DNA from: Ammoniphilus oxalaticus | Lineage (GTDB): Bacteria > Bacillota > Bacilli > Aneurinibacillales > RAOX-1 | DNA: 64,000 nucleotides | Assembly (NCBI RefSeq): GCF_003609605.1 | Contig: NZ_MCHY01000009.1 | Span: 365,058 to 429,057 of the forward strand | Reading direction: 5' to 3' | In this document: piece after piece, positions 1 to 64,000 of the stretch | Position numbering within the stretch: the stretch's first letter is position 1 | Layout: each line of letters starts with the position of its first letter | Notes under the pieces: model-generated | The model's database searches: none | What the model was told of the DNA's origin: nothing | What the model saw: the letters and a program-made list of their open reading frames with translations, nothing else | Translations under genes and position numbers: made by a program

Positions 1-107
1 CTAATTAATTTGCGAGCTCCAACCGTCGTTCTTGCGTTGACCTGTTTCATTTGCCTGATACCATTTAGTTTCACTTCAACGAGGAAACGTTTTGAATTTC
101 ACATCAT
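1..107 (-). other. possible 5' end of a minus-strand gene cut by the left edge
   Basis: On the minus strand a good ribosome site (GAGGTGAG, near 116-123) is followed by two ATG codons (107-102) and then an in-frame TGA (101-99). After it the same frame stays open to the window edge and reads like protein (for example KLNGIRQMKQVNARTTVGA). A GTG at 74 and an ATG near 56 are possible internal starts without a clear ribosome site. I do not recognise the product. It may be a damaged start, a sequencing error, or not a gene. Confidence 0.25.
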
Positions 108-218
108 ATCCTGTTCTCACCTCTCGCGTAGTTCCGTTTGCTTCCTATTATTGTAGAGTAATTCTCTTAAAAGGGAAAATGATCTTCTAGATGTCACTGT
201 CTATAGCTTAAACCTTGT

Positions 219-272
219 TATAATAAGGGAGTGTCAAAAAATGAAGTGTATTTTTTGCGCTCTTTTTTGTTT
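219..272 (+). terminator. TATAAT box followed by terminator-like hairpin
   Basis: A TATAAT hexamer (219-224) lacks a convincing -35. An imperfect hairpin follows (about 229-264), whose right arm runs into TTTTTTGTTTTG. The T-run lies on the plus strand, so it would stop or attenuate transcription entering the DUF4317 gene. Apart from this and the left-edge frame, nothing else is seen in positions 1-305. Confidence 0.3.
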
Positions 273-305
273 TGCATTTTATGAATTGGGGAGTTGGAAT
301 AGTAG

Positions 306-1505
306 ATGAATAGAAAGGATGTTGCCGCGCTTCGTAGGCAATTAAAGTTGGATAACGATTTATTATCGATTACTCATATTTATAACGTTTTTATTAAACA
401 GGAGAGCAGTGATATTTACCACGAAGAATGTCAGGCGTTTGCTCTGCTTGATCGTGAACAACAGGAGTTATTTTTGGCTAATTTTAAAAAGGTGTTAGGC
501 GGCAGACTAGGTGAGAAGCTGTTTGAAATACGATTCCAGCGTTCAGCTGTTGATCAGCCAAATGAGACGCAACAACGGTTGTATGAAGGGTTACAGACAG
601 GTGATCTTGGAGAATGGAAGGCAATCTTACGAGAATTGGCTCTAAAGATGGTCCAGGACGTTCAGTATGATAAAGATATTGTCATTACGTACATACGCGG
701 CGATTATCGTAAACCAACAAAAAGGCATTCTCAAGAAACAGAAATACATGAATTTGATGAGGTATACAGGACTCCATTCATGCTTTGTAGTTTAAATCAA
801 ACGGAACAGCCGAAACGTTCCCTCATATTTGATTTTATTGAAAAAGAGTTCAAATTGAATTGGATGGCGGATCCAGTCATTAACTTAACCTCTCCCCTTG
901 GCGGCTTTTTATTTCCTTGCTTCACCGATAATGCGGCTGACGTCAATCATATTCTATATGCTGCTGGAAAAGCGAACCAACCGGACATGCGCTTTATCGA
1001 AAGTGTGTTGGGTGGCGAGCAAATGATGACAGCAAAGGAGGATAAGGCTGTTTTTGAAGAGATCGTTAAAGAAGTGATAGGGGATCAGGTTAACGCGGAA
1101 ACGCTGTCTAACGTATATGAGGAAATTAATCGATTGATTGACGAAGAGGAAGAAGAGCAAGAAACGTCGGCGATGTTGGATACGAAAGTAGTCGAGCGTG
1201 TGTTGAAGGTAAGCGGGGTAGAAGAAGCGGACACGGAGAAAGTGCAAAAAGCTTTTAAAAAGGTAGTTGATGATGAAAATTATGAGTTAAAGGCAAGCCA
1301 TGTCCTTCCTAGCTTTACTTCCAAATCGATCAAGATTGATACAAAGGTAGCTAAAATTTCGATCAGCCCCCAAGATTTAAAGTATGTCAGACAGGTTAAC
1401 TTGAATGGGAAGCGGTGCATATTGATCGAAGTTGAAGAAGACGCAGTCATAGAGGGCTTTACGCTACTTCCAGAAGAGTTGTTGAAAGAGGGAGAGAGTC
1501 GGTAA
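306..1505 (+). CDS. DUF4317 family protein
   Basis: This 399-residue soluble protein has no signal peptide or membrane segment. Its opening (MNRKDVAALRRQLKLDND) and overall layout match the DUF4317 family of Firmicutes, whose function is unknown. An acidic linker of consecutive Glu residues lies around residues 277-285 and separates the conserved N-terminal region from a smaller C-terminal region. The start is preceded by GGGGAGTTGGAATAGTAG, a good ribosome site. The gene is followed by the centromere-like region of the ParM-type cassette, but nothing ties it functionally to that cassette. Confidence 0.75.
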   Translation: MNRKDVAALRRQLKLDNDLLSITHIYNVFIKQESSDIYHEECQAFALLDREQQELFLANFKKVLGGRLGEKLFEIRFQRSAVDQPNETQQRLYEGLQTGDLGEWKAILRELALKMVQDVQYDKDIVITYIRGDYRKPTKRHSQETEIHEFDEVYRTPFMLCSLNQTEQPKRSLIFDFIEKEFKLNWMADPVINLTSPLGGFLFPCFTDNAADVNHILYAAGKANQPDMRFIESVLGGEQMMTAKEDKAVFEEIVKEVIGDQVNAETLSNVYEEINRLIDEEEEEQETSAMLDTKVVERVLKVSGVEEADTEKVQKAFKKVVDDENYELKASHVLPSFTSKSIKIDTKVAKISISPQDLKYVRQVNLNGKRCILIEVEEDAVIEGFTLLPEELLKEGESR

Positions 1506-1569
1506 CAAATAAGTTCTCCAAGTCCATCCTAGTAGAGTAAAAGTAGAGATGCAGATACTGATTGGGCTC

Positions 1570-1713
1570 GTATACTGAATTGAATACAAGTATACAGGAT
1601 GTACACAACCGTATACGTTAGAGTAAACAAGTGTACAGTTGTGTATACTTGTTGATTTAACAATATGTGTACCATTTTGTAGACGAATATACTAAAATAG
1701 TAAACATGTTTAC
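1570..1713 (+). repeat. parC/centromere-like cluster of GTATAC-type boxes
   Basis: This 302-base gap between the DUF4317 gene and the parM-like gene holds about eleven variants of a GTRTAC hexamer. They start near 1570, 1590, 1601, 1611, 1623, 1631, 1643, 1667, 1687, 1700 and 1708. Most steps are 8-13 bases, about one helical turn, or 20-24, about two turns. The last two boxes form the perfect 14-base palindrome GTAAACATGTTTAC (1700-1713). Phased short repeats directly upstream of an actin-like ATPase and its adaptor are what plasmid parC/alp centromeres look like. The site could also act as the operator for the operon. Confidence 0.7.
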
Positions 1714-1807
1714 ATTTAGTAATAGAGACAAAAGTTGGATGGACCAATCAATAGAAATTAGGTAACATCTTACTTAAATTACCACGTTGAGAGGAATGGT
1801 TTAGTTA

Positions 1808-2989
1808 ATGAGTACTCGAATTGCGGCAGTCGATGTAGGAAATGATTCACTAAAGGCTATTTTTGGGAAGATGGATTCAGAAGTAAATATTCCAAACGTG
1901 GTGGCGATTGATGTTGCAGATCGTCCTGTAATCGGAATAGAAGAGTTGGATAATCAAAATCCTTTTGAAGGGATTCACGTTCGTCTGCATTCACCAGCTT
2001 TAATGAATAATAATGTGATCTATCGTGTGGGGCACTTGGCGACAAGGGCTGATAACTCGACTGAATTAGATCCCGGCAGCAATAAGTCCGAAGAAGATCA
2101 GACAATTGTAATGCTGCTAACTTCTATTGCGTTAGATGCGGTTCGCGATGAGAATCGACATCTTTTTAAGCGGGCTAACAATGTTATTGAGGCTACGTAT
2201 ACGCTAGGCACAGGGCTTCCATTGCGGGAAGTGAAAGAAGGGCGAGATGTTGCTTACCGATCTAGTTTACTTGGCTCTGTGCACCAAGTAGAATTTTTAG
2301 TAACGCCGAAGTATCAAGGCTTAAAGGTAAATATTAAATTCGATGAGGTCAAGGTTTATCCGGAAGGGTTTGCCGCTTTCATTAATCTTGTAATGGACAA
2401 CGATTTAAATATTATCAATAAAGAACTGATCGATAAGAGAATTATTATTCAAGATATCGGCGGTTTGTCGACGGATATTGCGGTCATCGCTAATCGCAGG
2501 GTCGATGATGATAAGGCGCAAGGTTTTAACATTGGTGTTTCGGAATCCCTTGACTCAATTCGCGATGAAATTCGCACGAAACATGGTGTGGAATTAGATA
2601 GTCGACGTGATATCGTCGAAATCATTACAAAGAAAAATGATCGAAACCACATTATGGTGAAGGGAAGTCGAACGAGCGTTCACGATATTGTTGATCGTTT
2701 GCTGTTGGAATTGGCGAAGAAACAATATCGTCATTTGCGCAATGTTTGGCAAAGAAATTCTCAGACAGAGATTTGTTATTTTGTTGGCGGGGGCTCAATC
2801 GTTTTAAAGGATTATTTAAAAACCCTCAACAATAATTTAGACGGATACAACATTGACTTTTTTGAAGACGAAAAAGAAAGCATCTGGATGATGGCGAATG
2901 CTTACTACAAGTTAATTGCTGATTTTGCTAGAAAGAATCAAAAGCCAACAAAGCCAAGTGACGATCAAAAAGCAGCTAGCTCTAAATAG
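1808..2989 (+). CDS. ParM/Alp-like actin-type segregation ATPase
   Basis: This 393-residue protein has the actin/ParM fold signature: phosphate-1 loop AAVDVGNDSLKA (residues about 6-17), phosphate-2 motif DIGGLSTDI (about 217-225), and a C-terminal adenosine motif FVGGGSIVL (about 323). Members polymerise on ATP into filaments that push DNA apart once bound to an adaptor-centromere complex. The gene lies 95 bases after the phased-repeat cluster and 11 bases before a small adaptor-like gene, the classical parC-parM-parR order. The setting looks chromosomal. Members of this family are best known from plasmids and phages. I judge the family call as strong; the biological cargo is unknown. Confidence 0.88.
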   Translation: MSTRIAAVDVGNDSLKAIFGKMDSEVNIPNVVAIDVADRPVIGIEELDNQNPFEGIHVRLHSPALMNNNVIYRVGHLATRADNSTELDPGSNKSEEDQTIVMLLTSIALDAVRDENRHLFKRANNVIEATYTLGTGLPLREVKEGRDVAYRSSLLGSVHQVEFLVTPKYQGLKVNIKFDEVKVYPEGFAAFINLVMDNDLNIINKELIDKRIIIQDIGGLSTDIAVIANRRVDDDKAQGFNIGVSESLDSIRDEIRTKHGVELDSRRDIVEIITKKNDRNHIMVKGSRTSVHDIVDRLLLELAKKQYRHLRNVWQRNSQTEICYFVGGGSIVLKDYLKTLNNNLDGYNIDFFEDEKESIWMMANAYYKLIADFARKNQKPTKPSDDQKAASSK

Positions 2990-3000
2990 GGTGATTTTAC

Positions 3001-3564
3001 ATGAAGGAAGTAGAAATAAAAAGAGGACAACCGATTACGTTCCGAGTTCCCTCTGATACGCCTGATCATATTTTAAAACACTTAGGTCATTTGAAGAAGA
3101 CGGAAAAAAGGAACTTCTCCAGTAAAATTGCTGAATTTGTGTTGAATGGGGTCAGTGATTCGAAATCAAAGCAAAGGGAAACGTTGACAATCGTCTTGCC
3201 AAAAGGTTTAAGCAAAACGCAGCGCGATTGGATCAAGCATGAACATTCGGAAGCTTTATTAGGGAGTATTGTTTATCAATTGTTGGCGGACCCTGTACGG
3301 GCTGCCTCGCTTTTAGCAACACTTAATAGTAGAGCGCTAGATATCGATGAGGCGCTTTACCTTCAGGAAGAAACCGTAAATCATGAGCCGATACCTGAAA
3401 CGGTAAAATTGGAAGAGCAGCAAATTGAGGAACGATTGGATGATGATTTAGACAGCTTCAACTGGGAAACAGCAACAAAGGCTGATTCGGATCTCGCAGA
3501 AGAAGATAAAGTGGAAGACTTGGATGATTTACTTGGCGATTTTCTAGCGCAAATGAATAAGTAA
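3001..3564 (+). CDS. small ParR-like adaptor of the actin-type partition operon
   Basis: This 187-residue protein starts 11 bases after the ParM-like gene behind a GGTGATTTTAC leader, so the two are surely co-transcribed. Residues 10-50 (ITFRVPSDTPDHILKHLGHL, then SSKIAEFVLNGV) have the strand plus two-helix spacing of a ribbon-helix-helix DNA-binding domain. A second basic region follows (KGLSKTQRDWIKHEH, about 77-91). The last 50 residues are very acidic and end in a hydrophobic peptide (DDLLGDFLAQMNK), as in adaptors whose C-terminus binds the filament. Sequence similarity to known ParR is not obvious by eye, so the call rests on position, size and layout. Confidence 0.65.
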   Translation: MKEVEIKRGQPITFRVPSDTPDHILKHLGHLKKTEKRNFSSKIAEFVLNGVSDSKSKQRETLTIVLPKGLSKTQRDWIKHEHSEALLGSIVYQLLADPVRAASLLATLNSRALDIDEALYLQEETVNHEPIPETVKLEEQQIEERLDDDLDSFNWETATKADSDLAEEDKVEDLDDLLGDFLAQMNK

Positions 3565-3567
3565 AGG

Positions 3568-3585
3568 TTATCCACATGTGGATAA
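3568..3585 (+). promoter_or_regulatory. perfect inverted pair of DnaA boxes
   Basis: TTATCCACATGTGGATAA is the consensus DnaA 9-mer TTATCCACA (3568-3576) abutting its exact reverse complement TGTGGATAA (3577-3585). It starts 4 bases after the stop codon of the parR-like gene. It is followed by AAAAA rather than a T-run, so it is not itself a terminator. I noticed no other perfect copy of the 9-mer in the window. Confidence 0.75.
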
Positions 3586-3624
3586 AAAGGTTTTCTGTCA
3601 TAGGCAGGAAACCTTTTTATTTTT
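3583..3624 (+). terminator. rho-independent terminator of the parM-parR operon
   Basis: The stem AAAAAGGTTTTCTG / CAGGAAACCTTTTT encloses a short loop (TCATAGG) and runs into TTTTTATTTTT. Confidence 0.8.
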
Positions 3625-3633
3625 AATGTAACT

Positions 3634-3661
3634 AAAAAACCCCGCCTAAAGGATAGGCGGG
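3634..3661 (-). terminator. terminator of mgtE
   Basis: The stem CCCGCCTA/TAGGCGGG sits just after the mgtE stop on the minus strand and is followed there by a run of six T. Confidence 0.85.
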
Positions 3662-3667
3662 AGTGAT

Positions 3668-5035
3668 TTAAAGTAAAATTTCACTATATTTTGATATGAA
3701 CATCGTTGCAATTCCGAAATAAATAAGCAACGATAAAATGTCATTAAGCGTCGTGATCAGTGGACCTGAAGCAACAGCAGGGTCCACATTAAATTTATAC
3801 AAGACCAAGGGGATAATGGTTCCCGCTAAAGTTCCGATAATTAATGTAAGTAATAGCGAGCTACCGACAATGAGACCGATCACTTTACCCTTCCAAACAA
3901 CAGCGATAATGGAGATCATTATTGCGCATATAATTCCGATAATGATCCCAACCCAAAGTTCGCGAAGAATGAGTTTAAGTGATTCTTTAAAATCTAGATC
4001 CTTGGAGACGAGGCCGCGCACGACAACGGCGAGTGATTGCGTCCCAGTGTTTCCGGTCATACCTGCAATCATCGGCATAAAGAATGTAAGAGCGATCACT
4101 TTTTCAATGGTTGCAGAAAATCCGTCTATAATACTTCCGGAAACAAGTCCAATTAACAAAAGCAGAATTAACCAAGGCAGGCGTCGATAGGCGGCAACCC
4201 ATGGTTTTGTGTTGAAATCGATCGCTTTACCAGAAGCGGATAATTTCTCGATGTCTTCATTTGCTTCTTGAATGACGACATCAATAATGTCATCGACGGT
4301 GATAATCCCGACCAGATGATTATCATCTTCGACGACAGGCATAGCAACAAAATCATATCTCCGAATGAGTTTGGCAACCTCTTCCTGGTCTGTAAGCACA
4401 TCAACTTTAACAACACGGCTAAACATGATGTCTTCAATCTTATCGTACAAATCGGCGAGTAATAGATCTTTATAAGAAACAACGCCGACAAGTTTTTTAT
4501 CTTGATCGATTACGTAAAGGTAGTTCAGGTATTGCGCAAGTTCGGCGAAGTCTTTTAATTTATCAACTGCTTCTCGAACCGTGTAGTGCTCATCGATCCA
4601 TACGTATCGATTATTCATGATCCTTCCCGCCGTTTCCGATGGGTAGTTCATCAGGTTTTGAACAATCTCAGATTCTTCTTCTTTCATCCCCGATAAGAGT
4701 TCTTCAATCTTGTCGGGTTCAAGATCGGTCAGTAAATTAGCAAGGTCATCATTTTCCATCAAATCAAGGACTTCTGTCGTTTTTTCAATCCCTAATTTGT
4801 AGAGAATATCTAATTGCTCTTCTTTTTCAAGCTCATTAATAAAACCAGTTAGTTGCTCGAGCGAAATACTTAGTAGGAATTTACTTCTATGTTTAATCGG
4901 TAAATGGCGATATTGCTGCGCGATATCGTAAGGATGTAACTCATATAGAAGATCCTGGACCGTATTCTTTTTCCCTTCTTTTATCGCTTGAACGATGGCG
5001 AGGGTAATTTCATCTTCAGTCATTGCTAATGACAT
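3668..5035 (-). CDS. mgtE: magnesium transporter MgtE
   Basis: This 455-residue Mg2+ channel/transporter has the usual family order: a helical N domain (about 1-125), a CBS-domain pair (about 125-255), a plug helix, and five membrane helices with the conserved GMTGNTGTQSLAVVVRG pore segment. The CBS and N domains are known to sense cytosolic Mg2+ and gate the pore. I chose the start at 5035 (MSLAMTEDE) because AAAGGAGGCGACGAACTT precedes it. The longer reading frame to 5116 has no ribosome site and would add 27 atypical residues. No M-box magnesium riboswitch is apparent in the 240 bases upstream. Confidence 0.95.
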   Translation of the reverse strand: MSLAMTEDEITLAIVQAIKEGKKNTVQDLLYELHPYDIAQQYRHLPIKHRSKFLLSISLEQLTGFINELEKEEQLDILYKLGIEKTTEVLDLMENDDLANLLTDLEPDKIEELLSGMKEEESEIVQNLMNYPSETAGRIMNNRYVWIDEHYTVREAVDKLKDFAELAQYLNYLYVIDQDKKLVGVVSYKDLLLADLYDKIEDIMFSRVVKVDVLTDQEEVAKLIRRYDFVAMPVVEDDNHLVGIITVDDIIDVVIQEANEDIEKLSASGKAIDFNTKPWVAAYRRLPWLILLLLIGLVSGSIIDGFSATIEKVIALTFFMPMIAGMTGNTGTQSLAVVVRGLVSKDLDFKESLKLILRELWVGIIIGIICAIMISIIAVVWKGKVIGLIVGSSLLLTLIIGTLAGTIIPLVLYKFNVDPAVASGPLITTLNDILSLLIYFGIATMFISKYSEILL

Positions 5036-5227
5036 AAGTTCGTCGCCTCCTTTGCATGAAAAAACATGGTGATTCTCCCTTGTTATTATTCCCACAAATA
5101 CCGGAAGGGGAACCATTTTGGGACATGAATGACAATAATGTTCAATCCCTCACATTACATGATCTAATTGACTTTAGCAACAGCTATCCCCGTTTATTTT
5201 GTAAAATGTTAGTAAGTGACCAAAATA

Positions 5228-5260
5228 AAAAAACGGGGGATCTTAAACCGCAGATCCACC
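5228..5260 (-). terminator. terminator of ytoQ
   Basis: On the minus strand GGATCT ... AGATCC forms a hairpin followed by CCCGTTTTTTTT. Confidence 0.75.
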
Positions 5261-5276
5261 CGCTACTCTATTTGAA

Positions 5277-5717
5277 TTACTCAAAGATATAGGCAATTGC
5301 CGCAATCGCTTGGTCGACAGTTTCTACCGTAACGTTCGCTTTATTAGAAAGCTCCTTCAATGGATGAATCAATGCTTCTGGTCGGATGATGATTAACGGT
5401 TTGTTCATGGTGATCGCCGCGCTCGCATCCATTGCTGTATTCCACTGTCTGTATTTATCCCCAAACAAAGCGATTACGATATCTGACTTTTGCATTAACA
5501 CTTGGGTTCTAAGGTTGTTAATATCAGATGCTGCATGATCTCGATACAGTTTCCCAGGTTGCTCACCTAAAATCGCTTCGCCAATGTCATCGGAACGGTC
5601 GTGATTTGTTTGCGGAGCTACAAATTTTAACGGGAGATTTTTCTCTTTTGCTTTTTGTTCGATTTCATCTCTCCAGTTGTCGTGTATCTGACCTGCTAAA
5701 TAAACGGTTAGTTCCAT
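5277..5717 (-). CDS. ytoQ: YtoQ family protein
   Basis: This 146-residue soluble protein matches the YtoQ family of Bacillales throughout (MELTVYLAGQIHDNWRDEI at the start, GDKYRQWNTAMDASAA near residue 87). The family resembles nucleoside 2-deoxyribosyltransferase-like folds in its YLAGQIH opening, but its function is not established. The gene is monocistronic, with a GGAGGGGT ribosome site, a terminator downstream, and mgtE next on the same strand. Confidence 0.85.
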   Translation of the reverse strand: MELTVYLAGQIHDNWRDEIEQKAKEKNLPLKFVAPQTNHDRSDDIGEAILGEQPGKLYRDHAASDINNLRTQVLMQKSDIVIALFGDKYRQWNTAMDASAAITMNKPLIIIRPEALIHPLKELSNKANVTVETVDQAIAAIAYIFE

Positions 5718-5908
5718 GGTTACCCCTCCAAAATTAGTTGTTCTAGCTCTATACTAGTCCATATTTGAACTTCAGGAAAACCCTCACGGTAAAGAATACC
5801 ATAGACATCCTTATTTTCAAACCGCCTGCAAATGATCTAAACATGTTGAGGGATGTTTGTTTCTAACATAATGTCACAAATTCATCACATATTTTGATAG
5901 TTTTTAAT

Positions 5909-5936
5909 TTGAATACGGTAGTAAACTTGTTAAAAT
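5909..5936 (+). promoter_or_regulatory. sigma-A-type promoter of the FixH-like lipoprotein gene
   Basis: TTGAAT (5909-5914), a 16-base spacer and TAAAAT (5931-5936) lie about 70 bases before the start codon. The rest of the 5718-6003 gap is AT-rich and shows no other recognisable element. Confidence 0.5.
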
Positions 5937-6003
5937 AGATGTTGCAAGATGTTTAATTTCATCAAGAGTAAAAATATTCTAATATACTAATGGGGGATCG
6001 AGG

Positions 6004-6498
6004 ATGAGGGGATTTCGCTTTTTATTTGTTGTTTTGTCGGCTTTATTTATTTTGTCTGCTTGTTCTTCAAAGGACAATGGACAAGTCATTGATGAGGAGG
6101 AAGTTCTTGATACATTGGAAGCTGAACTGATAATTCCAAGTGAACTTGCCGTAAATGAAGAGATTTTATTAAGTGTTAAAGTAACATACGGCGCTGAGAT
6201 TGTCGAAGACGCTGATGAAGTGCAATTTGAGACGTGGAGAATTAATCAAAAAGAAGATAGCAGTGAGTTGACCGATGCGTTTTATGATGAGGATGGAATT
6301 TACAGTATTCATAAAGCGTTTACCGAAGACGGTGTTTATTACGTTCAACCTCACGTAACTGCGCGTGGCTTACATACGATGCCTGTTCAACCGATCATCG
6401 TCGGCAATCCGAGTGATGAGGAACTTCAACAACTAGAACAGAAGAACAATCCTGAACATAGTGAACTTGATGATCAGGGTGAACACGGCGATCACTAA
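6004..6498 (+). CDS. FixH/YtkA-like lipoprotein
   Basis: This 164-residue secreted lipoprotein has signal peptide MRGFRFLFVVLSALFILSAC with a lipobox cysteine at residue 20. A single Ig-like domain of the FixH/YtkA type follows (about 40-140; ending HVTARGLHTMPVQPIIVG), then a His/Glu-rich tail (EHSELDDQGEHGDH) that could bind metal. In Bacillales such proteins sit beside SCO copper chaperones and cytochrome oxidase assembly genes, and a SCO gene follows here. A role in copper handling at the outer membrane face is inferred from that context. The start is set by GGGGGATCGAGG directly upstream. Confidence 0.8.
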   Translation: MRGFRFLFVVLSALFILSACSSKDNGQVIDEEEVLDTLEAELIIPSELAVNEEILLSVKVTYGAEIVEDADEVQFETWRINQKEDSSELTDAFYDEDGIYSIHKAFTEDGVYYVQPHVTARGLHTMPVQPIIVGNPSDEELQQLEQKNNPEHSELDDQGEHGDH

Positions 6499-6511
6499 AA
6501 TTTTAAAGTCC

Positions 6512-6545
6512 CAAAGTCTCCTATTAAGGAGACTTTGCTTTGTCT
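6512..6545 (+). terminator. strong hairpin between the FixH-like and SCO genes
   Basis: The perfect 10-base stem CAAAGTCTCC / GGAGACTTTG (6512-6537) has loop TATTAA. The following CTTTGTCT is a weak T-tract, so this may terminate only partly and set the ratio of the two proteins. Confidence 0.55.
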
Positions 6546-6579
6546 AGCAAAGTATAAATATCGGAGTGGAAAGGGGCGC

Positions 6580-7194
6580 ATGAGTATGAAGAATATAAAG
6601 GTATTTATTTTCGGACTCGTTTTTATGTTCGTATTAGCCGCATGCGGGGGGCAAAAGAGTTCAAATGAGACAGGTGATACAAACGGAATTGAACCGATTG
6701 TGATGAAGGGAATTGCCGATTTCTCATTTACAACACAGGATAACGACACATTAAGCCTGGACGATCTGAAGGGAAAATGGTGGATTGCCGATTTTGTATT
6801 TACGAACTGTACAACGGTTTGTTTACCGATGACCTCGAATATGTCCGCGCTACAAGATCGCATCAAGGAAGAGCGCTTAGATGTTCAACTTGTTACGTTT
6901 ACGGTTGATCCGGCGCGTGATACAGCTGAAGTTTTAAAGGAGTACGGGGAAGAATATGATGCTGATTTTGATTCGTGGACGTTTTTAACAGGATACGATT
7001 TTGAGACGATTACCGAATTATCAACCAAGTCCTTTCTATCGTCCTTACAACCGCCGCGTGAAGGATCAGATCAGATTACACATGGAATCAGATTTCACTT
7101 AGTCAATCCAAAGGGCGAAATGATTAAATATTACGATGGGGTCAATTTTAATGAGATTGAAACTATAATTGAAGACTTAAAGAAAGTTGATTAA
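6580..7194 (+). CDS. SCO1/SenC family copper chaperone lipoprotein
   Basis: This 204-residue membrane-anchored lipoprotein (signal ending VLAACGG) has a thioredoxin-like SCO domain. The copper site is visible as the CxxxC motif in FVFTNCTTVCLPMT and the distal histidine in THGIRFHLV. SCO proteins deliver copper to the CuA centre of cytochrome c oxidase or act as thiol reductases. I chose the ATG at 6580 because GGAGTGGAAAGGGGCGC precedes it; the longer frame from 6535 overlaps the hairpin. It follows the FixH-like lipoprotein, a common pairing. Confidence 0.92.
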   Translation: MSMKNIKVFIFGLVFMFVLAACGGQKSSNETGDTNGIEPIVMKGIADFSFTTQDNDTLSLDDLKGKWWIADFVFTNCTTVCLPMTSNMSALQDRIKEERLDVQLVTFTVDPARDTAEVLKEYGEEYDADFDSWTFLTGYDFETITELSTKSFLSSLQPPREGSDQITHGIRFHLVNPKGEMIKYYDGVNFNEIETIIEDLKKVD

Positions 7195-7288
7195 TTACAC
7201 GGAGTCCACTTTTGAACAAAAAGAGGAACTTTGATAAGATAACAATTAAATGTAACCAAGTTGTTATTAGGTTGATTGGAGGTTCTAG

Positions 7289-7477
7289 ATGCCGATTGTT
7301 CGCGTTGAGATGTTTGAGGGTAGGACAGACGCTGAAAAGCAAGCCATGGTCCGCGCGGTAACCGCCGCAATGGCCTCTTCGCTAAAGATTGATCAAGAAG
7401 ACGTTGATATCATTATTCAGGAAATTAAAAGAAAAGATTGGGCGACAGGCGGCGTGACCTGGGACCAACAATCTTAA
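7289..7477 (+). CDS. 4-oxalocrotonate tautomerase family enzyme
   Basis: This 62-residue protein starts MPIVRVEMFEGRT; after methionine removal the N-terminal proline is the catalytic base of this family. The length and the internal DVDIIIQEIKRKDWATGG segment are typical of the small hexameric tautomerases. The true substrate cannot be told from sequence, since these enzymes are promiscuous and often stand alone, as here. The ribosome site is GGAGGTTCTAG. An imperfect hairpin just after the stop (about 7476-7513) probably ends the transcript. Confidence 0.9.
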   Translation: MPIVRVEMFEGRTDAEKQAMVRAVTAAMASSLKIDQEDVDIIIQEIKRKDWATGGVTWDQQS

Positions 7478-7560
7478 ACGAAGTTATTTTTGGAGAAAAT
7501 AACCCTTCGTTTATATACGGACTGTAAGTAGACTTAAGTAAGTAGAAAGTGGGGAAGATT

Positions 7561-8160
7561 ATGCATTCATCTATTCAAGAGATTGTCGGGCTTTTGAAAG
7601 AGCGTCCGACGCTTTCCGTTGGACCTCAAGTGATTTGGAACGAAAGACTGGACAGACAAATTACATCGATTCCTTTGACCAATGGAGATGACGAGAAAAG
7701 AGCGTACGAAATTGCGTTAAAGGGAGCTTTTTTAATCTATAATGACAGTTTAAGTAAAGGCCATGATGAGCTACAGGATCGTCTCGTCTACGCTCGCAAT
7801 GATACAGCTAGTTATTGGCATGGGATTATGCACCGTAAAGAAGGCGATTATAACAACGCGAAACATTGGTGCCCTTCCAATCATCCGATTCACGTTCAAT
7901 TGCTAGAAAAGGCGCGCGCCTATGTTAAAGCGCAGACAATTGAAAACGGGGAGTTAAAGGCTACTTTGCAAAAGTTGGTAGAACAATCCGCGTGGAATGC
8001 GCGTTTATTTGTTGACATAGTGAAAGACAATGTGCTTAATGGATTAACAGATGAGGCGGCTACGCTTTTAGCTAACATCCAGCAAATTGAACTCGAATTA
8101 CTGCTTGACTATACTTGTGAGAAAGCGGTTGGGAAGACGTTTACGGAGATAGCATCTTAA
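7561..8160 (+). CDS. conserved hypothetical protein
   Basis: This 199-residue soluble protein is not recognised. It has no signal peptide or membrane helix and is mostly helical by composition. Notable segments are SYWHGIMHRKEGDYNNAKHWC (about 88-108), rich in His/Trp/Tyr, and an acidic helical C-terminal half. The ATG at 7561 follows GTGGGGAAGATT. A GTG at 7549 would add four residues but overlaps that ribosome site. It stands alone between two hairpins. Confidence 0.7.
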   Translation: MHSSIQEIVGLLKERPTLSVGPQVIWNERLDRQITSIPLTNGDDEKRAYEIALKGAFLIYNDSLSKGHDELQDRLVYARNDTASYWHGIMHRKEGDYNNAKHWCPSNHPIHVQLLEKARAYVKAQTIENGELKATLQKLVEQSAWNARLFVDIVKDNVLNGLTDEAATLLANIQQIELELLLDYTCEKAVGKTFTEIAS

Positions 8161-8184
8161 TATTTTGGTCCTAAAAATGAAACG

Positions 8185-8226
8185 GGCATGAAAAACAAAT
8201 CGTTGTTTTTCATGCCTATTTTTTGC
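8185..8226 (+). terminator. rho-independent terminator
   Basis: A perfect 14-base stem, GGCATGAAAAACAA / TTGTTTTTCATGCC, with loop ATCG is followed by TATTTTTTG. Confidence 0.9.
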
Positions 8227-8237
8227 GTTTCTTTCAG

Positions 8238-8765
8238 TCAGCTTATCCCATTTCTATATTGTTCAATTTCCTTTGCGAGTTTCGACTTGCTAAATCCTTT
8301 TTGACGAATAAATTGCTTTATTTCTTCTAGGCTTAGGTAAGATAACCGAATGTGGTAGTAATTGATCTGTTCAATGATAGCGAAAAGATAGAGAAATAAG
8401 CACCAATAGAAGATGAGTGACGAGATCATGAATTCATATATCATCAAAGGGATCCCTAAGGCAATTAAAGTTATGTTCACTTTCTTGAAAAAGGAGAATA
8501 GCCGCATTTTTTGGTCGGGTAGATTAGAGAAGTCTCTTTTACGGACTTGTTTCCATTTGAGGAACCAATAATAACTGCCTTGCAGGAGGATCATTTCAAG
8601 CAAAAGGAAGAAGTACACGGAAGCGAGAGAGGTTAAGTAAGGCGCTGTCCACTCCGAATTTTGGAGATAGAGCGCCCACAAAACGGCAAATAAAAGGGTC
8701 GAAACGAATTCCCCTGTATACAAATAAAACAATCTGCGCACAGTCTTTTTATACATAGAATTCAC
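8238..8765 (-). CDS. four-helix membrane protein of unknown function
   Basis: This 175-residue protein has about four membrane helices (near residues 15-32, 45-65, 95-115 and 118-138) and a charged C-terminal region (SLEEIKQFIRQKGFSKSKLAKEIEQY). I do not recognise the family. It begins with GTG at 8765, whose G is also the last base of the upstream TAG stop. AAGGAG lies 5 bases before it, so translation is probably coupled to the metallophosphoesterase. A later ATG at 8756 is less well placed. Confidence 0.7.
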   Translation of the reverse strand: MNSMYKKTVRRLFYLYTGEFVSTLLFAVLWALYLQNSEWTAPYLTSLASVYFFLLLEMILLQGSYYWFLKWKQVRKRDFSNLPDQKMRLFSFFKKVNITLIALGIPLMIYEFMISSLIFYWCLFLYLFAIIEQINYYHIRLSYLSLEEIKQFIRQKGFSKSKLAKEIEQYRNGIS

Positions 8766-9631
8766 TAAAACTCCTTATGGAATGTAAATAATGTGATCTC
8801 CGGGCGACATGCAAAACGCAAAGGGAGGATTGTCGTCCCGATGCCGCGATTTACATATAACAATAAGTTGGAATCAGCGATTGGAAAGAGACCATTGATG
8901 TATTTCTTTGCGCCTGGCGGTGTGATGACTGATCCGAAAAGGGGGATGCGGATTTGCCCGCCGTGACTATGGCCAGAGAGTTGTAGGGTAATCGGGTAAT
9001 TTTTGCATTCATCCGCAAAGTCTGGTGTGTGTGATAACAAGATGATGAAATCCTCGTCGCCAACTCCATTCATTGCTTGTTCGAGATCGGGTTGACCCGC
9101 TAGGCTATCGTCTACGCCAACCATTCGAATCGACTGGTCATCCTTATTTATCTGGTGTTGCCGATTGACAAGCACCTTGAATTGAGCTGCTTCGAGAACG
9201 GAAGTGAGGAGAGAAACATTTCCCCGGTAATCATGATTTCCAAGAACAGCATACTTTCCAAAAGGAGCTTTGAGCTGGGACAAGGTCAAGATGGAGTCCT
9301 CATATTCTTCGACTCCACCCTGATCTGCTAAATCCCCAGTAAAACAAATAATATCCGGCTGCAGCGAATGAATCTGTTCAACGACTTCACGCAATTCTTG
9401 CTGACCGAAGTAGTGACCTAGATGCGTATCGCTAAATTGTACAAGACGAAGTCCATGAAAGGCTGGGGGGAGATGGTTGAATGTAAGGTTAACACGTTTC
9501 ACATCATACCAAAACCTCTCACCACGAAAGGAATAGCCTAGTGACAGGGCGGAAAGTGTCGCCATGCTCAAGATTCCTGTTATCCCTTTCTTTAGGAACG
9601 ATCGACGAGTAGTTAGCCGGTTTTTACTCAT
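8765..9631 (-). CDS. Tat-exported metallophosphoesterase (YkuE-like)
   Basis: This 288-residue calcineurin-like phosphoesterase carries the metal motifs FSDTHLGH (about 67), GDLADQGG (about 99), GNHDYRG (about 131), HTPDF and LSGHSHGGQ. It starts with a twin-arginine leader (TTRRSFLKKGITGILS), so it should be exported folded, as for B. subtilis YkuE. The physiological substrate is not known; family members hydrolyse phosphodiesters or phospholipid headgroups at the membrane. It overlaps the following membrane-protein gene by one base. Confidence 0.9.
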   Translation of the reverse strand: MSKNRLTTRRSFLKKGITGILSMATLSALSLGYSFRGERFWYDVKRVNLTFNHLPPAFHGLRLVQFSDTHLGHYFGQQELREVVEQIHSLQPDIICFTGDLADQGGVEEYEDSILTLSQLKAPFGKYAVLGNHDYRGNVSLLTSVLEAAQFKVLVNRQHQINKDDQSIRMVGVDDSLAGQPDLEQAMNGVGDEDFIILLSHTPDFADECKNYPITLQLSGHSHGGQIRIPLFGSVITPPGAKKYINGLFPIADSNLLLYVNRGIGTTILPLRFACRPEITLFTFHKEF

Positions 9632-9668
9632 TGTTTCTGTTCTCCTTTACGAGTGAGAAGTCAAGAGC

Positions 9669-10547
9669 TTAAGATTGATTTTCTAGCAATAAATCAACGA
9701 ATTGTTGCGGTACATACGTTCTGCCATCTTTAATCTCTGGAGCGACATCAAGATAGCCTAAGCTGCGATTATAGCCATAATCTTTGGCTCCAATCGTGAG
9801 TTGATAAGAACTGGCTTGTTTTGTTAAAGTGACACGTTTTGTTGATTCATCCCATTCTACGTCATAGCCAAGCCCTTCCGCAACTTCTCTTAACGGGACC
9901 ATTTCGGGCTCAATTACTTCGTCGATCTCCTCATTTAAAGGATCAAGAGCGATGATCTTGTTAGGCGTCGTTTGAGCGGGAATGCTTTTGGTTGAAGCAG
10001 TGTAGAACACGATCAACTCTTTGCCGTTCAGCTCATCTTCTTTAATCTCCTTTCCTTGATGATTGACTAGCTGGGTATCTTCCGCAAGATTGAGTTTAAG
10101 TTGATTGTCGAGACTCACGAACTCGTTCGTAAACTTGCCAACCTTTACTTGTCCCATTTCTTCGCCGTGAACAATTACGATCTCAGGGGCGATTTGTGGG
10201 GGGTAGATCATAATCATCGGTTTATTTTTGTCATAATAAGCATCAACGGTCAGTTCCTTCTTCAATTCGCTTTCATCCACGCGATTTCCAGTTGCGCTGT
10301 CAAGGATGAGCGTCTTGTCCGAGATCAAGAGATAAGCTGGATCGTTCTCCATATCATTCAAAAACAATTGAAGCAAGTCACCCTTTTGTCCAACTTCAGA
10401 GATGATTCCTGAGGCTTTCATGTAGTCAGACGCCTCAATTTGGTTGTCGATTTGAATGGGGGTGGCGGGAGAAGATGCTAGCGCGATATTTCCGCTAAGT
10501 ATCGTGATAGTTAAAGCAGCAGTGGTGAGAACTGAATATTTTTTCAT
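9669..10547 (-). CDS. secreted stalk-domain protein (copper amine oxidase N-terminal-like)
   Basis: This 292-residue protein starts with a signal peptide (cleavage likely after ALAS). The C-terminal 85 residues form a stalk domain of the copper-amine-oxidase-N type (EMVPLREVAEGLGYDVEWDE, then DGRTYVPQQFV). The middle contains two similar beta-rich segments (about 40-185). No enzymatic residues are visible. Such domains are common in surface proteins of Paenibacillus relatives, where they are thought to mediate wall or glycan contacts. The gene is divergent from pspA. Confidence 0.8.
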   Translation of the reverse strand: MKKYSVLTTAALTITILSGNIALASSPATPIQIDNQIEASDYMKASGIISEVGQKGDLLQLFLNDMENDPAYLLISDKTLILDSATGNRVDESELKKELTVDAYYDKNKPMIMIYPPQIAPEIVIVHGEEMGQVKVGKFTNEFVSLDNQLKLNLAEDTQLVNHQGKEIKEDELNGKELIVFYTASTKSIPAQTTPNKIIALDPLNEEIDEVIEPEMVPLREVAEGLGYDVEWDESTKRVTLTKQASSYQLTIGAKDYGYNRSLGYLDVAPEIKDGRTYVPQQFVDLLLENQS

Positions 10548-10710
10548 TTTATTTCTATCTCCTTTTAGATGGTTTCATCCTCTTAGACGAGGAAGTTTTA
10601 TAAAAGGTTGCAAAAAACAATACTGCGGGGCTTTTTTCCAGTTTCCTGAGACTTTATCACTTAAAAACCAGTATAATATAATTAAGGATCTGCAAAAAGG
10701 AGTGGAAACG

Positions 10711-11385
10711 ATGAGTATTATCGCAAGATTTAAGGATATTATGTCCAGTAATATTAATGCCTTATTAGATCGGGCGGAAAACCCGGAAAAGATGATTGAC
10801 CAATATTTGCGAAATTTAAATCAAGATTTGGGTAAAGTGAAAGCCGAAACAGCATCTGTGATGGCGGGAGAGCAACGCTCAAAAAGAGCGTTGAATGAAT
10901 GCCGAGACGATATAGATAAAATGGAACGTTACGCGATTAAAGCGTTGGAGGCGGACAATGAAGCCGACGCGAGGACTTTTCTTGAACGAAAGGGAACGCT
11001 GGAAGGACAACTAGCCGAGTTGCAATCGGCTTATGAATTGGCGGCCTCGAATGCTGGTCAAATGAAGCAAATGCATGACAAACTTGTTTCTGATATCGGT
11101 GAACTGGAGTCGCGCCGCAAGATGTTGAAAGCGAAGTGGAAGGTGGCCCAAACACAAGAGAGAGTTAATAAATTGGGGGCGGCTGACTCGAACCGTTCTT
11201 TATCGGCGTTCGGACGAATGGAAGATAAGATTAATCAAGCGTTGGATGAGGCTAACGCGATGGCTGAACTCAACGCGGGGCCGAAGGATGAAATTGCGGA
11301 TTTAACCGCGAAATATGACAGCCCAAAGAGCAGTGTGGACCAAGAATTGGCTGCCTTGAAGGCAAGAATGAAGAAGGATGAGTAG
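10711..11385 (+). CDS. pspA: phage-shock protein A homologue (PspA/IM30/LiaH)
   Basis: This 224-residue coiled-coil protein is almost entirely helical, with the typical opening MSIIARFKDIMSSNINALLDRAENPEKMIDQYLR. Homologues form ESCRT-III-like rods or rings on stressed membranes. I chose the ATG at 10711 because AAAAAGGAGTGGAAACG precedes it; the longer frame from 10456 overlaps the divergent gene. The upstream stretch TGAGAC-N17-AGTATA has a loose sigma-W-like look, and B. subtilis pspA is sigma-W-driven. The genes that follow are ydjG, ydjH and ydjI homologues, as in B. subtilis. Confidence 0.92.
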   Translation: MSIIARFKDIMSSNINALLDRAENPEKMIDQYLRNLNQDLGKVKAETASVMAGEQRSKRALNECRDDIDKMERYAIKALEADNEADARTFLERKGTLEGQLAELQSAYELAASNAGQMKQMHDKLVSDIGELESRRKMLKAKWKVAQTQERVNKLGAADSNRSLSAFGRMEDKINQALDEANAMAELNAGPKDEIADLTAKYDSPKSSVDQELAALKARMKKDE

Positions 11386-11396
11386 GTAACAAAGAA

Positions 11397-11427
11397 AAAA
11401 GCTGCAGCAGCTCTGACTGCAGCTTTT
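11397..11427 (+). terminator. hairpin between pspA and ydjG
   Basis: The stem AAAAGCTGCAG / CTGCAGCTTTT has a 9-base loop. It probably terminates partly, giving excess PspA over the YdjGHI membrane proteins. Confidence 0.75.
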
Positions 11428-11464
11428 CAACTTTTATAAGCATGGGGAGGGGGATGGGTCCCAC

Positions 11465-12493
11465 GTGATTCTGCATTATAAATGTCCAAACTGCGGCAGC
11501 GATATGAATTTTGACGCTGATTCGGGCTCCTTAAGTTGTCAGAGTTGCGGCAGACATGACAATATTGAGAACATACCTGAAGATTTACGGACAGCCACTT
11601 TTTCGGAAGATGAGGCAAAAGAATACGAATGTAAAAATTGCGGGGCGGCGGTCATTACAGCGCAAGAGACAACAGCGACACACTGTAGCTTTTGTGGGGC
11701 GGGCGTCGTTTTAGTGGATCGCTTGTCGGGTCATCTTGCTCCAGCTAAAGTCATTCCTTTTACGATCAGTAAAGAGGAAGCAATTCGCGCTTTTAAAAAG
11801 TGGTGTAGGAAAGGATTGTTAACGCCGAAAGGCTTTATGACCGCGGATCGAATCAAAAGTATGACAGGAATCTATGTCCCTTTCTGGTTGTATGATTTAA
11901 ACAGTAAGGCGAACGTCACCGCCACATGCGCGAGGGTTAGAACGTATTCGCGCGGTGATTACATTTATACGGAAACGAAATATTATGACGCGTTTCGCGA
12001 TATTGACCTGAATTATGTGAAAGTGCCTGTGGATGCTTCGGAAAAGATGAATGATGAGTTAATGGATAAGTTGGAACCTTATCCCTACGATCAATTAAAA
12101 GAATTTAAAACGCCTTACTTGGCTGGCTATTTGGCAGAAAAGTACAACTTTACCGATGAGCAATTGTTGCCGCGCGCGAAAGATAAAATTAATGAATACA
12201 TTGAATCGTATATTAGTTCTACCTTTGCCGGCTATCATTCTGTTAGCTATAAGCGGAAGCAAATCAATACGAGAAATATGAAAAGCGCCTATGTACTTTT
12301 GCCTGTCTGGATGGTTTGTTATGATTACAATCGAGCGGAACATATATTCGCGATGAACGGGCAAACAGGCAAAGTGGTTGGCAAGCCACCGCTAAGTTCG
12401 AGTAAGATCGCATTATGGTTTGGCGGGATTGCCGCTGGTACATTGTTTGCGTTAAAATGCGCCTCTTGGGCGATGGGAGGCGGCTTTTGGTGA
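11465..12493 (+). CDS. ydjG: YdjG-like zinc-ribbon membrane protein
   Basis: This 342-residue protein carries two N-terminal zinc ribbons (CPNCGSD/CQSCGRH at about 6-26 and CKNCGAA/CSFCGAG at about 55-75), a large central domain and one C-terminal membrane helix (KIALWFGGIAAGTLFALK). The GTG start at 11465 follows GGGGAGGGGG. In B. subtilis YdjG and YdjH anchor a complex that recruits PspA to the membrane, and gene order here is the same. The stop overlaps the ydjH start. Confidence 0.85.
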   Translation: MILHYKCPNCGSDMNFDADSGSLSCQSCGRHDNIENIPEDLRTATFSEDEAKEYECKNCGAAVITAQETTATHCSFCGAGVVLVDRLSGHLAPAKVIPFTISKEEAIRAFKKWCRKGLLTPKGFMTADRIKSMTGIYVPFWLYDLNSKANVTATCARVRTYSRGDYIYTETKYYDAFRDIDLNYVKVPVDASEKMNDELMDKLEPYPYDQLKEFKTPYLAGYLAEKYNFTDEQLLPRAKDKINEYIESYISSTFAGYHSVSYKRKQINTRNMKSAYVLLPVWMVCYDYNRAEHIFAMNGQTGKVVGKPPLSSSKIALWFGGIAAGTLFALKCASWAMGGGFW

Positions 12494-13284
12494 GACGAAC
12501 TTTTGCTTTATTACTGATGGTCTGTTTGTTCGTCTTACCTGGCGGAAACTTTGCTAAGGCAGAGCCTGTCGATCGGCAACAGTATATTTTTGACTACGCG
12601 GAATTGTTAACGCCCCAAGAAAGAGAGCAGCTTCAATCTTTAGCAAGCAAATTAGGGGCTGAGCGGGAGACGGCATTTCTCATTGTAACGCTTAAAGGAA
12701 CGGGTCATTTAGATATTTCAGAATATATCGATGAGTTTTATGATAATGGAGCGCCTGGTTACGATAAACCACATGGAAACACGGCAATGTTAACGATAGA
12801 TCTCATGGAAAAAGAAGTTGAGTTGACGGGTTTTAAAAAGGCGGAAGACTATTTAGATAATGATCGAATGGATCAAATACGGAGAAAAATAACTCCCCAC
12901 CTAAAAGAGGCGCGTTACTATGAATCGTTCTCTACGTTTATCACTACTTCACATAAGTATATGGGCTATGAACCAGGGGTGGATCCCGAAAATATCTTGT
13001 TTAAATGGTGGTTCCAGGTATCGGTTGCAATCGGTGTGGCCGGCGCCGTTGTGTTTTTGATGGCCTACCATTCAGGTGGAAGAGTGACGGTAAACCAGCA
13101 AACATATTTAGATGGTCAACGGTCACGGGTGGTGGACCAATCCGATCGTTATGTGCGACAAACAGTGACCAAGCGTAAAAAGCCGTCATCGAACAGTAGA
13201 AGTAGCGGTGGTGGCGGTGGCGGTGGTAGCGGTAGAGTGACACCAGGCGGTCATTCGCGCAGTAGCAGCAGAGGGAAATTCTAA
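12490..13284 (+). CDS. ydjH: YdjH-like TPM-domain membrane protein
   Basis: This 264-residue protein has a signal peptide (ending NFAKA), an extracytoplasmic TPM domain (YIFDYAELLTPQEREQL onward, about 33-165), one membrane helix (about 182-202) and a basic, Gly/Ser-rich cytoplasmic tail (RSSGGGGGGGSGR). The GTG start at 12490 overlaps the ydjG TGA stop (GTGA), with GGGAGG upstream. A longer frame from 12415 would destroy the signal peptide. It is the predicted membrane partner in the PspA-recruiting complex. Confidence 0.85.
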   Translation: MRRTFALLLMVCLFVLPGGNFAKAEPVDRQQYIFDYAELLTPQEREQLQSLASKLGAERETAFLIVTLKGTGHLDISEYIDEFYDNGAPGYDKPHGNTAMLTIDLMEKEVELTGFKKAEDYLDNDRMDQIRRKITPHLKEARYYESFSTFITTSHKYMGYEPGVDPENILFKWWFQVSVAIGVAGAVVFLMAYHSGGRVTVNQQTYLDGQRSRVVDQSDRYVRQTVTKRKKPSSNSRSSGGGGGGGSGRVTPGGHSRSSSRGKF

Positions 13285-13319
13285 TATTCGTTGAAATTAC
13301 AGGAAAGGAGAGTTGATCG

Positions 13320-14363
13320 ATGTTCTTTTTCAGAAATCAATTGGCTAACGTTGTTGAATGGCAAGAATTTAGAGAGGACATGATCTTCTACAAATGGCCT
13401 AATCGTGAAATTAAAAAGGGAAGTAGGTTGATCGTTCAACCGGGTCAAGATGCGATCTTTTTCAACAATGGAAGAATCGAAGGGATATTTACAGAGGCGG
13501 GCGATTATGACATTGAGTCGGAGATTATCCCCTTTTTATCGACGTTAAAAGGCTTTAAATTTGGCTTTAATAGCGGAATGCGCGTAGAAGTTTTATTCGT
13601 CAATACAAAGGAATTTATCGTGAAATGGGGCACGCAAAACGCGATCAATATCCCTGCTCCGGGTTTGCCGGGCGGAATGCCAATTCGAGCAAACGGTACG
13701 TTTAACTTTAAAGTAACGGATTACGTTGCTTTAATCGACCAAGTTGCGGGGGTTCGTGATCAATATTTAATTGAAGATGTGCGGATTCGAATCACGTCGG
13801 CTCTCGACCAATTGCTGATGAAATGGATTGTCAAAGAGGGCACGAATATGTTTGATTTGCAGATTAATTCAACCGAGATTTCAAAGGGTATCCAGGAAGA
13901 TTTGGATATGCAAATGATCAAAAGCGGGATTACAATTACGGCCTTCAGTATCATGAGTTTCAACTATCCAAAAGAAATTCAAGAGATGATTAATAAAAAC
14001 GCGTCGCATAGTATGGTCGGCAACGTGGACCGCTACCAACAAATTGAGCTGACGGATGCGATGGCATCTGGAAAAATGAGCGGTAGCGGCGGGGGAGCGG
14101 CCTCCGATATGGCGGGGATGATGATGGGGATGAACATTACAGGTAAAATGATGGACAAAATGAATCAACAGGAAAAGAAGAACCAGTCAGCTTCAGAGAC
14201 AGCGCAGTCCACGCCAACTCCACCGACTCAAAATACGCCTCCTGCTGCCGAACCGAAAGCGGATGGGCAAGATGGACAACAGCGACCGAACTTCTGTCCG
14301 AACTGCGGAACAAAGACGAGCGGCGGGAATTTCTGCTCCAATTGCGGTCAAAAACTCGTGTAA
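13320..14363 (+). CDS. ydjI: YdjI-like SPFH-domain protein with C-terminal zinc ribbon
   Basis: This 347-residue protein has an SPFH/virion-core-like domain (about 25-250) without a membrane helix, a Met/Gly-rich linker (SDMAGMMMGMNITGKMMDKM), a Pro/Thr-rich spacer, and a final double-CxxC zinc ribbon (FCPNCGTKT, FCSNCGQKL). In B. subtilis YdjI bridges PspA to YdjGH. The ribosome site AAAGGAGAGTTGATCG fixes the start. It is the last gene of the pspA-ydjGHI cluster. Confidence 0.88.
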   Translation: MFFFRNQLANVVEWQEFREDMIFYKWPNREIKKGSRLIVQPGQDAIFFNNGRIEGIFTEAGDYDIESEIIPFLSTLKGFKFGFNSGMRVEVLFVNTKEFIVKWGTQNAINIPAPGLPGGMPIRANGTFNFKVTDYVALIDQVAGVRDQYLIEDVRIRITSALDQLLMKWIVKEGTNMFDLQINSTEISKGIQEDLDMQMIKSGITITAFSIMSFNYPKEIQEMINKNASHSMVGNVDRYQQIELTDAMASGKMSGSGGGAASDMAGMMMGMNITGKMMDKMNQQEKKNQSASETAQSTPTPPTQNTPPAAEPKADGQDGQQRPNFCPNCGTKTSGGNFCSNCGQKLV

Positions 14364-14466
14364 AGTAATGTAGAAATTGTGTCAAAATCGGAAACATGAC
14401 CTTGTTGGTTTTGGATCACGATATAATGAAGCGATATTGATAATAAAAGCAAGGCGGTGAACGAAA

Positions 14467-15012
14467 GTGAAAGGGAAACTAGCAACGATCGTAGTAGTGT
14501 TCGCGATGTCCATCCTATCTGTAGCTTGCGGCAATACGAATTCAAATGAGGAGCAAACAGGTCAGCAAGTGGATGCAGTTTTAATTAAGCAACTAGTCCA
14601 TGACTATAGTGTTGAAGATTTTAAAGGCGAAGTTCAAGCATCGATTACATCAGATGAACTCATTGTTACGAACAATAATGGCGATAAAGAAATCTATCAG
14701 CTGCCTGAAGAAGAATTTTTCGTTTCCATCGCTCCGTATATTGAGCAAACTCATCCTTGAACAAACCATAGCTTGACAGGTTGTCAAGGAGAACTCGTTG
14801 CGGAGAAATTTGACGTGCAAATTCATGACGAACAAGGCCGTCCGATTATCGATACGATGATCGCGACGGAAGCAAATGGATTCTTTGATCTATGGTTGCC
14901 GCGTAATCAAACGTATCAAGTGAAAATTCAGCAAGGAGACAAAGTTGCCGAAGCAAAGCTTGCAACTTTCAAAGATGATCCGACCTGCATCACGACGATG
15001 CAACTGCAGTAA
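14467..15012 (+). CDS. cueP: CueP copper-binding lipoprotein with in-frame TGA (candidate selenocysteine)
   Basis: Read through one TGA (14758-14760), this is a full-length 181-residue CueP: signal and lipobox LSVAC (Cys21), ITSDELIV, LPEEEFFVSIAPYIEQTHP, then residue 98 (TGA), TNHSLTGCQGEL (Cys106), and DPTCITTMQL (Cys174). Salmonella CueP has three conserved copper-linked cysteines at 96, 104 and 172. The spacing here (98, 106, 174) is identical, so the TGA replaces the first. Starting 12 bases after the TGA is CTTGACA-GGT-TGTCAAG, a perfect 7-pair stem. Its GGT is at bases 19-21 after TGA, exactly where GGU stands in the E. coli fdhF SECIS. The frame beyond is intact to a normal stop and terminator. 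Selenocysteine insertion is my preferred reading; a point-mutated pseudogene or a base error remain possible. The start is GTG behind AAGGCGGTGAACGAAA. Confidence 0.75.
14761..14788 (+). promoter_or_regulatory. SECIS-like hairpin after the cueP TGA
   Basis: The stem is CTTGACA (14772-14778) with TGTCAAG (14782-14788) around GGT (14779-14781). Opening the top pair gives an AGGTT loop close to the AGGUCU loop of E. coli fdhF. The stem also encodes the conserved LTGCQ peptide, so codon choice alone could produce it by chance. Confidence 0.55.
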
Positions 15013-15036
15013 AAGCGCCAGACGGCGCTTTTTTTA
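15011..15036 (+). terminator. terminator of cueP
   Basis: The stem AAAAGCGCC / GGCGCTTTT is followed by a T-run, immediately after the cueP stop. Confidence 0.9.
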
Positions 15037-15085
15037 CTTAACAACTTAATTAAGTAGCCGATATTACTATAAAAAAAAGGTGGTA

Positions 15086-16816
15086 TTGGAGGGAGTTTCT
15101 ATTTTTAGACGTTATTTTTCTTCGTTATCAATACGAACAAAGCTTCTTTTTCTTTTTAGCGCCATTTTAATCTTCTCTTTTTCGATAAAGGGTTATCAAG
15201 AAACGATAACGCTAGAAAAGACAATACAAGGCGAAGCGTTAGAAAAGGCAAGATCTGATTTGCAAACAGGACTGGCTATTATCGATTTGACTTATCCGGG
15301 AGATTGGCGAGCTGAAGGTGAAAAGCTATATAAAGGCGAGACGCTCATCAATAATAACTTTGAAATCGTAGACCTCATTGGTGAATTAACAGAGGGAGAT
15401 ACGGTTACTATCTTTCTGCATAATAAGCGAGTCACAACGAATGTTTTGGTCGATGGGCAACGAGCTGTCGGCACAACCGTTTCAGATCTTGTTGCTGAAC
15501 GTGTTCTTGGGCAAGGCGAGTTGTTTCTTGGGCAGGCGAATGTTGTTGGTCATACATACCAGTCGGCCTATATGCCGCTAAAAGATCGCGCTGGAGAAAT
15601 CATCGGTATTTGGTATGTCGGCGCTCCGGACGCAAGTGACCGTATTCAACAGATCCAAAAGGATAACCTGCTCGCTATCATCGTTCAAGTGTTTGCGCTC
15701 TTAATTATAGCGATTGGATTAAACACGTTACTTACCCGCCCGATGATCAGAAGAATAAAGTTAGCTTCAGAGCGGTTACAAATGATTGCGGATGGAGACC
15801 TTACTTTTGAAAATATGAAAACAAACAGCAATGATGAAACGGGGTTATTAGTTAGAGCGACGAATAGAGTTAAAGACGATCTGCGCGAAATTTTGAGTAA
15901 TGTGAGAGAAACAACATGGCAAGTCGCTTCATCTTCTGAGCAATTGACCGCGATCGCCGGACAAAATAGTGAAGCGACTGAACAAATTACCATTGCGATG
16001 CAAGAAGTTGCTGTTGGTTCAGAGCAACAATCTACTCGTTTTATGGAAGCTAATGAAGCCGTTTCAACTATTGCGCAAGGAATAGACCGTGTGTCTGAGT
16101 CGATTGACTTAATGACGAGTTCATCAACTTCGGCCAACGAAAAGGCTCGAAGCGGAACGGAAACTGTATTGCAAACAATTGAACAAATGAATCGAGCGCA
16201 GTTATCAGTTGGGGAAACGGTTAAAGTGATTGATTCGTTGGAAGAAACATCGAGGGAAATAAATCATATATTGGAGGTGATTACGCAAATTGCGGATCAG
16301 ACGAACCTGCTATCGTTGAATGCCGCAATTGAAGCGGCCCGCGCGGGGGAACATGGGAGGGGTTTTTCTGTTGTCGCTGATGAAGTACGAAAGTTAGCGG
16401 AGCAATCGGCTGGAGCAGCGGAACAAATACATGAATTAATTAAACAAGTTCAATCAGAATCTAACAAAGCAGCGGCTTCGATGAATGAAAGCGCGACGGT
16501 CGTGGCGGAAGGAATTAGTCGGGTCCGTCTGTCAGGTGAAGCTTTTAATGAGATAGTCCATTCAGTTACCGAAATTTCAAAGCAATCGCTAGAGGTGACA
16601 AATGTTCTAGAGCAAGTCAAACAAAGTGGACAAGATATGGTTCAAACCGTCGCCCAAGCGGCGGATCTATCGCAAGACACGTCCGGGAATACCCAACAAG
16701 TCGCTGCCGCGGCGCAAGAACAAAACGCATCGATGGAGGAAATAGCCGTCTCCGCTGATTCATTGAGTAACTTAGTAGAAGAATTGCGCGGAATGATAAC
16801 TAGATTCAAACTATAA
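15086..16816 (+). CDS. methyl-accepting chemotaxis protein with Cache-type sensor
   Basis: This protein of about 576 residues has a membrane helix near 20-38, an extracytoplasmic single-Cache domain (about 40-200, with [27 protein letters not shown]), a second membrane helix, a HAMP domain, and a long signalling coiled coil. The hairpin tip is [24 protein letters not shown]. It relays an unknown external ligand to CheA/CheW. The start is uncertain: GTG at 15080 and TTG at 15086 (AAAAGG at 5 bases) are both possible. A strong GGAGGGAG sits five bases before an ATT codon at 15101, which could be a rare AUU start. Confidence 0.93.
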
Positions 16817-16822
16817 TGAGAT

Positions 16823-16867
16823 AAAAAAGTGGGAAGATCCTAAAAACATGGGATCTTCCCACTTTTT
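16823..16867. terminator. bidirectional terminator
   Basis: AAAAAGTGGGAAGATCC pairs with GGATCTTCCCACTTTTT. It lies between the convergent chemoreceptor and Crp-family genes, with T-runs in both directions. Confidence 0.9.
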
Positions 16868-16890
16868 ATTTAACAATGATCGTTTGTTGT

Positions 16891-17598
16891 TCATTTTTCG
16901 ATTGAATAACGTTCTTTTAGTATAGCGGGAGTGAGAATGAATCGACCTTGCTTGTCGCGCGCTACTAACTTTTTAGAAATTAACTTTGTTACGACCCTAC
17001 TGACTGTCTCACGAGAAAGACCAACCATATTAGCCAAGTCTTTAATTTGAAATGGTGTTAGAAATAAAATCTGTTTGGTTGAAAGAGTAATCCCATGATC
17101 CTTTGATAGTTGGATCAGTAGCTTAACGATTTGTTCTTCAATCGTGTTTAGCATTTTATTTTCTAAACGGAATTGCATGTCATTAAGTTGATTTCCAATG
17201 ATCTTAAGCAAAGCAATACTCATCCGCGGGTATTTAATGAGCAGTTGTTCCAAATCGGCAATAGGAATCGTAAATATTTCAACATCCTCCTCAGCCACCG
17301 CGTTGGTTGAATAATGACAATGATCACTCAGAAAATGATCATAAGGAAAGGTTTTTGCGCGGGTATAGATTGAGAGAATTAAGTCCCTCCCTTTATCATC
17401 CACTTTATATATACGAACCCTTCCTTGGCAAAGAAAGAAAACACGGTCCAGTTGGTCACCTTGCCTATATAAATACGTGGTTTTTTTAACTGTTCGATAT
17501 AAACAACGGGATACAAGGTCTTCCTGTTCCTTCCTATTCAACTCCTTAAATAAAGGAAATAGATGCAAGTATTGTACAATAAATCTTCTGTTATCCAA
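16891..17598 (-). CDS. Crp/Fnr family transcription regulator
   Basis: This 235-residue regulator has a cNMP-binding-like beta-barrel (about 10-125), a dimerisation helix, and a winged HTH of the Crp type (DLANMVGLSRETVSRVVTKL). There is no N-terminal cysteine cluster, so it is not an iron-sulphur Fnr sensor. The effector is unknown. Three scattered cysteines (in SRCLY, FLCQG and DHCHY) could be redox or haem ligands, which is speculation. The TTG at 17598 follows GGGAGGGGTAACG. A perfect-core Fur box lies 19 bases upstream of the start, so this gene is probably iron-repressed and may help control the divergent haem-uptake operon. Confidence 0.88.
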   Translation of the reverse strand: MDNRRFIVQYLHLFPLFKELNRKEQEDLVSRCLYRTVKKTTYLYRQGDQLDRVFFLCQGRVRIYKVDDKGRDLILSIYTRAKTFPYDHFLSDHCHYSTNAVAEEDVEIFTIPIADLEQLLIKYPRMSIALLKIIGNQLNDMQFRLENKMLNTIEEQIVKLLIQLSKDHGITLSTKQILFLTPFQIKDLANMVGLSRETVSRVVTKLISKKLVARDKQGRFILTPAILKERYSIEK

Positions 17599-17616
17599 CG
17601 TTACCCCTCCCAATAA

Positions 17617-17631
17617 CGATAATCATTATCA
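17617..17631. promoter_or_regulatory. Fur box upstream of the Crp-family gene
   Basis: CGATAATCATTATCA matches the 7-1-7 consensus TGATAATNATTATCA at 14 of 15 positions counting the free centre base. Confidence 0.85.
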
Positions 17632-17740
17632 AATAAGTGCTAGAAAATTCGTGTAATTACAACCAATTTCACCAGATAATGTTAAATACGTGATTATAAT
17701 CACGCGGAGCGTCGAAAATACCATTTATAATGAGGTCACG

Positions 17741-17769
17741 TTGAGAACGCTTATCATTATCAATATAGG
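17741..17769 (+). promoter_or_regulatory. promoter with overlapping Fur-like site for the first haem-importer operon
   Basis: TTGAGA (17741-17746), a 17-base spacer and TATAGG form a plausible sigma-A promoter. The spacer contains CGCTTATCATTATCA (17748-17762), with a perfect right half (ATTATCA) and a degenerate left half of a Fur box. Confidence 0.55.
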
Positions 17770-17804
17770 ACAATTTAGAAAAAAAGACAAAGTCGGAATG
17801 GGGA

Positions 17805-18764
17805 ATGATGTTGAAAACAAAAATGATCATGCTGTGTTGGTTATTTGCAATTATTATTTCTGGTTGTTCAAGTCAAACGGTCAGCACGGAAGTAAAAACC
17901 GATCAAAATGGGGGAGTCATGATTACTGACCATGCCGAACGGACAGTGAAATTTAATGAGCCGCCTGAACGGATCGTTTCGCTTGCGCAAGGAGATTTGG
18001 AGATCGTATATCAACTTGGAGGAAATATTGTTGGACGTCCTACAGCGAGGATTCAACCGCTGAAAGAGTTAGCGGAAGTTGAACAAGTAGGAACCGCGCA
18101 CGACGTCGATTTCGAAAAGGTTGTAAGTCTGAAGCCAGACCTAGTCATTGGACATGCGGATTTAAATAGAAAGGATATTAGTACTGCGGAATCATTAGGG
18201 CTTAAGTTGTTTTTAACAAACGGAAATCAATTTGAACAAATTGTTGAGATGATTGATCAATACGGAACCATTTTGGAACGGAAAAATGAGGCGAGTCGTT
18301 TGATTGCTAACATTCAACAAAAAAGAGAGGCAATTGAGGCCGATCCGTTACCGAGGGAGATCAAGGCATTAATTGTTTATGGAACGACTGAATCATTTAT
18401 GGCTGCTTTACCGTCCTCGCTCTCAGGGAATTTACTCGATATCGCAGGCGGTCAAAATATTGCCGATGGGCTGCCAAAGGTTGAGCATTATCCAGATTAT
18501 GCCCAGCTTAGTATGGAGCACGTCATCGCAAAAGATCCCGATGTCATCTATTTCATCACACACGGTGAACCGGAAGCGGTGAAGGAAAAATTTGAACAAG
18601 AGCTTAGGGCCAATCCGGCATGGAGAGGTGTGAAAGCTTTTAAAAATGATCAGTTCATTTTCTTGCCATTTGAACTCTTTGGCTCAAGTCCCGGACCAAA
18701 GGTGGGAGAATCGCTTACATTCTTAAAAGAGAGCTTAGATCAAGTTGCGGTTAAAGGAGAGTAA
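17805..18764 (+). CDS. iron-complex/haem ABC transporter substrate-binding lipoprotein
   Basis: This 319-residue lipoprotein (signal ending IIISGCSS) has the two-lobe FecB/BtuF fold: RIVSLAQGDLEIVYQLGG near the start, VVSLKPDLVIGH in the first lobe, and DPDVIYFITHGEPEAV in the second. It opens a five-gene operon with a FecCD permease, an ATPase, a haem monooxygenase and a ferrochelatase-like enzyme. Haem or another tetrapyrrole is therefore the likely cargo, by context. The exact ligand residues cannot be read by eye. Confidence 0.88.
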   Translation: MMLKTKMIMLCWLFAIIISGCSSQTVSTEVKTDQNGGVMITDHAERTVKFNEPPERIVSLAQGDLEIVYQLGGNIVGRPTARIQPLKELAEVEQVGTAHDVDFEKVVSLKPDLVIGHADLNRKDISTAESLGLKLFLTNGNQFEQIVEMIDQYGTILERKNEASRLIANIQQKREAIEADPLPREIKALIVYGTTESFMAALPSSLSGNLLDIAGGQNIADGLPKVEHYPDYAQLSMEHVIAKDPDVIYFITHGEPEAVKEKFEQELRANPAWRGVKAFKNDQFIFLPFELFGSSPGPKVGESLTFLKESLDQVAVKGE

Positions 18765-18765
18765 T

Positions 18766-19806
18766 ATGGCGCAACGCGATAGTCAACTAACCATAACGCG
18801 AGTGGAAGACCCACGGCGTAAGAAGAGGATCGTTACGTTGCTTATTTTCTTGTTATTATGCAGTCTGTCGATCATTTACGGGATTATGGTCGGACCGGTC
18901 TCCATTCGACTCAGTGATATTTGGCAAGCATTTATTGCCTCGCCGAGTACGGTTGAAACGAGGATTGTGTGGGATCTACGGTTGCCTCGTTTGTTAACTG
19001 GCTTGTTGGTTGGTTCTTGTTTAGCTGTATCAGGGGCATTGTTACAAGGGGTCATGCGAAATCCGCTAGCGGATCCGGGAATTATTGGTGTATCCGCCGG
19101 CGCGGGGCTCGTCGCGGTGATTATGATGATTGTTTTCCCGGCATATACCCATTTAACTCCTTTTGGAGCGTTTATCGGAGCGTTGGCTGCTACATGTATG
19201 ATTTATTTCGTAGCTTGGAACGGCGGTGTGTCTCCACTGCGAATGATTTTAGCGGGAGTGGCAATTAACGCGTTGCTGGGGGCTTTAACTTCAACGGTCA
19301 TGATTTTATATAGCGATCGCGTTCAGGCTGTGCTTCCGTGGCTTGTTGGGGGTCTTGCGGGGAGGAGTTGGCCACATTTCTTTATCATCTTGCCCTATGC
19401 GGCGCTTGGATTGTTTCTATCCATTTTTGCGATCAAGCACGCCAATATTATGTTACTTGGGGATGAAGTGGCTCGGTTAGCGGGCAATAAAGTGGAGCGA
19501 AGCCGATTTTACCTCATTATTCTAGCGGCTTTGTTGGCGGGGGCAGCAGTAAGTGTAGCCGGATTAATTGGTTTTGTCGGACTGGTTGTGCCGCACTTTG
19601 TGCGATTAATCGTTGGCAATGACTACCGATATTTGTTGCCGATATCAGCAATTGCCGGCGCATTTTTAGTTGCGCTCGCGGATACTTCGGCAAGAAGTTG
19701 GTTTGATCCAATTGAACTTCCCGTTGGAATTTTATTAGCGGTCATTGGGGCGCCATTTTTTCTGTACTTATTGAGAGGAGGAAAACAGGGGTGGAAGATG
19801 TCTTAG
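18766..19806 (+). CDS. FecCD-type ABC permease
   Basis: This 346-residue permease has about ten membrane helices and the family motifs LRLPRLLTGLLVGSCLAVSG (about 66-85), MRNPLADPGIIGVSAGAGL and GLIGFVGLVVPHFVR. Unusually for the family it begins with a 25-residue charged cytoplasmic extension. The ATG at 18766 lies one base after the upstream stop, behind AAAGGAGAG. It overlaps the ATPase gene by 16 bases, indicating tight translational coupling. Confidence 0.93.
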   Translation: MAQRDSQLTITRVEDPRRKKRIVTLLIFLLLCSLSIIYGIMVGPVSIRLSDIWQAFIASPSTVETRIVWDLRLPRLLTGLLVGSCLAVSGALLQGVMRNPLADPGIIGVSAGAGLVAVIMMIVFPAYTHLTPFGAFIGALAATCMIYFVAWNGGVSPLRMILAGVAINALLGALTSTVMILYSDRVQAVLPWLVGGLAGRSWPHFFIILPYAALGLFLSIFAIKHANIMLLGDEVARLAGNKVERSRFYLIILAALLAGAAVSVAGLIGFVGLVVPHFVRLIVGNDYRYLLPISAIAGAFLVALADTSARSWFDPIELPVGILLAVIGAPFFLYLLRGGKQGWKMS

Positions 19807-20588
19807 TCGCAAACGATCTATCTTATCGGTATACGGATTCATATTGTATTAAAGACTTTTCCCTATCCATTCAAAAAGGGGAAATTGTAAGTATCGTCGG
19901 TTCAAACGGGTCAGGGAAATCAACCGTGTTACGTTTGCTCACCCGGCTTTTAAAGACAGAGAGCGGCGCTATTCTATTGGAAGGCCAGTCGATTAACCAA
20001 TTAACGGATAAACAATTTGCCAAGAAGATGACAATGTTGCCGCAAGTGTTAAATCATCAAGTGGAAATGACGGTGAGAGATTTAGTGTCGCATGGTCGTA
20101 ACCCGTATTTAAAGTGGTATGAGGTGGTTGATAACCAAACGAATTATATCGATTGGGCGTTATCGGTCACCCACTTAACGGCGCTGCAACATCGACCATT
20201 ATACGCATTGTCGGGCGGTGAGCGGCAACGGGCTTGGATTGCGATGTCAATTGCTCAAACGCCAAAGGTTTTAATTCTAGATGAACCGACTAGTTATTTA
20301 GACATCTCGCATCAGCTAGAAATTATGGAATTATTAAAAGAACTAAACGATTCTCTGGGGATGACTATTATTATGGTGCTGCATGACCTCAATCAAGCGG
20401 CTAGATACAGCGATCGAATCATTGCAATGAAAAATGGAAAGGTGGTGAGGCAAGGAAAACCTTGTGAGGTGTATGATCATGATTTTTTCGAAGAAGTTTT
20501 TTCTATAAAAGCTTCCATTCATTTCGACGGGGATAAACCGGTTTGCACCCCGATTGGATTAGCGCAAAGTCAACAAAAGAAAAATTAA
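19791..20588 (+). CDS. iron-complex/haem ABC transporter ATPase
   Basis: This 265-residue ATPase of the FepC/FhuC class has Walker A GSNGSGKST (about 37), Q-loop near MLPQ, signature LSGGERQRAW (about 141), Walker B VLILDEPTSYLDI and H-loop VLHDLNQAARY. It begins at a GTG inside the end of the permease gene, preceded by GAGAGGAGG. It is followed 14 bases later by the haem-monooxygenase gene. Confidence 0.93.
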   Translation: MEDVLVANDLSYRYTDSYCIKDFSLSIQKGEIVSIVGSNGSGKSTVLRLLTRLLKTESGAILLEGQSINQLTDKQFAKKMTMLPQVLNHQVEMTVRDLVSHGRNPYLKWYEVVDNQTNYIDWALSVTHLTALQHRPLYALSGGERQRAWIAMSIAQTPKVLILDEPTSYLDISHQLEIMELLKELNDSLGMTIIMVLHDLNQAARYSDRIIAMKNGKVVRQGKPCEVYDHDFFEEVFSIKASIHFDGDKPVCTPIGLAQSQQKKN

Positions 20589-20602
20589 ATGGAGTGATTA
20601 AG

Positions 20603-20932
20603 ATGTTTGTAATTTCTAATACGTTGAAAATAAAAAAGGGTTTTGAAGATCAATTTCTGGCTCGGTTCGAAATGTTAGGAAAGATTGAAGAATCACCTGG
20701 GTTCCTCATGTTAAATGTGCTGAAAACGAGAATGGAAGAAGAGTACGATGAGTTTACAATTTGGACAAAATGGCAATCAAGAGAAGCCCATGATGAATGG
20801 TCTAAGTCAGAATCTTTCCGTAAATCTCATGGAGGCGGCCGTTCTGAATATATTCTTGATTTTAAACTCGGGTTCTATGACGTTGTGTTAGAGAAATTAT
20901 CCGCGACCAAAGTTGTAAAAGATGTTAGCTAA
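20603..20932 (+). CDS. hmoA: IsdG/HmoA-type haem-degrading monooxygenase
   Basis: This 109-residue ABM-fold enzyme shows the IsdG catalytic triad at matching positions: Asn6 (VISNTL), Trp66 (AHDEWSK) and His76 (RKSHGG), against N7/W67/H77 in IsdG. It would open the haem ring and free iron in the cytoplasm. I chose the ATG at 20603 because GGAGTGATTAAG precedes it. It ends within a few bases of the ferrochelatase-like gene in the same operon, fitting a role right after haem import. Confidence 0.9.
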   Translation: MFVISNTLKIKKGFEDQFLARFEMLGKIEESPGFLMLNVLKTRMEEEYDEFTIWTKWQSREAHDEWSKSESFRKSHGGGRSEYILDFKLGFYDVVLEKLSATKVVKDVS

Positions 20933-20945
20933 AGGGGAAAACGCG

Positions 20946-21896
20946 ATGATTGGAATCATTTTGATGTCATATGGCGGACCTGAGCGGATCGATCAGGTTG
21001 AATCTTTTTTCACACAACTTCTGCAAGGCAGAAAACCGTCCGCCGAACAGGTTGAAGCGCTAACAAATCAATTTCGATCGCTTGGGACCGTGGATCCATT
21101 GCGGATGTACACGGAACGTCAAGCGCATATGCTGCAACAAGTATTACACAGAAATGGCGTTGCGAATGTAAAGGTGTATTTCGCTTACAAAAATGGAACG
21201 CCATTTATTGGAGAAACCATTGGAAGAATGTTAAAGGATAAAGTGAGCCAGATTGTTACCCTGCCTTTGAACCCATTTTACTCAAAGACAGGGGTCGGTT
21301 CTTACCAACGGGAAGTGGAAACTGAGCTGGAAAAGGCGAAAGCATCCACTCCAGTTTTTCATATCGAACGATGGTATCAACATGAGGGTTATGAGGAAGT
21401 GATGGTTAGACGGGTAAGTGAAGCATTGCAATGGTTGCCCCAAACAAGTTCGAGTAAACGGGCAACCATCGTGTTTACAACACATAGTTTACCTGGTTCA
21501 TCTGAACAGCATCAAGCGTACATAACTCAGTTATCAGAGTTAGCTCAACAAATCGCTAATAAATTGAATGTTCAAAATTGGCGAATGGCTTACCGCAGCG
21601 CAAGGCAAAAGCAAGGATGGCTAGGACCTGATATTAAGGATGTCATCTTTGAAGAAGCAACAAATGGACAAAATGGGCTTGTAGTTTGCGACCTTCTTTC
21701 TGTTTCAGAAAATGTAGAAGTGTTGCAAGAATTAAGAACGGAATGTCAAGAACACGCGAAAGATGCGGGGATTGAGTATGTCTGCGCCGATTTCCCCAAT
21801 GATTCAGCCGATTTTATGTTTGCTTTGGCGGATATTGTTGAAGCCAAATTGAAATTAATAGGGAGCCTCAAGGACCCGCAAAAGGTTGGAAAATAG
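20946..21896 (+). CDS. hemH: ferrochelatase-like protein in the haem-uptake operon
   Basis: This 316-residue class II chelatase begins MIGIILMSYGGPERIDQVESFF and has the conserved histidine region FTTHSLPGSSEQH (His about 180) and an acidic partner in SVSENVEVLQEL (about 259), where B. subtilis HemH has a Glu. Monoderm bacteria use it to insert iron into coproporphyrin III. Its position after a haem importer and haem monooxygenase, away from hemE/hemY, suggests a specialised paralogue, perhaps acting on imported porphyrin. Removal of iron in reverse is possible but unproven. The start follows AAAGGGGAAAACGCG. Confidence 0.85.
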   Translation: MIGIILMSYGGPERIDQVESFFTQLLQGRKPSAEQVEALTNQFRSLGTVDPLRMYTERQAHMLQQVLHRNGVANVKVYFAYKNGTPFIGETIGRMLKDKVSQIVTLPLNPFYSKTGVGSYQREVETELEKAKASTPVFHIERWYQHEGYEEVMVRRVSEALQWLPQTSSSKRATIVFTTHSLPGSSEQHQAYITQLSELAQQIANKLNVQNWRMAYRSARQKQGWLGPDIKDVIFEEATNGQNGLVVCDLLSVSENVEVLQELRTECQEHAKDAGIEYVCADFPNDSADFMFALADIVEAKLKLIGSLKDPQKVGK

Positions 21897-21904
21897 CTTC
21901 TAAA

Positions 21905-21942
21905 TGTGGTGATGGCACGATTGCGTCACCACAATGTTTTTC
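21905..21942 (+). terminator. terminator of the first haem operon
   Basis: TGTGGTGA pairs with TCACCACA, followed by ATGTTTTTC. Confidence 0.75.
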
Positions 21943-21949
21943 ATTAGGT

Positions 21950-21968
21950 GATAATGATAATCATTTAT
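21950..21968. promoter_or_regulatory. Fur box upstream of the NEAT/isd operon
   Basis: GATAATGATAATCATTTAT matches the classical 19-base Fur consensus GATAATGATAATCATTATC at 17 positions. It lies 15 bases before the isdC-like start. Confidence 0.9.
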
Positions 21969-21983
21969 TTTTAGGAGGAAGAG

Positions 21984-22658
21984 ATGAAGAAACAGTTGAC
22001 TGTATTAATGGCGATAGCCTTTATTTTTGTATTTTCAACTGCATATGGCGCCAATGCAGCCAATTTAGCGGATGGAACGTACACGATTAATTATACGATG
22101 TTAAAAGCGGAAAATGATTCCGCGTCAATGGCTAACGATTACTTTATCAAGCCGGCCGATTTGATCGTGAAGAATGGCGAGTTGGAATTGAGAGTGAAGG
22201 TAAAACAGAGCAAGTGGGTCAAGGCGCTCTCCACAAATTCGAATGGCAGCTTTTCTCCAGTTAACGTGATCAGCGAAGATCAAGCGGCCAATACAAGAGT
22301 GGTTCAATATAAAGTGAAAGACTTAGCTCAGCCACTGGCTACTTCGATGCATATACTCATTCCAGAGCAAGATTATGATTCGAAATATACGATTCGCCAA
22401 TCATTTCATCTAGATAGTTTACAGGCAGTGAATGTAGCAACGAAGGAACAAAGTCAGGCGAAGGAAAACTTGGTGACAGGCGCTCAAACACCAGTACAGC
22501 AAGGCTCCAACAACGTGGGGACGAAGTCAGGGGATGCTAACCCAGCTAACGTAGTCGACAACCCAAAAACGGGCGACGCTTCAAAGTTTGGCTTGCTTAT
22601 GACTTTCTTTCTATCATCCTTGCTAGTTATTTATAAACTTAACGCGCGAAAACATTAA
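21984..22658 (+). CDS. isdC: IsdC-like NEAT protein with NPKTG sortase-B signal
   Basis: This 224-residue surface protein has a signal peptide (cleavage after GANA), one NEAT domain (about 27-146) with the haem-ligand pattern YDSKY (Tyr131, Tyr135), a Gln/Asn-rich linker, and an NPKTG motif (193-197) followed by a hydrophobic segment and a basic tail. B. anthracis IsdC carries the same NPKTG motif and is anchored by sortase B; a sortase B gene closes this locus. It is the first gene after a strong Fur box. Confidence 0.93.
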   Translation: MKKQLTVLMAIAFIFVFSTAYGANAANLADGTYTINYTMLKAENDSASMANDYFIKPADLIVKNGELELRVKVKQSKWVKALSTNSNGSFSPVNVISEDQAANTRVVQYKVKDLAQPLATSMHILIPEQDYDSKYTIRQSFHLDSLQAVNVATKEQSQAKENLVTGAQTPVQQGSNNVGTKSGDANPANVVDNPKTGDASKFGLLMTFFLSSLLVIYKLNARKH

Positions 22659-22686
22659 TCTATACCGATCAAAGGAGATATAAAGG

Positions 22687-25437
22687 GTGAGAATGAAGAC
22701 GAAAAAAGTAACATCGATCATGCTGCTTGCTGTTTTATTGTTTACGACAATGATACCAACCTTTCCATCTATATCGGCAATTGAGCCGGATTTGCGGGAT
22801 GGTGAGTATACGATTGATTTTACATTCTTAAAGGATCAAACAGAAGAAGCTTCAGTTGTTAATGACTATGTTTATCAACCGGCTAACCTTGTCGTGGAAA
22901 ACGGGCAAATCGCGGTAGAGATGGATTTAAAGGATCAAGGTTGGATCCAATCTTTTGAAGTAAAAAATAAGCAAGGGTTTGCCGCTGCGGAAATAATCCG
23001 TGAGGATCGTGACGCCCTTCGTTTTTATGTGGATGATTTAACGAAGAAACTGAATGTTCGTACACAGGTGCGCGTAACGGGTATTCCTGGTTTTGAGTAT
23101 GACAATACATACAACGCGCAGATCGAATGGAATCTTGATCGTTTAACAGAAGTGAATGTGAGTGATCCAGAAGCTACGGAACCAGAAGAGGAAGATGAGG
23201 AATCTGAGGAACCAAACGTCTATGAGGATGGCGAATATACGATTCCGTTTCGGGCCTTACACGCAACCAAAGAAGCAGAATCTTCGATGAAGGACTGGTT
23301 GGTTAATCCGGCTAAGCTTGTCGTTAAAGATGGAAAGAATGAAGTATACATTACCGTTCAGGAAAAGCCAGGTCAGTATTTAACCGATATTCGACTGGAA
23401 AACAACGGCAAGATGGATTCTCAAGACATTATAAGTGTGGATGAAGCATCACTTCGACGTGTCATCAAGTTTGAAGTACCGAAACTTGGGACGATTAACG
23501 CTGAAGTAGATATGTTTGTAGAAAAGGCTAACTATCGAAACACGCAATCATTCAGAGTGGCTTTTGATACGGATGGGACCGAGCCGAGCGAGGATCCGAC
23601 AGAACCTGAACAGCCGACGGGCGAACAGGTGGATGTGACTGTGTGGAAAGATCGAACGAATGAACGATCTTCACTAGATAGCAATATAAAAAAACCAGTC
23701 TATTCCGAGGTGAAAGACGGTAAGAACTATATCACATTAACGCTGACGGATAGTAGTTCGGTCAAAGGATTTAAAACGGAACAGGCGAATGGTGAATTTG
23801 TTGAAGCGAGAGTGTTAAGCGAAGATGTGGAAGAGAATACGAAAGTGATTCAATTTGTCGTTCCAGATCTAACGAAAAAAGTAAACGCAAAACTTCATGT
23901 GTATATTCCAGCGATTGATTACGATAACGAGTACACGGTTCAACTGGAATTCAACACATCAGGGAAACCTGAGGAACCGATAGAGCCAGAGGACCCAAAA
24001 GACCCGGGCGTAAAACCAGGTAATCCTGGAACTAACCCAGGTTCAGGAGGGGGCGGTGGACCAGTCGGCGCGAAACGGTCATCCATTAATTTAACGATTT
24101 TACAAGCGGGATCAGGGGACGTGTCTGTGATGAATGGATATGTTCAAAATCCAGCCACCTTAATCGAAGAAAAGGGAAAGAACTATATCGAACTTACTCT
24201 TAAAAGTAGTAACTGGATTCAAGCGTTTAAAACACAACAATCAGGCGGGTACGTTGATGCGACAGTAGTAAGCAACGATGGGGATCGACGGGTTGTTCGA
24301 TTTGAAGTAGAGGATTTATCAAAAAAGTTAAATGCGACTACGCGGGTATATATCCCAGCTAGTGAGTTCCCAGGCGGTGTTGCTTATGATAACGAATATA
24401 GCGTTCAGATCGAATTTAATCGATTGGAAACAAATTCGCCTACGCCTCCAGGAGCAGGCGGGATGATCGATTCCAAAGCGAAAATCAGTGGGTCAAGCGG
24501 TGGGAAGTTTGAAGCGGATGGGTTGACGATCACGTTCCCAGCCGGTTCATTTTCGGGTGATTTCAACGTCACCGCGAAGAAAGTATCGGATGTAGATCAG
24601 CTTGCGTTACCTAAAAACATGAGTTATGTCAGTGATGTGCTAGAGATTGAAAAGGACCAGATGGGAGACTTCACAAAGCCGATGACGATGACGTTTGCCT
24701 TTGATCCTAATAAGGTAAATGATCAAGCGCAAAGATTAGGAATCTACTGGCTGAATGAAGAAACGAAGGAGTGGATCAAGCTTGACCAGATCAAAGTTGA
24801 TCTCAAAAAAGGGGAAATTAGCGGTGAGATTGATCATTTCACAAAATTCGCGGTATTAGCGGTTGACGCGTCAAAAGAAGAAGTTGAATTGGAAGTAGAA
24901 GCGGAGGAAGAGGAAGAGATCTTCTTTACGGATGTGAACGGCCATTGGGCGAAACAATCCATCTATACGCTTGCTGAACAGGGCGCGTTAAAGGGATATC
25001 CCGACGGTCGTTTTAAACCAAACTATTCAATTACAAGAGCGGAGTTTACGACAGCTTTAGTCAAGGCGATGGGGCTCGATGTGATTCAAGGAACAAAGTT
25101 CATTGACACGAAAGATCATTGGGCGAATGACTATATTATGACAGCTGAAGTGCACGGCATTGTTAATGGGTACAATGAGAACTATTTTGGCCCGAATGAT
25201 TCCGTGACACGTGAGCAGATGGCGCAGATGATCGTATGGGCAAAGCAAATCAAGTCTACCGAAGGTCATGCAATCTCGTTCCAGGATGCGCATCAGATTG
25301 CTAGTTGGGCGCATGATGCAGTGAATAAGGTAGTTGCTGAAGGGATTATGAGCGGCTACCCAAATCAAACATTTCAACCAAAAGGACAAGCAACGAGAGC
25401 AGAAGCAGCAACGGTAATTGTAAAGGCATTACATTAA
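22687..25437 (+). CDS. S-layer-anchored haem-capture protein with four NEAT and three SLH domains
   Basis: This 916-residue exported protein has a signal peptide (ending ISAI), NEAT1 (about 36-155), NEAT2 (about 180-295), NEAT3 (about 313-425), a Pro/Gly linker, NEAT4 (about 458-580), a ZU5-like beta domain (about 600-730), an acidic spacer, and three SLH repeats (about 746-916). NEAT1, 3 and 4 keep the YDNxY haem tyrosine pair; NEAT2 has YRNTQ and so lacks the second tyrosine. Such proteins strip haem from host or environmental haemoproteins and pass it to IsdC-type proteins. The GTG start at 22687 is 8 bases after AAAGGAG. Confidence 0.93.
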   Translation: MRMKTKKVTSIMLLAVLLFTTMIPTFPSISAIEPDLRDGEYTIDFTFLKDQTEEASVVNDYVYQPANLVVENGQIAVEMDLKDQGWIQSFEVKNKQGFAAAEIIREDRDALRFYVDDLTKKLNVRTQVRVTGIPGFEYDNTYNAQIEWNLDRLTEVNVSDPEATEPEEEDEESEEPNVYEDGEYTIPFRALHATKEAESSMKDWLVNPAKLVVKDGKNEVYITVQEKPGQYLTDIRLENNGKMDSQDIISVDEASLRRVIKFEVPKLGTINAEVDMFVEKANYRNTQSFRVAFDTDGTEPSEDPTEPEQPTGEQVDVTVWKDRTNERSSLDSNIKKPVYSEVKDGKNYITLTLTDSSSVKGFKTEQANGEFVEARVLSEDVEENTKVIQFVVPDLTKKVNAKLHVYIPAIDYDNEYTVQLEFNTSGKPEEPIEPEDPKDPGVKPGNPGTNPGSGGGGGPVGAKRSSINLTILQAGSGDVSVMNGYVQNPATLIEEKGKNYIELTLKSSNWIQAFKTQQSGGYVDATVVSNDGDRRVVRFEVEDLSKKLNATTRVYIPASEFPGGVAYDNEYSVQIEFNRLETNSPTPPGAGGMIDSKAKISGSSGGKFEADGLTITFPAGSFSGDFNVTAKKVSDVDQLALPKNMSYVSDVLEIEKDQMGDFTKPMTMTFAFDPNKVNDQAQRLGIYWLNEETKEWIKLDQIKVDLKKGEISGEIDHFTKFAVLAVDASKEEVELEVEAEEEEEIFFTDVNGHWAKQSIYTLAEQGALKGYPDGRFKPNYSITRAEFTTALVKAMGLDVIQGTKFIDTKDHWANDYIMTAEVHGIVNGYNENYFGPNDSVTREQMAQMIVWAKQIKSTEGHAISFQDAHQIASWAHDAVNKVVAEGIMSGYPNQTFQPKGQATRAEAATVIVKALH

Positions 25438-25446
25438 CAAAAATAA

Positions 25447-25482
25447 GAGGATGGTTCGCGAACAAGGCCATCCTCTCTACCA
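25447..25482 (+). terminator. hairpin after the NEAT-SLH gene
   Basis: GAGGATGG pairs with CCATCCTC over a 13-base loop. The T-tract is weak (TCTACCATTTTT), so read-through into the next isd gene is likely. Confidence 0.55.
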
Positions 25483-25512
25483 TTTTTAATACAGTACAAG
25501 GGGAGATTATTT

Positions 25513-26379
25513 ATGATAAAAAAGCTAAATCCGATTCATGCATCGCTCTTAGCGGGTGTGCTTTGTATCCTGTGCTTTATGACATCCCATGTAAAGGCTA
25601 TCACGCAACTGGCCAACGGAAGTTATTCGATTCAATTAAAAGCATTAAAAGAGAACAGCTCGGAAGAATCACGTGTTCAACAATCGATTGAACCGAACGG
25701 AGAACTGAAGGTAAAAGACGGGAAGGCAGTAGCGTCGATCACGATGAAGGACAGCTCAGATATTACCCATTTTAAAGTGGAACAGCAAGGCGCAATGAGA
25801 GATGTGAAAGTCATTGAATCAAATGCGGAAAATAATACACGCGTGGTGGAATTTGAAGTGACGGATATTACCCAACCAGTTAAAGCGTGGGTAGATATCT
25901 ACATTGAGCTGCCCGGATTAACATATGACCAAGATTACACCATTCAATTAAAATTTGATCCGAATAGTTTACGAAAGATAGCCTCTTCAGCAGCGACAGA
26001 GGGGACCTCGATGAATCTATTGCTTTATCTATTTAATAAAGAGGCCTTTTCAAACGGTGTCGCTTTTCAACTATCGGAAGCTCCGTATTTAAAAAATGAC
26101 TATACGATGGTTCCTGCCAGATTTATTAGTGAAAATTTAGGGGCGCAAGTAACGTGGGATGATCAGAGCAAAGTCGTTTCGATTGAGCGCGATCATCACA
26201 TGATTCAGATGAAAAACGGGAGCTCGCAGGTTACGGTTAACGGGACTGTAGTTACAGTGGACACAGCCATAGAGATTAAAAATGGGTCCACATTTGTTCC
26301 TCTCCGTTTTATAGCAGAACAACTGGGAGCGGAAGTGAAATGGGATGCGAATCAAAAGAGTATTGCGATCGTCAGGTAA
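25513..26379 (+). CDS. secreted NEAT plus stalk-domain protein
   Basis: This 288-residue exported protein combines one NEAT domain (about 33-152, haem pattern YDQDY) with a C-terminal copper-amine-oxidase-N stalk domain (about 180-288, with MVPARFISENLGAQVTWDD and FVPLRFIAEQLGAEVKWD). It has no sorting signal or SLH repeat, so the stalk domain may hold it to the wall, or it may be a shed haemophore. It is followed five bases later by the isdE-like gene. The ribosome site is AAGGGGAGATTATTT. Confidence 0.9.
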   Translation: MIKKLNPIHASLLAGVLCILCFMTSHVKAITQLANGSYSIQLKALKENSSEESRVQQSIEPNGELKVKDGKAVASITMKDSSDITHFKVEQQGAMRDVKVIESNAENNTRVVEFEVTDITQPVKAWVDIYIELPGLTYDQDYTIQLKFDPNSLRKIASSAATEGTSMNLLLYLFNKEAFSNGVAFQLSEAPYLKNDYTMVPARFISENLGAQVTWDDQSKVVSIERDHHMIQMKNGSSQVTVNGTVVTVDTAIEIKNGSTFVPLRFIAEQLGAEVKWDANQKSIAIVR

Positions 26380-26384
26380 GAACG

Positions 26385-27269
26385 ATGTTAAAAATAAAGC
26401 GTAAAACGCTTGCGCTAAGTATTCCTTTATTGCTTGGATTGATGATCGGTTGTTCATCTGAACAACCAGCGGCCCCGACTGCGGTAGACGGCGCCGATGA
26501 ACATCGGATTGTATCGACAACAGTTGCTTTCACGGAGATCATGGATGTGTTGGAGTTGGATCTCGTTGGGATTCCGACGAGCTCTAAGCCGCTGCCGCCA
26601 AGATACGATGGGATTACGGAGGTCGGTTTTGTAAAAAATCCTGATTTAGAAGTAATCAAGTGGTTAAAACCTACCGAAGTCTTGTCCGTCTCTACGCTAG
26701 AATATGATTTAAAGCCAATTTTTGGAAGCGCGGATATCAACGCAAATTTCTTAAATTTAGATCGAGTTGAAAATATGCAACAGACGATCAGAACAATGGG
26801 AGAGAAGTATGATCGTCCGCAACAAGCGGCTGATCTGGCGCAGAAAATTGATCAAAAGATCGGTGAGATTGAAAAACGAATTGAAGGAAAAGAGAAACCA
26901 ACGGTCTTGATATTACTAGGGATCCCCGGCAGTTATTTAGCAGCGACAGAACATTCATATTTGGGTGATTTGGCTCGCTTATGCGGTGGAATCAACATCT
27001 TAGCAGAGCAAGCAGTCGAATATGTGGCCCCGAATACCGAATATTTGCAAGAGAAAAACCCTGACATTATTTTAAGAGCGGCCCACGGGATGCCAGAACA
27101 AGTGGTAGAGATGTTTGAACAAGAATTTAAAGAAAATGATATTTGGAAGCATTTTGACGCAGTGAAACATGACCGTGTGTATGATTTAGAAGAAGAAATA
27201 TTTGGGACAACAGGCAGTCTGGAGGTCATCAAGGCGCTGGATGAAATGATGAACCTGTTATATCCGTAA
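26385..27269 (+). CDS. isdE: IsdE-like haem-binding lipoprotein of an ABC importer
   Basis: This 294-residue lipoprotein (lipobox LMIGC) has the FecB-type fold, with RIVSTTVAFTEIMDVLELDLVG at the start and HGMPEQVVEMFEQEFKENDIWK near the C-terminus. That C-terminal segment resembles the IsdE haem-ligand region. It differs clearly from the other substrate-binding protein in this locus. I chose the ATG at 26385, right after the preceding stop, with CAGGTAAG as a weak ribosome site. It would take haem from the NEAT proteins and hand it to the permease that follows. Confidence 0.9.
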   Translation: MLKIKRKTLALSIPLLLGLMIGCSSEQPAAPTAVDGADEHRIVSTTVAFTEIMDVLELDLVGIPTSSKPLPPRYDGITEVGFVKNPDLEVIKWLKPTEVLSVSTLEYDLKPIFGSADINANFLNLDRVENMQQTIRTMGEKYDRPQQAADLAQKIDQKIGEIEKRIEGKEKPTVLILLGIPGSYLAATEHSYLGDLARLCGGINILAEQAVEYVAPNTEYLQEKNPDIILRAAHGMPEQVVEMFEQEFKENDIWKHFDAVKHDRVYDLEEEIFGTTGSLEVIKALDEMMNLLYP

Positions 27270-27294
27270 ACAACTAAACAAAGGGCGTTACAAC

Positions 27295-28272
27295 ATGAAA
27301 AGAGGATTTTGGAGTTTTTTCATTGTAATTATTTTAACGATTATTGTGTTTGTCTCTTCTGCCGCTTCTGGTAGTTTAGAAGTTACGGTGGGGGAATTGG
27401 TCAAAGGGCTGATCACGGGAGATAACGAAAAGGTGAATATCATCAAAGATCTACGATTTCCACGGTTAATTGTAGCTTTGGTGACTGGGGCAGCGTTAGC
27501 GGTGTCAGGTGTACTCTTGCAAGCGGTTATGAAGAATCCACTGGCTGAAGCTGGGATCATTGGGATTTCAGCCGGGGGAAGATTTTTATTTCTACTTGTG
27601 ATGGGATTTTTCCCTCAACTGTTTTTTTGGACCCCTCTGTTTGCGTTTCTAGGTGGGGCGCTGGCCTGCTTTTTAGTATTTAGTCTTTCCTGGAAGTCAG
27701 GATTGAGCCCGTTACGCATTATTTTGGTAGGGATTGCGGTTAATGCGACCTTTACTGGCTTGAATCAATCGTTTATTTATTTTGTTGGTTCTTCAAGTAT
27801 GACGCATGCGACTGTCTCAAATTTTGCGATGAAAACGTGGGGTGAGGCCCAGGTGATGATGGTCTATGGTTTAGTCGGTTTAACCATATCTTTATTTTTG
27901 GCCACGTGGTGCAATCTGTTATCCCTTGAGGATAAAACAGCAAAAAACTTAGGGTTCAATGTTACCGTCATTCGATTGTTGATTTCGGCTGTGGCCGTGC
28001 TGCTAGCGGCAGTTACCGCAGCCATTGCTGGGGTGATTGCCTTTGTCGGCTTGCTGATCCCGCATATCGGTCGGATTCTTGTTGGAACCGATCACAAGGC
28101 GCTAATTCCGTTCTCGGCTTTGTCAGGGGCTCTTTTAATCTTATTGGCGGATACGATTGGAAGACTGATTCTTCCGCCGAATGACATTCCAGCATCGGTG
28201 ATGATAATGGTAATTGGCGGGCCGTTTTTGATATTCTTGCTTAGAAGGAGTGAGCGTTTTCATGGAAATTAA
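27295..28272 (+). CDS. isdF: IsdF-like FecCD haem permease
   Basis: This 325-residue permease has about nine membrane helices, with LRFPRLIVALVTGAALAVSGVL, MKNPLAEAGIIGISAGG and AFVGLLIPHIGR as the family motifs. The ribosome site is AAAGGGCGTTACAAC. It is the partner of the preceding IsdE-like lipoprotein and overlaps the following ATPase gene by about 11 bases. Confidence 0.92.
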   Translation: MKRGFWSFFIVIILTIIVFVSSAASGSLEVTVGELVKGLITGDNEKVNIIKDLRFPRLIVALVTGAALAVSGVLLQAVMKNPLAEAGIIGISAGGRFLFLLVMGFFPQLFFWTPLFAFLGGALACFLVFSLSWKSGLSPLRIILVGIAVNATFTGLNQSFIYFVGSSSMTHATVSNFAMKTWGEAQVMMVYGLVGLTISLFLATWCNLLSLEDKTAKNLGFNVTVIRLLISAVAVLLAAVTAAIAGVIAFVGLLIPHIGRILVGTDHKALIPFSALSGALLILLADTIGRLILPPNDIPASVMIMVIGGPFLIFLLRRSERFHGN

Positions 28273-29071
28273 AGAGATTAGCTTTTCATATGATGGCAAA
28301 ACTCCGTTATTAGAGATGGTTAGCGGTCAGATTCATACCGGTAAAATTACGACGATTATTGGGCCGAATGGGAGTGGAAAGTCGACATTACTTGGGATTA
28401 TGTCAAGAAACTACTTGCCGAATGCGGGAGAGGTGGTCTTAGACGGAAAGGCGATTTACCACTATAAAGCAAAGCATTTGGCAAAGAAAATCGCGGTTGT
28501 TCATCAACAAAATGAAGCGCCGATGGATATGACCGTTGAGAAATTAGTTGGCTTTGGACGATTGCCTCATCAACGGTTTCTCGCTCAACCGAGTGAAGCG
28601 GATGAACGGGCAATTGAGTGGGCGTTAGCGTGTACCAAGTTAACCGAAAAACGCCATCATCGCCTACAAGCATTGTCTGGGGGAGAGCGACAAAGGGTTT
28701 GGATTGCAATGTCTCTCGCTCAACGCGCGCCGATGCTCTTTTTGGATGAACCGACCACCTATTTAGATATCTATTATCAGTTGGAGATCTTGGAATTAAT
28801 TAAGCGTCTTAATCAGGAGCAAGGATTGACCATCGTGATGGTATTGCATGATATGAATCAAGCCATTCGGTATAGCGATCAGATTATGATTATGAAAGAG
28901 GGTCACATCGTGGCGAATGGCAACGCGGATGAGGTCATGACAGTGAGTCGCATTAAACAAATATACGGGGTGGATGTCGTCGTGCAAACGGACCCAAAGC
29001 ATGGTTTATACGTCGTTCCGCTAGGAATTGAGGAGGCTGAAGAACAGGGAAATGAAGCGACGGTTATCTAA
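28262..29071 (+). CDS. haem ABC importer ATPase
   Basis: This 269-residue FepC-class ATPase has Walker A GPNGSGKST (about 36), signature LSGGERQRVW (about 140), Walker B MLFLDEPTTYLDI and H-loop VLHDMNQAIRY. It is a paralogue of the ATPase encoded near 20 kb. Both GTG at 28250 and ATG at 28262 are possible. I prefer 28262, since AAGGAG is only one base before the GTG. It overlaps the sortase gene by 20 bases. Confidence 0.9.
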   Translation: MEIKEISFSYDGKTPLLEMVSGQIHTGKITTIIGPNGSGKSTLLGIMSRNYLPNAGEVVLDGKAIYHYKAKHLAKKIAVVHQQNEAPMDMTVEKLVGFGRLPHQRFLAQPSEADERAIEWALACTKLTEKRHHRLQALSGGERQRVWIAMSLAQRAPMLFLDEPTTYLDIYYQLEILELIKRLNQEQGLTIVMVLHDMNQAIRYSDQIMIMKEGHIVANGNADEVMTVSRIKQIYGVDVVVQTDPKHGLYVVPLGIEEAEEQGNEATVI

Positions 29072-29777
29072 GTTAATTCTGCTCATTTCGTTCGCCGTTG
29101 CTTGTGTTTCTCTCTTTAAGTTAACGGACCTGTATGCGGAGGATGTTCGCAATCAGCAAACGATCCGCGAAGCGAACGGGCTCTATTCGCCTACTGCCGA
29201 GCAGACGGGAGTCGAGGCGAAGTTTGCCGCATTACGCAAGATCAATCAGGATGTAGTGGGGTGGTTACAGATCGATTCAATCAAGGTAAGTTACCCCGTC
29301 GCGCAGGCGGAGGACAATGATTATTATTTGAACCGAAATTGGAAGGGGGAGGAAAGTCGAGCGGGAAGCATCTTTATCGATTATCGAAATGATTTAGCGC
29401 TGGAACCAGAACATATTATATTATATGGGCATCGAATGAATGATGGATCCATGTTCGGTCAATTGAAACGTTATTTAGACGAAGACTTCTTTAAGGAAAA
29501 TAGATCGTTTGACTTTGAAACACAAGCTCAAGATTATCGCGCGGAGATATTCTCCGTATATGTGACGACAACGGATGATTATTATATCCAGACCGATTTT
29601 GATCGGCAACAAGCGTATGAATCGTTTTTGCGGATGATCCAGGGGCGATCTCACTTTACAACTGATACGATCGTGACGGAACAAGATCAGATCCTGACCC
29701 TATCTACGTGTGATTACACGTTAGATCCGGAGGAGGGAAGATTGGTTGTTCACGCAAAAATAAAGAAGCGAGTGTAG
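29052..29777 (+). CDS. srtB: class B sortase
   Basis: This 241-residue transpeptidase has an N-terminal membrane anchor (about 7-25) and the catalytic residues His127 (LYGHRM), Cys220 (TLSTCDY) and Arg230 (EEGRLVV). It should attach the NPKTG-bearing IsdC-like protein encoded at the head of the operon to peptidoglycan, as SrtB does in B. anthracis and S. aureus. The ATG at 29052 lies inside the upstream ATPase gene. Confidence 0.93.
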   Translation: MKRRLSKLILLISFAVACVSLFKLTDLYAEDVRNQQTIREANGLYSPTAEQTGVEAKFAALRKINQDVVGWLQIDSIKVSYPVAQAEDNDYYLNRNWKGEESRAGSIFIDYRNDLALEPEHIILYGHRMNDGSMFGQLKRYLDEDFFKENRSFDFETQAQDYRAEIFSVYVTTTDDYYIQTDFDRQQAYESFLRMIQGRSHFTTDTIVTEQDQILTLSTCDYTLDPEEGRLVVHAKIKKRV

Positions 29778-29807
29778 GGTAATGACGGTTGCCCTACACT
29801 CGCTTTT
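29768..29807. terminator. bidirectional terminator after srtB and the ABC exporter
   Basis: GCGAGTGTAGGG pairs with CCCTACACTCGC, followed by TTTT. It overlaps the srtB stop and serves the convergent exporter genes too. Confidence 0.9.
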
Positions 29808-31632
29808 CTGATGTTTGGCTCAGAAATAAGTCAGCGTAAAATCCTTGTTGTTCTTGTAATTGTTGATGATTGCCTCGTTCAATGATTCTTCCGTGATTTA
29901 GGACAAGAATCTGATCGGCCTGCTGGATTGTATTCAAACGGTGGGCAATAATAAAGCACGTTCTCCCTTCCATTAGTTGCTGTAAGGCGCGTTGGATATG
30001 GATTTCTGATACGGTATCAATATTACTCGTCGCTTCATCTAGAAGGAGGATGGACGGATTGCTTAACAGCGCGCGGGCGATCGAAAGTAACTGTCGTTGA
30101 CCTTGACTAATCCCGCCACCATCCTGATCTAACATAAACTCATATTGACCTGGCAGCTTCATAATAAACTCGTGCGCAAAAGCTCGCTTAGCCGCTTCTA
30201 CCACATCCTTGTCACTGGACTCAAAATTTCCGTACCGAATATTATCGCGAATCGTCCCGTGAAAAAGATACGCGTCCTGTAGCACAAAGCCCATTTGTTG
30301 AAGGAGGCTGTGGCGTTTAACTTTTGTAATATCGGTTCCATCAATGAGTATGGCTCCCCGTTCAAGCGGATAAAAGCGGGCGAGCAACTGAATTAGCGTT
30401 GTTTTTCCCGCGCCGGTTGGACCGACAAGGGCGATTGTCTGACCTGGCGATGCTTTAAACGAAACATCTACAAGCGTTTGAGCCCCTTTTTCATAGGAAA
30501 AAGAGACGTTTTTAAATTCAATTTTCCCTTCCATTTTTTCTATTGTCATCGCATCTAATTCGTCACGTTCCTCTTTTTCATCCATGATTTCAAAGACACG
30601 TTCGGCACCGGCAATGGCTGATAGGAACAGATTAAACTGATTAGCTAATTCGTTCAGTGGTCGCGTAAATTGTCTTGCATATTCGGCGAATACAACGATG
30701 ACTCCGACGGTTACGGCATTGCCTAGTAAGGCAAGAATACCACCGACCCCAGCAATGACAGAAAAGTTGAGGTGATTAAGAAAACCCATAACCTTTGGAA
30801 TAAACCCTGTATAGGTTTGAGCCCAAAATGCTGTTCCTTTTAAGTCTGCGCTCTGTTCATGAAATTGACGAATCACACGTTTTTCTTGTGAGAATGTCCG
30901 CACGATCTGTTGGCCGGAAATGGTTTCCTCAATAAACCCGTTAAGTTCCCCTAATACCCGTTGCTGATCTTTAAATAGTTTTCTCGTTCGTCTTGTAATC
31001 CATCTGATACTAAGAACCATGATGGGAATTGTAATCATTGTAACAAGTGTCAACAACGGACTCAGATAAAGCATGACCGCGACCGCGCCGATGAGAGTGA
31101 GAAGGCTCGATAGGATTTGGATCAATGACTGACTTAAAGTCGCGCTAACCAGCTCGATATCATTGGTGACCCGACTCATTAATTCGCCATGCTGCCGGTG
31201 GTCGAAGTAAGAAACCCTCAAGCGATGCAAATGATTAAATAAATCAGCGCGCATCCGAAAAATGGCATGATGCGCAACATGGATCATTGTATAGTTTTGC
31301 AAAAAGAGGGAGATGGAATAAACAAGATAGACTGCGGATAGTTGAATCAGTAGCCCAAGCAGACCGACAGTCTGTTTCGTCATGATATACTCATCGATCG
31401 CCCGACCTACCAAAAAAGGGCCTAACAAACTGAAACCTACGCTGAGAATAACCATGCATAGGGCGAATAGTAAGCGGACTTTATAAGCAAGCAAATAAGA
31501 AAAAATTCGAGCTAACGTTTTCGAACGATTTGAAGTTTGTTGATTGCCTTTCACTGTTCGGGCTGAGTTCTTTATATCGTGTCGATTGATTATCTTTTTA
31601 TATTGAAAAGGGGTACGCAATTGATTAAACAT
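29794..31632 (-). CDS. ABC exporter half-transporter with consensus Walker B and H-loop
   Basis: This 612-residue protein has a 45-residue cytoplasmic N-terminal extension, six membrane helices, and an ATPase domain with Walker A GPTGAGKTT, signature ISQGQRQL (not the usual LSGGQ), Walker B ILLLDEATSNID and H-loop IIAHRLNTI. It overlaps the preceding half-transporter by 8 bases, and its partner has a degenerate ATP site. They form an asymmetric heterodimer of the BmrCD/TM287-288 kind. The start at 31632 follows GAGGGGGTTCATT. Cargo is unknown; proximity to the haem locus makes haem or porphyrin export one guess. Confidence 0.9.
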   Translation of the reverse strand: MFNQLRTPFQYKKIINRHDIKNSARTVKGNQQTSNRSKTLARIFSYLLAYKVRLLFALCMVILSVGFSLLGPFLVGRAIDEYIMTKQTVGLLGLLIQLSAVYLVYSISLFLQNYTMIHVAHHAIFRMRADLFNHLHRLRVSYFDHRQHGELMSRVTNDIELVSATLSQSLIQILSSLLTLIGAVAVMLYLSPLLTLVTMITIPIMVLSIRWITRRTRKLFKDQQRVLGELNGFIEETISGQQIVRTFSQEKRVIRQFHEQSADLKGTAFWAQTYTGFIPKVMGFLNHLNFSVIAGVGGILALLGNAVTVGVIVVFAEYARQFTRPLNELANQFNLFLSAIAGAERVFEIMDEKEERDELDAMTIEKMEGKIEFKNVSFSYEKGAQTLVDVSFKASPGQTIALVGPTGAGKTTLIQLLARFYPLERGAILIDGTDITKVKRHSLLQQMGFVLQDAYLFHGTIRDNIRYGNFESSDKDVVEAAKRAFAHEFIMKLPGQYEFMLDQDGGGISQGQRQLLSIARALLSNPSILLLDEATSNIDTVSEIHIQRALQQLMEGRTCFIIAHRLNTIQQADQILVLNHGRIIERGNHQQLQEQQGFYADLFLSQTSEKRV

Positions 31633-33355
31633 AATGAACCCCCTCTTTTTTAGACTGTGACTGAAAAATCTGCTGATAGAGCGCGCTATGTTCCAATAGT
31701 TCTGCGTGGCTGCCTTTGGCGACAATCCGCCCTTCATTCATAATAAAGATTTGGTCCGCGGTTAATGCTGTGTTTATTTTCTGCGTAATGATCAACGTCG
31801 AGCATGCGTATTTTTCTAACGCTTGAAATAAGCGGTTCTCAGTCTGCGCATCAAGCGCGCTGGAGCAATCATCTAATAACAGAATACGCGGCTGTCGAAT
31901 GAAGGCCCTTGCGATGGAAAGGCGTTGTTTTTGGCCACCGGATAGATTCACTCCTTTTTGTCCGATAATCGTATCGAACTGGTTCGGCAAGGAGGCGATA
32001 AAAGAATAAATTTGAGCGTCCTTGGCCGCTGCGATGACTTCTTCTAACGTCGCATCTTCCTTTCCCCACGTTATATTTTCAAAAATGGACCCTGAAAATA
32101 AATAGGGAACTTGCCCGACATATCCAATCTGTTGGCGTAACTCGTCTACCTTGATATCGTGTAGATCACGCTTATCTATTAAAATGGTTCCTTCTGAAAC
32201 ATCGTATAAACGTGGGATTAATTGAAACAAAGTAGATTTTCCTGATCCCGTTGCGCCAAGAATTACAACCCTTTCCCCTTGATTCACATGGAAGGAAAGT
32301 TGATGTAACACTTCTTTGTCTGAATGGGGGTATGTAAAAGATACATTCTCGAATTTAATTTCCCCTTTTATTGAAAGTGGTATTGACGTTGTGTTGCCTA
32401 GCGCAATGTCGTTGGTTGGTTCACGCAATATTTCGGAGATTCGATTTGCCGAAGCCTTGGAACGGGTGAACATAGAGACAATCATTGTGAAAACGGGTAG
32501 CGTGGCTGTAATACGCGTCGCATAGTTTATAATAGCGACCACATCCCCTTCTTTCATCGCGCCCATCAATATGTGGTTGTTTCCAAACCAAAGAATAAGA
32601 ACAATACTCAGGTTCATAAGTAATAAGGATAGCGGCATGATGACTTCCATAAAGCGCAAAACCGTAATGGTTTGTTGTCGTAAGTTTTCGCTCGCTGTTG
32701 TAAAGAGGCCCGATTCGTACGATTCCGTATTGAAAGCTCGAATCAAGCGTATGCGCATTAAACTTTCTCTTACCGTACTGTTTACGCGATCAAGCATGGT
32801 TTGTACTTCTCGAAAAAGCTTTCCGCCTGTTTTCACCATTAAAAGAATCAGAACGATTAAGATTGGAACGGTTCCCAAAAGGATAAATCCCATTTTTGCA
32901 TTTACAAGTAATGACATCACAACCCCGCCAACGATAATTAAAGGGGCGCGCAACATAATTCGTAGCCCCATGAAAATGGCTTGCTGGGTTTGCGTTACAT
33001 CATTTGTCATTCGGGTGATCAGTGACGAAGCGGGCAGACGGTGAAATGTCTCTAATGAAAAGTTAGTTATTTTCTCAAATAAACGTTTCCGGATGTCGTA
33101 GCCATAACTTTGACTTACATGCGCAGAGTAAAACGAACTTGTCATTCCAGCGGCAAAAGCAAGAAATGAAACCCCGAGCATGATACTTCCCCAACTCAGA
33201 ACCGCTTGAAGATTACGGGGCAAAATCCCTTCATCAATGATCTTTGCCATAAATAGCGGCTGCGTGAGTTCAACCGTAAGCTCTACGAAGGTTAGTAAAA
33301 TCGCTACCCCCATAGCTACGCGGTATGGTTTTAAATAAGAGAGTACCAATTTCAT
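31625..33355 (-). CDS. ABC exporter half-transporter with degenerate ATP site
   Basis: This 576-residue protein has six membrane helices and an ATPase domain with Walker A GATGSGKST and a canonical signature LSGGQKQRL. The catalytic Glu after Walker B is Asp (LLLDDCSSALD), and the H-loop His is Gln (IITQKINTA). These changes mark the non-hydrolysing site of heterodimeric exporters. The gene is first of the pair and starts behind GGAGGGGGAGTCGT. The nitroreductase gene lies 103 bases upstream on the same strand with no clear terminator between, so all three may share the Fur-controlled promoter. Confidence 0.9.
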   Translation of the reverse strand: MKLVLSYLKPYRVAMGVAILLTFVELTVELTQPLFMAKIIDEGILPRNLQAVLSWGSIMLGVSFLAFAAGMTSSFYSAHVSQSYGYDIRKRLFEKITNFSLETFHRLPASSLITRMTNDVTQTQQAIFMGLRIMLRAPLIIVGGVVMSLLVNAKMGFILLGTVPILIVLILLMVKTGGKLFREVQTMLDRVNSTVRESLMRIRLIRAFNTESYESGLFTTASENLRQQTITVLRFMEVIMPLSLLLMNLSIVLILWFGNNHILMGAMKEGDVVAIINYATRITATLPVFTMIVSMFTRSKASANRISEILREPTNDIALGNTTSIPLSIKGEIKFENVSFTYPHSDKEVLHQLSFHVNQGERVVILGATGSGKSTLFQLIPRLYDVSEGTILIDKRDLHDIKVDELRQQIGYVGQVPYLFSGSIFENITWGKEDATLEEVIAAAKDAQIYSFIASLPNQFDTIIGQKGVNLSGGQKQRLSIARAFIRQPRILLLDDCSSALDAQTENRLFQALEKYACSTLIITQKINTALTADQIFIMNEGRIVAKGSHAELLEHSALYQQIFQSQSKKEGVHYV

Positions 33356-33458
33356 ACGACTCCCCCTCCGATTAGGATGATCGTAACTGCTGTCAAACTC
33401 TTTCGAATAACATCGACTTGCGCGTGATGTCTAGAACTTGCGTTAGCCAACTCGCTTA

Positions 33459-34007
33459 TCATTTGATAATGTCAATTTTGTTTTCAATCGGTGTTCTTGG
33501 CCTAGCTTCAGGAAGCGCTTCTGGGTAGCCCATTTGCAGATGAGCCACAAACTTCTCGCCCGGCTTAATTCCGAATTGCTCTCTCACGTAGGGGGAGTAT
33601 ATGTAAGGTCCCGTTTTCCAAATAGAGCCTATTTTTTGTTCCCAAGCAGCTAACTGGAGATTTTGGATAAAGGCGCTCACAGCTGCAAAGTCTTCTTCCC
33701 ATTCTTTTTGTCGCGGATCCTCTTGCATGACAATGAGCAGATGGATTGGAATACGCAAAATGTTTTCACGAATTGCTTCGGGCGATTTTTTCTTTGGTCC
33801 TTTGATCGGATTGTCGATGAGTGTTCTCGCAAGTTTTTCTCGTCCTTCTCCCATAAAGAGAATAAAGCGCCATGGTTCACGCAAGCCGTGATTAGGAGCC
33901 CATGCCGCGGTGTTTAACAAGTTTAAAATTGTATCCTCGGAAATAGGATCCGCTTTAAAACGTTTAATGGATCTTCGTTCTGTAATAACTGTAGAAATCG
34001 TTGACAT
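33459..34007 (-). CDS. nitroreductase family flavoprotein
   Basis: This 182-residue FMN enzyme has family motifs ERRSIKRFKADPIS (about 9-22), AAWAPNHGLREPWRF (FMN contact) and IGSIWKTGPY. It would use NAD(P)H to reduce nitro, quinone or metal-complex substrates. I chose the ATG at 34007 because AAAGGAGTAGTTCAT precedes it. A perfect Fur box sits 35 bases upstream, so the gene is probably induced by iron limitation. A flavin-supplying or ferric-reducing role in haem-iron use is possible but inferred. Confidence 0.9.
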   Translation of the reverse strand: MSTISTVITERRSIKRFKADPISEDTILNLLNTAAWAPNHGLREPWRFILFMGEGREKLARTLIDNPIKGPKKKSPEAIRENILRIPIHLLIVMQEDPRQKEWEEDFAAVSAFIQNLQLAAWEQKIGSIWKTGPYIYSPYVREQFGIKPGEKFVAHLQMGYPEALPEARPRTPIENKIDIIK

Positions 34008-34041
34008 ATGAACTACTCCTTTATCGTGTTGTAAATACAAA

Positions 34042-34056
34042 TGATAATCATTATCA
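34042..34056. promoter_or_regulatory. perfect Fur box upstream of the nitroreductase gene
   Basis: TGATAATCATTATCA is an exact 7-1-7 Fur consensus. Confidence 0.92.
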
Positions 34057-34130
34057 TAAATATTGTCAATGATTTCAAAGTTCGGGTATTGGTCAAGTGG
34101 ACAGTGAATTAGAAGAACTATTGCGAGGTA

Positions 34131-34225
34131 TGTTATAATGGTGTGGATGGTGTGTTTAAGTATGACTACATTGACACATTACCTTTTCGGCTACCCAAAC
34201 GTTGGGTAGCCTTTTCTTTTTTTTG
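34131..34225 (+). ncRNA. candidate small RNA: extended -10 promoter plus terminator between two minus-strand genes
   Basis: TGTTATAAT (34131-34139) is a perfect extended -10 box. About 50 bases later GGCTACCCAA/TTGGGTAGCC (34189-34211) forms a terminator followed by TTTTCTTTTTTTT on the plus strand. Both neighbouring genes are on the minus strand, so this terminator serves neither. A transcript of about 80 bases is predicted. It contains a 15-codon frame (34162-34209) without a clear ribosome site. Confidence 0.5.
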
Positions 34226-34246
34226 TAGGGAAACGTTTAAACATAA

Positions 34247-35278
34247 TTAGAAGTCGATCTTTATTTTAATAAAGTCGGCATTCAATAGCGCCTGAACAAT
34301 AATGACCAAAGCAGGTCCAAGCGCAAGTCCGAATAAGCCGATTAATTTAAACCCGATAAACATACTTGCGAAAGCGGCTAAGGCCGAGATACCCAGACTG
34401 GTGCCAAGAATCTTCGGTTCAATGATTCGTCGCGTGACGGTAATCACGATGAAAAGAATCAGTAATCCAATTGCGATTTTATTTTGCTCATTGATAAATA
34501 AAACGATCGCCCATGGGACAAAGACAGAGCCAGTCCCAAGGATCGGCAAAATGTCGACTAGGATAACGACGAGCGAAATGGCTGCGGCGTAATGAATATT
34601 TAAAATAAATAGCCCGATAAACGTCAACATGTAGGTCAACGTGCTTAACATGAGTTGGGCGCCAAGAAAACCAATCGCCGCGCGATTCAACTCCTTAATC
34701 ACCAATTCAACTTTTTCCCTAGCGGAATCTGTAAATAGATTCATGAATCTAGCTTGAATACCTGGTAAATCTAAACTAATTAAAAACAAACCGACTAAGT
34801 AGATAATGGTCGTAATCAGTAATTCCGGAATCCCCGCAATGATCCCCAACACCCATTTTCCGATGGATGAGGCGAACGCGATCGCTGAATTTTGTAGTGA
34901 CACTAGCGCTTGGCGAATAGTAAATACTGTTTCATCCGGTAGTAAATCGTAATATTTTTCAAACTGCTCAACAATTCCCGCTATCGATCCCATCATATGT
35001 TCAGATAAATATGGTAACCGTTCCGCTAATTGAACACTTTGCACGAAAAGGGTTGTTCCAACCCAATAGCATCCTAATAGGAAAGTCATTAAAAATAAAA
35101 GAAAAGTAATCGATGAAGCCCAAATTCTTTTTAGACCTGTTGTTTTGATGAGTAATCGAATGAGCGGTTCTATTAAAACTGCAGTTAAAAAGGCTAATAG
35201 TAACGGTCCGCTTTTCCAAATGAGGATCGAAAAAAGGATGATAAAAACAAGGACATTGGCGATTTGTCTGCGTGACAT
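34247..35278 (-). CDS. ytvI: AI-2E family / sporulation membrane protein YtvI-like
   Basis: This 343-residue polytopic protein has about seven membrane helices and a soluble loop (about 95-145). C-terminal family motifs include GTGSVFVPWAIVLFI and RRIIEPKILGTSLGISALAAFASMFIG. It belongs to the AI-2E transporter superfamily, and its size and composition fit YtvI of sporulating Bacillales. The transported substrate is unknown. Confidence 0.82.
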   Translation of the reverse strand: MSRRQIANVLVFIILFSILIWKSGPLLLAFLTAVLIEPLIRLLIKTTGLKRIWASSITFLLFLMTFLLGCYWVGTTLFVQSVQLAERLPYLSEHMMGSIAGIVEQFEKYYDLLPDETVFTIRQALVSLQNSAIAFASSIGKWVLGIIAGIPELLITTIIYLVGLFLISLDLPGIQARFMNLFTDSAREKVELVIKELNRAAIGFLGAQLMLSTLTYMLTFIGLFILNIHYAAAISLVVILVDILPILGTGSVFVPWAIVLFINEQNKIAIGLLILFIVITVTRRIIEPKILGTSLGISALAAFASMFIGFKLIGLFGLALGPALVIIVQALLNADFIKIKIDF

Positions 35279-35530
35279 GATCGGCTCCTTACCTTAAATT
35301 TGAGTTCTTTACCATAATCCCCACCTTCCAAAAGCATTAAACGGGCTAAATCGGTTGGATTGAATCTATTTTATCAAATATTCAAAATATATTCAGGTAA
35401 TTGTTTTAAGCATCAACCTTCCAAGCGGTGTCGTAGGTTTGATGGGAAAAGGGTTGTTCAAATGAGGACAAAAATTGATATAATGTTGAATATCGTGAAT
35501 GAACGATGATTTTTGAGAGGAGTAGTCGAA

Positions 35531-35833
35531 ATGAGTTATAAAACGGTCATGATGCGGCCGCAAGATACGGTAGCAACGGCGTTGGAGCAAATTCCCGCGG
35601 GCGTTAAGCTTACGGTCCAGTGTCAAGATCATACCTTTGATGTAGAGCTTAAGGATGAAATTCAGTTTGGCCATAAATTCGCGGTTACACCGATCAAACA
35701 AGGCGAAGATATTTTAAAATACGGTGAGGTCATCGGGGTCTCAACGGGTGAGATTGCGGTTGGCGAGCATGTGCATGTTCATAATTTAGAAGGAAAAAGA
35801 GGGAGAGGGGATCGCGTTGTCAAATCTACCTAA
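35531..35833 (+). CDS. UxaA/SuyA-type small subunit (SAF domain)
   Basis: This 100-residue protein is a single SAF domain, the part that forms the N-terminus of altronate and galactarate dehydratases or the small subunit of sulfolactate lyase. The ending VHVHNLEGKRGRGD is typical. It starts at 35531 behind GAGAGGAGTAG and overlaps the large subunit gene by 17 bases. Together they form one 2-hydroxyacid dehydratase or lyase. Confidence 0.85.
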   Translation: MSYKTVMMRPQDTVATALEQIPAGVKLTVQCQDHTFDVELKDEIQFGHKFAVTPIKQGEDILKYGEVIGVSTGEIAVGEHVHVHNLEGKRGRGDRVVKST

Positions 35834-36992
35834 AGGGAAGTTTTGGGGGTACCGTCGTTCAGATGGAAAAGTTGGCGTTCGGAATCATGTCTTGATTTTG
35901 CCAACGATTACGTGCGCGGCGCAAGCGGCGAAGCAGATTACGGAACTTGTCGATGGAACGGTGTCATTTATCCATCAGCATGGTTGTACGCAAGTCGGAG
36001 TGGATTATGAGCAAACATTTCGTACCTACGTTGGGATTGGAGCCAATCCCAACGTATATGGGGTTGTTGTGCTTGGACTCGGCTGTGAAACGCATCAAGC
36101 GAGAAGTGTTGCTGATGAGTTAGCGAAAACGGGTAAGCCCGTAGAAGTTGTATCCATTCAAGACCACGGCGGAACGTTAATGGCTGTTGCCCAAGGCGCG
36201 AAAATTGCGACACAAATGGTTCAAGATGCCTCCGCGCAAATGAGAGAGTTATGCGATTTCAGTGAATTAATGATTGGAACAGAGTGCGGCGGTTCGGACG
36301 CATGTTCGGGATTATCCGCAAACCCAGCGGTGGGCGTTGTCAGCGATCGAATCGTAGAATATGGGGGAACTGCAATTCTAGCAGAAACAACCGAGTTGAT
36401 CGGAGCGGAACATTTGTTAGCGGATCGAGCGGTTAACGAAAAGGTAAAGAAACGGGTGTATGAGGTGATCGAAGCGATGGAAAGTCGGGCGATCATGATG
36501 GGAATTGATATTCGAACAGGGAATCCAACACCTGGAAATATTCGCGGCGGATTGAGCTCACTGGAAGAAAAGTCGTTAGGGGCAGCAACGAAAGCAGGCG
36601 CCAGTCCACTGCAAGAATTAATCGATTACGCTGAGGCGCCATCGAAAAAAGGGCTTGTGTGGATGGACACACCAGGACAAGACATCGAACAAATGACGGG
36701 AATGGTCGCTGGCGGAGCGCAGATTGTTTTGTTTACGACGGGACGCGGGACCCCGACTGGTTCCCCGATTGCTCCTGTCATTAAGATTTCTACTAATTCG
36801 GCCTTGTTTGAAAGCATGGCGGATAATATGGATTTAGATGCGGGTACAATTATTGAAGGGAAAGAAACAATCGAAGGCGTGGGTCAACGCATTTTGGATG
36901 AGATTGGAATCGTCGCATCCGGAAAGCGAACAAAATCCGAGATATTGAAGCAACATGATTTTGGTATTTGGAGAATCGGCCCCACCTTTTAA
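35817..36992 (+). CDS. UxaA/SuyB-type large subunit of a hydroxyacid dehydratase/lyase
   Basis: This 391-residue protein is the C-terminal domain of the UxaA/GarD family: YRRSDGKVGVRNHVLILPT at the start, then HQHGCTQVG, GLGCET, GTECGGSDACSG and TGRGTPTGSP. Conserved cysteines in these motifs hold iron or similar metals. Candidates are altronate dehydratase, galactarate dehydratase and (2R)-sulfolactate sulfo-lyase; sequence by eye does not decide. The TTG start at 35817 follows AGGGAGAGGGGATCGCG. It is followed by larB and larC. Confidence 0.85.
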   Translation: MSNLPKGKFWGYRRSDGKVGVRNHVLILPTITCAAQAAKQITELVDGTVSFIHQHGCTQVGVDYEQTFRTYVGIGANPNVYGVVVLGLGCETHQARSVADELAKTGKPVEVVSIQDHGGTLMAVAQGAKIATQMVQDASAQMRELCDFSELMIGTECGGSDACSGLSANPAVGVVSDRIVEYGGTAILAETTELIGAEHLLADRAVNEKVKKRVYEVIEAMESRAIMMGIDIRTGNPTPGNIRGGLSSLEEKSLGAATKAGASPLQELIDYAEAPSKKGLVWMDTPGQDIEQMTGMVAGGAQIVLFTTGRGTPTGSPIAPVIKISTNSALFESMADNMDLDAGTIIEGKETIEGVGQRILDEIGIVASGKRTKSEILKQHDFGIWRIGPTF

Positions 36993-37096
36993 ACGGAATG
37001 GCTATAAAAGAAAGACAGCAATCCGATCGATTCGTTTGATCTTATTTAATAGAGGACTGCTACAATGACGCATTTTGAATACGGAAAGATAGGGTT

Positions 37097-37786
37097 GTGA
37101 CAGAGATGGATTCTTTTGAGGATATGGGCTTTAGTAAAGTAGATATCGGTCGCGAAGAGCGAACGGGTTATCCTGAAGTGATCTTTGGACAAGGGAAGAC
37201 GGTCGAACAAGTTCAGGCGATTTTTACTCGTCTCGTCGAAGCGCATGATCGGGCAATGGTTACGCGCGCTTCGGCGGAAATGGCGGACGCGATTAAAACA
37301 GCGTTTCCTGATGCTATGTTCGATCCGATCGCTAGAATGATCACATATGGACAGTGTCCGCAAAAATATAAAGGAACCGTAATGGTGCTCTGCGCGGGGA
37401 CATCAGATGTGCCGGTTGCTGAAGAAGCGGCTCAGACGGCGGCTTGGATGGGCTGCGAAGTGGAACGCGTATATGATGTTGGCGTGGCGGGAATTGATCG
37501 GTTGCTTGCTTATCGGGAAAAGATTCGGGCGGCCTATGTGTTGATTGTTGTCGCGGGGATGGAGGGCGCATTAGCCAGTGTGATCGGAGGGATGGTGCGT
37601 AGACCGGTTATCGCTGTGCCGACTTCAGTTGGTTATGGGGCTCATTTGCATGGGTTGACCCCTTTGCTTTCCATGCTCACTTCTTGCGCGGCTGGCGTGA
37701 CAGTCGTAAACATCGATAATGGTTTTGGGGCGGGCTATTCAGCCGCGATGATGCAACAGCTTGTTTTGGAGGCGGGACAAAAATGA
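37097..37786 (+). CDS. larB: nickel-pincer cofactor biosynthesis protein LarB
   Basis: This 229-residue enzyme is LarB, which carboxylates and hydrolyses nicotinic acid adenine dinucleotide in the first step of nickel-pincer nucleotide synthesis. Diagnostic segments are REERTGYPEVIFGQGKT (about 21-37), GTSDVPVAEEA and NIDNGFGAGYSAA. The start is a GTG at 37097 without a strong ribosome site. A possible promoter (TTGATC ... TACAAT) lies in the gap after the dehydratase. The gene overlaps larC by four bases (ATGA). Confidence 0.93.
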   Translation: MTEMDSFEDMGFSKVDIGREERTGYPEVIFGQGKTVEQVQAIFTRLVEAHDRAMVTRASAEMADAIKTAFPDAMFDPIARMITYGQCPQKYKGTVMVLCAGTSDVPVAEEAAQTAAWMGCEVERVYDVGVAGIDRLLAYREKIRAAYVLIVVAGMEGALASVIGGMVRRPVIAVPTSVGYGAHLHGLTPLLSMLTSCAAGVTVVNIDNGFGAGYSAAMMQQLVLEAGQK

Positions 37787-39066
37787 AGACATTGTATTTA
37801 GATTGCTTTGCGGGGATTGCTGGAGATATGACGTTAGCCGCATTGCTCGATCTGGGGGCTGATCTCGATTATATTACCGAATATCTACGGCGACTACCGA
37901 TCGATCCGTTTAAAATGGAGACGCAGTCGGTAGTAAAACAAGGGATTTCCGCTAAATATCTACAACTCCAGATCGAAGGCGGCGCAGGAGAGGCTGACCA
38001 TGGCCACCATCATCATAATCACAGCCATGAACACCACGATCATAGTCACGGTCACGGTCACAGTCATCATCACGATGATCACCACGACCATGATCATCAT
38101 GAACACCGCCACGCCGCGGAAATTTTGGCGATGATTGAACAAAGCGAACTGCCTGCCCGCGTGAAACAGCGGAGCCTGGCTATTTTTCAAGTGATTGCGG
38201 AGGCGGAAGGAAAGATCCATGGGATGGATCCGAGCGAGGTTCACTTTCATGAAGTGGGAGCGATGGATTCGATCATTGATACGATTGGTGTTTGTCTCGC
38301 CCTAGAGAGCTTAGGAATTGATCATATCATCGCTTCACCCGTTGCGACGGGAAAAGGGTACGCTCAAATGGCGCATGGACTTTATCCGATTCCCGCGCCA
38401 GCGACATTGGAATTGCTAAAAGGGATTCCGTTAGCGGATCTAGAGGTTCAAGGTGAATTGACGACGCCGACAGGCGCGGGAATCTTGAAGGCGTTAGTCC
38501 AACAGTTTAAATCCAATCCAACGGGGATCGTCGAACGAATTGGGTATGGCGCGGGAACGAAAGATTTTGCCCATCCAAACGTATTGCGGGCGATGTTACT
38601 GGATGGAGAGGCGGACAAAGCGGGGCCTGATCAGGAGCAGGTTTTCATTTTAGAAGCGCAAGTGGATGATATGACGGGCGAAGCATTGGGCTATGCAATG
38701 GAAGCGTTGTTTTCCGCGGGAGCCCTTGATGTGTACTACACGCCTATTTTTATGAAGAAAAACCGTCCGGGTATCCTCATTACCGTAATTGCTCATGCTG
38801 AAGCGGTTGATGCTTGTGAACAGACACTACTCGTCGAGACGACAACATTAGGTGTGAGGCATTCAACTTGGAAAAGAGTTGCGTTGCAACGTCAATTTAT
38901 TGAAGTCCAGACGGTATATGGGGCAATCACAGTTAAACAAGCGTTGCGCGGGGATCAACTGCTGAATCAGGCCCCTGAATATGAGGATGTCGCTCAAGCG
39001 GCTAAACGGTATGATGTTCCATTTTTGGAAGTGTATCAGACGGCGTTAAAACAATTGAAACGGTAA
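37783..39066 (+). CDS. larC: nickel-pincer cofactor biosynthesis protein LarC, single frame
   Basis: This 427-residue nickel-inserting cyclometallase begins [21 protein letters not shown] and has GxKDFxxPNVLR-type and [12 protein letters not shown] motifs. A long histidine-rich insert (residues about 73-110, more than half His) should store or funnel nickel. In Lactobacillus plantarum LarC is made by a programmed frameshift from two frames; here it is one uninterrupted frame. Neither larA nor larE is in the window. Confidence 0.93.
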
Positions 39067-39074
39067 GCAGAACG

Positions 39075-39106
39075 AACCAGTCGTATCAAAAACGGCTGGT
39101 TTTTTG
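39075..39106 (+). terminator. terminator of the larBC operon
   Basis: AACCAGTCGT pairs imperfectly with ACGGCTGGTT, followed by TTTTTT. Confidence 0.85.
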
Positions 39107-39211
39107 TGTGTAAATGGTATCCTTATTTTACAACCCGAGTATAATTTTGTAAAATATAATATTAATGTTCATGACGGATGCGCGTGGAACAAAATGAGAG
39201 GGGACGGGTTT

Positions 39212-40399
39212 GTGTCGGAGAAACTTGCAACATTTTTGGAGCAGAACATCACAGAATTAAAACAAAAAGGACTCTATAATGTGATTGATCCTTTACAAGG
39301 CGCGAATGGACCGATGATTACGATTGCCGGGCAACAGTTAATCAATCTGTCTTCGAATAATTATCTCGGTTTGGCGACCGACGATCGTTTAAAGCAGAAA
39401 GCGAAAGAGGCGATTGATCAATATGGGGTTGGGGCCGGGGCCGTGCGTACGATAAACGGCACATTGGAACTACACATTCAACTAGAGGAAAAGTTAGCTC
39501 AATTTAAACAGACAGAGGCGGCGATTGCCTATCAGTCTGGGTTTAACTGTAATATGGCGGCCATATCGGCGGTAATGGACCGACATGACGCGATTCTTTC
39601 AGATGAATTGAACCACGCTTCGATCATCGATGGATGCCGATTGTCGAGAGCGAAAGTTATTCGTTTTAATCATGCGGATATGGACGATTTACGAGCGAAA
39701 GCGAAAGAGGCGACACAGTCCGGACAGTATCAAAAGGTGATGGTGATTACGGATGGCGTGTTTTCCATGGATGGAAATATTGCCAAGCTACCTGAAATTG
39801 TAGAGATTGCGGAACAATATGACCTGATTACTTATGTGGATGATGCTCATGGCTCGGGGGTATTGGGGAAAGGGGCCGGTACGGTCAAGCATTTTGGGTT
39901 ATCGGATCGAATCGATTTTCAGATGGGGACACTGTCAAAGGCGATTGGTGTTGTCGGTGGGTATGTGGCCGGGAAAAAGCAGCTTATCGATTGGTTAAAA
40001 GTGCGCAGCCGTCCATTTCTTTTTTCAACTTCATTAACGCCAGCAGATACGGCCGCTTCTTTGGAAGCGCTTGAGATACTTATGAATAGTACTGAACTAG
40101 TTGATCAACTTTGGCGCAATGGGGATTACTTAAAACAGGGTTTGAAAAAGCTAGGATATGATATTGGGATGAGCGAAACGCCAATCACACCTTGTATTAT
40201 CGGGGATGAACAACAAACACAGACCTTTAGTCAACGCTTGCATGAGCTCGGCGTGTATGCGAAAGCGATTGTCTTCCCTACGGTGCCTAGGGGAACGGGC
40301 CGCGCGCGAAATATGCCGACAGCCGCCCATACGAAAGAAATGTTGGATCAGGCGTTGTCTGTTTATGAACAGGTTGGCAAAGAAATGAGTATCATTTAA
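39212..40399 (+). CDS. kbl: glycine C-acetyltransferase (2-amino-3-ketobutyrate CoA ligase)
   Basis: This 395-residue PLP enzyme of the alpha-oxoamine synthase family cleaves 2-amino-3-oxobutyrate with CoA to glycine and acetyl-CoA, completing threonine degradation. The PLP lysine is Lys243 (GTLSKAIG), with [12 protein letters not shown] upstream and SSNNYLGLA near the N-terminus. I chose the GTG at 39212 ([10 protein letters not shown] follows) because AGGGGACGG precedes it and the length then matches the family. A threonine dehydrogenase gene is not adjacent. Confidence 0.9.
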
Positions 40400-40411
40400 G
40401 ATATAAAAATT

Positions 40412-40440
40412 GCTAATCTGAATTGCAAGTGGTATTATTA
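40412..40440 (+). promoter_or_regulatory. sigma-A promoter of the cshA leader
   Basis: TTGCTA (40412-40417), a 17-base spacer and TATTAT (40435-40440). Confidence 0.65.
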
Positions 40441-40502
40441 GGTAGTGTGTGTACGCAAGAAGTTATATCTGTAGAATTTGAAATCGTTGAAGGAAACCTT
40501 AA

Positions 40503-40541
40503 ATGGTATGCCGAGACGTAATTGAAATTTCATATGTCTAG
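40503..40541 (+). CDS. possible 12-residue leader peptide upstream of cshA
   Basis: The frame encodes MVCRDVIEISYV. GAAGGAAA lies six bases before its ATG, and a terminator-type hairpin begins 11 bases after its stop. The arrangement is that of an attenuation leader, although no run of one amino acid is present to suggest what it senses. Confidence 0.35.
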   Translation: MVCRDVIEISYV

Positions 40542-40552
40542 GGATGATGGAA

Positions 40553-40588
40553 GGGCGTATTCCAAATCAGGAATAGAGCCCTTTTTTT
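40553..40588 (+). terminator. attenuator-like terminator in the cshA leader
   Basis: GGGC-G-TATTCC pairs with GGAATA-GA-GCCC around AAATCA, followed by seven T. It lies between the promoter at 40412 and the cshA start, so it must be bypassed for cshA expression from that promoter. Confidence 0.75.
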
Positions 40589-40639
40589 GGGTTAAGATAA
40601 CCATAATATTGAGATTCACTAAAAAGGAGATAGAAAGCA

Positions 40640-42166
40640 TTGGCTACATTTTATGAATTTGGCATTCACCATAATTTGCTTCGCGCATTAAGTGAGATGG
40701 GTTTTGAAGAAGCGACCCCGATTCAAGCGGAAACGATCCCGATCGCATTAACAGGACAGGATCTGATTGGTCAAGCCCAAACAGGAACAGGGAAAACAGC
40801 TGCATTTGGTATACCGTTAATTGAAAAGATTGACGAAACAAACGGCCAGATCCAAGCTGTAATTTTAGCCCCGACAAGGGAATTGGCTGTGCAAGTGGCC
40901 GAAGAGATAAATCGAATTTGTCAGTATAATTCGGTTAAAGCTTTACCGATTTACGGCGGCCAAGATATTAATCGTCAAATTAGAGCGTTAAGAAACAAAC
41001 CACAAATTATCGTGGCTACGCCTGGACGGTTTATGGATCATATGCGCAGAAAGACCATTCGTTTGCATGCGATCGAAACGGTTGTATTGGATGAAGCGGA
41101 TGAGATGTTAAACATGGGTTTTGTCGAGGATATTCAAACGATTCTTCAGGAGATTCCAGACGAGAGACAGACGTTGTTATTTTCAGCGACGATGCCGCGG
41201 GCTATCCAGGACATTGCCCAACGTTTTATGAACAATCCTCAAATCATTAAAGTGAAAGCGAAGGAAATGACGGTTCCTAATATTACGCAACAATACATTG
41301 AGTTGCCAGAGAAGCAAAAGTTTGATGTATTGTGTCGTTTGTTGGACATTCATTCCCCAGAACTTGCAATTGTGTTCGGCAGAACGAAGCGAAGAGTTGA
41401 TGAATTAGCGGAGGCGTTGCATAAACGCGGGTATGGAGCCGAAGGGATTCATGGGGACTTAAACCAAGCGAAGCGTGATACGGTTTTGCGTCGCTTTAAG
41501 GAAAGTTCAATTGAAGTGCTTGTCGCTACTGATGTCGCGGCTAGAGGATTGGACATTAGCGGTGTGACGCATGTTTATAATTTTGATGTGCCGCAAGATC
41601 CAGAAAGCTATGTGCACCGTATCGGGCGTACAGGTCGAGCGGGTAAAACAGGATTAGCGATCACACTTGTGACACCGCGAGAAATGGATCATTTACGAGT
41701 CATCGAAAGATTAACAAAGCGTAAAATGGATCGTGAAGCGGTGCCATCGTTGGCAGAAGTGATGGAGGGACAACAACGAATTGCGCTCGATAAGCTGTTG
41801 GAGACAGCAAACGAAGGCGATTTGCAGTCGTACAAGACATTATCGCAGCAGTTGCTAGAGGAAACGGACTCGGTCACGTTGCTTGCTGCGGCTTTAAAAT
41901 TATTGACAAAAGAGCCAAGCACGATTCCTGTCCAACTAACAGCGGAAGCTCCTTTGCGCTCGAAAAAGCGTAACTTTGATTCAAAAGGCAAAGGCGGCGG
42001 TGGAAACAGGGGCCGTGGCGGCGGCTATAAAGGAGATCGCGGCGGTCAATATAATCGCGGACGAGATCAACAAGGCGGCGGTGGCGGTCAACGTTCAGGC
42101 GGTCGCAAGCAGTCGGCCAAGCGGACAAGAAAAGCTACGGCTGGGAGCGGGGCCAACTCTAGGTAG
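40640..42166 (+). CDS. cshA: DEAD-box RNA helicase, CshA type
   Basis: This 508-residue helicase carries the Q motif ([15 protein letters not shown]), [31 protein letters not shown], and [10 protein letters not shown]. It ends in a Gly/Arg-rich RNA-binding tail ([13 protein letters not shown] and similar, about 455-500). CshA unwinds RNA in ribosome assembly and RNA decay, especially in the cold. The start is TTG at 40640 behind AAAAAGGAGATAGAAAGCA. The long leader with an attenuator-like hairpin suggests regulation after initiation. Confidence 0.93.
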
Positions 42167-42197
42167 AGATTCTGCTAAATAATTAAAGTTTAATCAG

Positions 42198-42230
42198 AAG
42201 GCTGTATTCTTTGGGAAGCAGCCTTTTTCT
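42198..42230 (+). terminator. terminator of cshA
   Basis: AAGGCTG pairs with CAGCCTT, followed by TTTTCTTGTTTT. Confidence 0.85.
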
Positions 42231-42239
42231 TGTTTTCAT

Positions 42240-42426
42240 TCACTATTAAGGGCTAGGATAGATAAATGGAAATCTGGACCCAATCACGCTAAAGTGTGAT
42301 TGATAGCTTAAATCACCGGGAATAATGGAGTGAGCTACGCCTCAATAGAAATTTAGACGTTTTTGTGCTATAACTACAGATAATGGAACGGTCAGATACA
42401 TAAAGCGGAATAGAAAGGTTTGATAG
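42240..42426 (+). other. structured 5' leader of glnS, no known riboswitch recognised
   Basis: About 190 bases before glnS contain hairpins such as AATCAC/GTGATT and AGAT/ATCT inside a GGG...CCC closure (42250-42282). No T-box sequence (TGGNACCGCG) or other riboswitch core was recognised. Confidence 0.35.
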
Positions 42427-44103
42427 ATGATGGAAAGTAAGACCACGTCCTCTAATTTCATTCGAAACATCGTTATTGAAGATCTGGAAGCGAAACGTCA
42501 CGATCAAATTATTACTCGCTTTCCACCTGAGCCAAATGGTTATTTGCATATTGGACATGCCAAATCGATTGTGCTCAATTTTGAATTAGCGGCAGAATTC
42601 AAGGGGAAAACGAATCTGCGTTTTGACGACACGAATCCTCTAAAGGAAGATCAAGAATTTATTGATTCAATTATAGAAGATGTGAAATGGCTCGGCTATG
42701 GGTGGGACGGACTATATTATGCCTCTGATTATTTCGAGGAAATGTATAACCGAGCGATCGTACTTATTAAAAAGGGAAAAGCGTATGTGGATGATTTAAC
42801 GGCCGAGGAAATTCGGGAATACCGCGGTACATTAACTGGACCTGGAAAGGAAAGCCCTTACCGTAATCGTTCAGTCGAAGAAAATCTGGATTTATTTGAA
42901 CGGATGCGAAAGGGAGAGTTTAAAGACGGAGAAAAGGTGCTGCGAGCAAAGATTGATATGTCATCGCCAAACCTAAACATGCGCGATCCTGTATTGTATC
43001 GGATTGCTCACGCAAGTCATCATCAAACAGGTGATAAATGGTGCATTTATCCGATGTATGACATGGCTCACCCGCTTGAGGACGCTATCGAGGGGATTAC
43101 ACATTCGATCTGTACGATGGAATTTGAGGATCACCGACCGTTGTACAATTGGATTGTTGAAGAATGTGAGATGGAGTCACAGCCGCGTCAAATCGAATTT
43201 GCTCGTTTGAATCTAACGAATACGGTGATGAGCAAGCGAAAATTGAAGCAACTGGTTGATAATGAATTTGTCGACGGTTGGGACGATCCGCGTATTCCTA
43301 CGATTTCTGGATTGCGTCGCCGTGGCTATACACCTGACTCCATTCGCGCCTTTTGCCGCGAAATTGGGGTGGCTCGTAATCAGAGCACAGTCGACACACA
43401 AATGTTAGAACACTTTATTCGCGAAGATTTGAAATTAAAAGCGCCGCGCACAATGACGGTCATCGATCCGCTCAAAGTTGTAATTACCAATTATCCTGAA
43501 GGCGAAGTGGAATGGTTAGACGCGGAAATTAATCCGGAGAACGAAGAGATGGGTATGCGCCAAATTCCTTTTTCTCGAGAAATTTATATCGAACGGGACG
43601 ACTTTATGGAAGTTCCGCCAAAAGGGTATCGTCGCCTTTTCCCGGGGAATGAAGTGCGCCTGAAACACGCCTATTTTGTAAAATGCGAAGAAGTGATTAA
43701 GAATGAACAAGGGGAAGTTGTTGAAATTCATTGTACATACGATCCTGAAACGAAGAGCGGTTCAGGATTCACAGGGCGAAAAGTGAGGGGAACGATCCAC
43801 TGGGTTGAAGCGACGCAAGCGATCCCCGCGGAATTCCGCCTGTATGAACCATTGATATTGGATGATGTGGATAGCAGTGAAGAGGAAGAAGAGGCAACTT
43901 TTTTAGATCGTGTTAATCCCGACTCATTACAAGCGATGCAAGGCTTTGTAGAACCGAACATGAAGGATTCGGAAAAGCAAGATAAATTCCAGTTTTTCCG
44001 CCACGGTTATTTCAATGTTGACCCGAAAGATACGACGGAGGACAAGCTAGTGTTTAATCGCATTGTCTCGCTCAGAAGTTCGTATAAAGTGCCGAAGAAA
44101 TAA
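42427..44103 (+). CDS. glnS: glutaminyl-tRNA synthetase
   Basis: This 558-residue class I synthetase shows [15 protein letters not shown] (HIGH, about 36-50), [10 protein letters not shown], and [11 protein letters not shown] (KMSKS variant, about 267-277), then a full beta-barrel anticodon-binding region. The Gln-specific start ([14 protein letters not shown]) and length separate it from GltX. Most Bacillales lack GlnRS and make Gln-tRNA with GatCAB, so this gene is likely acquired. The ribosome site is GAAAGGTTTGATAG. Confidence 0.95.
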
Positions 44104-44110
44104 GCAGATC

Positions 44111-44150
44111 AAGCAGGTAAGGGGTCCTCCTTTACCTGCTTATTCTTTTT
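44111..44150. terminator. terminator of glnS
   Basis: AAGCAGGTAA pairs with TTTACCTGCTT, followed by ATTCTTTTT. It sits between convergent genes. Confidence 0.85.
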
Positions 44151-45519
44151 AGAGCAGAAACCACCCGATCAAACTACCGACGCTGCCAAATAAGAAGGCG
44201 TAACCGAGGTTCCACAAGGAAACGCGATAAGGGCTCACTTGCAACAAATTGCCGACGAGTGATACGGAAATGTTAAACGGTCCGGCTGTGACAGTCGATA
44301 GCCCAGAAGTCGTTAAAACAATCGCTAAACTGAGTGGGTTGATTGCGGGCATGACGATGTGCATGGCGCTGCCTAAGATACTAATCGTAACTAATGGATG
44401 AAACCCAACCATCGCCAAGGCCAAAAATATAAGTTGAATGGAGAGAAACAGTAAGATTGGCGTTTTCATCAACCATTCCACTGGTGTGTAGATATATTGG
44501 ATGAAATCAGACTCTTTTAAAACCAATGTCAACAATCCAATCGACAGAAACAAAAACATAAAATTTTTGAGACCAATCGTTCGTTGTTTCCAGACGGGGA
44601 AACAATAGTTAAGGTATCGTTTGAAGCGGCCAATTACCATCGCCCAAACAAAAGAATACGGAATGATAATTAAAGAGACCGTTTGTAGAAATCCAAAATC
44701 AAAGAAGTGATTTGTAAGCATGACGATCACGATGAAGATCATTAAAAAGCAAAATAAAGCGAGTGTCTTCTTCATGGGATCGGAGAGCCCGTGTGGTGTG
44801 TCGGCGCTATCTGCCTGATTTTCCGTTTGTTTCGACCCATTTTGAATGGAGAAGGACCGATATTGCCATCCTAAACACCAGTCTGCGAAGAGTAACAATA
44901 CAACCGATAATCCAAGCCAAGGAAAAAAGGTTAAATAGCTAATTCCCGTAATATCAATGCTGATTGCCACTAATATTTCCATCGGGCTAATCACTAAGCT
45001 TAACGCGTAACCACGTAAGATCGACCTCGCAATGAGCTTTTTTTTCAATCGCTGCGGCAACTCTTTTAACGTCTTTTTCAGAACAGAATCAACGAGTGGA
45101 ATCGTTGCTAAGTTTAAGAACCCCCCTAATAAGAAGGTGACAAAGGAACCGCGTGAATAGAGTTGTCCAAGGTGTTGCGCGTCGGATTCTAGTAACTGAC
45201 TCACATTTCGATCATAGCGTCCAATATAAATGACACTGTTGATGAAAGGTACAGCATACAATATCCCCATAATTGGAACGGTTGAAGTTACGTAATAAGG
45301 GAGTTCAACGATGGGATGCCCTGCTTGCAAAAAAAGTCCTAAGCCAACGAGGAAAAAGATGGCGCCAGACACTTGGAAAAGTCGCATCGCTCCACTAAAC
45401 GAAATAGAAATACAAATTAACACAAGAACACCAATAAAATAAGTAAGGTTCTGGGAATTAAGGAATATATTTGTAAAGTAGGATACAATAAGAACAGTAT
45501 AAAAAATTAAATGGACCAA
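44149..45519 (-). CDS. uncharacterised polytopic membrane protein, permease-like
   Basis: This 456-residue protein has about ten to twelve membrane helices and a charged central cytoplasmic loop (about 215-245). The C-terminal half contains GFHPLVTISILGSA and STVTAGPFNISVSL, whose Gly/Pro/Ser re-entrant look recalls anion transporters of the ion-transporter superfamily. I cannot name the family. It is divergent from gndA, with no recognisable operator between them. Confidence 0.65.
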   Translation of the reverse strand: MVHLIFYTVLIVSYFTNIFLNSQNLTYFIGVLVLICISISFSGAMRLFQVSGAIFFLVGLGLFLQAGHPIVELPYYVTSTVPIMGILYAVPFINSVIYIGRYDRNVSQLLESDAQHLGQLYSRGSFVTFLLGGFLNLATIPLVDSVLKKTLKELPQRLKKKLIARSILRGYALSLVISPMEILVAISIDITGISYLTFFPWLGLSVVLLLFADWCLGWQYRSFSIQNGSKQTENQADSADTPHGLSDPMKKTLALFCFLMIFIVIVMLTNHFFDFGFLQTVSLIIIPYSFVWAMVIGRFKRYLNYCFPVWKQRTIGLKNFMFLFLSIGLLTLVLKESDFIQYIYTPVEWLMKTPILLFLSIQLIFLALAMVGFHPLVTISILGSAMHIVMPAINPLSLAIVLTTSGLSTVTAGPFNISVSLVGNLLQVSPYRVSLWNLGYAFLFGSVGSLIGWFLL

Positions 45520-45615
45520 AGATAAACCTCATTTCCATGTAATGAACAAAACTACATACATATTGATATTATCAAAATTCACCATATTTATACAGGAAGA
45601 AGGCGATGAACAGCT

Positions 45616-47019
45616 ATGCAACAAATTGGCGTCATTGGACTGGCTGTGATGGGTAAAAATTTAGCGTTAAATATTGAAAGCCGCGGGTACCGTGTATCTG
45701 TGTATAATCGTTCGCGGGAACGAACCGAGGAGTTTGTTCAAGAGGCTGTTGGAAAGCAAATTGTAGCGGCCTATACGTTGGAGGAATTTGTTCAATCCTT
45801 AGAAACTCCGCGCAAAGTGCTGATCATGGTTAAAGCTGGCGAACCGACAGATGCGACGATCGAACAACTGAAGCCGCTGCTTGATCCTGGCGATATTATT
45901 ATTGATGGCGGTAACGCTTATTTTCCGGATACGTTACGGAGGAGCGCGCAGTTGGAAGCGGAAGGATTTCGGTTTATCGGAATGGGCGTCTCTGGCGGAG
46001 AAGAGGGGGCGTTGAAAGGTCCATCGTTAATGCCAGGCGGTCCCAAGGATGCTTATCAATTAGTGGAACCGATTTTAACGGCCATTGCGGCAAAAGTGGA
46101 TGGGGATTCATGCTGTACGTATATAGGTCCAGGCGGAGCGGGTCATTATGTGAAGATGGTCCATAATGGGATTGAATATGGCGACATGCAATTGATCTCT
46201 GAGGCCTACCACATTCTGAAAGGAACGCTTGGTTTAGAAGCCAATGAACTTCATGAGATTTTCTCCAATTGGAACCAAGGAGAGCTCGATAGTTACTTGA
46301 TCGAGATTACGGCTGACATATTTACCAAAATGGACCCGGACACGAACAAGCCATTGGTCGATCTGATCCTCGATTCGGCTGGGCAAAAAGGGACAGGCAA
46401 GTGGACGAGTCAAAGCGCCTTAGAACTGGGCGTGCCGTTATCAATTATTACGGAATCTGTTTTTGCCCGCTTTTTGTCGTCGATGAAGGAAGAACGGGTC
46501 GCCGCTAGCGAGATTTTGAAAGGTCCCCAGCCGACGCCATTTACAGGTGATCGCGCTGAATTTATTGAAGCGGTACGCAAAGCGTTGTATGCGAGTAAAA
46601 TCTGTTCCTATGCGCAAGGTTTTGCCCAGATGAAAGCTGCATCTGAAGCGTATGATTGGAATCTGCGATACGGTGAGATTGCGATGATTTTTAGGGGCGG
46701 TTGTATCATTAGAGCTCAATTTTTGCAAAATATTAAACAGGCGTATGATCACAACGCTAACTTAACAAATTTGTTGCTGGACTCCTATTTTCAACAGATT
46801 GTTACCGATTATCAGGCGGCTTGGCGTCAAGTCGTGTCTGTCGCCGTTGCCCAAGGGATTCCTGTCCCAGGCTTTTCAAGCGCATTGTCCTATTTTGATG
46901 GTTATCGAAGCGCCCAGTTGCCAGCCAACCTTATTCAAGCGCAGCGTGATTATTTCGGGGCGCACACGTATCAACGGATCGATCGAGAAGGTGTATTCCA
47001 TTTTAAATGGTTTGAATAA
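45616..47019 (+). CDS. gndA: 6-phosphogluconate dehydrogenase, decarboxylating
   Basis: This 467-residue enzyme oxidises 6-phosphogluconate to ribulose 5-phosphate and CO2. Visible are the Rossmann motif [12 protein letters not shown] (about 8-19, with NRSRERT for NADP), [21 protein letters not shown], the catalytic [15 protein letters not shown], and the C-terminal tail. It is convergent with a gluconokinase gene, so together they convert gluconate to pentose phosphate. The ribosome site AGGAAGAAGGCGATGAACAGCT is rather distant from the ATG at 45616. Confidence 0.95.
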
Positions 47020-47027
47020 GGAACATC

Positions 47028-47068
47028 AAAAAAAGGGTCAACTCTTGGAGTTTGGCCCTTTTTTTGTT
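47028..47068. terminator. bidirectional terminator between gndA and gntK
   Basis: AAAAAAAGGG pairs with CCCTTTTTTT around an imperfect inner stem (GTCAACTC...GAGTTTGG). Confidence 0.9.
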
Positions 47069-47072
47069 TCAT

Positions 47073-48563
47073 TTATTTTTGTTCTCTTTGCATAGCGGCG
47101 ATTTTCCCGAATGGCCCGGTTAAAGCGGCAGAGAGTTCCTCAAAAAGGGGATGTAGTTGCTGATAGGTTTGGTGACGGTTTTGATTTGGAAGATACCGTT
47201 GTTTTTCTCCAAGCCTATCGCGGAAAGCATCAATCCGTTCAATTTTACCCATTGCCAGCAAAACGAGAATCGCCGCTCCCCAACTTGAACTTTGATGACT
47301 TTCTGGAACATTGACTTCAATTCCGAACACATCGGCTAAAATTTGACACCAAAGCGGTGATTGCGCAAACCCGCCCGAAGCGCGCAACGTATGGAAATCC
47401 CCTGTTAACTCTTGTAATGCTTGCCCGATTCGGTATAAACAAAAAATAACGCCTTCCATAATTGCCCGTGTAAAATGAGCGCGTTGATGATGTAACATCA
47501 CCCCGAAAAAGGTTCCGCGCGCATCCGCGTTCCAAATGGGCGCCCGTTCGCCCGTTAAATAGGGTAAGCAGAGTAGTCCATCACTGCCAGGGGGAACGCT
47601 GGCGGCTTCTCTAGTTAATTGCTCAAGGGAGACACCCGTCGCTAACTGATCACGAAACCACTGCAACACGAGCCCTCCGTTATTTGTTGGTCCGCCAATT
47701 ACCCAATGTTTATCTGTGAGCGCGTAGCAAAACGAGCGCATTTTCGGATCGATCAACGGTTGCCCAACGACAGCGCGGATCGCTCCGCTTGTACCAATTG
47801 TAATGGCTAGTTCGTCGGGTTCAATCGCGCCGATTCCTAGATTGGCTAAGCAACCATCGCTGGCGCCAATGATAAAAGGTGTATCGGGATGGAGTCCGAG
47901 CTGGCGAGCCCAATGTGGATTGAGTCCTCGTAACGGGTATGTTGTTGGAACAGCGATGGGCAATTGTTCTTTACGGATCCCAAGCCAATCCAAGATTTTG
48001 GCGTCCCAGTCTAAAGACTTAAGGTTAAACAAACCGCTTGCAGAAGCGATTGAATAGTCGGTCACATACCGACCAAACCATTGAAACAGCATATAATCTT
48101 TAAACGATACAAATTTTGCGGTCCGCTTGAATAAGGCGGGTTGGTTTTGCTTGTACCACAATAACTTACTTACAGGAGCCATCGGGTGAATAGGCGTTCC
48201 AGTTCGTTCGTATAAATGAAGCCCAAACTGCTGGCGAATCAGCGTTGCTTGTTCAGCGCTTCGATTATCCGCCCAGGTGATGACCTCTGTTAACGGTCGG
48301 TGTTGTTCGTCAATCAAAAGCAAGGAATGCATCGCCGCGCTGATCCCAACCCCAATGAAGTTGGATTGCTTGGATTCACGAACGACCTGCTGAATAGCGT
48401 GGACCGCGGCATTGAGCAGCATTCGCGGATTTTGTTCCGCATAGTCGGGTCGCGGAATCGTTAGCGTATATTGTTGTTGATGTTGGGCGATGACGTTCCC
48501 CTCCGTGTCAAAAACAACCGCTTTCGTGTTTGTTGTGCCGATATCTAGTCCGATTACATACAT
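47073..48563 (-). CDS. gntK: FGGY-family gluconokinase
   Basis: This 496-residue kinase has the ASKHA/FGGY phosphate-1 loop GLDIGTTNTKAVVFD at its start, the substrate-site Asp in GASDGCLANLG, and ASGGFAQSPLW near the C-terminus. Length and segments fit Bacillus GntK better than xylulokinase. I chose the ATG at 48563 because a G-rich ribosome site precedes it. Its partner 6-phosphogluconate dehydrogenase is the convergent neighbour, and the TRAP transporter operon is divergent from it. Confidence 0.88.
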   Translation of the reverse strand: MYVIGLDIGTTNTKAVVFDTEGNVIAQHQQQYTLTIPRPDYAEQNPRMLLNAAVHAIQQVVRESKQSNFIGVGISAAMHSLLLIDEQHRPLTEVITWADNRSAEQATLIRQQFGLHLYERTGTPIHPMAPVSKLLWYKQNQPALFKRTAKFVSFKDYMLFQWFGRYVTDYSIASASGLFNLKSLDWDAKILDWLGIRKEQLPIAVPTTYPLRGLNPHWARQLGLHPDTPFIIGASDGCLANLGIGAIEPDELAITIGTSGAIRAVVGQPLIDPKMRSFCYALTDKHWVIGGPTNNGGLVLQWFRDQLATGVSLEQLTREAASVPPGSDGLLCLPYLTGERAPIWNADARGTFFGVMLHHQRAHFTRAIMEGVIFCLYRIGQALQELTGDFHTLRASGGFAQSPLWCQILADVFGIEVNVPESHQSSSWGAAILVLLAMGKIERIDAFRDRLGEKQRYLPNQNRHQTYQQLHPLFEELSAALTGPFGKIAAMQREQK

Positions 48564-48733
48564 ACGTTTCCCCCCCCCTTTTCTATTGTTTTCAATTATC
48601 TTTAGACTTTGCAATTTGGCGTTATTTACCCCCGCTTATCTTAGTAAGGCGCATTTAAATTTATCAAAATGGACTTTCCTTGAATAGTTATTATTACCAT
48701 TTGGCATTCTAAGAAAAAAGCTTGGGAGGTCAA

Positions 48734-49798
48734 ATGGATATGCGTAAATGGATGACAGGAATTTTAGCGGCATCGCTGCTTTCATTATCTCTTACCGCTT
48801 GTGGCGGAGGACAGCAAGGCGGTGACCAGCAGAAGCAGGAGGGGGCAAACCCGCCAGCGGCTGGAAATGTAAGAACAATTCGAGCGGGTATCGGCTTGAA
48901 TGATCAACACCCGCAATTTAAAGGGTTGGAAAAGTTTAAGGAAATTGTGGAGCGTGACACAAACGGCTCGATCGTCGTTGAGAATTATCATAGCGGCCAA
49001 CTGGGTGATGACCGCGCAATGATGGAAGCGTTGCAATTAGGGACGCAAGAGATGACGTGTCCGTCGACCGCTCCCATCGCTAACTTTGTGCCAGGATTCT
49101 CCGTATTTGATATTCCATTCTTATTTCCGAATGAAGAAGTAGCGGATCAGGTGCTACTGAAGGATCCCGTTGGACAAGAATTGTTGGACATGCTGCCTGA
49201 GCAAGGCATGGTGGGATTGGCTTATTGGGAAAATGGATTCCGCGACTTGACGAACAATAAGCATGAAGTAAAGACAGTAGCAGATTTTAAAGATTTAAAG
49301 ATCCGCACGATGGAAAACAAATTGCACTTAGCCGCATTTCGCGCGTTAGGCGCGAATCCAACGCCAATGGCATTTAGTGAGTTGTTCACGGCGATGCAAC
49401 AAGGTACTGTCAATGGACAAGAAAACCCAATCGCGACGATTTATCTACAAAAATATAACGAGGTGCAAAAATATTTATCCTTAACCCACCACGTTTACAG
49501 TCCGTTTGTTTTGCTATTAAGCAAGAAGTTTTGGGATGAATCGACACCTGAAGAGCAAGAGATTATGAAGAAGGCAGCCCAAGAAGCGGGTGATTACGAG
49601 CGTAAACTTGTTCGTGAAGCCAATGGGGAATATGTTGACGATCTGAAAGCGGCAGGGATGACGGTGACCGAAATCACGGAAGCAGATCGCGCAGAAATGA
49701 AAAAGGTTACAGATGCTGTGTTGCCCCAATTCGTTGACACAATTGGAAAAGATATTGTCGACAAAGTAACGACAGCTGTAGAAAATGCAAGTAAATAA
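48734..49798 (+). CDS. TRAP transporter substrate-binding lipoprotein (DctP family)
   Basis: This protein of about 354 residues has a lipoprotein signal (LSLTACGGG) and the DctP fold, with the usual GLNDQHPQFKGLEKFKEIVE opening, PFLFPNEEVADQVL, KIRTMENKLHLAAFRALGANP and GTVNGQENPIATIY. The conserved Arg in KIRTM binds the ligand carboxylate, so the cargo is an acid. Context points to a sugar acid such as galactonate or gluconate. TTGGGAGGTCAA precedes the ATG at 48734; an ATG at 48740 is equally possible. Confidence 0.92.
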   Translation: MDMRKWMTGILAASLLSLSLTACGGGQQGGDQQKQEGANPPAAGNVRTIRAGIGLNDQHPQFKGLEKFKEIVERDTNGSIVVENYHSGQLGDDRAMMEALQLGTQEMTCPSTAPIANFVPGFSVFDIPFLFPNEEVADQVLLKDPVGQELLDMLPEQGMVGLAYWENGFRDLTNNKHEVKTVADFKDLKIRTMENKLHLAAFRALGANPTPMAFSELFTAMQQGTVNGQENPIATIYLQKYNEVQKYLSLTHHVYSPFVLLLSKKFWDESTPEEQEIMKKAAQEAGDYERKLVREANGEYVDDLKAAGMTVTEITEADRAEMKKVTDAVLPQFVDTIGKDIVDKVTTAVENASK

Positions 49799-49906
49799 GC
49801 TAGGTAACAACTGAGATGAAAGGGGGAAACAGATGAGGGAGGTATAATCTCGCGCTGTTTCCCACTTTTTCGTACACCGTTTCCTCATCTGAAAGGAGGA
49901 TCAACC

Positions 49907-50425
49907 ATGTCTTTGTTACGCGCGATCGACCGTTATTTTGAAGAATCAATTTGTATTGTGTTGTTTTCGGCGATGGTCATCTTAACTTTTAGCCAAGTTT
50001 TATCCCGATCCGTGTTTCATCTATCGCTTGGCTGGACGGAAGAAGTCTCCAGATTTATGTTCGTATGGTTGGTTTATATTTCCGCGGCAATGGCAGCTAA
50101 ACATCGTCGTCATATTCGCGTTGAGTTGATTGATCAGTTTCTATCGCGACACTTGGCTAGGTGGGCGGGATTGTTTGCTGACTTGTTATGGATTGGCTAT
50201 GCGCTGGTCGTCAGCTATCAAGGGTATCTCGCCGCCGTAAAAATTTGGGGACTTGGTCAGCTTTCGCCTGCCACGCAGCAACCGATGGGATTTGTTTACG
50301 CCATCGTCCCGTTAGGCTTCTTATTGATCGCCCTGCGAGTGGCTCAAGGAATTGCCGCCCGTTTTCGCGGTGAATATGAATTGTCAGAGGAAGAAAAATT
50401 ACGTAGAGCGATTGAGGAGGGGTAA
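49907..50425 (+). CDS. TRAP transporter small membrane subunit (DctQ)
   Basis: This 172-residue protein has four membrane helices and the family signature SLGWTEEVSRFMFVWLVYIS near residues 40-60. It pairs with the large permease encoded two bases downstream. AAAGGAGGATCAACC is its ribosome site. The 108-base gap after dctP contains an imperfect inverted sequence, GGGGGAAACAG / CTGTTTCCC, that could adjust dctP excess. Confidence 0.93.
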   Translation: MSLLRAIDRYFEESICIVLFSAMVILTFSQVLSRSVFHLSLGWTEEVSRFMFVWLVYISAAMAAKHRRHIRVELIDQFLSRHLARWAGLFADLLWIGYALVVSYQGYLAAVKIWGLGQLSPATQQPMGFVYAIVPLGFLLIALRVAQGIAARFRGEYELSEEEKLRRAIEEG

Positions 50426-50427
50426 CG

Positions 50428-51744
50428 ATGTCGGCGCCAGCTATATTAGCTTTAACTTTAACGGCCAGTCTGCTCATCGGTGTGCCGATTGCCTTCTCCA
50501 TTGGGATTGCGACATTGGTCACCTTATATTTTGGCGGTATTCCGATCGCCTTTCTTGCCCAGCAGTCGTTTACAGCGCTTGACTCTTTTCCGTTGATGGC
50601 GGTTCCTTACTTTATTTTAGCGGGAGCGTTAATGGAAACGGGGGGACTGTCGAGTCGGATTATTAATGTCGCCCAGGAAGCTATGGGAAATATTACCGGC
50701 GGTTTCGGGATTGTAACTATTTTGGCATGCGCCTTGTTCGCTGCGATTTCGGGATCTAGTCCGGCGACGGTCGCGGCAATTGGCTCGATAATGATTCCCG
50801 CGATGGTTGAGCGTGGTTATCATAAAGATTTTGCGGCCGCAGTAGCGGGTTCAGGCGGTGGACTGGGCATTGTCATTCCCCCTTCGATTCCGATGATTAT
50901 ATACGGGATCGTAGCGGGCGTGTCGATCGGGGATATGTTTTTGGCCGGGTTTTTCCCTGGGTTTATTTTGTCGGTCCTCATGATCGTCTGGATTTATATC
51001 ACAGCTAAAAAGCGTGGCTACACGGGAACAGGCGAACCCTTTCAGTTGGGCCGATTTTTTAAATCGCTTTGGGATGCGAAGTGGGCTTTGCTTGCTCCCG
51101 TTATTATTTTAGGCGGAATATACAGTGGCTACTTCACACCAACCGAATCAGCGGTGATCGCTGTTGTCTATGGTCTGATCATCGGCCTGTTTGTTTACCG
51201 AGAACTGAAGTGGAGTCAGATTCCGCAGGCGTTAATTTCTTCTGCTCTTGTAACAGGTTCGGTTATGGTCATCTTGGGTACTGCGACAGCCTTTGGAAAG
51301 CTGGTCACGATGTATCAGATCCCAACTTTGTTGGCGAATGCGATGTTGAACATTTCAGAAAATCGGTTCATTTTGCTGACATTGATCGTGATTTTAATTT
51401 TATTTGTCGGAACTTTCATGGAAACACTATCGATTATTATCATCTTCGCCCCCTTATTTTTGCCGATTTTGATAAGGCTTGGGGTTGATCCGATTCATTT
51501 CGGGATTTTACTCGTCGTTGGGGCGGAAATTGGGATGATGACACCGCCGCTTGGCGTAAATCTATTTGTCGCTTCAGGAATTTCAGGCTTACCGATGGAA
51601 CGGGTCGCTAAAGCTATTTTTCCCTTTGTGATTGTGTTGACGGGCGGCCTGTTGTTGATGACCTATGTCCCATGGATTTCGACGGTTGTGCCTGACACGG
51701 TGAAAGTTATTAAAGCCTACTTTGCGGCAAAAGGAGGAGCTTGA
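50428..51744 (+). CDS. TRAP transporter large permease (DctM)
   Basis: This 438-residue Na+-driven permease of the TRAP family has about twelve membrane helices, with SGSSPATVAAIGSIMIPAM, GSGGGLGIVIPPSIPMIIYG and GMMTPPLGVNLFVASGI as conserved helical hairpins. It completes the three-part sugar-acid importer. The ribosome site GAGGAGGGGTAACG overlaps the end of dctQ. Confidence 0.95.
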   Translation: MSAPAILALTLTASLLIGVPIAFSIGIATLVTLYFGGIPIAFLAQQSFTALDSFPLMAVPYFILAGALMETGGLSSRIINVAQEAMGNITGGFGIVTILACALFAAISGSSPATVAAIGSIMIPAMVERGYHKDFAAAVAGSGGGLGIVIPPSIPMIIYGIVAGVSIGDMFLAGFFPGFILSVLMIVWIYITAKKRGYTGTGEPFQLGRFFKSLWDAKWALLAPVIILGGIYSGYFTPTESAVIAVVYGLIIGLFVYRELKWSQIPQALISSALVTGSVMVILGTATAFGKLVTMYQIPTLLANAMLNISENRFILLTLIVILILFVGTFMETLSIIIIFAPLFLPILIRLGVDPIHFGILLVVGAEIGMMTPPLGVNLFVASGISGLPMERVAKAIFPFVIVLTGGLLLMTYVPWISTVVPDTVKVIKAYFAAKGGA

Positions 51745-51747
51745 TCG

Positions 51748-52716
51748 GTGAATCAACTCGACGTCGTTACATTCGGAGAAACGATGGTTCTATTAAATCC
51801 AGAAGAGATGTTGCCGTTGGAGTATGTTCATCGTTTTCAAAAGCAAATTGGCGGAGCGGAGTCAAATGTTGCGATCGGACTCTGTCGACTGGGCCATTCG
51901 GTCGGTTGGTTTAGTCGACTTGGAGATGATCCATTTGGACGGTTCGTGTTGAGATTTATACGCGGCGAAGGGGTCGATACATCGCGATGCTCATTTACGG
52001 ATCAAGCGCCGCACTCCCTTTTATTTAAAGAGAAACTCTCCCCGACAAATATCAACGTGTACTATTACCGAAAGCAAGGCGCGACCAGTTTATTAACTCC
52101 AGACGATTTGGATGAGGAATACATTGCGGGGGCCAAGCTTTTGCATTTGACGGGAATAACGCCAGCCCTGAGCGCAAGCTGTCGAGAGACGGTGTTTGCC
52201 GCAATTGAAATGGCTAAGTGTCATGGAGTGAAAATTGTGTTCGATCCGAATTTACGCTTGAAATTATGGTCAGAACAGGAAGCAAAAACGACGTTGTTGG
52301 CAATTGCGGAACAGGCAGATTATATTTTGCCTGGATTGGACGAAGGTCAGTTTCTAACAGGGGAGCAAATGCCTGAAAAGGTGGCTGCGGCGCTGCGACA
52401 AAAGGATCCAATGAAGACAGTGATTATTAAGCTTGGCAGTAAAGGATCGTTTTACCAAGATCAAACGGGCAGCAACTACGTAAGCGGATTTCCCGCTCCG
52501 CAAGTGGTTGATCCGATTGGAGCTGGCGATGGCTTTGCCGCTGGTGTGATCAGTGGGATCTTACGCGGTGAATCATGGGAGCAAGCTTTGCGCAGAGGAA
52601 ACGCGGTTGGAGCAATCGTCGTTGGAGCAAATGGCGACGTGGAAGGATTGCCAACGGAATCCGTCGTGGAACAGATGTTACGAGGAGAACATGCCACCCA
52701 AGATGTCAAACGATAG
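51748..52716 (+). CDS. kdgK: 2-keto-3-deoxygluconate kinase (PfkB family)
   Basis: This 322-residue ribokinase-like enzyme begins VVTFGETMVLLNPEE. It has IGGAESNVAIGLCRLG (about 34-49) and the catalytic GAGDGFAAGVISG (about 251-263). Its segment YYRKQGATS is typical of KDG kinases. It phosphorylates KDG, or the galactonate-derived epimer, for the aldolase encoded next. The GTG start follows AAAGGAGGAGCTTGATCG directly after dctM. Confidence 0.9.
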   Translation: MNQLDVVTFGETMVLLNPEEMLPLEYVHRFQKQIGGAESNVAIGLCRLGHSVGWFSRLGDDPFGRFVLRFIRGEGVDTSRCSFTDQAPHSLLFKEKLSPTNINVYYYRKQGATSLLTPDDLDEEYIAGAKLLHLTGITPALSASCRETVFAAIEMAKCHGVKIVFDPNLRLKLWSEQEAKTTLLAIAEQADYILPGLDEGQFLTGEQMPEKVAAALRQKDPMKTVIIKLGSKGSFYQDQTGSNYVSGFPAPQVVDPIGAGDGFAAGVISGILRGESWEQALRRGNAVGAIVVGANGDVEGLPTESVVEQMLRGEHATQDVKR

Positions 52717-52733
52717 AAGGGGGATGAAAGGCA

Positions 52734-53390
52734 ATGGACAAGTTAGCGAACTTGCAGAGATTAATCGATTCGGGATTCGTTGCCGTGGTTCGTCGGCCTG
52801 GCGCCGATCAAATTGACGCCATAGCGGAAGCGTTAGTTGCGGGCGGTGTCGGGGCCTTGGAAATCACTGTCGACACACCGAATGTGTGGGCCATGATTGC
52901 CCGCATTAAACATCAGTTTGGGCAGCGGGTGTTGGTTGGAGCGGGCACGGTGTTAGACGCGCCTACGGCTAAAACGGCGATTGAAATGGGAGCCGATTTT
53001 ATATTTGCGCCGGTTTGGGATGAGGAAACGATTCAGCTTACAAATCGTTACGGAAAGATTTCAATTCCTGGGGTAATGACGCCGACGGAAATTGTAAAAG
53101 CTTATCAGGCAGGGGCTGATTTGTTGAAGATTTTCCCCGGCCGTTCGCTAGGTGTTGATTATATTAAAGAATTGCGCGGTCCTTTAGGACATATTCCAAT
53201 GATGCCAACGGGGGGAATCACTCTCGAAAATGTCGCGAAGTTCATTCAAAATGGAGCTGTTGCTGTCGGCGTCGGTGGGGCGTTACTCGATCAGCAGTTG
53301 ATCGAGGCGGGTCGTTATGATGAATTAGAGGCATTGGCCCGTCAGTTTTCCACGGCGATCCAAGCGGCGAGAAGGGAGGAGCAAAGATGA
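52734..53390 (+). CDS. eda: KDPG/KDPGal aldolase
   Basis: This 218-residue class I aldolase has Glu43 (ALEITVDTP), GAGTVLD, the Schiff-base Lys132 (ADLLKIFPG) and MPTGGI phosphate site. It splits 2-keto-3-deoxy-6-phospho-sugar acids into pyruvate and glyceraldehyde 3-phosphate. It overlaps the galactonate dehydratase gene by four bases (ATGA). Confidence 0.92.
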
Positions 53391-54535
53391 AAATAACAAA
53401 GTTTGAAACGTTCATTGTTCCGCCTCGCTGGCTATTTTTAAAAATTGAAACGGATGAAGGGATTGTTGGCTGGGGTGAGCCCATTATTGAGGGACGAGCC
53501 GCTACCGTTGAAGCGGCAGTCCATGAATTAAGCGACTACCTGATTGGGAAGGATCCGTTGCGGATTGAAGATCATTGGCAAACGTTGTACCGTAGCGGTT
53601 TTTACCGCGGGGGCCCAATTTTAATGAGCGCGATTGCGGGCATCGATCAAGCCCTGTGGGATATTAAAGGTAAGTTCCATAACGCTCCGATCTATCAATT
53701 GTTAGGCGGAGCTTGCCGTGATTCGATTCGTGTTTACTCGTGGATTGGCGGAGATCGCCCGAACGATGTGGGGACGGCAGCTAAAGAGGCTCAGCAAGCT
53801 GGTTTTTCAGCGGTAAAAATGAATGCGAGCGAGGAGCTGCAATACGTTGATTCATACGCAAAAGTGGACCAGGTTGTGGAACGAATCAGCGCGGTTCGCG
53901 AAGCAGTTGGGGCGGATTTTGGGATCGGAATCGATTTTCACGGACGGGTCCATAAACCGATGGCAAAAATCCTTGCAAAAGAGTTAGAGCCGTTTCGTCC
54001 AATGTTCATCGAGGAACCCGTGTTAGCGGAAAATAATGAAGCGTTGCGCGAGATTGCTCAGCATACGCATATTCCAATCGCGACGGGGGAGCGAATGTTT
54101 TCGCGTTGGGAATTCAAACCGCTGTTGCAGGATGGCTATGTTGATATTATTCAACCTGATTTATCGCATGCGGGCGGAATTACGGAATGCAAAAAGATTG
54201 CAGCCATGGCGGAAGCGTATGATGTTGCTGTCGCGTTTCATTGTCCACTCGGGCCTATTGCCCTCGCTGCTTGTTTGCAAGTCGACGCAACCGCGCATAA
54301 CGCGTTTATTCAAGAGCAAAGTTTGGGGATCCACTATAACGAGGGCAGCGATCTGCTGGATTATGTCGTTGATCGGTCTGTTTTCGATTATGAACAAGGC
54401 TTTGTTCGCATCCCACAAGGACCCGGCTTGGGAGTCGAGATCGATGAGGAACATGTTCGGAAAATGGCGAAGCAAGGTCACAAATGGAAAAACCCCGTTT
54501 GGAGACACGCGGATGGATCGGTTGCTGAATGGTAA
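53387..54535 (+). CDS. dgoD: galactonate dehydratase (enolase superfamily)
   Basis: This 382-residue enzyme of the MR/D-galactonate dehydratase group begins [20 protein letters not shown] and has RVYSWIGGD. The metal ligands lie in GIDFHGRVH (Asp), MFIEEPV (Glu) and [12 protein letters not shown] (Glu), with the catalytic His in [12 protein letters not shown]. It converts D-galactonate to 2-keto-3-deoxygalactonate. With the adjacent kinase and aldolase this gives a complete DeLey-Doudoroff route. Confidence 0.92.
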
Positions 54536-54557
54536 AAAGGGAGGTATTGGTGGATTG

Positions 54558-55565
54558 ATGGGATCATGGAAAGTCGTTGTAACCGATTTTGATTATGCTG
54601 ATGTACACCCGGAGGAAGAGGTACTTGACCGTCTAGGGATTACCTTGATAAAAGCGCAATGTCGCTCGGAAGCGGACGTGATTGAAATATGCAAAGACGC
54701 CGATGGGGTTCTGACGCAATACGCCCCGTTTACGCGGGAAGTGATCGAGCAGTTAGATAAGTGTAAAGTGATTTCTCGCTATGGAATCGGCGTCGATACC
54801 GTTGATTTGGCGGCCGCAACGGAAAAAGGGATTATCGTTAGTAATGTAACTGATTACTGTATCGATGAAGTATCCGATCATGCGATGGCTTTTTTATTGG
54901 CATGCGCTCGTAAAACTGTTGTGTATAATCAAGCAGTCAAACAAGGCGTTTGGGATTATAAAGTCGGGATGCCGATGTTTCGCTTGCGCGGTAGGGCGCT
55001 CGGGTTAGTAGGACTTGGTAGAATTCCACAACAAGTCGCTAGAAAAGCGCAAGCTTTTGGCATGAGGGTGATCGCTTATGATCCGTATTTGCCAGAGCAT
55101 GTCGCGCGCGATTTGAATGTGGAGCTGGTCGATCTGAACACGCTTTGCGAGCAGGCCGATTTTATTTCCATCCATACACCGCTGACGGAAGCGACGCGAG
55201 GCTTCATTGGACCTGAACAATTCCGACGAATGAAACCGGAGGCGGTGATCATCAATACCGCTCGTGGACCGATCATTAATGAGCAAGCAATGATCAACGC
55301 TTTAGAAAGCGGAGCGATCGCTGGGGCGGGGTTGGACGTATTGGAGCAAGAACCAATTCCCGCGGATCATCCGTTTATGAAGATGGACCAGGTGATCTTG
55401 AACCCGCACGCTGCCTGGCATTCCAATGAAGCGCAGGAAGAATTAAAGCGCAAAGTAGCGGAAAACGTCGTGGACGTTTTGTCAGGTTACTGGCCGCGTT
55501 ATCTCGTCAATCGAGAGGTACGAGAGAAAGTGAAATTGAAGGAGAAAAGCCCAACATCGGAGTAG
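54558..55565 (+). CDS. D-isomer-specific 2-hydroxyacid dehydrogenase, CtBP-like
   Basis: This 335-residue NAD-dependent dehydrogenase has RYGIGVDTVDL (catalytic Arg region), a dinucleotide loop LVGLGRIPQQV with Pro in place of the last Gly, YDPYLP for NAD, INTARGPIINE, LDVLEQEP (catalytic Glu) and LNPHAAWHS (catalytic His). The oxidised or reduced acid is unknown; a sugar-acid side product is likely given the operon. The start is uncertain: ATG 54558 is 14 bases after GGGAGG and TTG 54555 is 11. Confidence 0.88.
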   Translation: MGSWKVVVTDFDYADVHPEEEVLDRLGITLIKAQCRSEADVIEICKDADGVLTQYAPFTREVIEQLDKCKVISRYGIGVDTVDLAAATEKGIIVSNVTDYCIDEVSDHAMAFLLACARKTVVYNQAVKQGVWDYKVGMPMFRLRGRALGLVGLGRIPQQVARKAQAFGMRVIAYDPYLPEHVARDLNVELVDLNTLCEQADFISIHTPLTEATRGFIGPEQFRRMKPEAVIINTARGPIINEQAMINALESGAIAGAGLDVLEQEPIPADHPFMKMDQVILNPHAAWHSNEAQEELKRKVAENVVDVLSGYWPRYLVNREVREKVKLKEKSPTSE

Positions 55566-55584
55566 ATACGATGTTGGGCTTTTT
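55548..55584 (+). terminator. terminator of the sugar-acid operon
   Basis: AGCCCAACATCG pairs with CGATGTTGGGCT, followed by TTTT. The left arm lies inside the last codons of the dehydrogenase gene. Confidence 0.9.
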
Positions 55585-55729
55585 GGATTTGTGGTGGCCG
55601 CGATGGGCGGTCAGAATCGCGCTTTGATCCGGAGTCTCATGACGCGCGCTCACGTTTATTTGAAAGCATCGGGTTCTGATCGACACCATCACGACGCGCT
55701 ACCGCTACTTTTTCAAGGAATCGCGTCTT

Positions 55730-55839
55730 GATCAAGCAACCATTTTTGCTAGGTCAAAAAAATTCAGCTCCAGGTCACAAAAAGTAGCGTTAGCTCACAA
55801 AAATCGCGCGGCTGGTCACGAAATTTTTCCTCTTGCTCA
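55730..55839. repeat. array of six degenerate 21-base repeats
   Basis: Units begin near 55730 (TGATCAAG, degenerate), 55752, 55773, 55793, 55814 and 55835. The spacing is 20-22 bases, each with a core G(G/C)TCAC followed by an A-rich run (for example GGTCACAAAAAGTAGCG). It fills most of the 305-base gap 55566-55870 between two convergent genes; nothing else is seen there. The period equals two helical turns or seven codons. No start codon or ribosome site supports translation. Confidence 0.7.
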
Positions 55840-55870
55840 CATCGAGGGAATCAATACAAATAGGGGCTGC

Positions 55871-57190
55871 TTAAATTTCGACCTCAACGCTGTCAATACG
55901 AATCCTTTCAACCTTAGAAATATCAATCGGCTCGGGTGAAGTGAATTTTACGATTACTTGATCCTTTTCAGTAAAGCTGATCATTGAGTCAAAGGCTAAA
56001 AGACTGCCATCGGTCATTTTTGCTTCCACTGTTATTGTGTCATCTTTATCAAATTTACCATTTCCATATAAACTAACACCAAGCGGCGAAACGGTGATTT
56101 GATGCGCGGTCCAGGTTCTAAATTCCCGTTGAAAGTCTTTGGACCACTCATTTCCAACGGATTTGATCTTAAATGTGGTGTTCCAGTTTCCTCTACTGTT
56201 GTTACCATTAAAATAGAAGTTGCCCATAAGCGAAAACTGATTTAGATCGAGATGCTCGATATTAAAAACATATTCGTTATACTCATTTCCGTAACCGGTT
56301 TTTCCAACTGGATCAAGTCCAAAACTAACACTTGATGAGTAGATTTTATTACCCAAGTCATCGGTAAGATAAAAATGACCGTGACTATCAATATCATTTC
56401 CCGTCCATTTTACTTGAATATGAAGACGATTATCGATGATTCCGAGATTAGATATGCGCATAAAGTCTATTTCTGGAAGAGTCCACTTAATCTCACCAGG
56501 TTTCAAAACTTGGACAGTTCCCTGTCTCTTTAATTCATTATACAATTCGCCACCTCCGCCAGGAATATTGTCCATGTCTAGAGGAATCGTTTCAACGTTT
56601 TTCGCTTCTACCTCTGTCCAATTGGCATCGACCCGAATATCTTCAAATTTTTGTTTGTGACTTAGAAAAGTTTGCGCTTGAAAGCGCGCTTTTTTATTGT
56701 TGAGATCTTTTCCTCCGTTAGCTTGAATCCGTAATGTAGCCGTTTTCGTTGTTTCATCATAATCAACTATTTGGCTATTGAACATGGATGCCCCGATTAA
56801 TGAGTAATCATAGAGATCAAGTGTTTCATCGATTCGGTCTCCGACAAGATCCTGCATCGTCACGTAAATAACAGCCATTTCATTATCATTCATTGCAGCA
56901 ATGACATCCATTTTAATACCATCATCCTCACTGCTCGCTTCGATAGGGTGAAGATAGAGCGCTATTTGTGGACTAACAAAGGATAATAAATGATTAAAAG
57001 CGGGTATGGTTGCGGCCCCAACGCCAATTGTAAGCGCGAGAAATAAAGAGGCTGCCAATGGAAATGTTACCATTTTCTTAAATCTCATTCTTGGTTGCTC
57101 CTTATTAGCCAACTTCACGCCAAGGCGCACTTTACTGTGTAATTCTTTCGGGATCTTTATTTTCTCTAGCTCCTGTTTTAGTTTATTCAT
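55871..57190 (-). CDS. DUF4179 anti-sigma-type membrane protein
   Basis: This 439-residue protein has a short cytoplasmic N-terminus (about 1-42), one membrane helix (MVTFPLAASLFLALTIGVGA) and a large extracellular region with DUF4179 followed by beta-rich domains. It overlaps the upstream sigma factor gene by 8 bases, the usual arrangement for an ECF sigma factor and its anti-sigma partner. The short N-terminal segment would bind the sigma factor. Confidence 0.85.
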   Translation of the reverse strand: MNKLKQELEKIKIPKELHSKVRLGVKLANKEQPRMRFKKMVTFPLAASLFLALTIGVGAATIPAFNHLLSFVSPQIALYLHPIEASSEDDGIKMDVIAAMNDNEMAVIYVTMQDLVGDRIDETLDLYDYSLIGASMFNSQIVDYDETTKTATLRIQANGGKDLNNKKARFQAQTFLSHKQKFEDIRVDANWTEVEAKNVETIPLDMDNIPGGGGELYNELKRQGTVQVLKPGEIKWTLPEIDFMRISNLGIIDNRLHIQVKWTGNDIDSHGHFYLTDDLGNKIYSSSVSFGLDPVGKTGYGNEYNEYVFNIEHLDLNQFSLMGNFYFNGNNSRGNWNTTFKIKSVGNEWSKDFQREFRTWTAHQITVSPLGVSLYGNGKFDKDDTITVEAKMTDGSLLAFDSMISFTEKDQVIVKFTSPEPIDISKVERIRIDSVEVEI

Positions 57191-57701
57191 GTGAGTTAAC
57201 CTCCTTCAAGTCCTTTCGCAATTTTGCTAAGGCTCGGTATAGAATTGATTTTGCAGTCCCAAGCGGTATGTCCAATGCTTCGGCTATTTCCTTGAATGTG
57301 TGATCGTGATAAAACCTTAGTAGTACCACGCTTTTTTCATCCTCGCGCAACGTGTCAATTAGTTCTTGCAAGGTAAGGGAAAGTGGAATGTCTTCATCCT
57401 CTGAACTGATCATTTGTTCAATTTCAGGTTTAAGATGGACCACTTTTTGGTTTCTTCGAACAGTATTAATTGCGCAATTTATTGTAATACGGATAAGCCA
57501 CGTTTTTAGATACTCTGGATTTTTCAACGATCGGATCTTTTTAAAAGACTGATAAGCGACATCCTGCGCAATATCTAAGGCATCATCTTCATTTTTTACA
57601 TAGATAAAAGCTGTTCGGTAAACTTCAATCTCATACATTTGAAAAAGCTTTAGAAAGGCTTTGGCGTCCCCCTTTTGGGATTTTTCCACTAAACGAATCA
57701 T
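57183..57701 (-). CDS. ECF RNA polymerase sigma factor
   Basis: This 172-residue protein has sigma region 2 (about 10-75, with DALDIAQDVAYQSFKKI) and region 4 (about 110-165, with TFKEIAEALDIPLGTAKSILYRALAKLRK). It is co-transcribed with a DUF4179 membrane protein that probably restrains it, as in SigV/SigM-type systems. It lies divergent from a second ECF operon with a 143-base shared upstream region. Confidence 0.92.
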   Translation of the reverse strand: MIRLVEKSQKGDAKAFLKLFQMYEIEVYRTAFIYVKNEDDALDIAQDVAYQSFKKIRSLKNPEYLKTWLIRITINCAINTVRRNQKVVHLKPEIEQMISSEDEDIPLSLTLQELIDTLREDEKSVVLLRFYHDHTFKEIAEALDIPLGTAKSILYRALAKLRKDLKEVNSHE

Positions 57702-57844
57702 TGTATTTCACCCCTCTCTTTGCGCGATTCACATCTATTAGACAAACGAATGCATCATTTGGCTTAAGATAGATTTTAAAAATAGCTCTAAGTGTATACT
57801 TTTATCACTGCTCATCCGTTGTATAAGTGTAGGGAGGAAGAACG

Positions 57845-58336
57845 ATGAAAAAAGAAGATGCGCTTGCCTCCTACTTGCTCAACTTAGGAGAGGAAGTGTT
57901 ACGGTTATTGCAAATGAGAGGATCCAGAAAAGAAGATGCGGAGGATATCATTCAAAATACGTTTTACAAAGTGTATACATTGTTGGATGAGTTGACGGAG
58001 GTGAACATCCGACCTTGGTTTTTTAGAGTGGCGCTGAACGAGCATATCGATTTCATGAGAAAAAAGGAGCAGCAGAACATTTACATTACGGATGAAATGT
58101 TCGCGATGTTGCAACATACGGATCGCGCGTTTGACGCTTTTTTAAATAAGGACGAGATTGTCTATCTTTTAAAGGATATCAAACAAGAGCACAAAGAAAT
58201 TTTCTTTTTGAAGTATTATTACGATCTTTCGTATGAAGAGATTGCCACGATGCTGGATATAAAAGTAAACAATGTGAAACAAAGATTGTACCGGGCGCGG
58301 CAATCCATTCGATCAACCATAGGAGGGAGAACATAG
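57845..58336 (+). CDS. ECF RNA polymerase sigma factor
   Basis: This 163-residue sigma factor has region 2 (KEDAEDIIQNTFYKVYTLLDE, about 26-46, then IRPWFFRVALNEHIDFMR) and region 4 (YDLSYEEIATMLDIKVNNVKQRLYRARQSIR, about 124-155). Its stop abuts the start of the anti-sigma gene. The ribosome site is GGGAGGAAGAACG. Confidence 0.92.
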   Translation: MKKEDALASYLLNLGEEVLRLLQMRGSRKEDAEDIIQNTFYKVYTLLDELTEVNIRPWFFRVALNEHIDFMRKKEQQNIYITDEMFAMLQHTDRAFDAFLNKDEIVYLLKDIKQEHKEIFFLKYYYDLSYEEIATMLDIKVNNVKQRLYRARQSIRSTIGGRT

Positions 58337-59248
58337 ATGGAAACATCATCGTTGAAAAGCGCGTTAAAGAAAGCCAAGCGAAAACAATTACTAAAAACGA
58401 TCATTATCTCGACATTGGTTGTACTAATTTCAATCCCAGTTCTTTATAAAACGGGGAATCATTTTGCGGCAAAAGGTTCCGCGAAACTTCATAATAAACT
58501 TTTTTTGTATCATCAAATTGCCCAGCCGAACGTTAACATTGATTCTCAAGTGACCAGTAGTTCCTCCACGTTTGGCGGCAACATCACAACGAATCGATCT
58601 AAAAATATTAATGGCTACATCGTCCCGTGGAGTACGTTGACAAGTCCATACGATTGGATTCGAAGTAGTATTGATTTTAACGAAATAATTCCAAGTTTAT
58701 ATTGGTCGGATACACAATATTATGAGTACGATAAACAAACAAAGAATAAATCAGCGACCTTTTATCATCCTGAAAACGAAAAATATTCTTCGATTCCAAA
58801 TGAATTAGCGGGGGTTACCCAACTCGACAATCATGTCGCAGAGGTGGCGATTTCCTTCGATCAGCCGTACACGTTTCAAGAAATTCAGGCGCAAATTCCC
58901 AACAACTTAAACACCGTTTGGCTGTATTTAACATCGGAAATGAGAGATGAAAAAATGGGACCTGTGGGTATGCCTGTTTATGGATTTAATCCGGGAGATG
59001 AGCCGGACGAGGCGTATGGAAGTTTTGTGAAGGCGTTGCAGCAATATGATCCGAAGGGTCATATTGAAGGGATTCAACAATTTTTAGAAATGAACAAAGA
59101 CAAATCATTCGATGAGGTAAAAGTGTTAGGGATGATGCTGACGGGTCAAACGCAAAATTTCAAAGCGTTAGAAAATCAGGATTTCATCCGCGCCGCCTCT
59201 GTCGGAGCTACCGCCCCGATTGTTCCGTATATCGAGCCAGAGAAATAA
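58337..59248 (+). CDS. anti-sigma factor, sigma-factor-regulator family
   Basis: This 303-residue protein has a charged cytoplasmic start (KSALKKAKRKQLLKT), one membrane helix (about 22-40) and an extracellular domain with SYxxI-like and NTVWLYLTSE segments of the sigma-factor-regulator C-terminal type. It begins immediately after the sigma gene stop behind AGGAGGGAGAACATAG. Signal and release mechanism are unknown. Confidence 0.85.
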   Translation: METSSLKSALKKAKRKQLLKTIIISTLVVLISIPVLYKTGNHFAAKGSAKLHNKLFLYHQIAQPNVNIDSQVTSSSSTFGGNITTNRSKNINGYIVPWSTLTSPYDWIRSSIDFNEIIPSLYWSDTQYYEYDKQTKNKSATFYHPENEKYSSIPNELAGVTQLDNHVAEVAISFDQPYTFQEIQAQIPNNLNTVWLYLTSEMRDEKMGPVGMPVYGFNPGDEPDEAYGSFVKALQQYDPKGHIEGIQQFLEMNKDKSFDEVKVLGMMLTGQTQNFKALENQDFIRAASVGATAPIVPYIEPEK

Positions 59249-59252
59249 AACA

Positions 59253-59285
59253 AACAAGGGTTGCCCGCCGAGGACAACCCTTGTT
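59253..59285. terminator. bidirectional terminator
   Basis: AACAAGGGTTG pairs with CAACCCTTGTT over an 11-base loop, between convergent genes. Confidence 0.88.
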
Positions 59286-59297
59286 CTTGTTCCTATA

Positions 59298-59699
59298 TTA
59301 AGCTTCTGTTTTTTCCGGCCGATTCAAAAGGGTAAGGATAAAGAAGAAGACGTAGCTGAGCAGCAAGATCACCCCGCCGCCGATGTAGACGATTAATTCT
59401 ACCGCTTTCGGTATTTCAAACGGTTTGACCATAAATAGCCACATGCCAATCGTAAGGCCGCTCGAACCGATGATCGCGCTCCAAAAATGAAGTTTGATAA
59501 GCATCGTTTCGGTCGTTTGGAAAACTTTATAATAGACAGCCCAGGCGAACAAGCTTAACCAACCGACAACGAGAATATGAGCGTGGACAGGTCGGAACGC
59601 ATAGGAACCTGAGCCCGCCATATGAGCGCCTAAAATGGCCCCGATCAACCCGAACAGCGCCGAAAATCGTAGTAAAGTTTGACTGTAATGATTCATCAA
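59298..59699 (-). CDS. small membrane protein resembling part of haem-copper oxidase subunit I
   Basis: This 133-residue protein has four membrane helices. The segment RPVHAHILVVGWLSLFAWAVYY (about 36-57) resembles the helix of cytochrome oxidase/NorB subunit I that carries a haem-ligand histidine. It is far too short to be an oxidase and is probably a stand-alone haem-binding or assembly protein; the family is common in Bacillales but uncharacterised. A palindrome lies over its promoter. Confidence 0.7.
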   Translation of the reverse strand: MMNHYSQTLLRFSALFGLIGAILGAHMAGSGSYAFRPVHAHILVVGWLSLFAWAVYYKVFQTTETMLIKLHFWSAIIGSSGLTIGMWLFMVKPFEIPKAVELIVYIGGGVILLLSYVFFFILTLLNRPEKTEA

Positions 59700-59710
59700 A
59701 TATGTCCTCC

Positions 59711-59731
59711 GTTTACATTATTAATATAAAC
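59711..59731. promoter_or_regulatory. near-perfect 21-base palindrome over the promoter of the oxidase-like gene
   Basis: GTTTACATTA and TAATATAAAC flank a central T and are complementary except for one pair. It lies 12 bases before the ATG and overlaps the -10 region of a minus-strand promoter (TTGATA-N17-ATTAAT). A repressor or redox regulator is plausible; the site does not match the Fur, Rex or FNR consensus. Confidence 0.5.
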
Positions 59732-59788
59732 AATGTTTCTACTATCAATATACTGTATATATGTGAACGGAAGATGAATTCAATGTTT

Positions 59789-61192
59789 TTAAATGTGCTG
59801 CAAATCTTCTTTTGGCTCAATTGGTAACTCAACGATAAAGGTTGTTCCCTCTTTTTCCTTACTGGTTACCTGAATCTGCCCATTATGTAGCTGAACGATC
59901 GTGGCGACGATGGATAGCCCTAATCCAGTCCCTTCCATTGTTCGTGTCCGAGAACTGTCTGCGCGATAAAAGCGTTCAAAGATGCGTTCCAATTCCGTTT
60001 GCGAGAGTCCAATTCCCGTATCTTCAACTTTAATCGAAACCGTTGTTGCTGTTTTGTGAATGGAAACGTCCATGCTGCCATCCGCCTGATTATATTTGAT
60101 CGCATTTGTTAGTAGGTTGTCCCAAACCGTATTGAGTAACGATGGATCCCCATAGATTTCGGTGTCGGGTAACGAGTAGCTAAGCATGATCCCTTTTTCG
60201 CTAATCAGCCATTGATAGCTACGAATCAACTCTTTCCATTGGTCACTCACATTAAAATGCGTTTTTCTAAGAATATCTTCATTCCGATCCAAAGAAGCGA
60301 GCAACAACAGTTGTTTCGTTAATGTAGATAGACGTTGAATTTCAGCGTTTGTAATCGCCACGTACTGACTTCTTTCTTTTCCGACCACCGTTTCTTTCTC
60401 TAAAAGGTTTACATACCCTTTTATATTGGATAGCGGAGATTGAATATCATGAGAGATGTTTGAGATGAATTCCTTTCGCATGTCTTCTATTTGTTCCAGT
60501 TTGTTGGCCATTCTCAAAAAGCTTTGGGCTAGCTCGCCCAATTCATCTTGTCTCGCGATATCAAGTTCAACTTGGAAGTCGCCGCGGGATAAATGGGTCG
60601 TCGCTTTGGTAAGTTTGGCGATGGGATTGACAAGAAATTTGGCGCTGATGACAACCATCAGGATGCTTAGCGTGGTTGAGAAGATGATCAGTAAGCCAAA
60701 CAAGCTGCGCATTTCACGAAATAGAAATTCGATACTCGGTCTTAAAAAGAGGGCGTACTGCTGGCCATGGAACGTTAAGGGGACACCGATTGTATTGCGC
60801 AATTCATTCGCAAAAAAGCCGGTAACGAATGTCTCCTGCGGAAAATGGAGAATGCCGTGATAAATGTCTCCGTTCAATACGCGCTTTTCAATCGAGACAG
60901 GCAACGACTTGTCGCGAAAGGGCCCACCGAAAAAAAGGGAATCTCCCGATTCCTGGACCAAGTGAAGCTGGTAGCCAACAGCAGCTAGGCTATGTAGGTA
61001 GGCTTCAAGGTCAAGATCGGGATTCTGTTCAATAAACGAAACAACCTGTAACGCCAGCTCGGTGTTTTTTTGGTCGTTTTCAGGCTTCAGTTGGTGTTGG
61101 TAATAGGCGTTCGCCAGCATAAAAGAGAGCAGCCCGCTGGCAATCATGATCCCAAAGGTGACGATCATAAACTTACCGTAAAGCGATCTCAT
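59789..61192 (-). CDS. hssS: HssS-like haem-sensing histidine kinase
   Basis: This 467-residue kinase has two membrane helices (about 8-30 and 163-185) around an extracellular sensor, HAMP, the phospho-acceptor His248 (NISHDIQSPL) and an HATPase domain (NLLTNAIKYN, DTGIGL, GTGLGLS). The sensor segment FFGGPFRDKSLP ... LNGDIYHGI ... FVTGFFANELRNTIGV aligns well from memory with S. aureus HssS, and His248 matches its His249. It overlaps hssR by four bases. HssS detects excess haem. Confidence 0.85.
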   Translation of the reverse strand: MRSLYGKFMIVTFGIMIASGLLSFMLANAYYQHQLKPENDQKNTELALQVVSFIEQNPDLDLEAYLHSLAAVGYQLHLVQESGDSLFFGGPFRDKSLPVSIEKRVLNGDIYHGILHFPQETFVTGFFANELRNTIGVPLTFHGQQYALFLRPSIEFLFREMRSLFGLLIIFSTTLSILMVVISAKFLVNPIAKLTKATTHLSRGDFQVELDIARQDELGELAQSFLRMANKLEQIEDMRKEFISNISHDIQSPLSNIKGYVNLLEKETVVGKERSQYVAITNAEIQRLSTLTKQLLLLASLDRNEDILRKTHFNVSDQWKELIRSYQWLISEKGIMLSYSLPDTEIYGDPSLLNTVWDNLLTNAIKYNQADGSMDVSIHKTATTVSIKVEDTGIGLSQTELERIFERFYRADSSRTRTMEGTGLGLSIVATIVQLHNGQIQVTSKEKEGTTFIVELPIEPKEDLQHI

Positions 61193-61869
61193 CCGCGTTT
61201 TTCCTCTAACGCATAGCCGACCCCACGCACCGTTTTCAATTCGAAATCATCGGTTAATTTGGAAAAGCGTTCTCGTAATCGTTTAACGTGGACATCAACG
61301 GTCCGCTCATTTCCTTCGTAATCGAGTCCCCAGATCTGTTCGATAAGTTGTTCTCTTGAAAATACTTGCATCGGATGGGTCGCTAAAAAATACAATAATT
61401 CAAACTCCTTTAAAGGAAGTAAAAAAGTGCGGTCATCAATTTGAACTTCATAGCTTCGCTTATTAATTGTTGTCGTTCCAAGGCGGGCGATCGTATCATC
61501 TGTTTGTTTTTGATAGCGGCGTAATAACGCTTCAAGACGAAAGATGAGTTCGCGCGGTTCAAATGGTTTTACTAAATAATCATCGGTGCCGGATAGAAAC
61601 CCGCGTTCTTTGTCCTCTATTTGATCTTTGGCGGTTAGCAAAATGATTGGGATGTCGTATTGTTGACGGATCTTTTTTGTTAAAGCGTACCCATCAAGGT
61701 AGGGCATCATCACATCGACGACCGCTGCGTCACATGATTCCTTTTCAAGCAGGGCTAAAGCGTCCATCCCATTTTTAGCTTGGAGGACGGCGTAACCGGC
61801 CTCCGTTAAATGGATGTTAAGTAGATTTAAAATATGGATATCGTCATCGATCGTTAAAATCTTGATCAT
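61189..61869 (-). CDS. hssR: HssR-like OmpR-family response regulator
   Basis: This 226-residue regulator has a receiver with Asp52 (VVDVMMPYLDG), the conserved acidic DDD near 8-10, Lys in LTAKD, and a C-terminal winged helix (EGNERTVDVHVKRLRERF). In S. aureus HssR activates hrtAB, an ABC haem exporter. Here the gene lies 20 bases after an RND pump gene on the same strand, so the pump may be part of its regulon or operon. Confidence 0.88.
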   Translation of the reverse strand: MIKILTIDDDIHILNLLNIHLTEAGYAVLQAKNGMDALALLEKESCDAAVVDVMMPYLDGYALTKKIRQQYDIPIILLTAKDQIEDKERGFLSGTDDYLVKPFEPRELIFRLEALLRRYQKQTDDTIARLGTTTINKRSYEVQIDDRTFLLPLKEFELLYFLATHPMQVFSREQLIEQIWGLDYEGNERTVDVHVKRLRERFSKLTDDFELKTVRGVGYALEEKRG

Positions 61870-61889
61870 ACCATTTCTCCCTCATAGAT

Positions 61890-64000
61890 TTAAGCATTTA
61901 TGCTTGTGTCGCTTGGGGGCGCGGTTTTTCGTTTGGTAAATAAGCTTCGCGTCCATTCGCTGAATCGATCTGAATAGACATACATCACAGGGATGAGGAC
62001 TAACGTGATTAATGTTGAAAATGTGAGCCCAAATACAATCACAATTCCGAGCGATTGTTGCATTTCAGCGCCTTCTCCAATCCCCAAAGCGAGCGGCAAC
62101 ATGCCCAATACGGTCGTAAAGGTGGTCATAAAAATAGGGCGCAATCGACGCGCGCTTCCCGTGACGAGAGCTTCGTCCCGCGGCATACCGCGCTCTCTAA
62201 GTTTGTTAATGTAGTCAATCATAATGATCGCGTTGTTAACCGCGATCCCGACAAGCATAATTAAACCGATCAAAGCCGGGGCATTCAGTGATTGACGCGT
62301 AATAAACAACCCAGCAACCATTCCGATGATTGTGGCGGGCATACTGAACATAATAATAAACGGATAGAGAAACGAGTTAAATTGAACAGCCATGACCGCA
62401 TATACCAAAACAATCGATAAAGCGAGGGCGAATACTAACTCGCCGATGGCCATGCCATGCTCTAAACTTCCCCCTTCTAAGGAAATCGTATACCCTTCTG
62501 GGGTGTGGATCAAGTCTAACGTTTGTTCGATTTCTCGTGTTACGGAACGCAAATCTCTGCCGACAATACTCCCTGTAAGTTCAACGCCTCTTTCCATATT
62601 TTCACGTGTGATCGTGTTCGCGCCATCGACCATCTTTATTTCCGCAAGAACAGCTAAAGGAACCGTTGCTCCGTTTGGTGTCATCATCGGTAATTGTCGC
62701 AAAGACTCGTAATCGGATCGATAGGACTCAGGGATCGTCACAGAAACATCAATCTCTTGATTATTCAATCTCAACGTTGTTGCTGTTTGTCCGCGAATCC
62801 CTGCCCGAGCGTTCTGCATAATATCGGCGATCGGCATTTGATAACGAGCGGCTGCCTCCCGATCAATCTGAATTCGCAATTCAGGTCTCGTATCGCCCAT
62901 TGAGTTTTCTAAATTCGTAATCCCAGGAATCGTTTCGAGGATTGTTTCCATCTCTTTCGAAATCTCGTGTAACGTATCTGTGTCTGGACCCGCTATTTTC
63001 AAAGCGACATCCGGTGTGCCGGTCGTGCTGTCTTGCGCGATGGTGTTTAACTTTAAATCGGGAAATTGAGTTGCGAACTGATTGACCTGCGCAATGAGTT
63101 CATCTGTCGACACATTCCTTTTGGTAGTCGTACTGAGCTGGACGAATAAGTTTCCTGTGTTCGTTCGGTCGCCATCTCGATCGCTTTTACTTCCAACCGT
63201 TGACGCCACGAGTTCAACGGCGTCCTTTTCTAGTAAAAATTGTTCAAGGGACGATAGAACCTGGTACGTTTCCTCCAGATGGGTTCCTTCAGGCAATGTT
63301 GCGATGATTTGCAGTTCTCCTTGATCCAATCCCGGCAGCAAATCCATCTCTAATAATGGGATCAGAGTCAGACTGATGATCAGGAGACCAGCCGTTAAGG
63401 ATAACGTTGTCTTTTTTCGACGAAGCGACCAGCGCAACAGACGTTGATACGTTTTTTCCGCAACGTTTCCGATTTTCGCTGTAAGTTCAAGTCGTTTACT
63501 TTCTTTTGAACGAGTCTCCTCTATCTTTAACAAGCGCCCCGCCAACATCGGCACAAGTGATATGGAGACGATTAACGAGGCAATCAGGGCAAAGCTGATC
63601 GTGAACGCTAACGGTCTAAAAAGTTGTCCGACAACCCCTTGGGTAAAGGCGATGGGCAGAAAGGCGACGACTGTCGTGAGAGCGGAAGCGAACACAGCTC
63701 CGCCTACTTCTTTTGCTCCGATGATCGAAGCTTCGAGCGGTTCATGACCGAGCTGGCGATATCTAAAAATGTTTTCCAAGATGACGATGGAGCTATCGAC
63801 CATCATCCCCACGCCGAGGGCCAGTCCGCTCATCGTTAATAGATTGACAGTCGACCCAGAGAGATACATCATAATGAAGGCCGAGATGACTGAAATCGGA
63901 ATGGATAAAATAATGACAAAGGTGCTGCGCAAGTTACGTAAAAACACCCACAATATAATCGATGCGAGTAGACTACCGATGATCAAGTTTTTAATCACAT
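61890..64000 (-). CDS. RND-family efflux pump (AcrB/SwrC type), N-terminus off the window
   Basis: The visible 702 or so residues are the C-terminal two thirds of an RND transporter. They include the helix pair with GLALGVGMMVDSSIVILEN (proton-relay Asp region), a periplasmic-type porter domain (about 230-500), and the second helical bundle with FNSFLYPFIIMFSMPATIIG and LIMLVGIAVNNAIIMIDYINKLR. Family length is about 1,030 residues, so roughly 330 are missing beyond the right edge. It ends with a short basic tail. Gram-positive homologues include SwrC. It precedes hssR-hssS on the same strand. Confidence 0.92.
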   Translation of the reverse strand, partial: VIKNLIIGSLLASIILWVFLRNLRSTFVIILSIPISVISAFIMMYLSGSTVNLLTMSGLALGVGMMVDSSIVILENIFRYRQLGHEPLEASIIGAKEVGGAVFASALTTVVAFLPIAFTQGVVGQLFRPLAFTISFALIASLIVSISLVPMLAGRLLKIEETRSKESKRLELTAKIGNVAEKTYQRLLRWSLRRKKTTLSLTAGLLIISLTLIPLLEMDLLPGLDQGELQIIATLPEGTHLEETYQVLSSLEQFLLEKDAVELVASTVGSKSDRDGDRTNTGNLFVQLSTTTKRNVSTDELIAQVNQFATQFPDLKLNTIAQDSTTGTPDVALKIAGPDTDTLHEISKEMETILETIPGITNLENSMGDTRPELRIQIDREAAARYQMPIADIMQNARAGIRGQTATTLRLNNQEIDVSVTIPESYRSDYESLRQLPMMTPNGATVPLAVLAEIKMVDGANTITRENMERGVELTGSIVGRDLRSVTREIEQTLDLIHTPEGYTISLEGGSLEHGMAIGELVFALALSIVLVYAVMAVQFNSFLYPFIIMFSMPATIIGMVAGLFITRQSLNAPALIGLIMLVGIAVNNAIIMIDYINKLRERGMPRDEALVTGSARRLRPIFMTTFTTVLGMLPLALGIGEGAEMQQSLGIVIVFGLTFSTLITLVLIPVMYVYSDRFSEWTRSLFTKRKTAPPSDTSINA

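Follow-up and report, generated by a model that had tools for sequence, protein, structure and literature searches.

A conserved parC-parM-parR cassette close to the chromosomal replication origin in Ammoniphilus oxalaticus and other Bacillus-type bacteria

ParMRC systems have been implicated in plasmid segregation, and chromosomal ParMs have been described for Desulfitobacterium and Clostridium botulinum, with conserved chromosomal ParMs also mentioned for Bacillus and Moorella (Ali et al., J Biol Chem 2025, PMC12270681, main text). The same main text states that the role of chromosomal ParMs is unknown and that chromosome segregation is yet to be implicated; it describes no rule on where they lie with respect to the replication origin (oriC), its supplementary tables lying outside the scope of this comparison. 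Here, we describe a cassette of this kind in Ammoniphilus oxalaticus. The analysed window, a stretch of 64,000 nucleotides, corresponds to C9:365058-429057 of a 3.3-Mb genome (contig C9, 702,945 bp), and the cassette with its flanks comprises the following features, in window coordinates.

306-1505, gene of a DUF4317 protein (Pfam), left flank of the cassette
1570..1713, no strand assigned, parC-like centromere candidate with 11 GTNNAC boxes
1740..1768, + strand, sigma-A-type promoter candidate (TGGACC, 17 nt, TAACAT) between the array and parM
1808..2989, + strand, cParM, actin-like ATPase of the Alp7A/ParM family, 393 aa (Pfam, PHROG, AlphaFold2 model)
3001..3564, + strand, cParR, adaptor of 187 aa with an acidic tail, beginning 12 bases after parM
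3586..3620, + strand, possible intrinsic terminator 3' of parR (AAAAAGGTTT...AAACCTTTTT repeat with a T-rich tail; read by eye, not computed)
3668-5062, - strand, gene of an MgtE-type magnesium transporter (Pfam), right flank of the cassette

The phased GTRTAC boxes, the ParM-like ATPase and the acidic-tailed small adaptor named in the original prediction were all found. Since dnaA (C9:335042-336358) lies on the same contig, 30.5 kb upstream of the cassette, the cassette is chromosomal, and the prediction of a complete parC-parM-parR cassette on a chromosome is thereby supported; the accompanying claim that no replication initiator is nearby holds inside the window but not beyond it, given this dnaA. 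No mobile-element genes were detected among the scanned window proteins, in agreement with the claimed absence of transposase and phage genes, and no replicon or mobile genes were found beside the cassette, which is flanked by the DUF4317 and MgtE genes. Noc, Soj/ParA and Spo0J/ParB are encoded between dnaA and the cassette, together with two parS-like sites (C9:343481 and C9:345801); the genome has ParABS as well as the actin cassette. Given this coexistence of ParABS, Noc and parS, the cassette is not the sole origin segregator. Elsewhere in the window, positions 22687-29071 form a heme/iron uptake region with a multi-NEAT-domain protein (IsdC/IsdX2-like) and iron ABC transporter ATPases.

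cParM matches the Pfam models Alp7A_like_C (2.3e-35) and ALP_N (1.1e-8), both above cut-off, as well as the PHROG 'partition protein' (3e-42). Its AlphaFold2 model (pLDDT 75, pTM 0.73) aligns with ParMs overall at Z 21-33, the best matches being Alp7A (5ec0, Z 33), Dh-cParM1 (8x1i, Z 31.6) and BtParM (Z 30). No Pfam family was matched by cParR, nor was any matched consistently across 52 members of its family. The alignment of these 52 sequences revealed a strongly conserved N-terminal half and a C-terminal helix, likewise conserved and ending in LGDFLAQMNK, joined by a variable acidic linker; the invariant residues are R8, G9, F14, R15, P17, R37, N38, F39 and S40, and F181, M185 and N186. The N-terminal half follows a strand-helix-helix pattern (helices 22-34 and 39-58), and on this pattern alone we consider it a candidate ribbon-helix-helix; the fold was not confirmed, with no Pfam, PDB or fold match, a model of mean pLDDT only 66 and fold searches without meaningful return. 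A tandem ribbon-helix-helix was rejected, as the two halves did not align with each other in a profile-profile comparison. Plasmid ParRs possess a DNA-binding end and a ParM-binding end; by analogy, and with the fold unconfirmed, the N-terminal half and the C-terminal helix of cParR would be these ends, respectively. With a ParM-type ATPase of actin fold, an adjacent small adaptor gene and iterated centromere-like sites, the cassette meets three criteria for membership in type II ParMRC; the ribbon-helix-helix fold of the adaptor, its binding to the repeats and to ParM filaments, and nucleotide-dependent filament formation are presumed only.

Orthologues of cParM (71-86% identical) are present in dozens of genomes of the Bacillaceae, the Planococcaceae and the Ammoniphilus type, nearly all with an adaptor of 50-75% identity. 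A ParM relative is encoded in 437 candidate stretches of genome contigs, and the best 80 of these 437 (78-86% identical) stem from Bacillus-type genera, including Siminovitchia, Sporosarcina, Priestia, Rossellomorea, Neobacillus, Heyndrickxia, Metabacillus, Jeotgalibacillus, Lederbergia, Cytobacillus, Psychrobacillus, Peribacillus, Alkalihalophilus, Pontibacillus, Ureibacillus, Ammoniphilus and others. In an even class sample, 23 of 399 genomes carry a ParM relative of at least 73% identity, separated by a gap from the next relatives (at most 45%), and each of the 23 genomes checked has one close copy. The distribution is patchy: about 10 genomes of genus g76 were sampled and 4 carry the cassette, which was not found in the sampled B. 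subtilis-like genus g20. Hence, the cassette is dispensable in some lineages.

Where the cassette occurs, its composition is kept. A ParR match stands beside parM in 106 of 112 loci (median identity 60%; gap typically 6-16 bp, 12 bp here), and the order parC-parM-parR is maintained in about 100 orthologous loci. ParM and ParR are the only gene families recurring at the loci; a conserved immediate neighbourhood was rejected, since the neighbours differ between genera. The proposed check for the same locus in related genomes therefore has a divided outcome, as what is conserved is the placement with respect to the replication origin, not the immediate neighbours. In close pairs, dN/dS ranges from 0.005 to 0.05 for parM and from 0.04 to 0.2 for parR. 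Moreover, ParM and DnaA have similar median pairwise identities (82% and 84%), and the distance matrices of the two proteins correlate (Mantel r 0.69, 0/9999 permutations), a broad congruence that, judged from these comparisons, agrees with largely vertical inheritance accompanied by losses. The cassette did not insert recently. In one genome (G418:C1:339000-339309), the intact copy at 340042 is immediately preceded by two short fragments that share 66-68% identity with the N-terminus of parM, a possible partial duplication.

The cassette keeps to one side of the origin and close to it. In 37 genomes parM and dnaA were found on one contig; in every one of the 37, parM is located on the left arm (upstream of dnaA) and on the strand opposite to dnaA, so that it is transcribed away from the origin, at a distance of 30.5-280 kb (median 83 kb). 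Requiring both genes on one contig biases the set towards short distances. The 15 complete or single-scaffold genomes escape this bias, and in 15 of 15 parM is again on the left arm, 34-161 kb from dnaA. A rounded length was used for four genomes (G177, G201, G389 and G255), which affects only the distance in G177 (about 50 kb). The naive probability of such clustering at the origin would be about 1e-22 for the 15 genomes, which is no real P value because the genomes are related. As a position control we used distant chromosomal ParMs (at most 45% identity), and their positions are mixed: about 3 Mb from the origin in G178, 1.3 Mb in G235 and 400-550 kb in G217 and G307, with those of G387 (about 100 kb) and G204 (131 kb, other strand) also left of the origin.

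Positional constancy is not independent between related genomes, and vertical-like inheritance could preserve an ancestral position. The origin-left placement might accordingly reflect nothing but shared ancestry of a passively inherited gene without any role in DNA segregation. We find this barely plausible, since other genes of the region were not preserved, the distance varies between 30 and 280 kb with varying neighbours, and strong constraint acts on both the protein and its site. When five left arms of 200 kb are compared, they are collinear over the initial 31 kb (rnpA to rlmH) and scrambled beyond it; each arm holds 128-145 genes outside this conserved origin block, and among them cParM/cParR alone is kept (at least 50% identity) in at least 3 of the 4 other arms. 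Given this scrambling and selective retention, the origin-left position does not simply reflect conserved gene order. MgtE, the neighbour in A. oxalaticus, lies at scattered places in these genomes. In G177 (G177:C1:3239700-3247722), MgtE lies ~6.5 kb from parM, the sole other checked genome with MgtE near the cassette.

The 11 GTNNAC boxes of the array start at 1570, 1590, 1601, 1611, 1623, 1631, 1643, 1667, 1679, 1700 and 1708, mostly at a spacing of 8-12 or 20-24 bp, and 7 of the 11 are GTRTAC or its complement GTAYAC. With 10 boxes in 180 bp, the array is the sole dense box cluster in the 400 kb around the origin, where the runner-up has 3, and no further array copies were found within 400 kb of the origin. 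Across the upstream regions of 100 orthologous loci, GTATAC was counted 357 times against an expectation of 16, GTRTAC-type boxes reach 5.9 per locus versus 0.4 in dinucleotide shuffles, and the strict GTRTAC count reaches 4 in 82 of the 100 loci; the commonest spacings are 12, 20-22, 24, 32-33, 36 and 42-44 bp. Loci of the Heyndrickxia coagulans type have GTTTGC/GTTTAC boxes instead, so the array is kept despite drift of the box letters, as expected for a maintained binding site. Such drifted boxes were seen upstream of parM in L012, L061, L073, L082, L090 and L109 (Heyndrickxia/Weizmannia, B. methanolicus and Ureibacillus-type loci), and these loci offer a natural test of ParR-parC co-evolution. 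A sigma-A-like promoter between the array and parM is found at 87 of the 100 orthologous loci; shuffled sequences gave 17.

Repression of the operon by its own product is common among ParR-type proteins, which counts in favour of a repurposed cytoskeleton, i.e., an actin pair with a shape or cortical role like that of FcmB/FcmC, whose boxes would serve as an autoregulatory operator only. The CorM/CorR filament structure 9rmi is indeed among the structural matches of the cParM model, and FcmB/FcmC demonstrates that a chromosomal ParM/ParR pair with a shape role exists (PMC12645912). We nevertheless consider this quite unlikely, as about 10 boxes over 140 bp exceed what an operator needs, and a role in cell shape would predict conservation neither of the whole array nor of the location near the origin, both of which are observed. 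Moreover, membership in the FcmB family was ruled out by a score of 30.9 bits with model NF052678 against a cut-off of 300.

The best plasmid relative of cParM in PLSDB is 43.7% identical, with no copy above 44% identity among 72,556 plasmids; plasmid ParMs at 39-44% identity occur in the same genera as the chromosomal family, and the best phage relative is about 27% identical. One exception was noted on the overlapping IMG/VR contigs L205/L206 (IMGVR_UViG_3300037312_001617), where a ParM 78-82% identical to the chromosomal family (L206:10001-11143) adjoins conjugation genes (TcpC, VirB4-like AAA, replication-relaxation) and three GTATAC boxes. No recognisable ParR was found there within 21 kb, and this ParM may use a host adaptor in trans.

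It would have spoken against the original prediction had the cassette been found only on a recently integrated plasmid; instead, it is chromosomal and single-copy in many genera, is under strong purifying selection and has no close relative in PLSDB. Domestication of a plasmid module for a chromosomal role, one of the readings then proposed, remains an inference. A domesticated remnant could also have been kept to stabilise or exclude plasmids with related parC sites, and both the related plasmid ParMs in the same genera and the conjugation contig, which could rely on the host adaptor, are compatible with it. This is, in our opinion, very unlikely: with none of 72,556 plasmids carrying a close relative, it is improbable that such plasmids exerted selection over this span, and the origin-proximal rule would be left unexplained.

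Taking together the anatomy, conservation, chromosomal location and origin-proximal position that we observed, we postulate that the cassette is probably a chromosomal ParMRC (type II) system that acts on the origin region and supplements ParABS. Its placement on the same side of the origin, within ~280 kb, suggests that the machine moves or holds the chromosome's own origin. The binding of ParR to parC, the polymerisation of cParM and the action on the origin region are inferred. In the proposed mechanism, cParR would bind and coat the phased parC boxes upstream of the operon, and the C-terminal helix of the parC-bound protein would capture cParM filament ends. ATP-driven filament growth would then move or hold the origin-proximal left arm, and sister origins would be separated, or the origin region fixed in place, alongside Soj/Spo0J. 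For the stronger statement, that an actin-filament spindle segregates or positions the chromosomal origin region from a dedicated left-arm centromere across many Bacillus-type genera and beside ParABS, we see arguments in even balance. If true, a bacterial actin works on the host chromosome, which would explain why chromosomal ParMs are kept. Since the cassette is conserved, single-copy and origin-linked, and has its own centromere in culturable non-model Bacillus-type species, with Alkalihalophilus pseudofirmus OF4, Bacillus methanolicus PB1 and Heyndrickxia coagulans among the carriers, the question of chromosome segregation is directly testable.

The main variant of this explanation is a role in sporulation, in which, as the spore forms, the filament would pull the region left of the origin to the cell pole or anchor it there. 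We keep it as such because the cassette falls within the zone of RacA sites and prespore capture left of oriC: in B. subtilis, RacA sites lie mainly in the 250 kb left of oriC, and the prespore-captured DNA is centred left of oriC (PMC4949633). Furthermore, all 23 orthologue carriers of the 399-genome sample have spoIVA, as do 266 of the 399 genomes overall. This link is confounded by phylogeny, however, and the promoter is sigma-A-like rather than of a sporulation sigma type; a RacA-like match in 9 of the 23 carriers argues against a simple substitute for RacA. We regard the sporulation variant as unlikely. RacA substitution was rejected in its own right, as RacA-like genes in 9/23 carriers and 26/376 other genomes do not exclude the cassette mutually.

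Among the known systems, the RacA-ram and Soj-Spo0J-parS systems of B. subtilis act on the origin region but are not actin-based. Alp7A/Alp7R of the B. subtilis plasmid pLS20 supplies the top structural match of cParM (350 residues aligned) and its top Pfam model, but is plasmid-borne and only 18% identical when the structures are aligned. FcmB/FcmC and CorM/CorR of filamentous cyanobacteria are chromosomal ParM/ParR-type pairs too; FcmB/FcmC is needed for rod morphology (PMC12645912), whereas the A. oxalaticus cassette has a conserved centromere-like array and an origin-proximal position. Bt-cParMR of Bacillus tropicus is a chromosomal ParMR said, in the main text of PMC12270681, to be conserved in several Bacillus species, and whether it shares the orthologue group of our cassette is undetermined. 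The kind of system is therefore known; its deep multi-genus conservation with a centromere and a left-of-origin rule appears new, as judged from the open literature without the JBC supplements. Dh-cParMR-1 of Desulfitobacterium hafniense (8x1i) is, according to the main text of PMC12270681, likewise a chromosomal ParM with a downstream ParR, conserved within its host genus and of actin-like fold. Dh-cParM1 aligns with the cParM model over 347 residues at 14% identity, and an orthologous relationship was ruled out (phmmer E 0.74 to 8x1i). Unlike Dh-cParMR-1 as presented in that main text, the A. oxalaticus cassette has its array, its multi-genus range and its origin-left position documented.

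Follow-up and report, generated by a model that had tools for sequence, protein, structure and literature searches.

The cueP locus

The window, a 64,000-nucleotide (64-kb) stretch of contig NZ_MCHY01000009.1 of Ammoniphilus oxalaticus, encodes a single 181-aa CueP frame whose sole interruption is a TGA at codon 98 (Table 1). Two family models cross the TGA, Pfam PF21172 (residues 53-179, E 8.4e-43, 145.8 bits against a cut-off of 27) and NCBIfam NF038094 (residues 40-180, E 1.4e-54, 183.8 bits against a cut-off of 60). Both matches are domain-wide and exceed the curated cut-offs, placing the product in the CueP family. Alignment with Salmonella CueP (PDB 4gqz) has no gap across residues 98-174, so that positions 98, 106 and 174 are spaced exactly as Salmonella Cys96, Cys104 and Cys172. 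The conserved set found in the motif THPCxxHxLxGC and at the C-terminus is present: two histidines and three cysteine positions, one of them the putative selenocysteine (Sec). An AlphaFold model (pLDDT 83) has the CueP fold, with 4gqz as its best PDB match (E 3e-14; TM 0.70-0.72 by query length, rmsd 2.0-2.9). These results bear out a sequence-only reading of the same DNA, which had described a full-length CueP frame broken only at codon 98, the Salmonella-like cysteine spacing, and an intact frame past the TGA that keeps the conserved cysteines and ends in a normal TAA stop and a terminator.

Table 1. Features of the cueP locus and other genes with in-frame TGA codons. Positions refer to the window except where prefixed by a contig label.
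Feature	Location	Strand	Description
cueP (putative Sec-containing CueP)	14467..15012	+	181 aa, GTG start, TAA stop
Putative Sec-UGA, codon 98	14758..14760	+	column of first CueP cysteine (Salmonella Cys96)
Putative bacterial SECIS stem-loop CTTGACA-GGT-TGTCAAG	14772..14788	+	7 bp, 3-nt GGT loop, loop start 18 nt after UGA
Cys106 codon (Salmonella Cys104)	14782..14784	+	column invariant in 134 genes
Cys174 codon (Salmonella Cys172)	14986..14988	+	aligned column
Intrinsic-terminator-like hairpin with T tail	15011..15032	+	after TAA stop of cueP
Iron/haem-type uptake cluster	17805..21896		substrate-binding protein, permease, ATPase, ABM monooxygenase, ferrochelatase
SelD	C9:181052-181981		in-frame TGA within AGUGCK site
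FdhA (formate dehydrogenase alpha)	C11:121322-123331		in-frame TGA in site UHAP
FdhA (formate dehydrogenase alpha)	C9:617821-619827		in-frame TGA in site UHAP

TGA is the ordinary stop of 7 of the 49 long frames in the window; because it is used as a normal stop in this genome, the genetic code is not recoded. The CueP product is probably exported as a lipoprotein, judging by eye from a hydrophobic N-terminal stretch that ends in ...ILSVAC and from the clear LxGC lipobox of many homologues. A simple scan upstream of cueP found no sigma-70 promoter. Among the neighbours of cueP in genomes with the Sec form we saw no consistent copper partner; the gene stands alone, and its copper role is therefore taken from the family and not from its genomic surroundings. 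Plasmid-borne CueP genes (Staphylococcus, Exiguobacterium, Shewanella) are part of copper-resistance clusters, where they adjoin copper ATPases, multicopper oxidases or Cop genes. A Cys-type CueP frame (L164:5830-6369) carried by the S. equorum plasmid pKS1030-2 lies beside a copper P-type ATPase; this frame is broken near its start and is absent from the PLSDB gene table. Downstream of cueP, the window also holds an iron/haem-type uptake cluster.

TGA and cysteine codons in related CueP genes

An initial contig scan recovered 13 near relatives, 10 with TGA and 3 with Cys (L018, L021, L023) at the codon. With family searches in the class and order of Cytobacillus, the set came to 142 loci, 135 of them unique; sampling covered Bacilli/Bacillota genomes plus plasmids. 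The 135 unique Bacilli genes comprise 53 with TGA, 81 with TGT or TGC, and one decayed copy with TAC. CueP is an external copper-handling protein of many soil bacteria. Its TGA-containing form occurs in dozens of Bacillus-like species, and a Bacillota-wide draw, which yielded only 9 genomes with CueP, added no further TGA lineage.

The frame after the TGA is intact over 83-91 codons in every TGA gene, and its dN/dS, from pairs of moderate divergence, has a median of 0.16 and a maximum of 0.40. This indicates that the protein past the TGA is made and is under purifying selection. Residues H96, C/U98, H101 and C106 are invariant in 134 CueP genes. C174 is found by pattern in 131 of the 134; of the remaining three genes, one is a truncated copy and two read C-M-T at that position. 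Where the codon is not TGA, column 98 is Cys and never Trp.

Several genomes carry two copies. Both are of the Sec type in G439 (L111, L123) and G569 (L112, L137), and there is one of each type in G443 (L071, L116). The second copy in G573, a genome with no SelB, is the decayed one (L135), with several stops, TAC in place of the Sec codon and TGA in place of the following cysteine codon. Two source labels appear doubtful: the CueP of L015, labelled Pseudomonas sp. ISL-84, groups within Cytobacillus, and L020, from a Lysinibacillus MAG, shares 99.6% identity with C. oceanisediminis and is probably misbinned.

A SECIS-like stem-loop after codon 98

As the sequence-only reading had noted, a stem of seven pairs follows codon 98, with a GGT loop at bases 19-21 after the TGA. 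With 18 nt between UGA and loop, the element agrees with the published bSECIS model, in which a small apical loop opens with G and lies 16-37 nt after the UGA (PMC13188914). By chance, 0.025 occurrences of a TGA followed at this offset by the same loop and seven pairs are expected per 64 kb (both strands); one was found in the window, at cueP. An Rfam scan of the stem gave no match, only a chance hit to RT-6 (E 5.9).

The element is found with the TGA. All seven pairs form in 52 of the 53 unique TGA genes, and the GGT loop is in all 53. Among the 81 Cys genes, the seven pairs form in 2, GGT is present in 25, and the two coincide in one (L156). Stem codons hardly vary among TGA genes (ACA 52/53, GGT 53/53, TGT 52/53); the same codons are free in Cys genes (ACT 28, ACA 25, ACC 23; GGT 25, GGC 24, GGA 20, GGG 8). 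Under the codon usage of the Cys genes, a full stem with GGT is expected in 2.4% of genes.

Double changes occur at two stem pairs within the TGA genes (covariation in 9 cells). One pair passes from T-A to C-G through the synonymous exchange of TTG/CAA for CTG/CAG, with one intermediate in L027; another passes from A-T to G-C in L066. The covariation score was reached by none of 500 shuffles (24 distinct sequences). Slid registers lose pairing, and the +1 register has a similar covariation score with only 43% of cells paired. The comparison of relatives proposed in the sequence-only reading thus yields 52 other unique CueP genes with TGA at the codon, in which the stem is kept by compensating changes and there is no decay.

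Selenocysteine machinery and its co-occurrence with TGA

The genome encodes tRNA-Sec (selC; ARAGORN SeC, anticodon TCA), an adjoining selB (637 aa), and selA and selD, which makes up the full set that the earlier reading had suggested searching for. SelD and 2 of the 4 formate dehydrogenase alpha genes contain in-frame TGA codons, so that, cueP included, there are at least four selenoprotein genes. Both TGA-containing FdhA genes have a stem with GGT at bases 19-21 after the TGA, an offset identical to that of cueP. The SelD SECIS was folded and has a loop that differs from the cueP loop; it is left out of the argument. Together, the machinery and the TGA-containing SelD and FdhA indicate that the cell makes use of Sec and does so through an element of the type seen at cueP.

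SelB is present in 52 of 53 TGA-CueP genomes versus 17 of 63 Cys-only genomes (Fisher p 9e-17, uncorrected for relatedness); the TGA count includes G621, which has a fragmentary CueP without a codon-level reading. The lone TGA genome without SelB, G408, is a MAG, and its contig matches Cytobacillus oceanisediminis at 99.6% identity; misbinning or incompleteness is the likely cause.

Sec and Cys forms can occur in close relatives. Robertmurraya kyonggiensis has the TGA and the full stem-loop element; R. yapensis retains SelB but has a TGT codon and a GGC loop and has lost the top stem pair. Their CueP proteins are sisters with 100% support. In G750, a genome without SelB, L156 combines a TGC codon with a complete stem and GGT loop, likely a relic of recent Sec loss after the machinery was lost. 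Parsimony places at least 15 Sec/Cys changes on the CueP tree, of which only 2 are forced by starred branches. With 26 of 127 branches starred, resolution of the tree is poor, which makes the number and direction of the switches uncertain. An independent-contrast test on the tree found 2 fully independent supported contrasts, too few for significance.

Explanations for the in-frame TGA

We consider it very probable, on the sequence data above, that this gene specifies a CueP selenoprotein. Sec insertion is inferred from the UGA at the Cys column, the conserved downstream frame, the conservation and covariation of the SECIS element, and the Sec machinery and its co-occurrence with the TGA. The gene could instead be a pseudogene created by a recent nonsense mutation, or the TGA a miscalled TGC or TGT. 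TGA is a single base from the Cys codons, and decayed CueP copies do exist, as in G573. However, the same TGA recurs in 53 unique genes, drawn from dozens of genomes that were sequenced separately and thus stand in for resequencing, the frame beyond it is intact (83-91 codons) with a dN/dS of 0.16, and the truly decayed L135 looks different, with its several stops and no SelB in the genome. The comparative data refute this explanation, and its probability is close to nil.

Stems just 3' of stop codons can in general stimulate readthrough, and the cueP stem occupies that position. It might then be a stimulator and not a SECIS element, with the UGA read by near-cognate Trp suppression, under a reassigned code or by regulated readthrough. 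Such a route seems very improbable given that the column is Cys, never Trp, in genes without TGA, that TGA serves this genome as a regular stop, that TGA genes track SelB, and that the GGT loop and its offset match those of FdhA in the same genome. The stem also overlaps the conserved coding segment (S/N)LTGCQ and could be a by-product of codon choice, a caveat raised in the sequence-only reading. Yet the 81 Cys genes, whose peptide is nearly the same, vary freely in their synonymous codons, and both features appear in one of them against 52 of 53 TGA genes. The latter frequency far exceeds the 2.4% of the codon-usage null, and the TGA genes contain compensatory synonymous pairs. The caveat is excluded on these grounds, and we assign it almost no probability.

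Predicted function of Sec98

For a CueP selenoprotein, SelB with Sec-tRNA(Sec) would bind the stem-loop directly 3' of UGA-98, and Sec would be inserted where other CueP proteins have the first copper-site cysteine. Translation would then run on to the normal stop, and the product would be exported and probably lipid-anchored on the outward-facing side of the membrane. Copper may be handled via the invariant cluster His96, Sec98, His101, Cys106 and Cys174, where the selenolate most likely would both ligate Cu(I) and speed the reduction and recycling of a Sec/Cys pair after oxidation by Cu(II) or peroxide.

In Salmonella CueP, the conserved Cys and His residues that cluster on a single face of the C-terminal domain form the copper site (PMC7558416), and a C104S mutant loses copper protection (PMC13201067). 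CueP is proposed as a copper donor to SodC, as a Cu(I) acceptor from ScsB/ScsC, and as a protectant against Cu(II)/H2O2 (PMC13201067, PMC9181168). The suggestion in the sequence-only reading that selenocysteine would be a softer copper ligand or a more reactive partner in the disulphide chemistry of CueP is plausible. Sec98 would most likely combine copper ligation with redox activity; we put the ligand step itself at about an even chance. We are evenly divided on the wider proposal that Sec98 is a direct Cu(I) ligand in an extracytoplasmic protein, kept in SelB-bearing Bacilli and, on several occasions, swapped with Cys as SelB or the supply of selenium varies. Alternatively, Sec98 could be purely redox active, a Sec/Cys couple that reduces Cu(II) or peroxide and binds no copper. 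In most known selenoproteins, Sec is believed to serve redox chemistry (PMC13188914), and Salmonella CueP is reported to protect against Cu(II)/H2O2 and to cooperate with the Scs disulfide reductase system (cited in PMC9181168). The Cys/Sec column nevertheless falls within the invariant His/Cys cluster that has been described as the copper-binding site (PMC7558416), and we rate the purely redox role as a real possibility that falls somewhat short of even.

Significance and comparison with known systems

The sequence-only reading had known of no described CueP selenoprotein. CueP is absent from the 119 prokaryotic selenoprotein families of a 2026 review (PMC13188914), the only NCBIfam models that match the protein are generic CueP ones, and the main text of the deep-Sep paper mentions neither copper nor Bacilli (PMC12013277). 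A full-text literature search for CueP with selenocysteine or selenoprotein returned a single paper, on an unrelated subject; live RefSeq, supplements, preprints and papers behind a paywall lay outside its scope, and an unreported annotation may exist. A CueP selenoprotein would add a family to the prokaryotic list beyond the usual anaerobic redox enzymes, namely an exported copper protein, and would link selenium supply with copper handling. The gene is probably annotated in many Bacilli as a truncated 97-aa product or a pseudogene. Near relatives such as those in Robertmurraya offer natural Sec/Cys pairs for asking why Sec is used, and the protein could serve as a small model for Cu-Se chemistry.

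The protein resembles Salmonella CueP (4gqz) in family, fold, THPCxxHxLxGC motif and the gap-free alignment of His96, His101 and the Cys98/106/174 columns. The Salmonella protein is soluble and periplasmic and has Cys at the first of these cysteine positions, whereas here that position has a UGA and a putative SECIS element, in a putative Gram-positive lipoprotein. A close parallel for the element is in the FdhA genes of the same genome (C11:121322, C9:617821), where a stem with a GGT loop likewise comes after the UGA and places GGT at bases 19-21, and one SelB would serve both. FdhA is an unrelated protein, a molybdopterin enzyme, with a 6-bp stem (GTCACC-GGTCT-GGTGAC). Listed selenoproteins linked to metals, including the Cu/Zn efflux transporter SO_0444, a CopZ-like 2Fe-2S protein, a putative mercuric transport protein and MbdU, likewise have Sec in place of Cys (PMC13188914). 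These belong to different families, and none is an exported copper protein of the CueP type.
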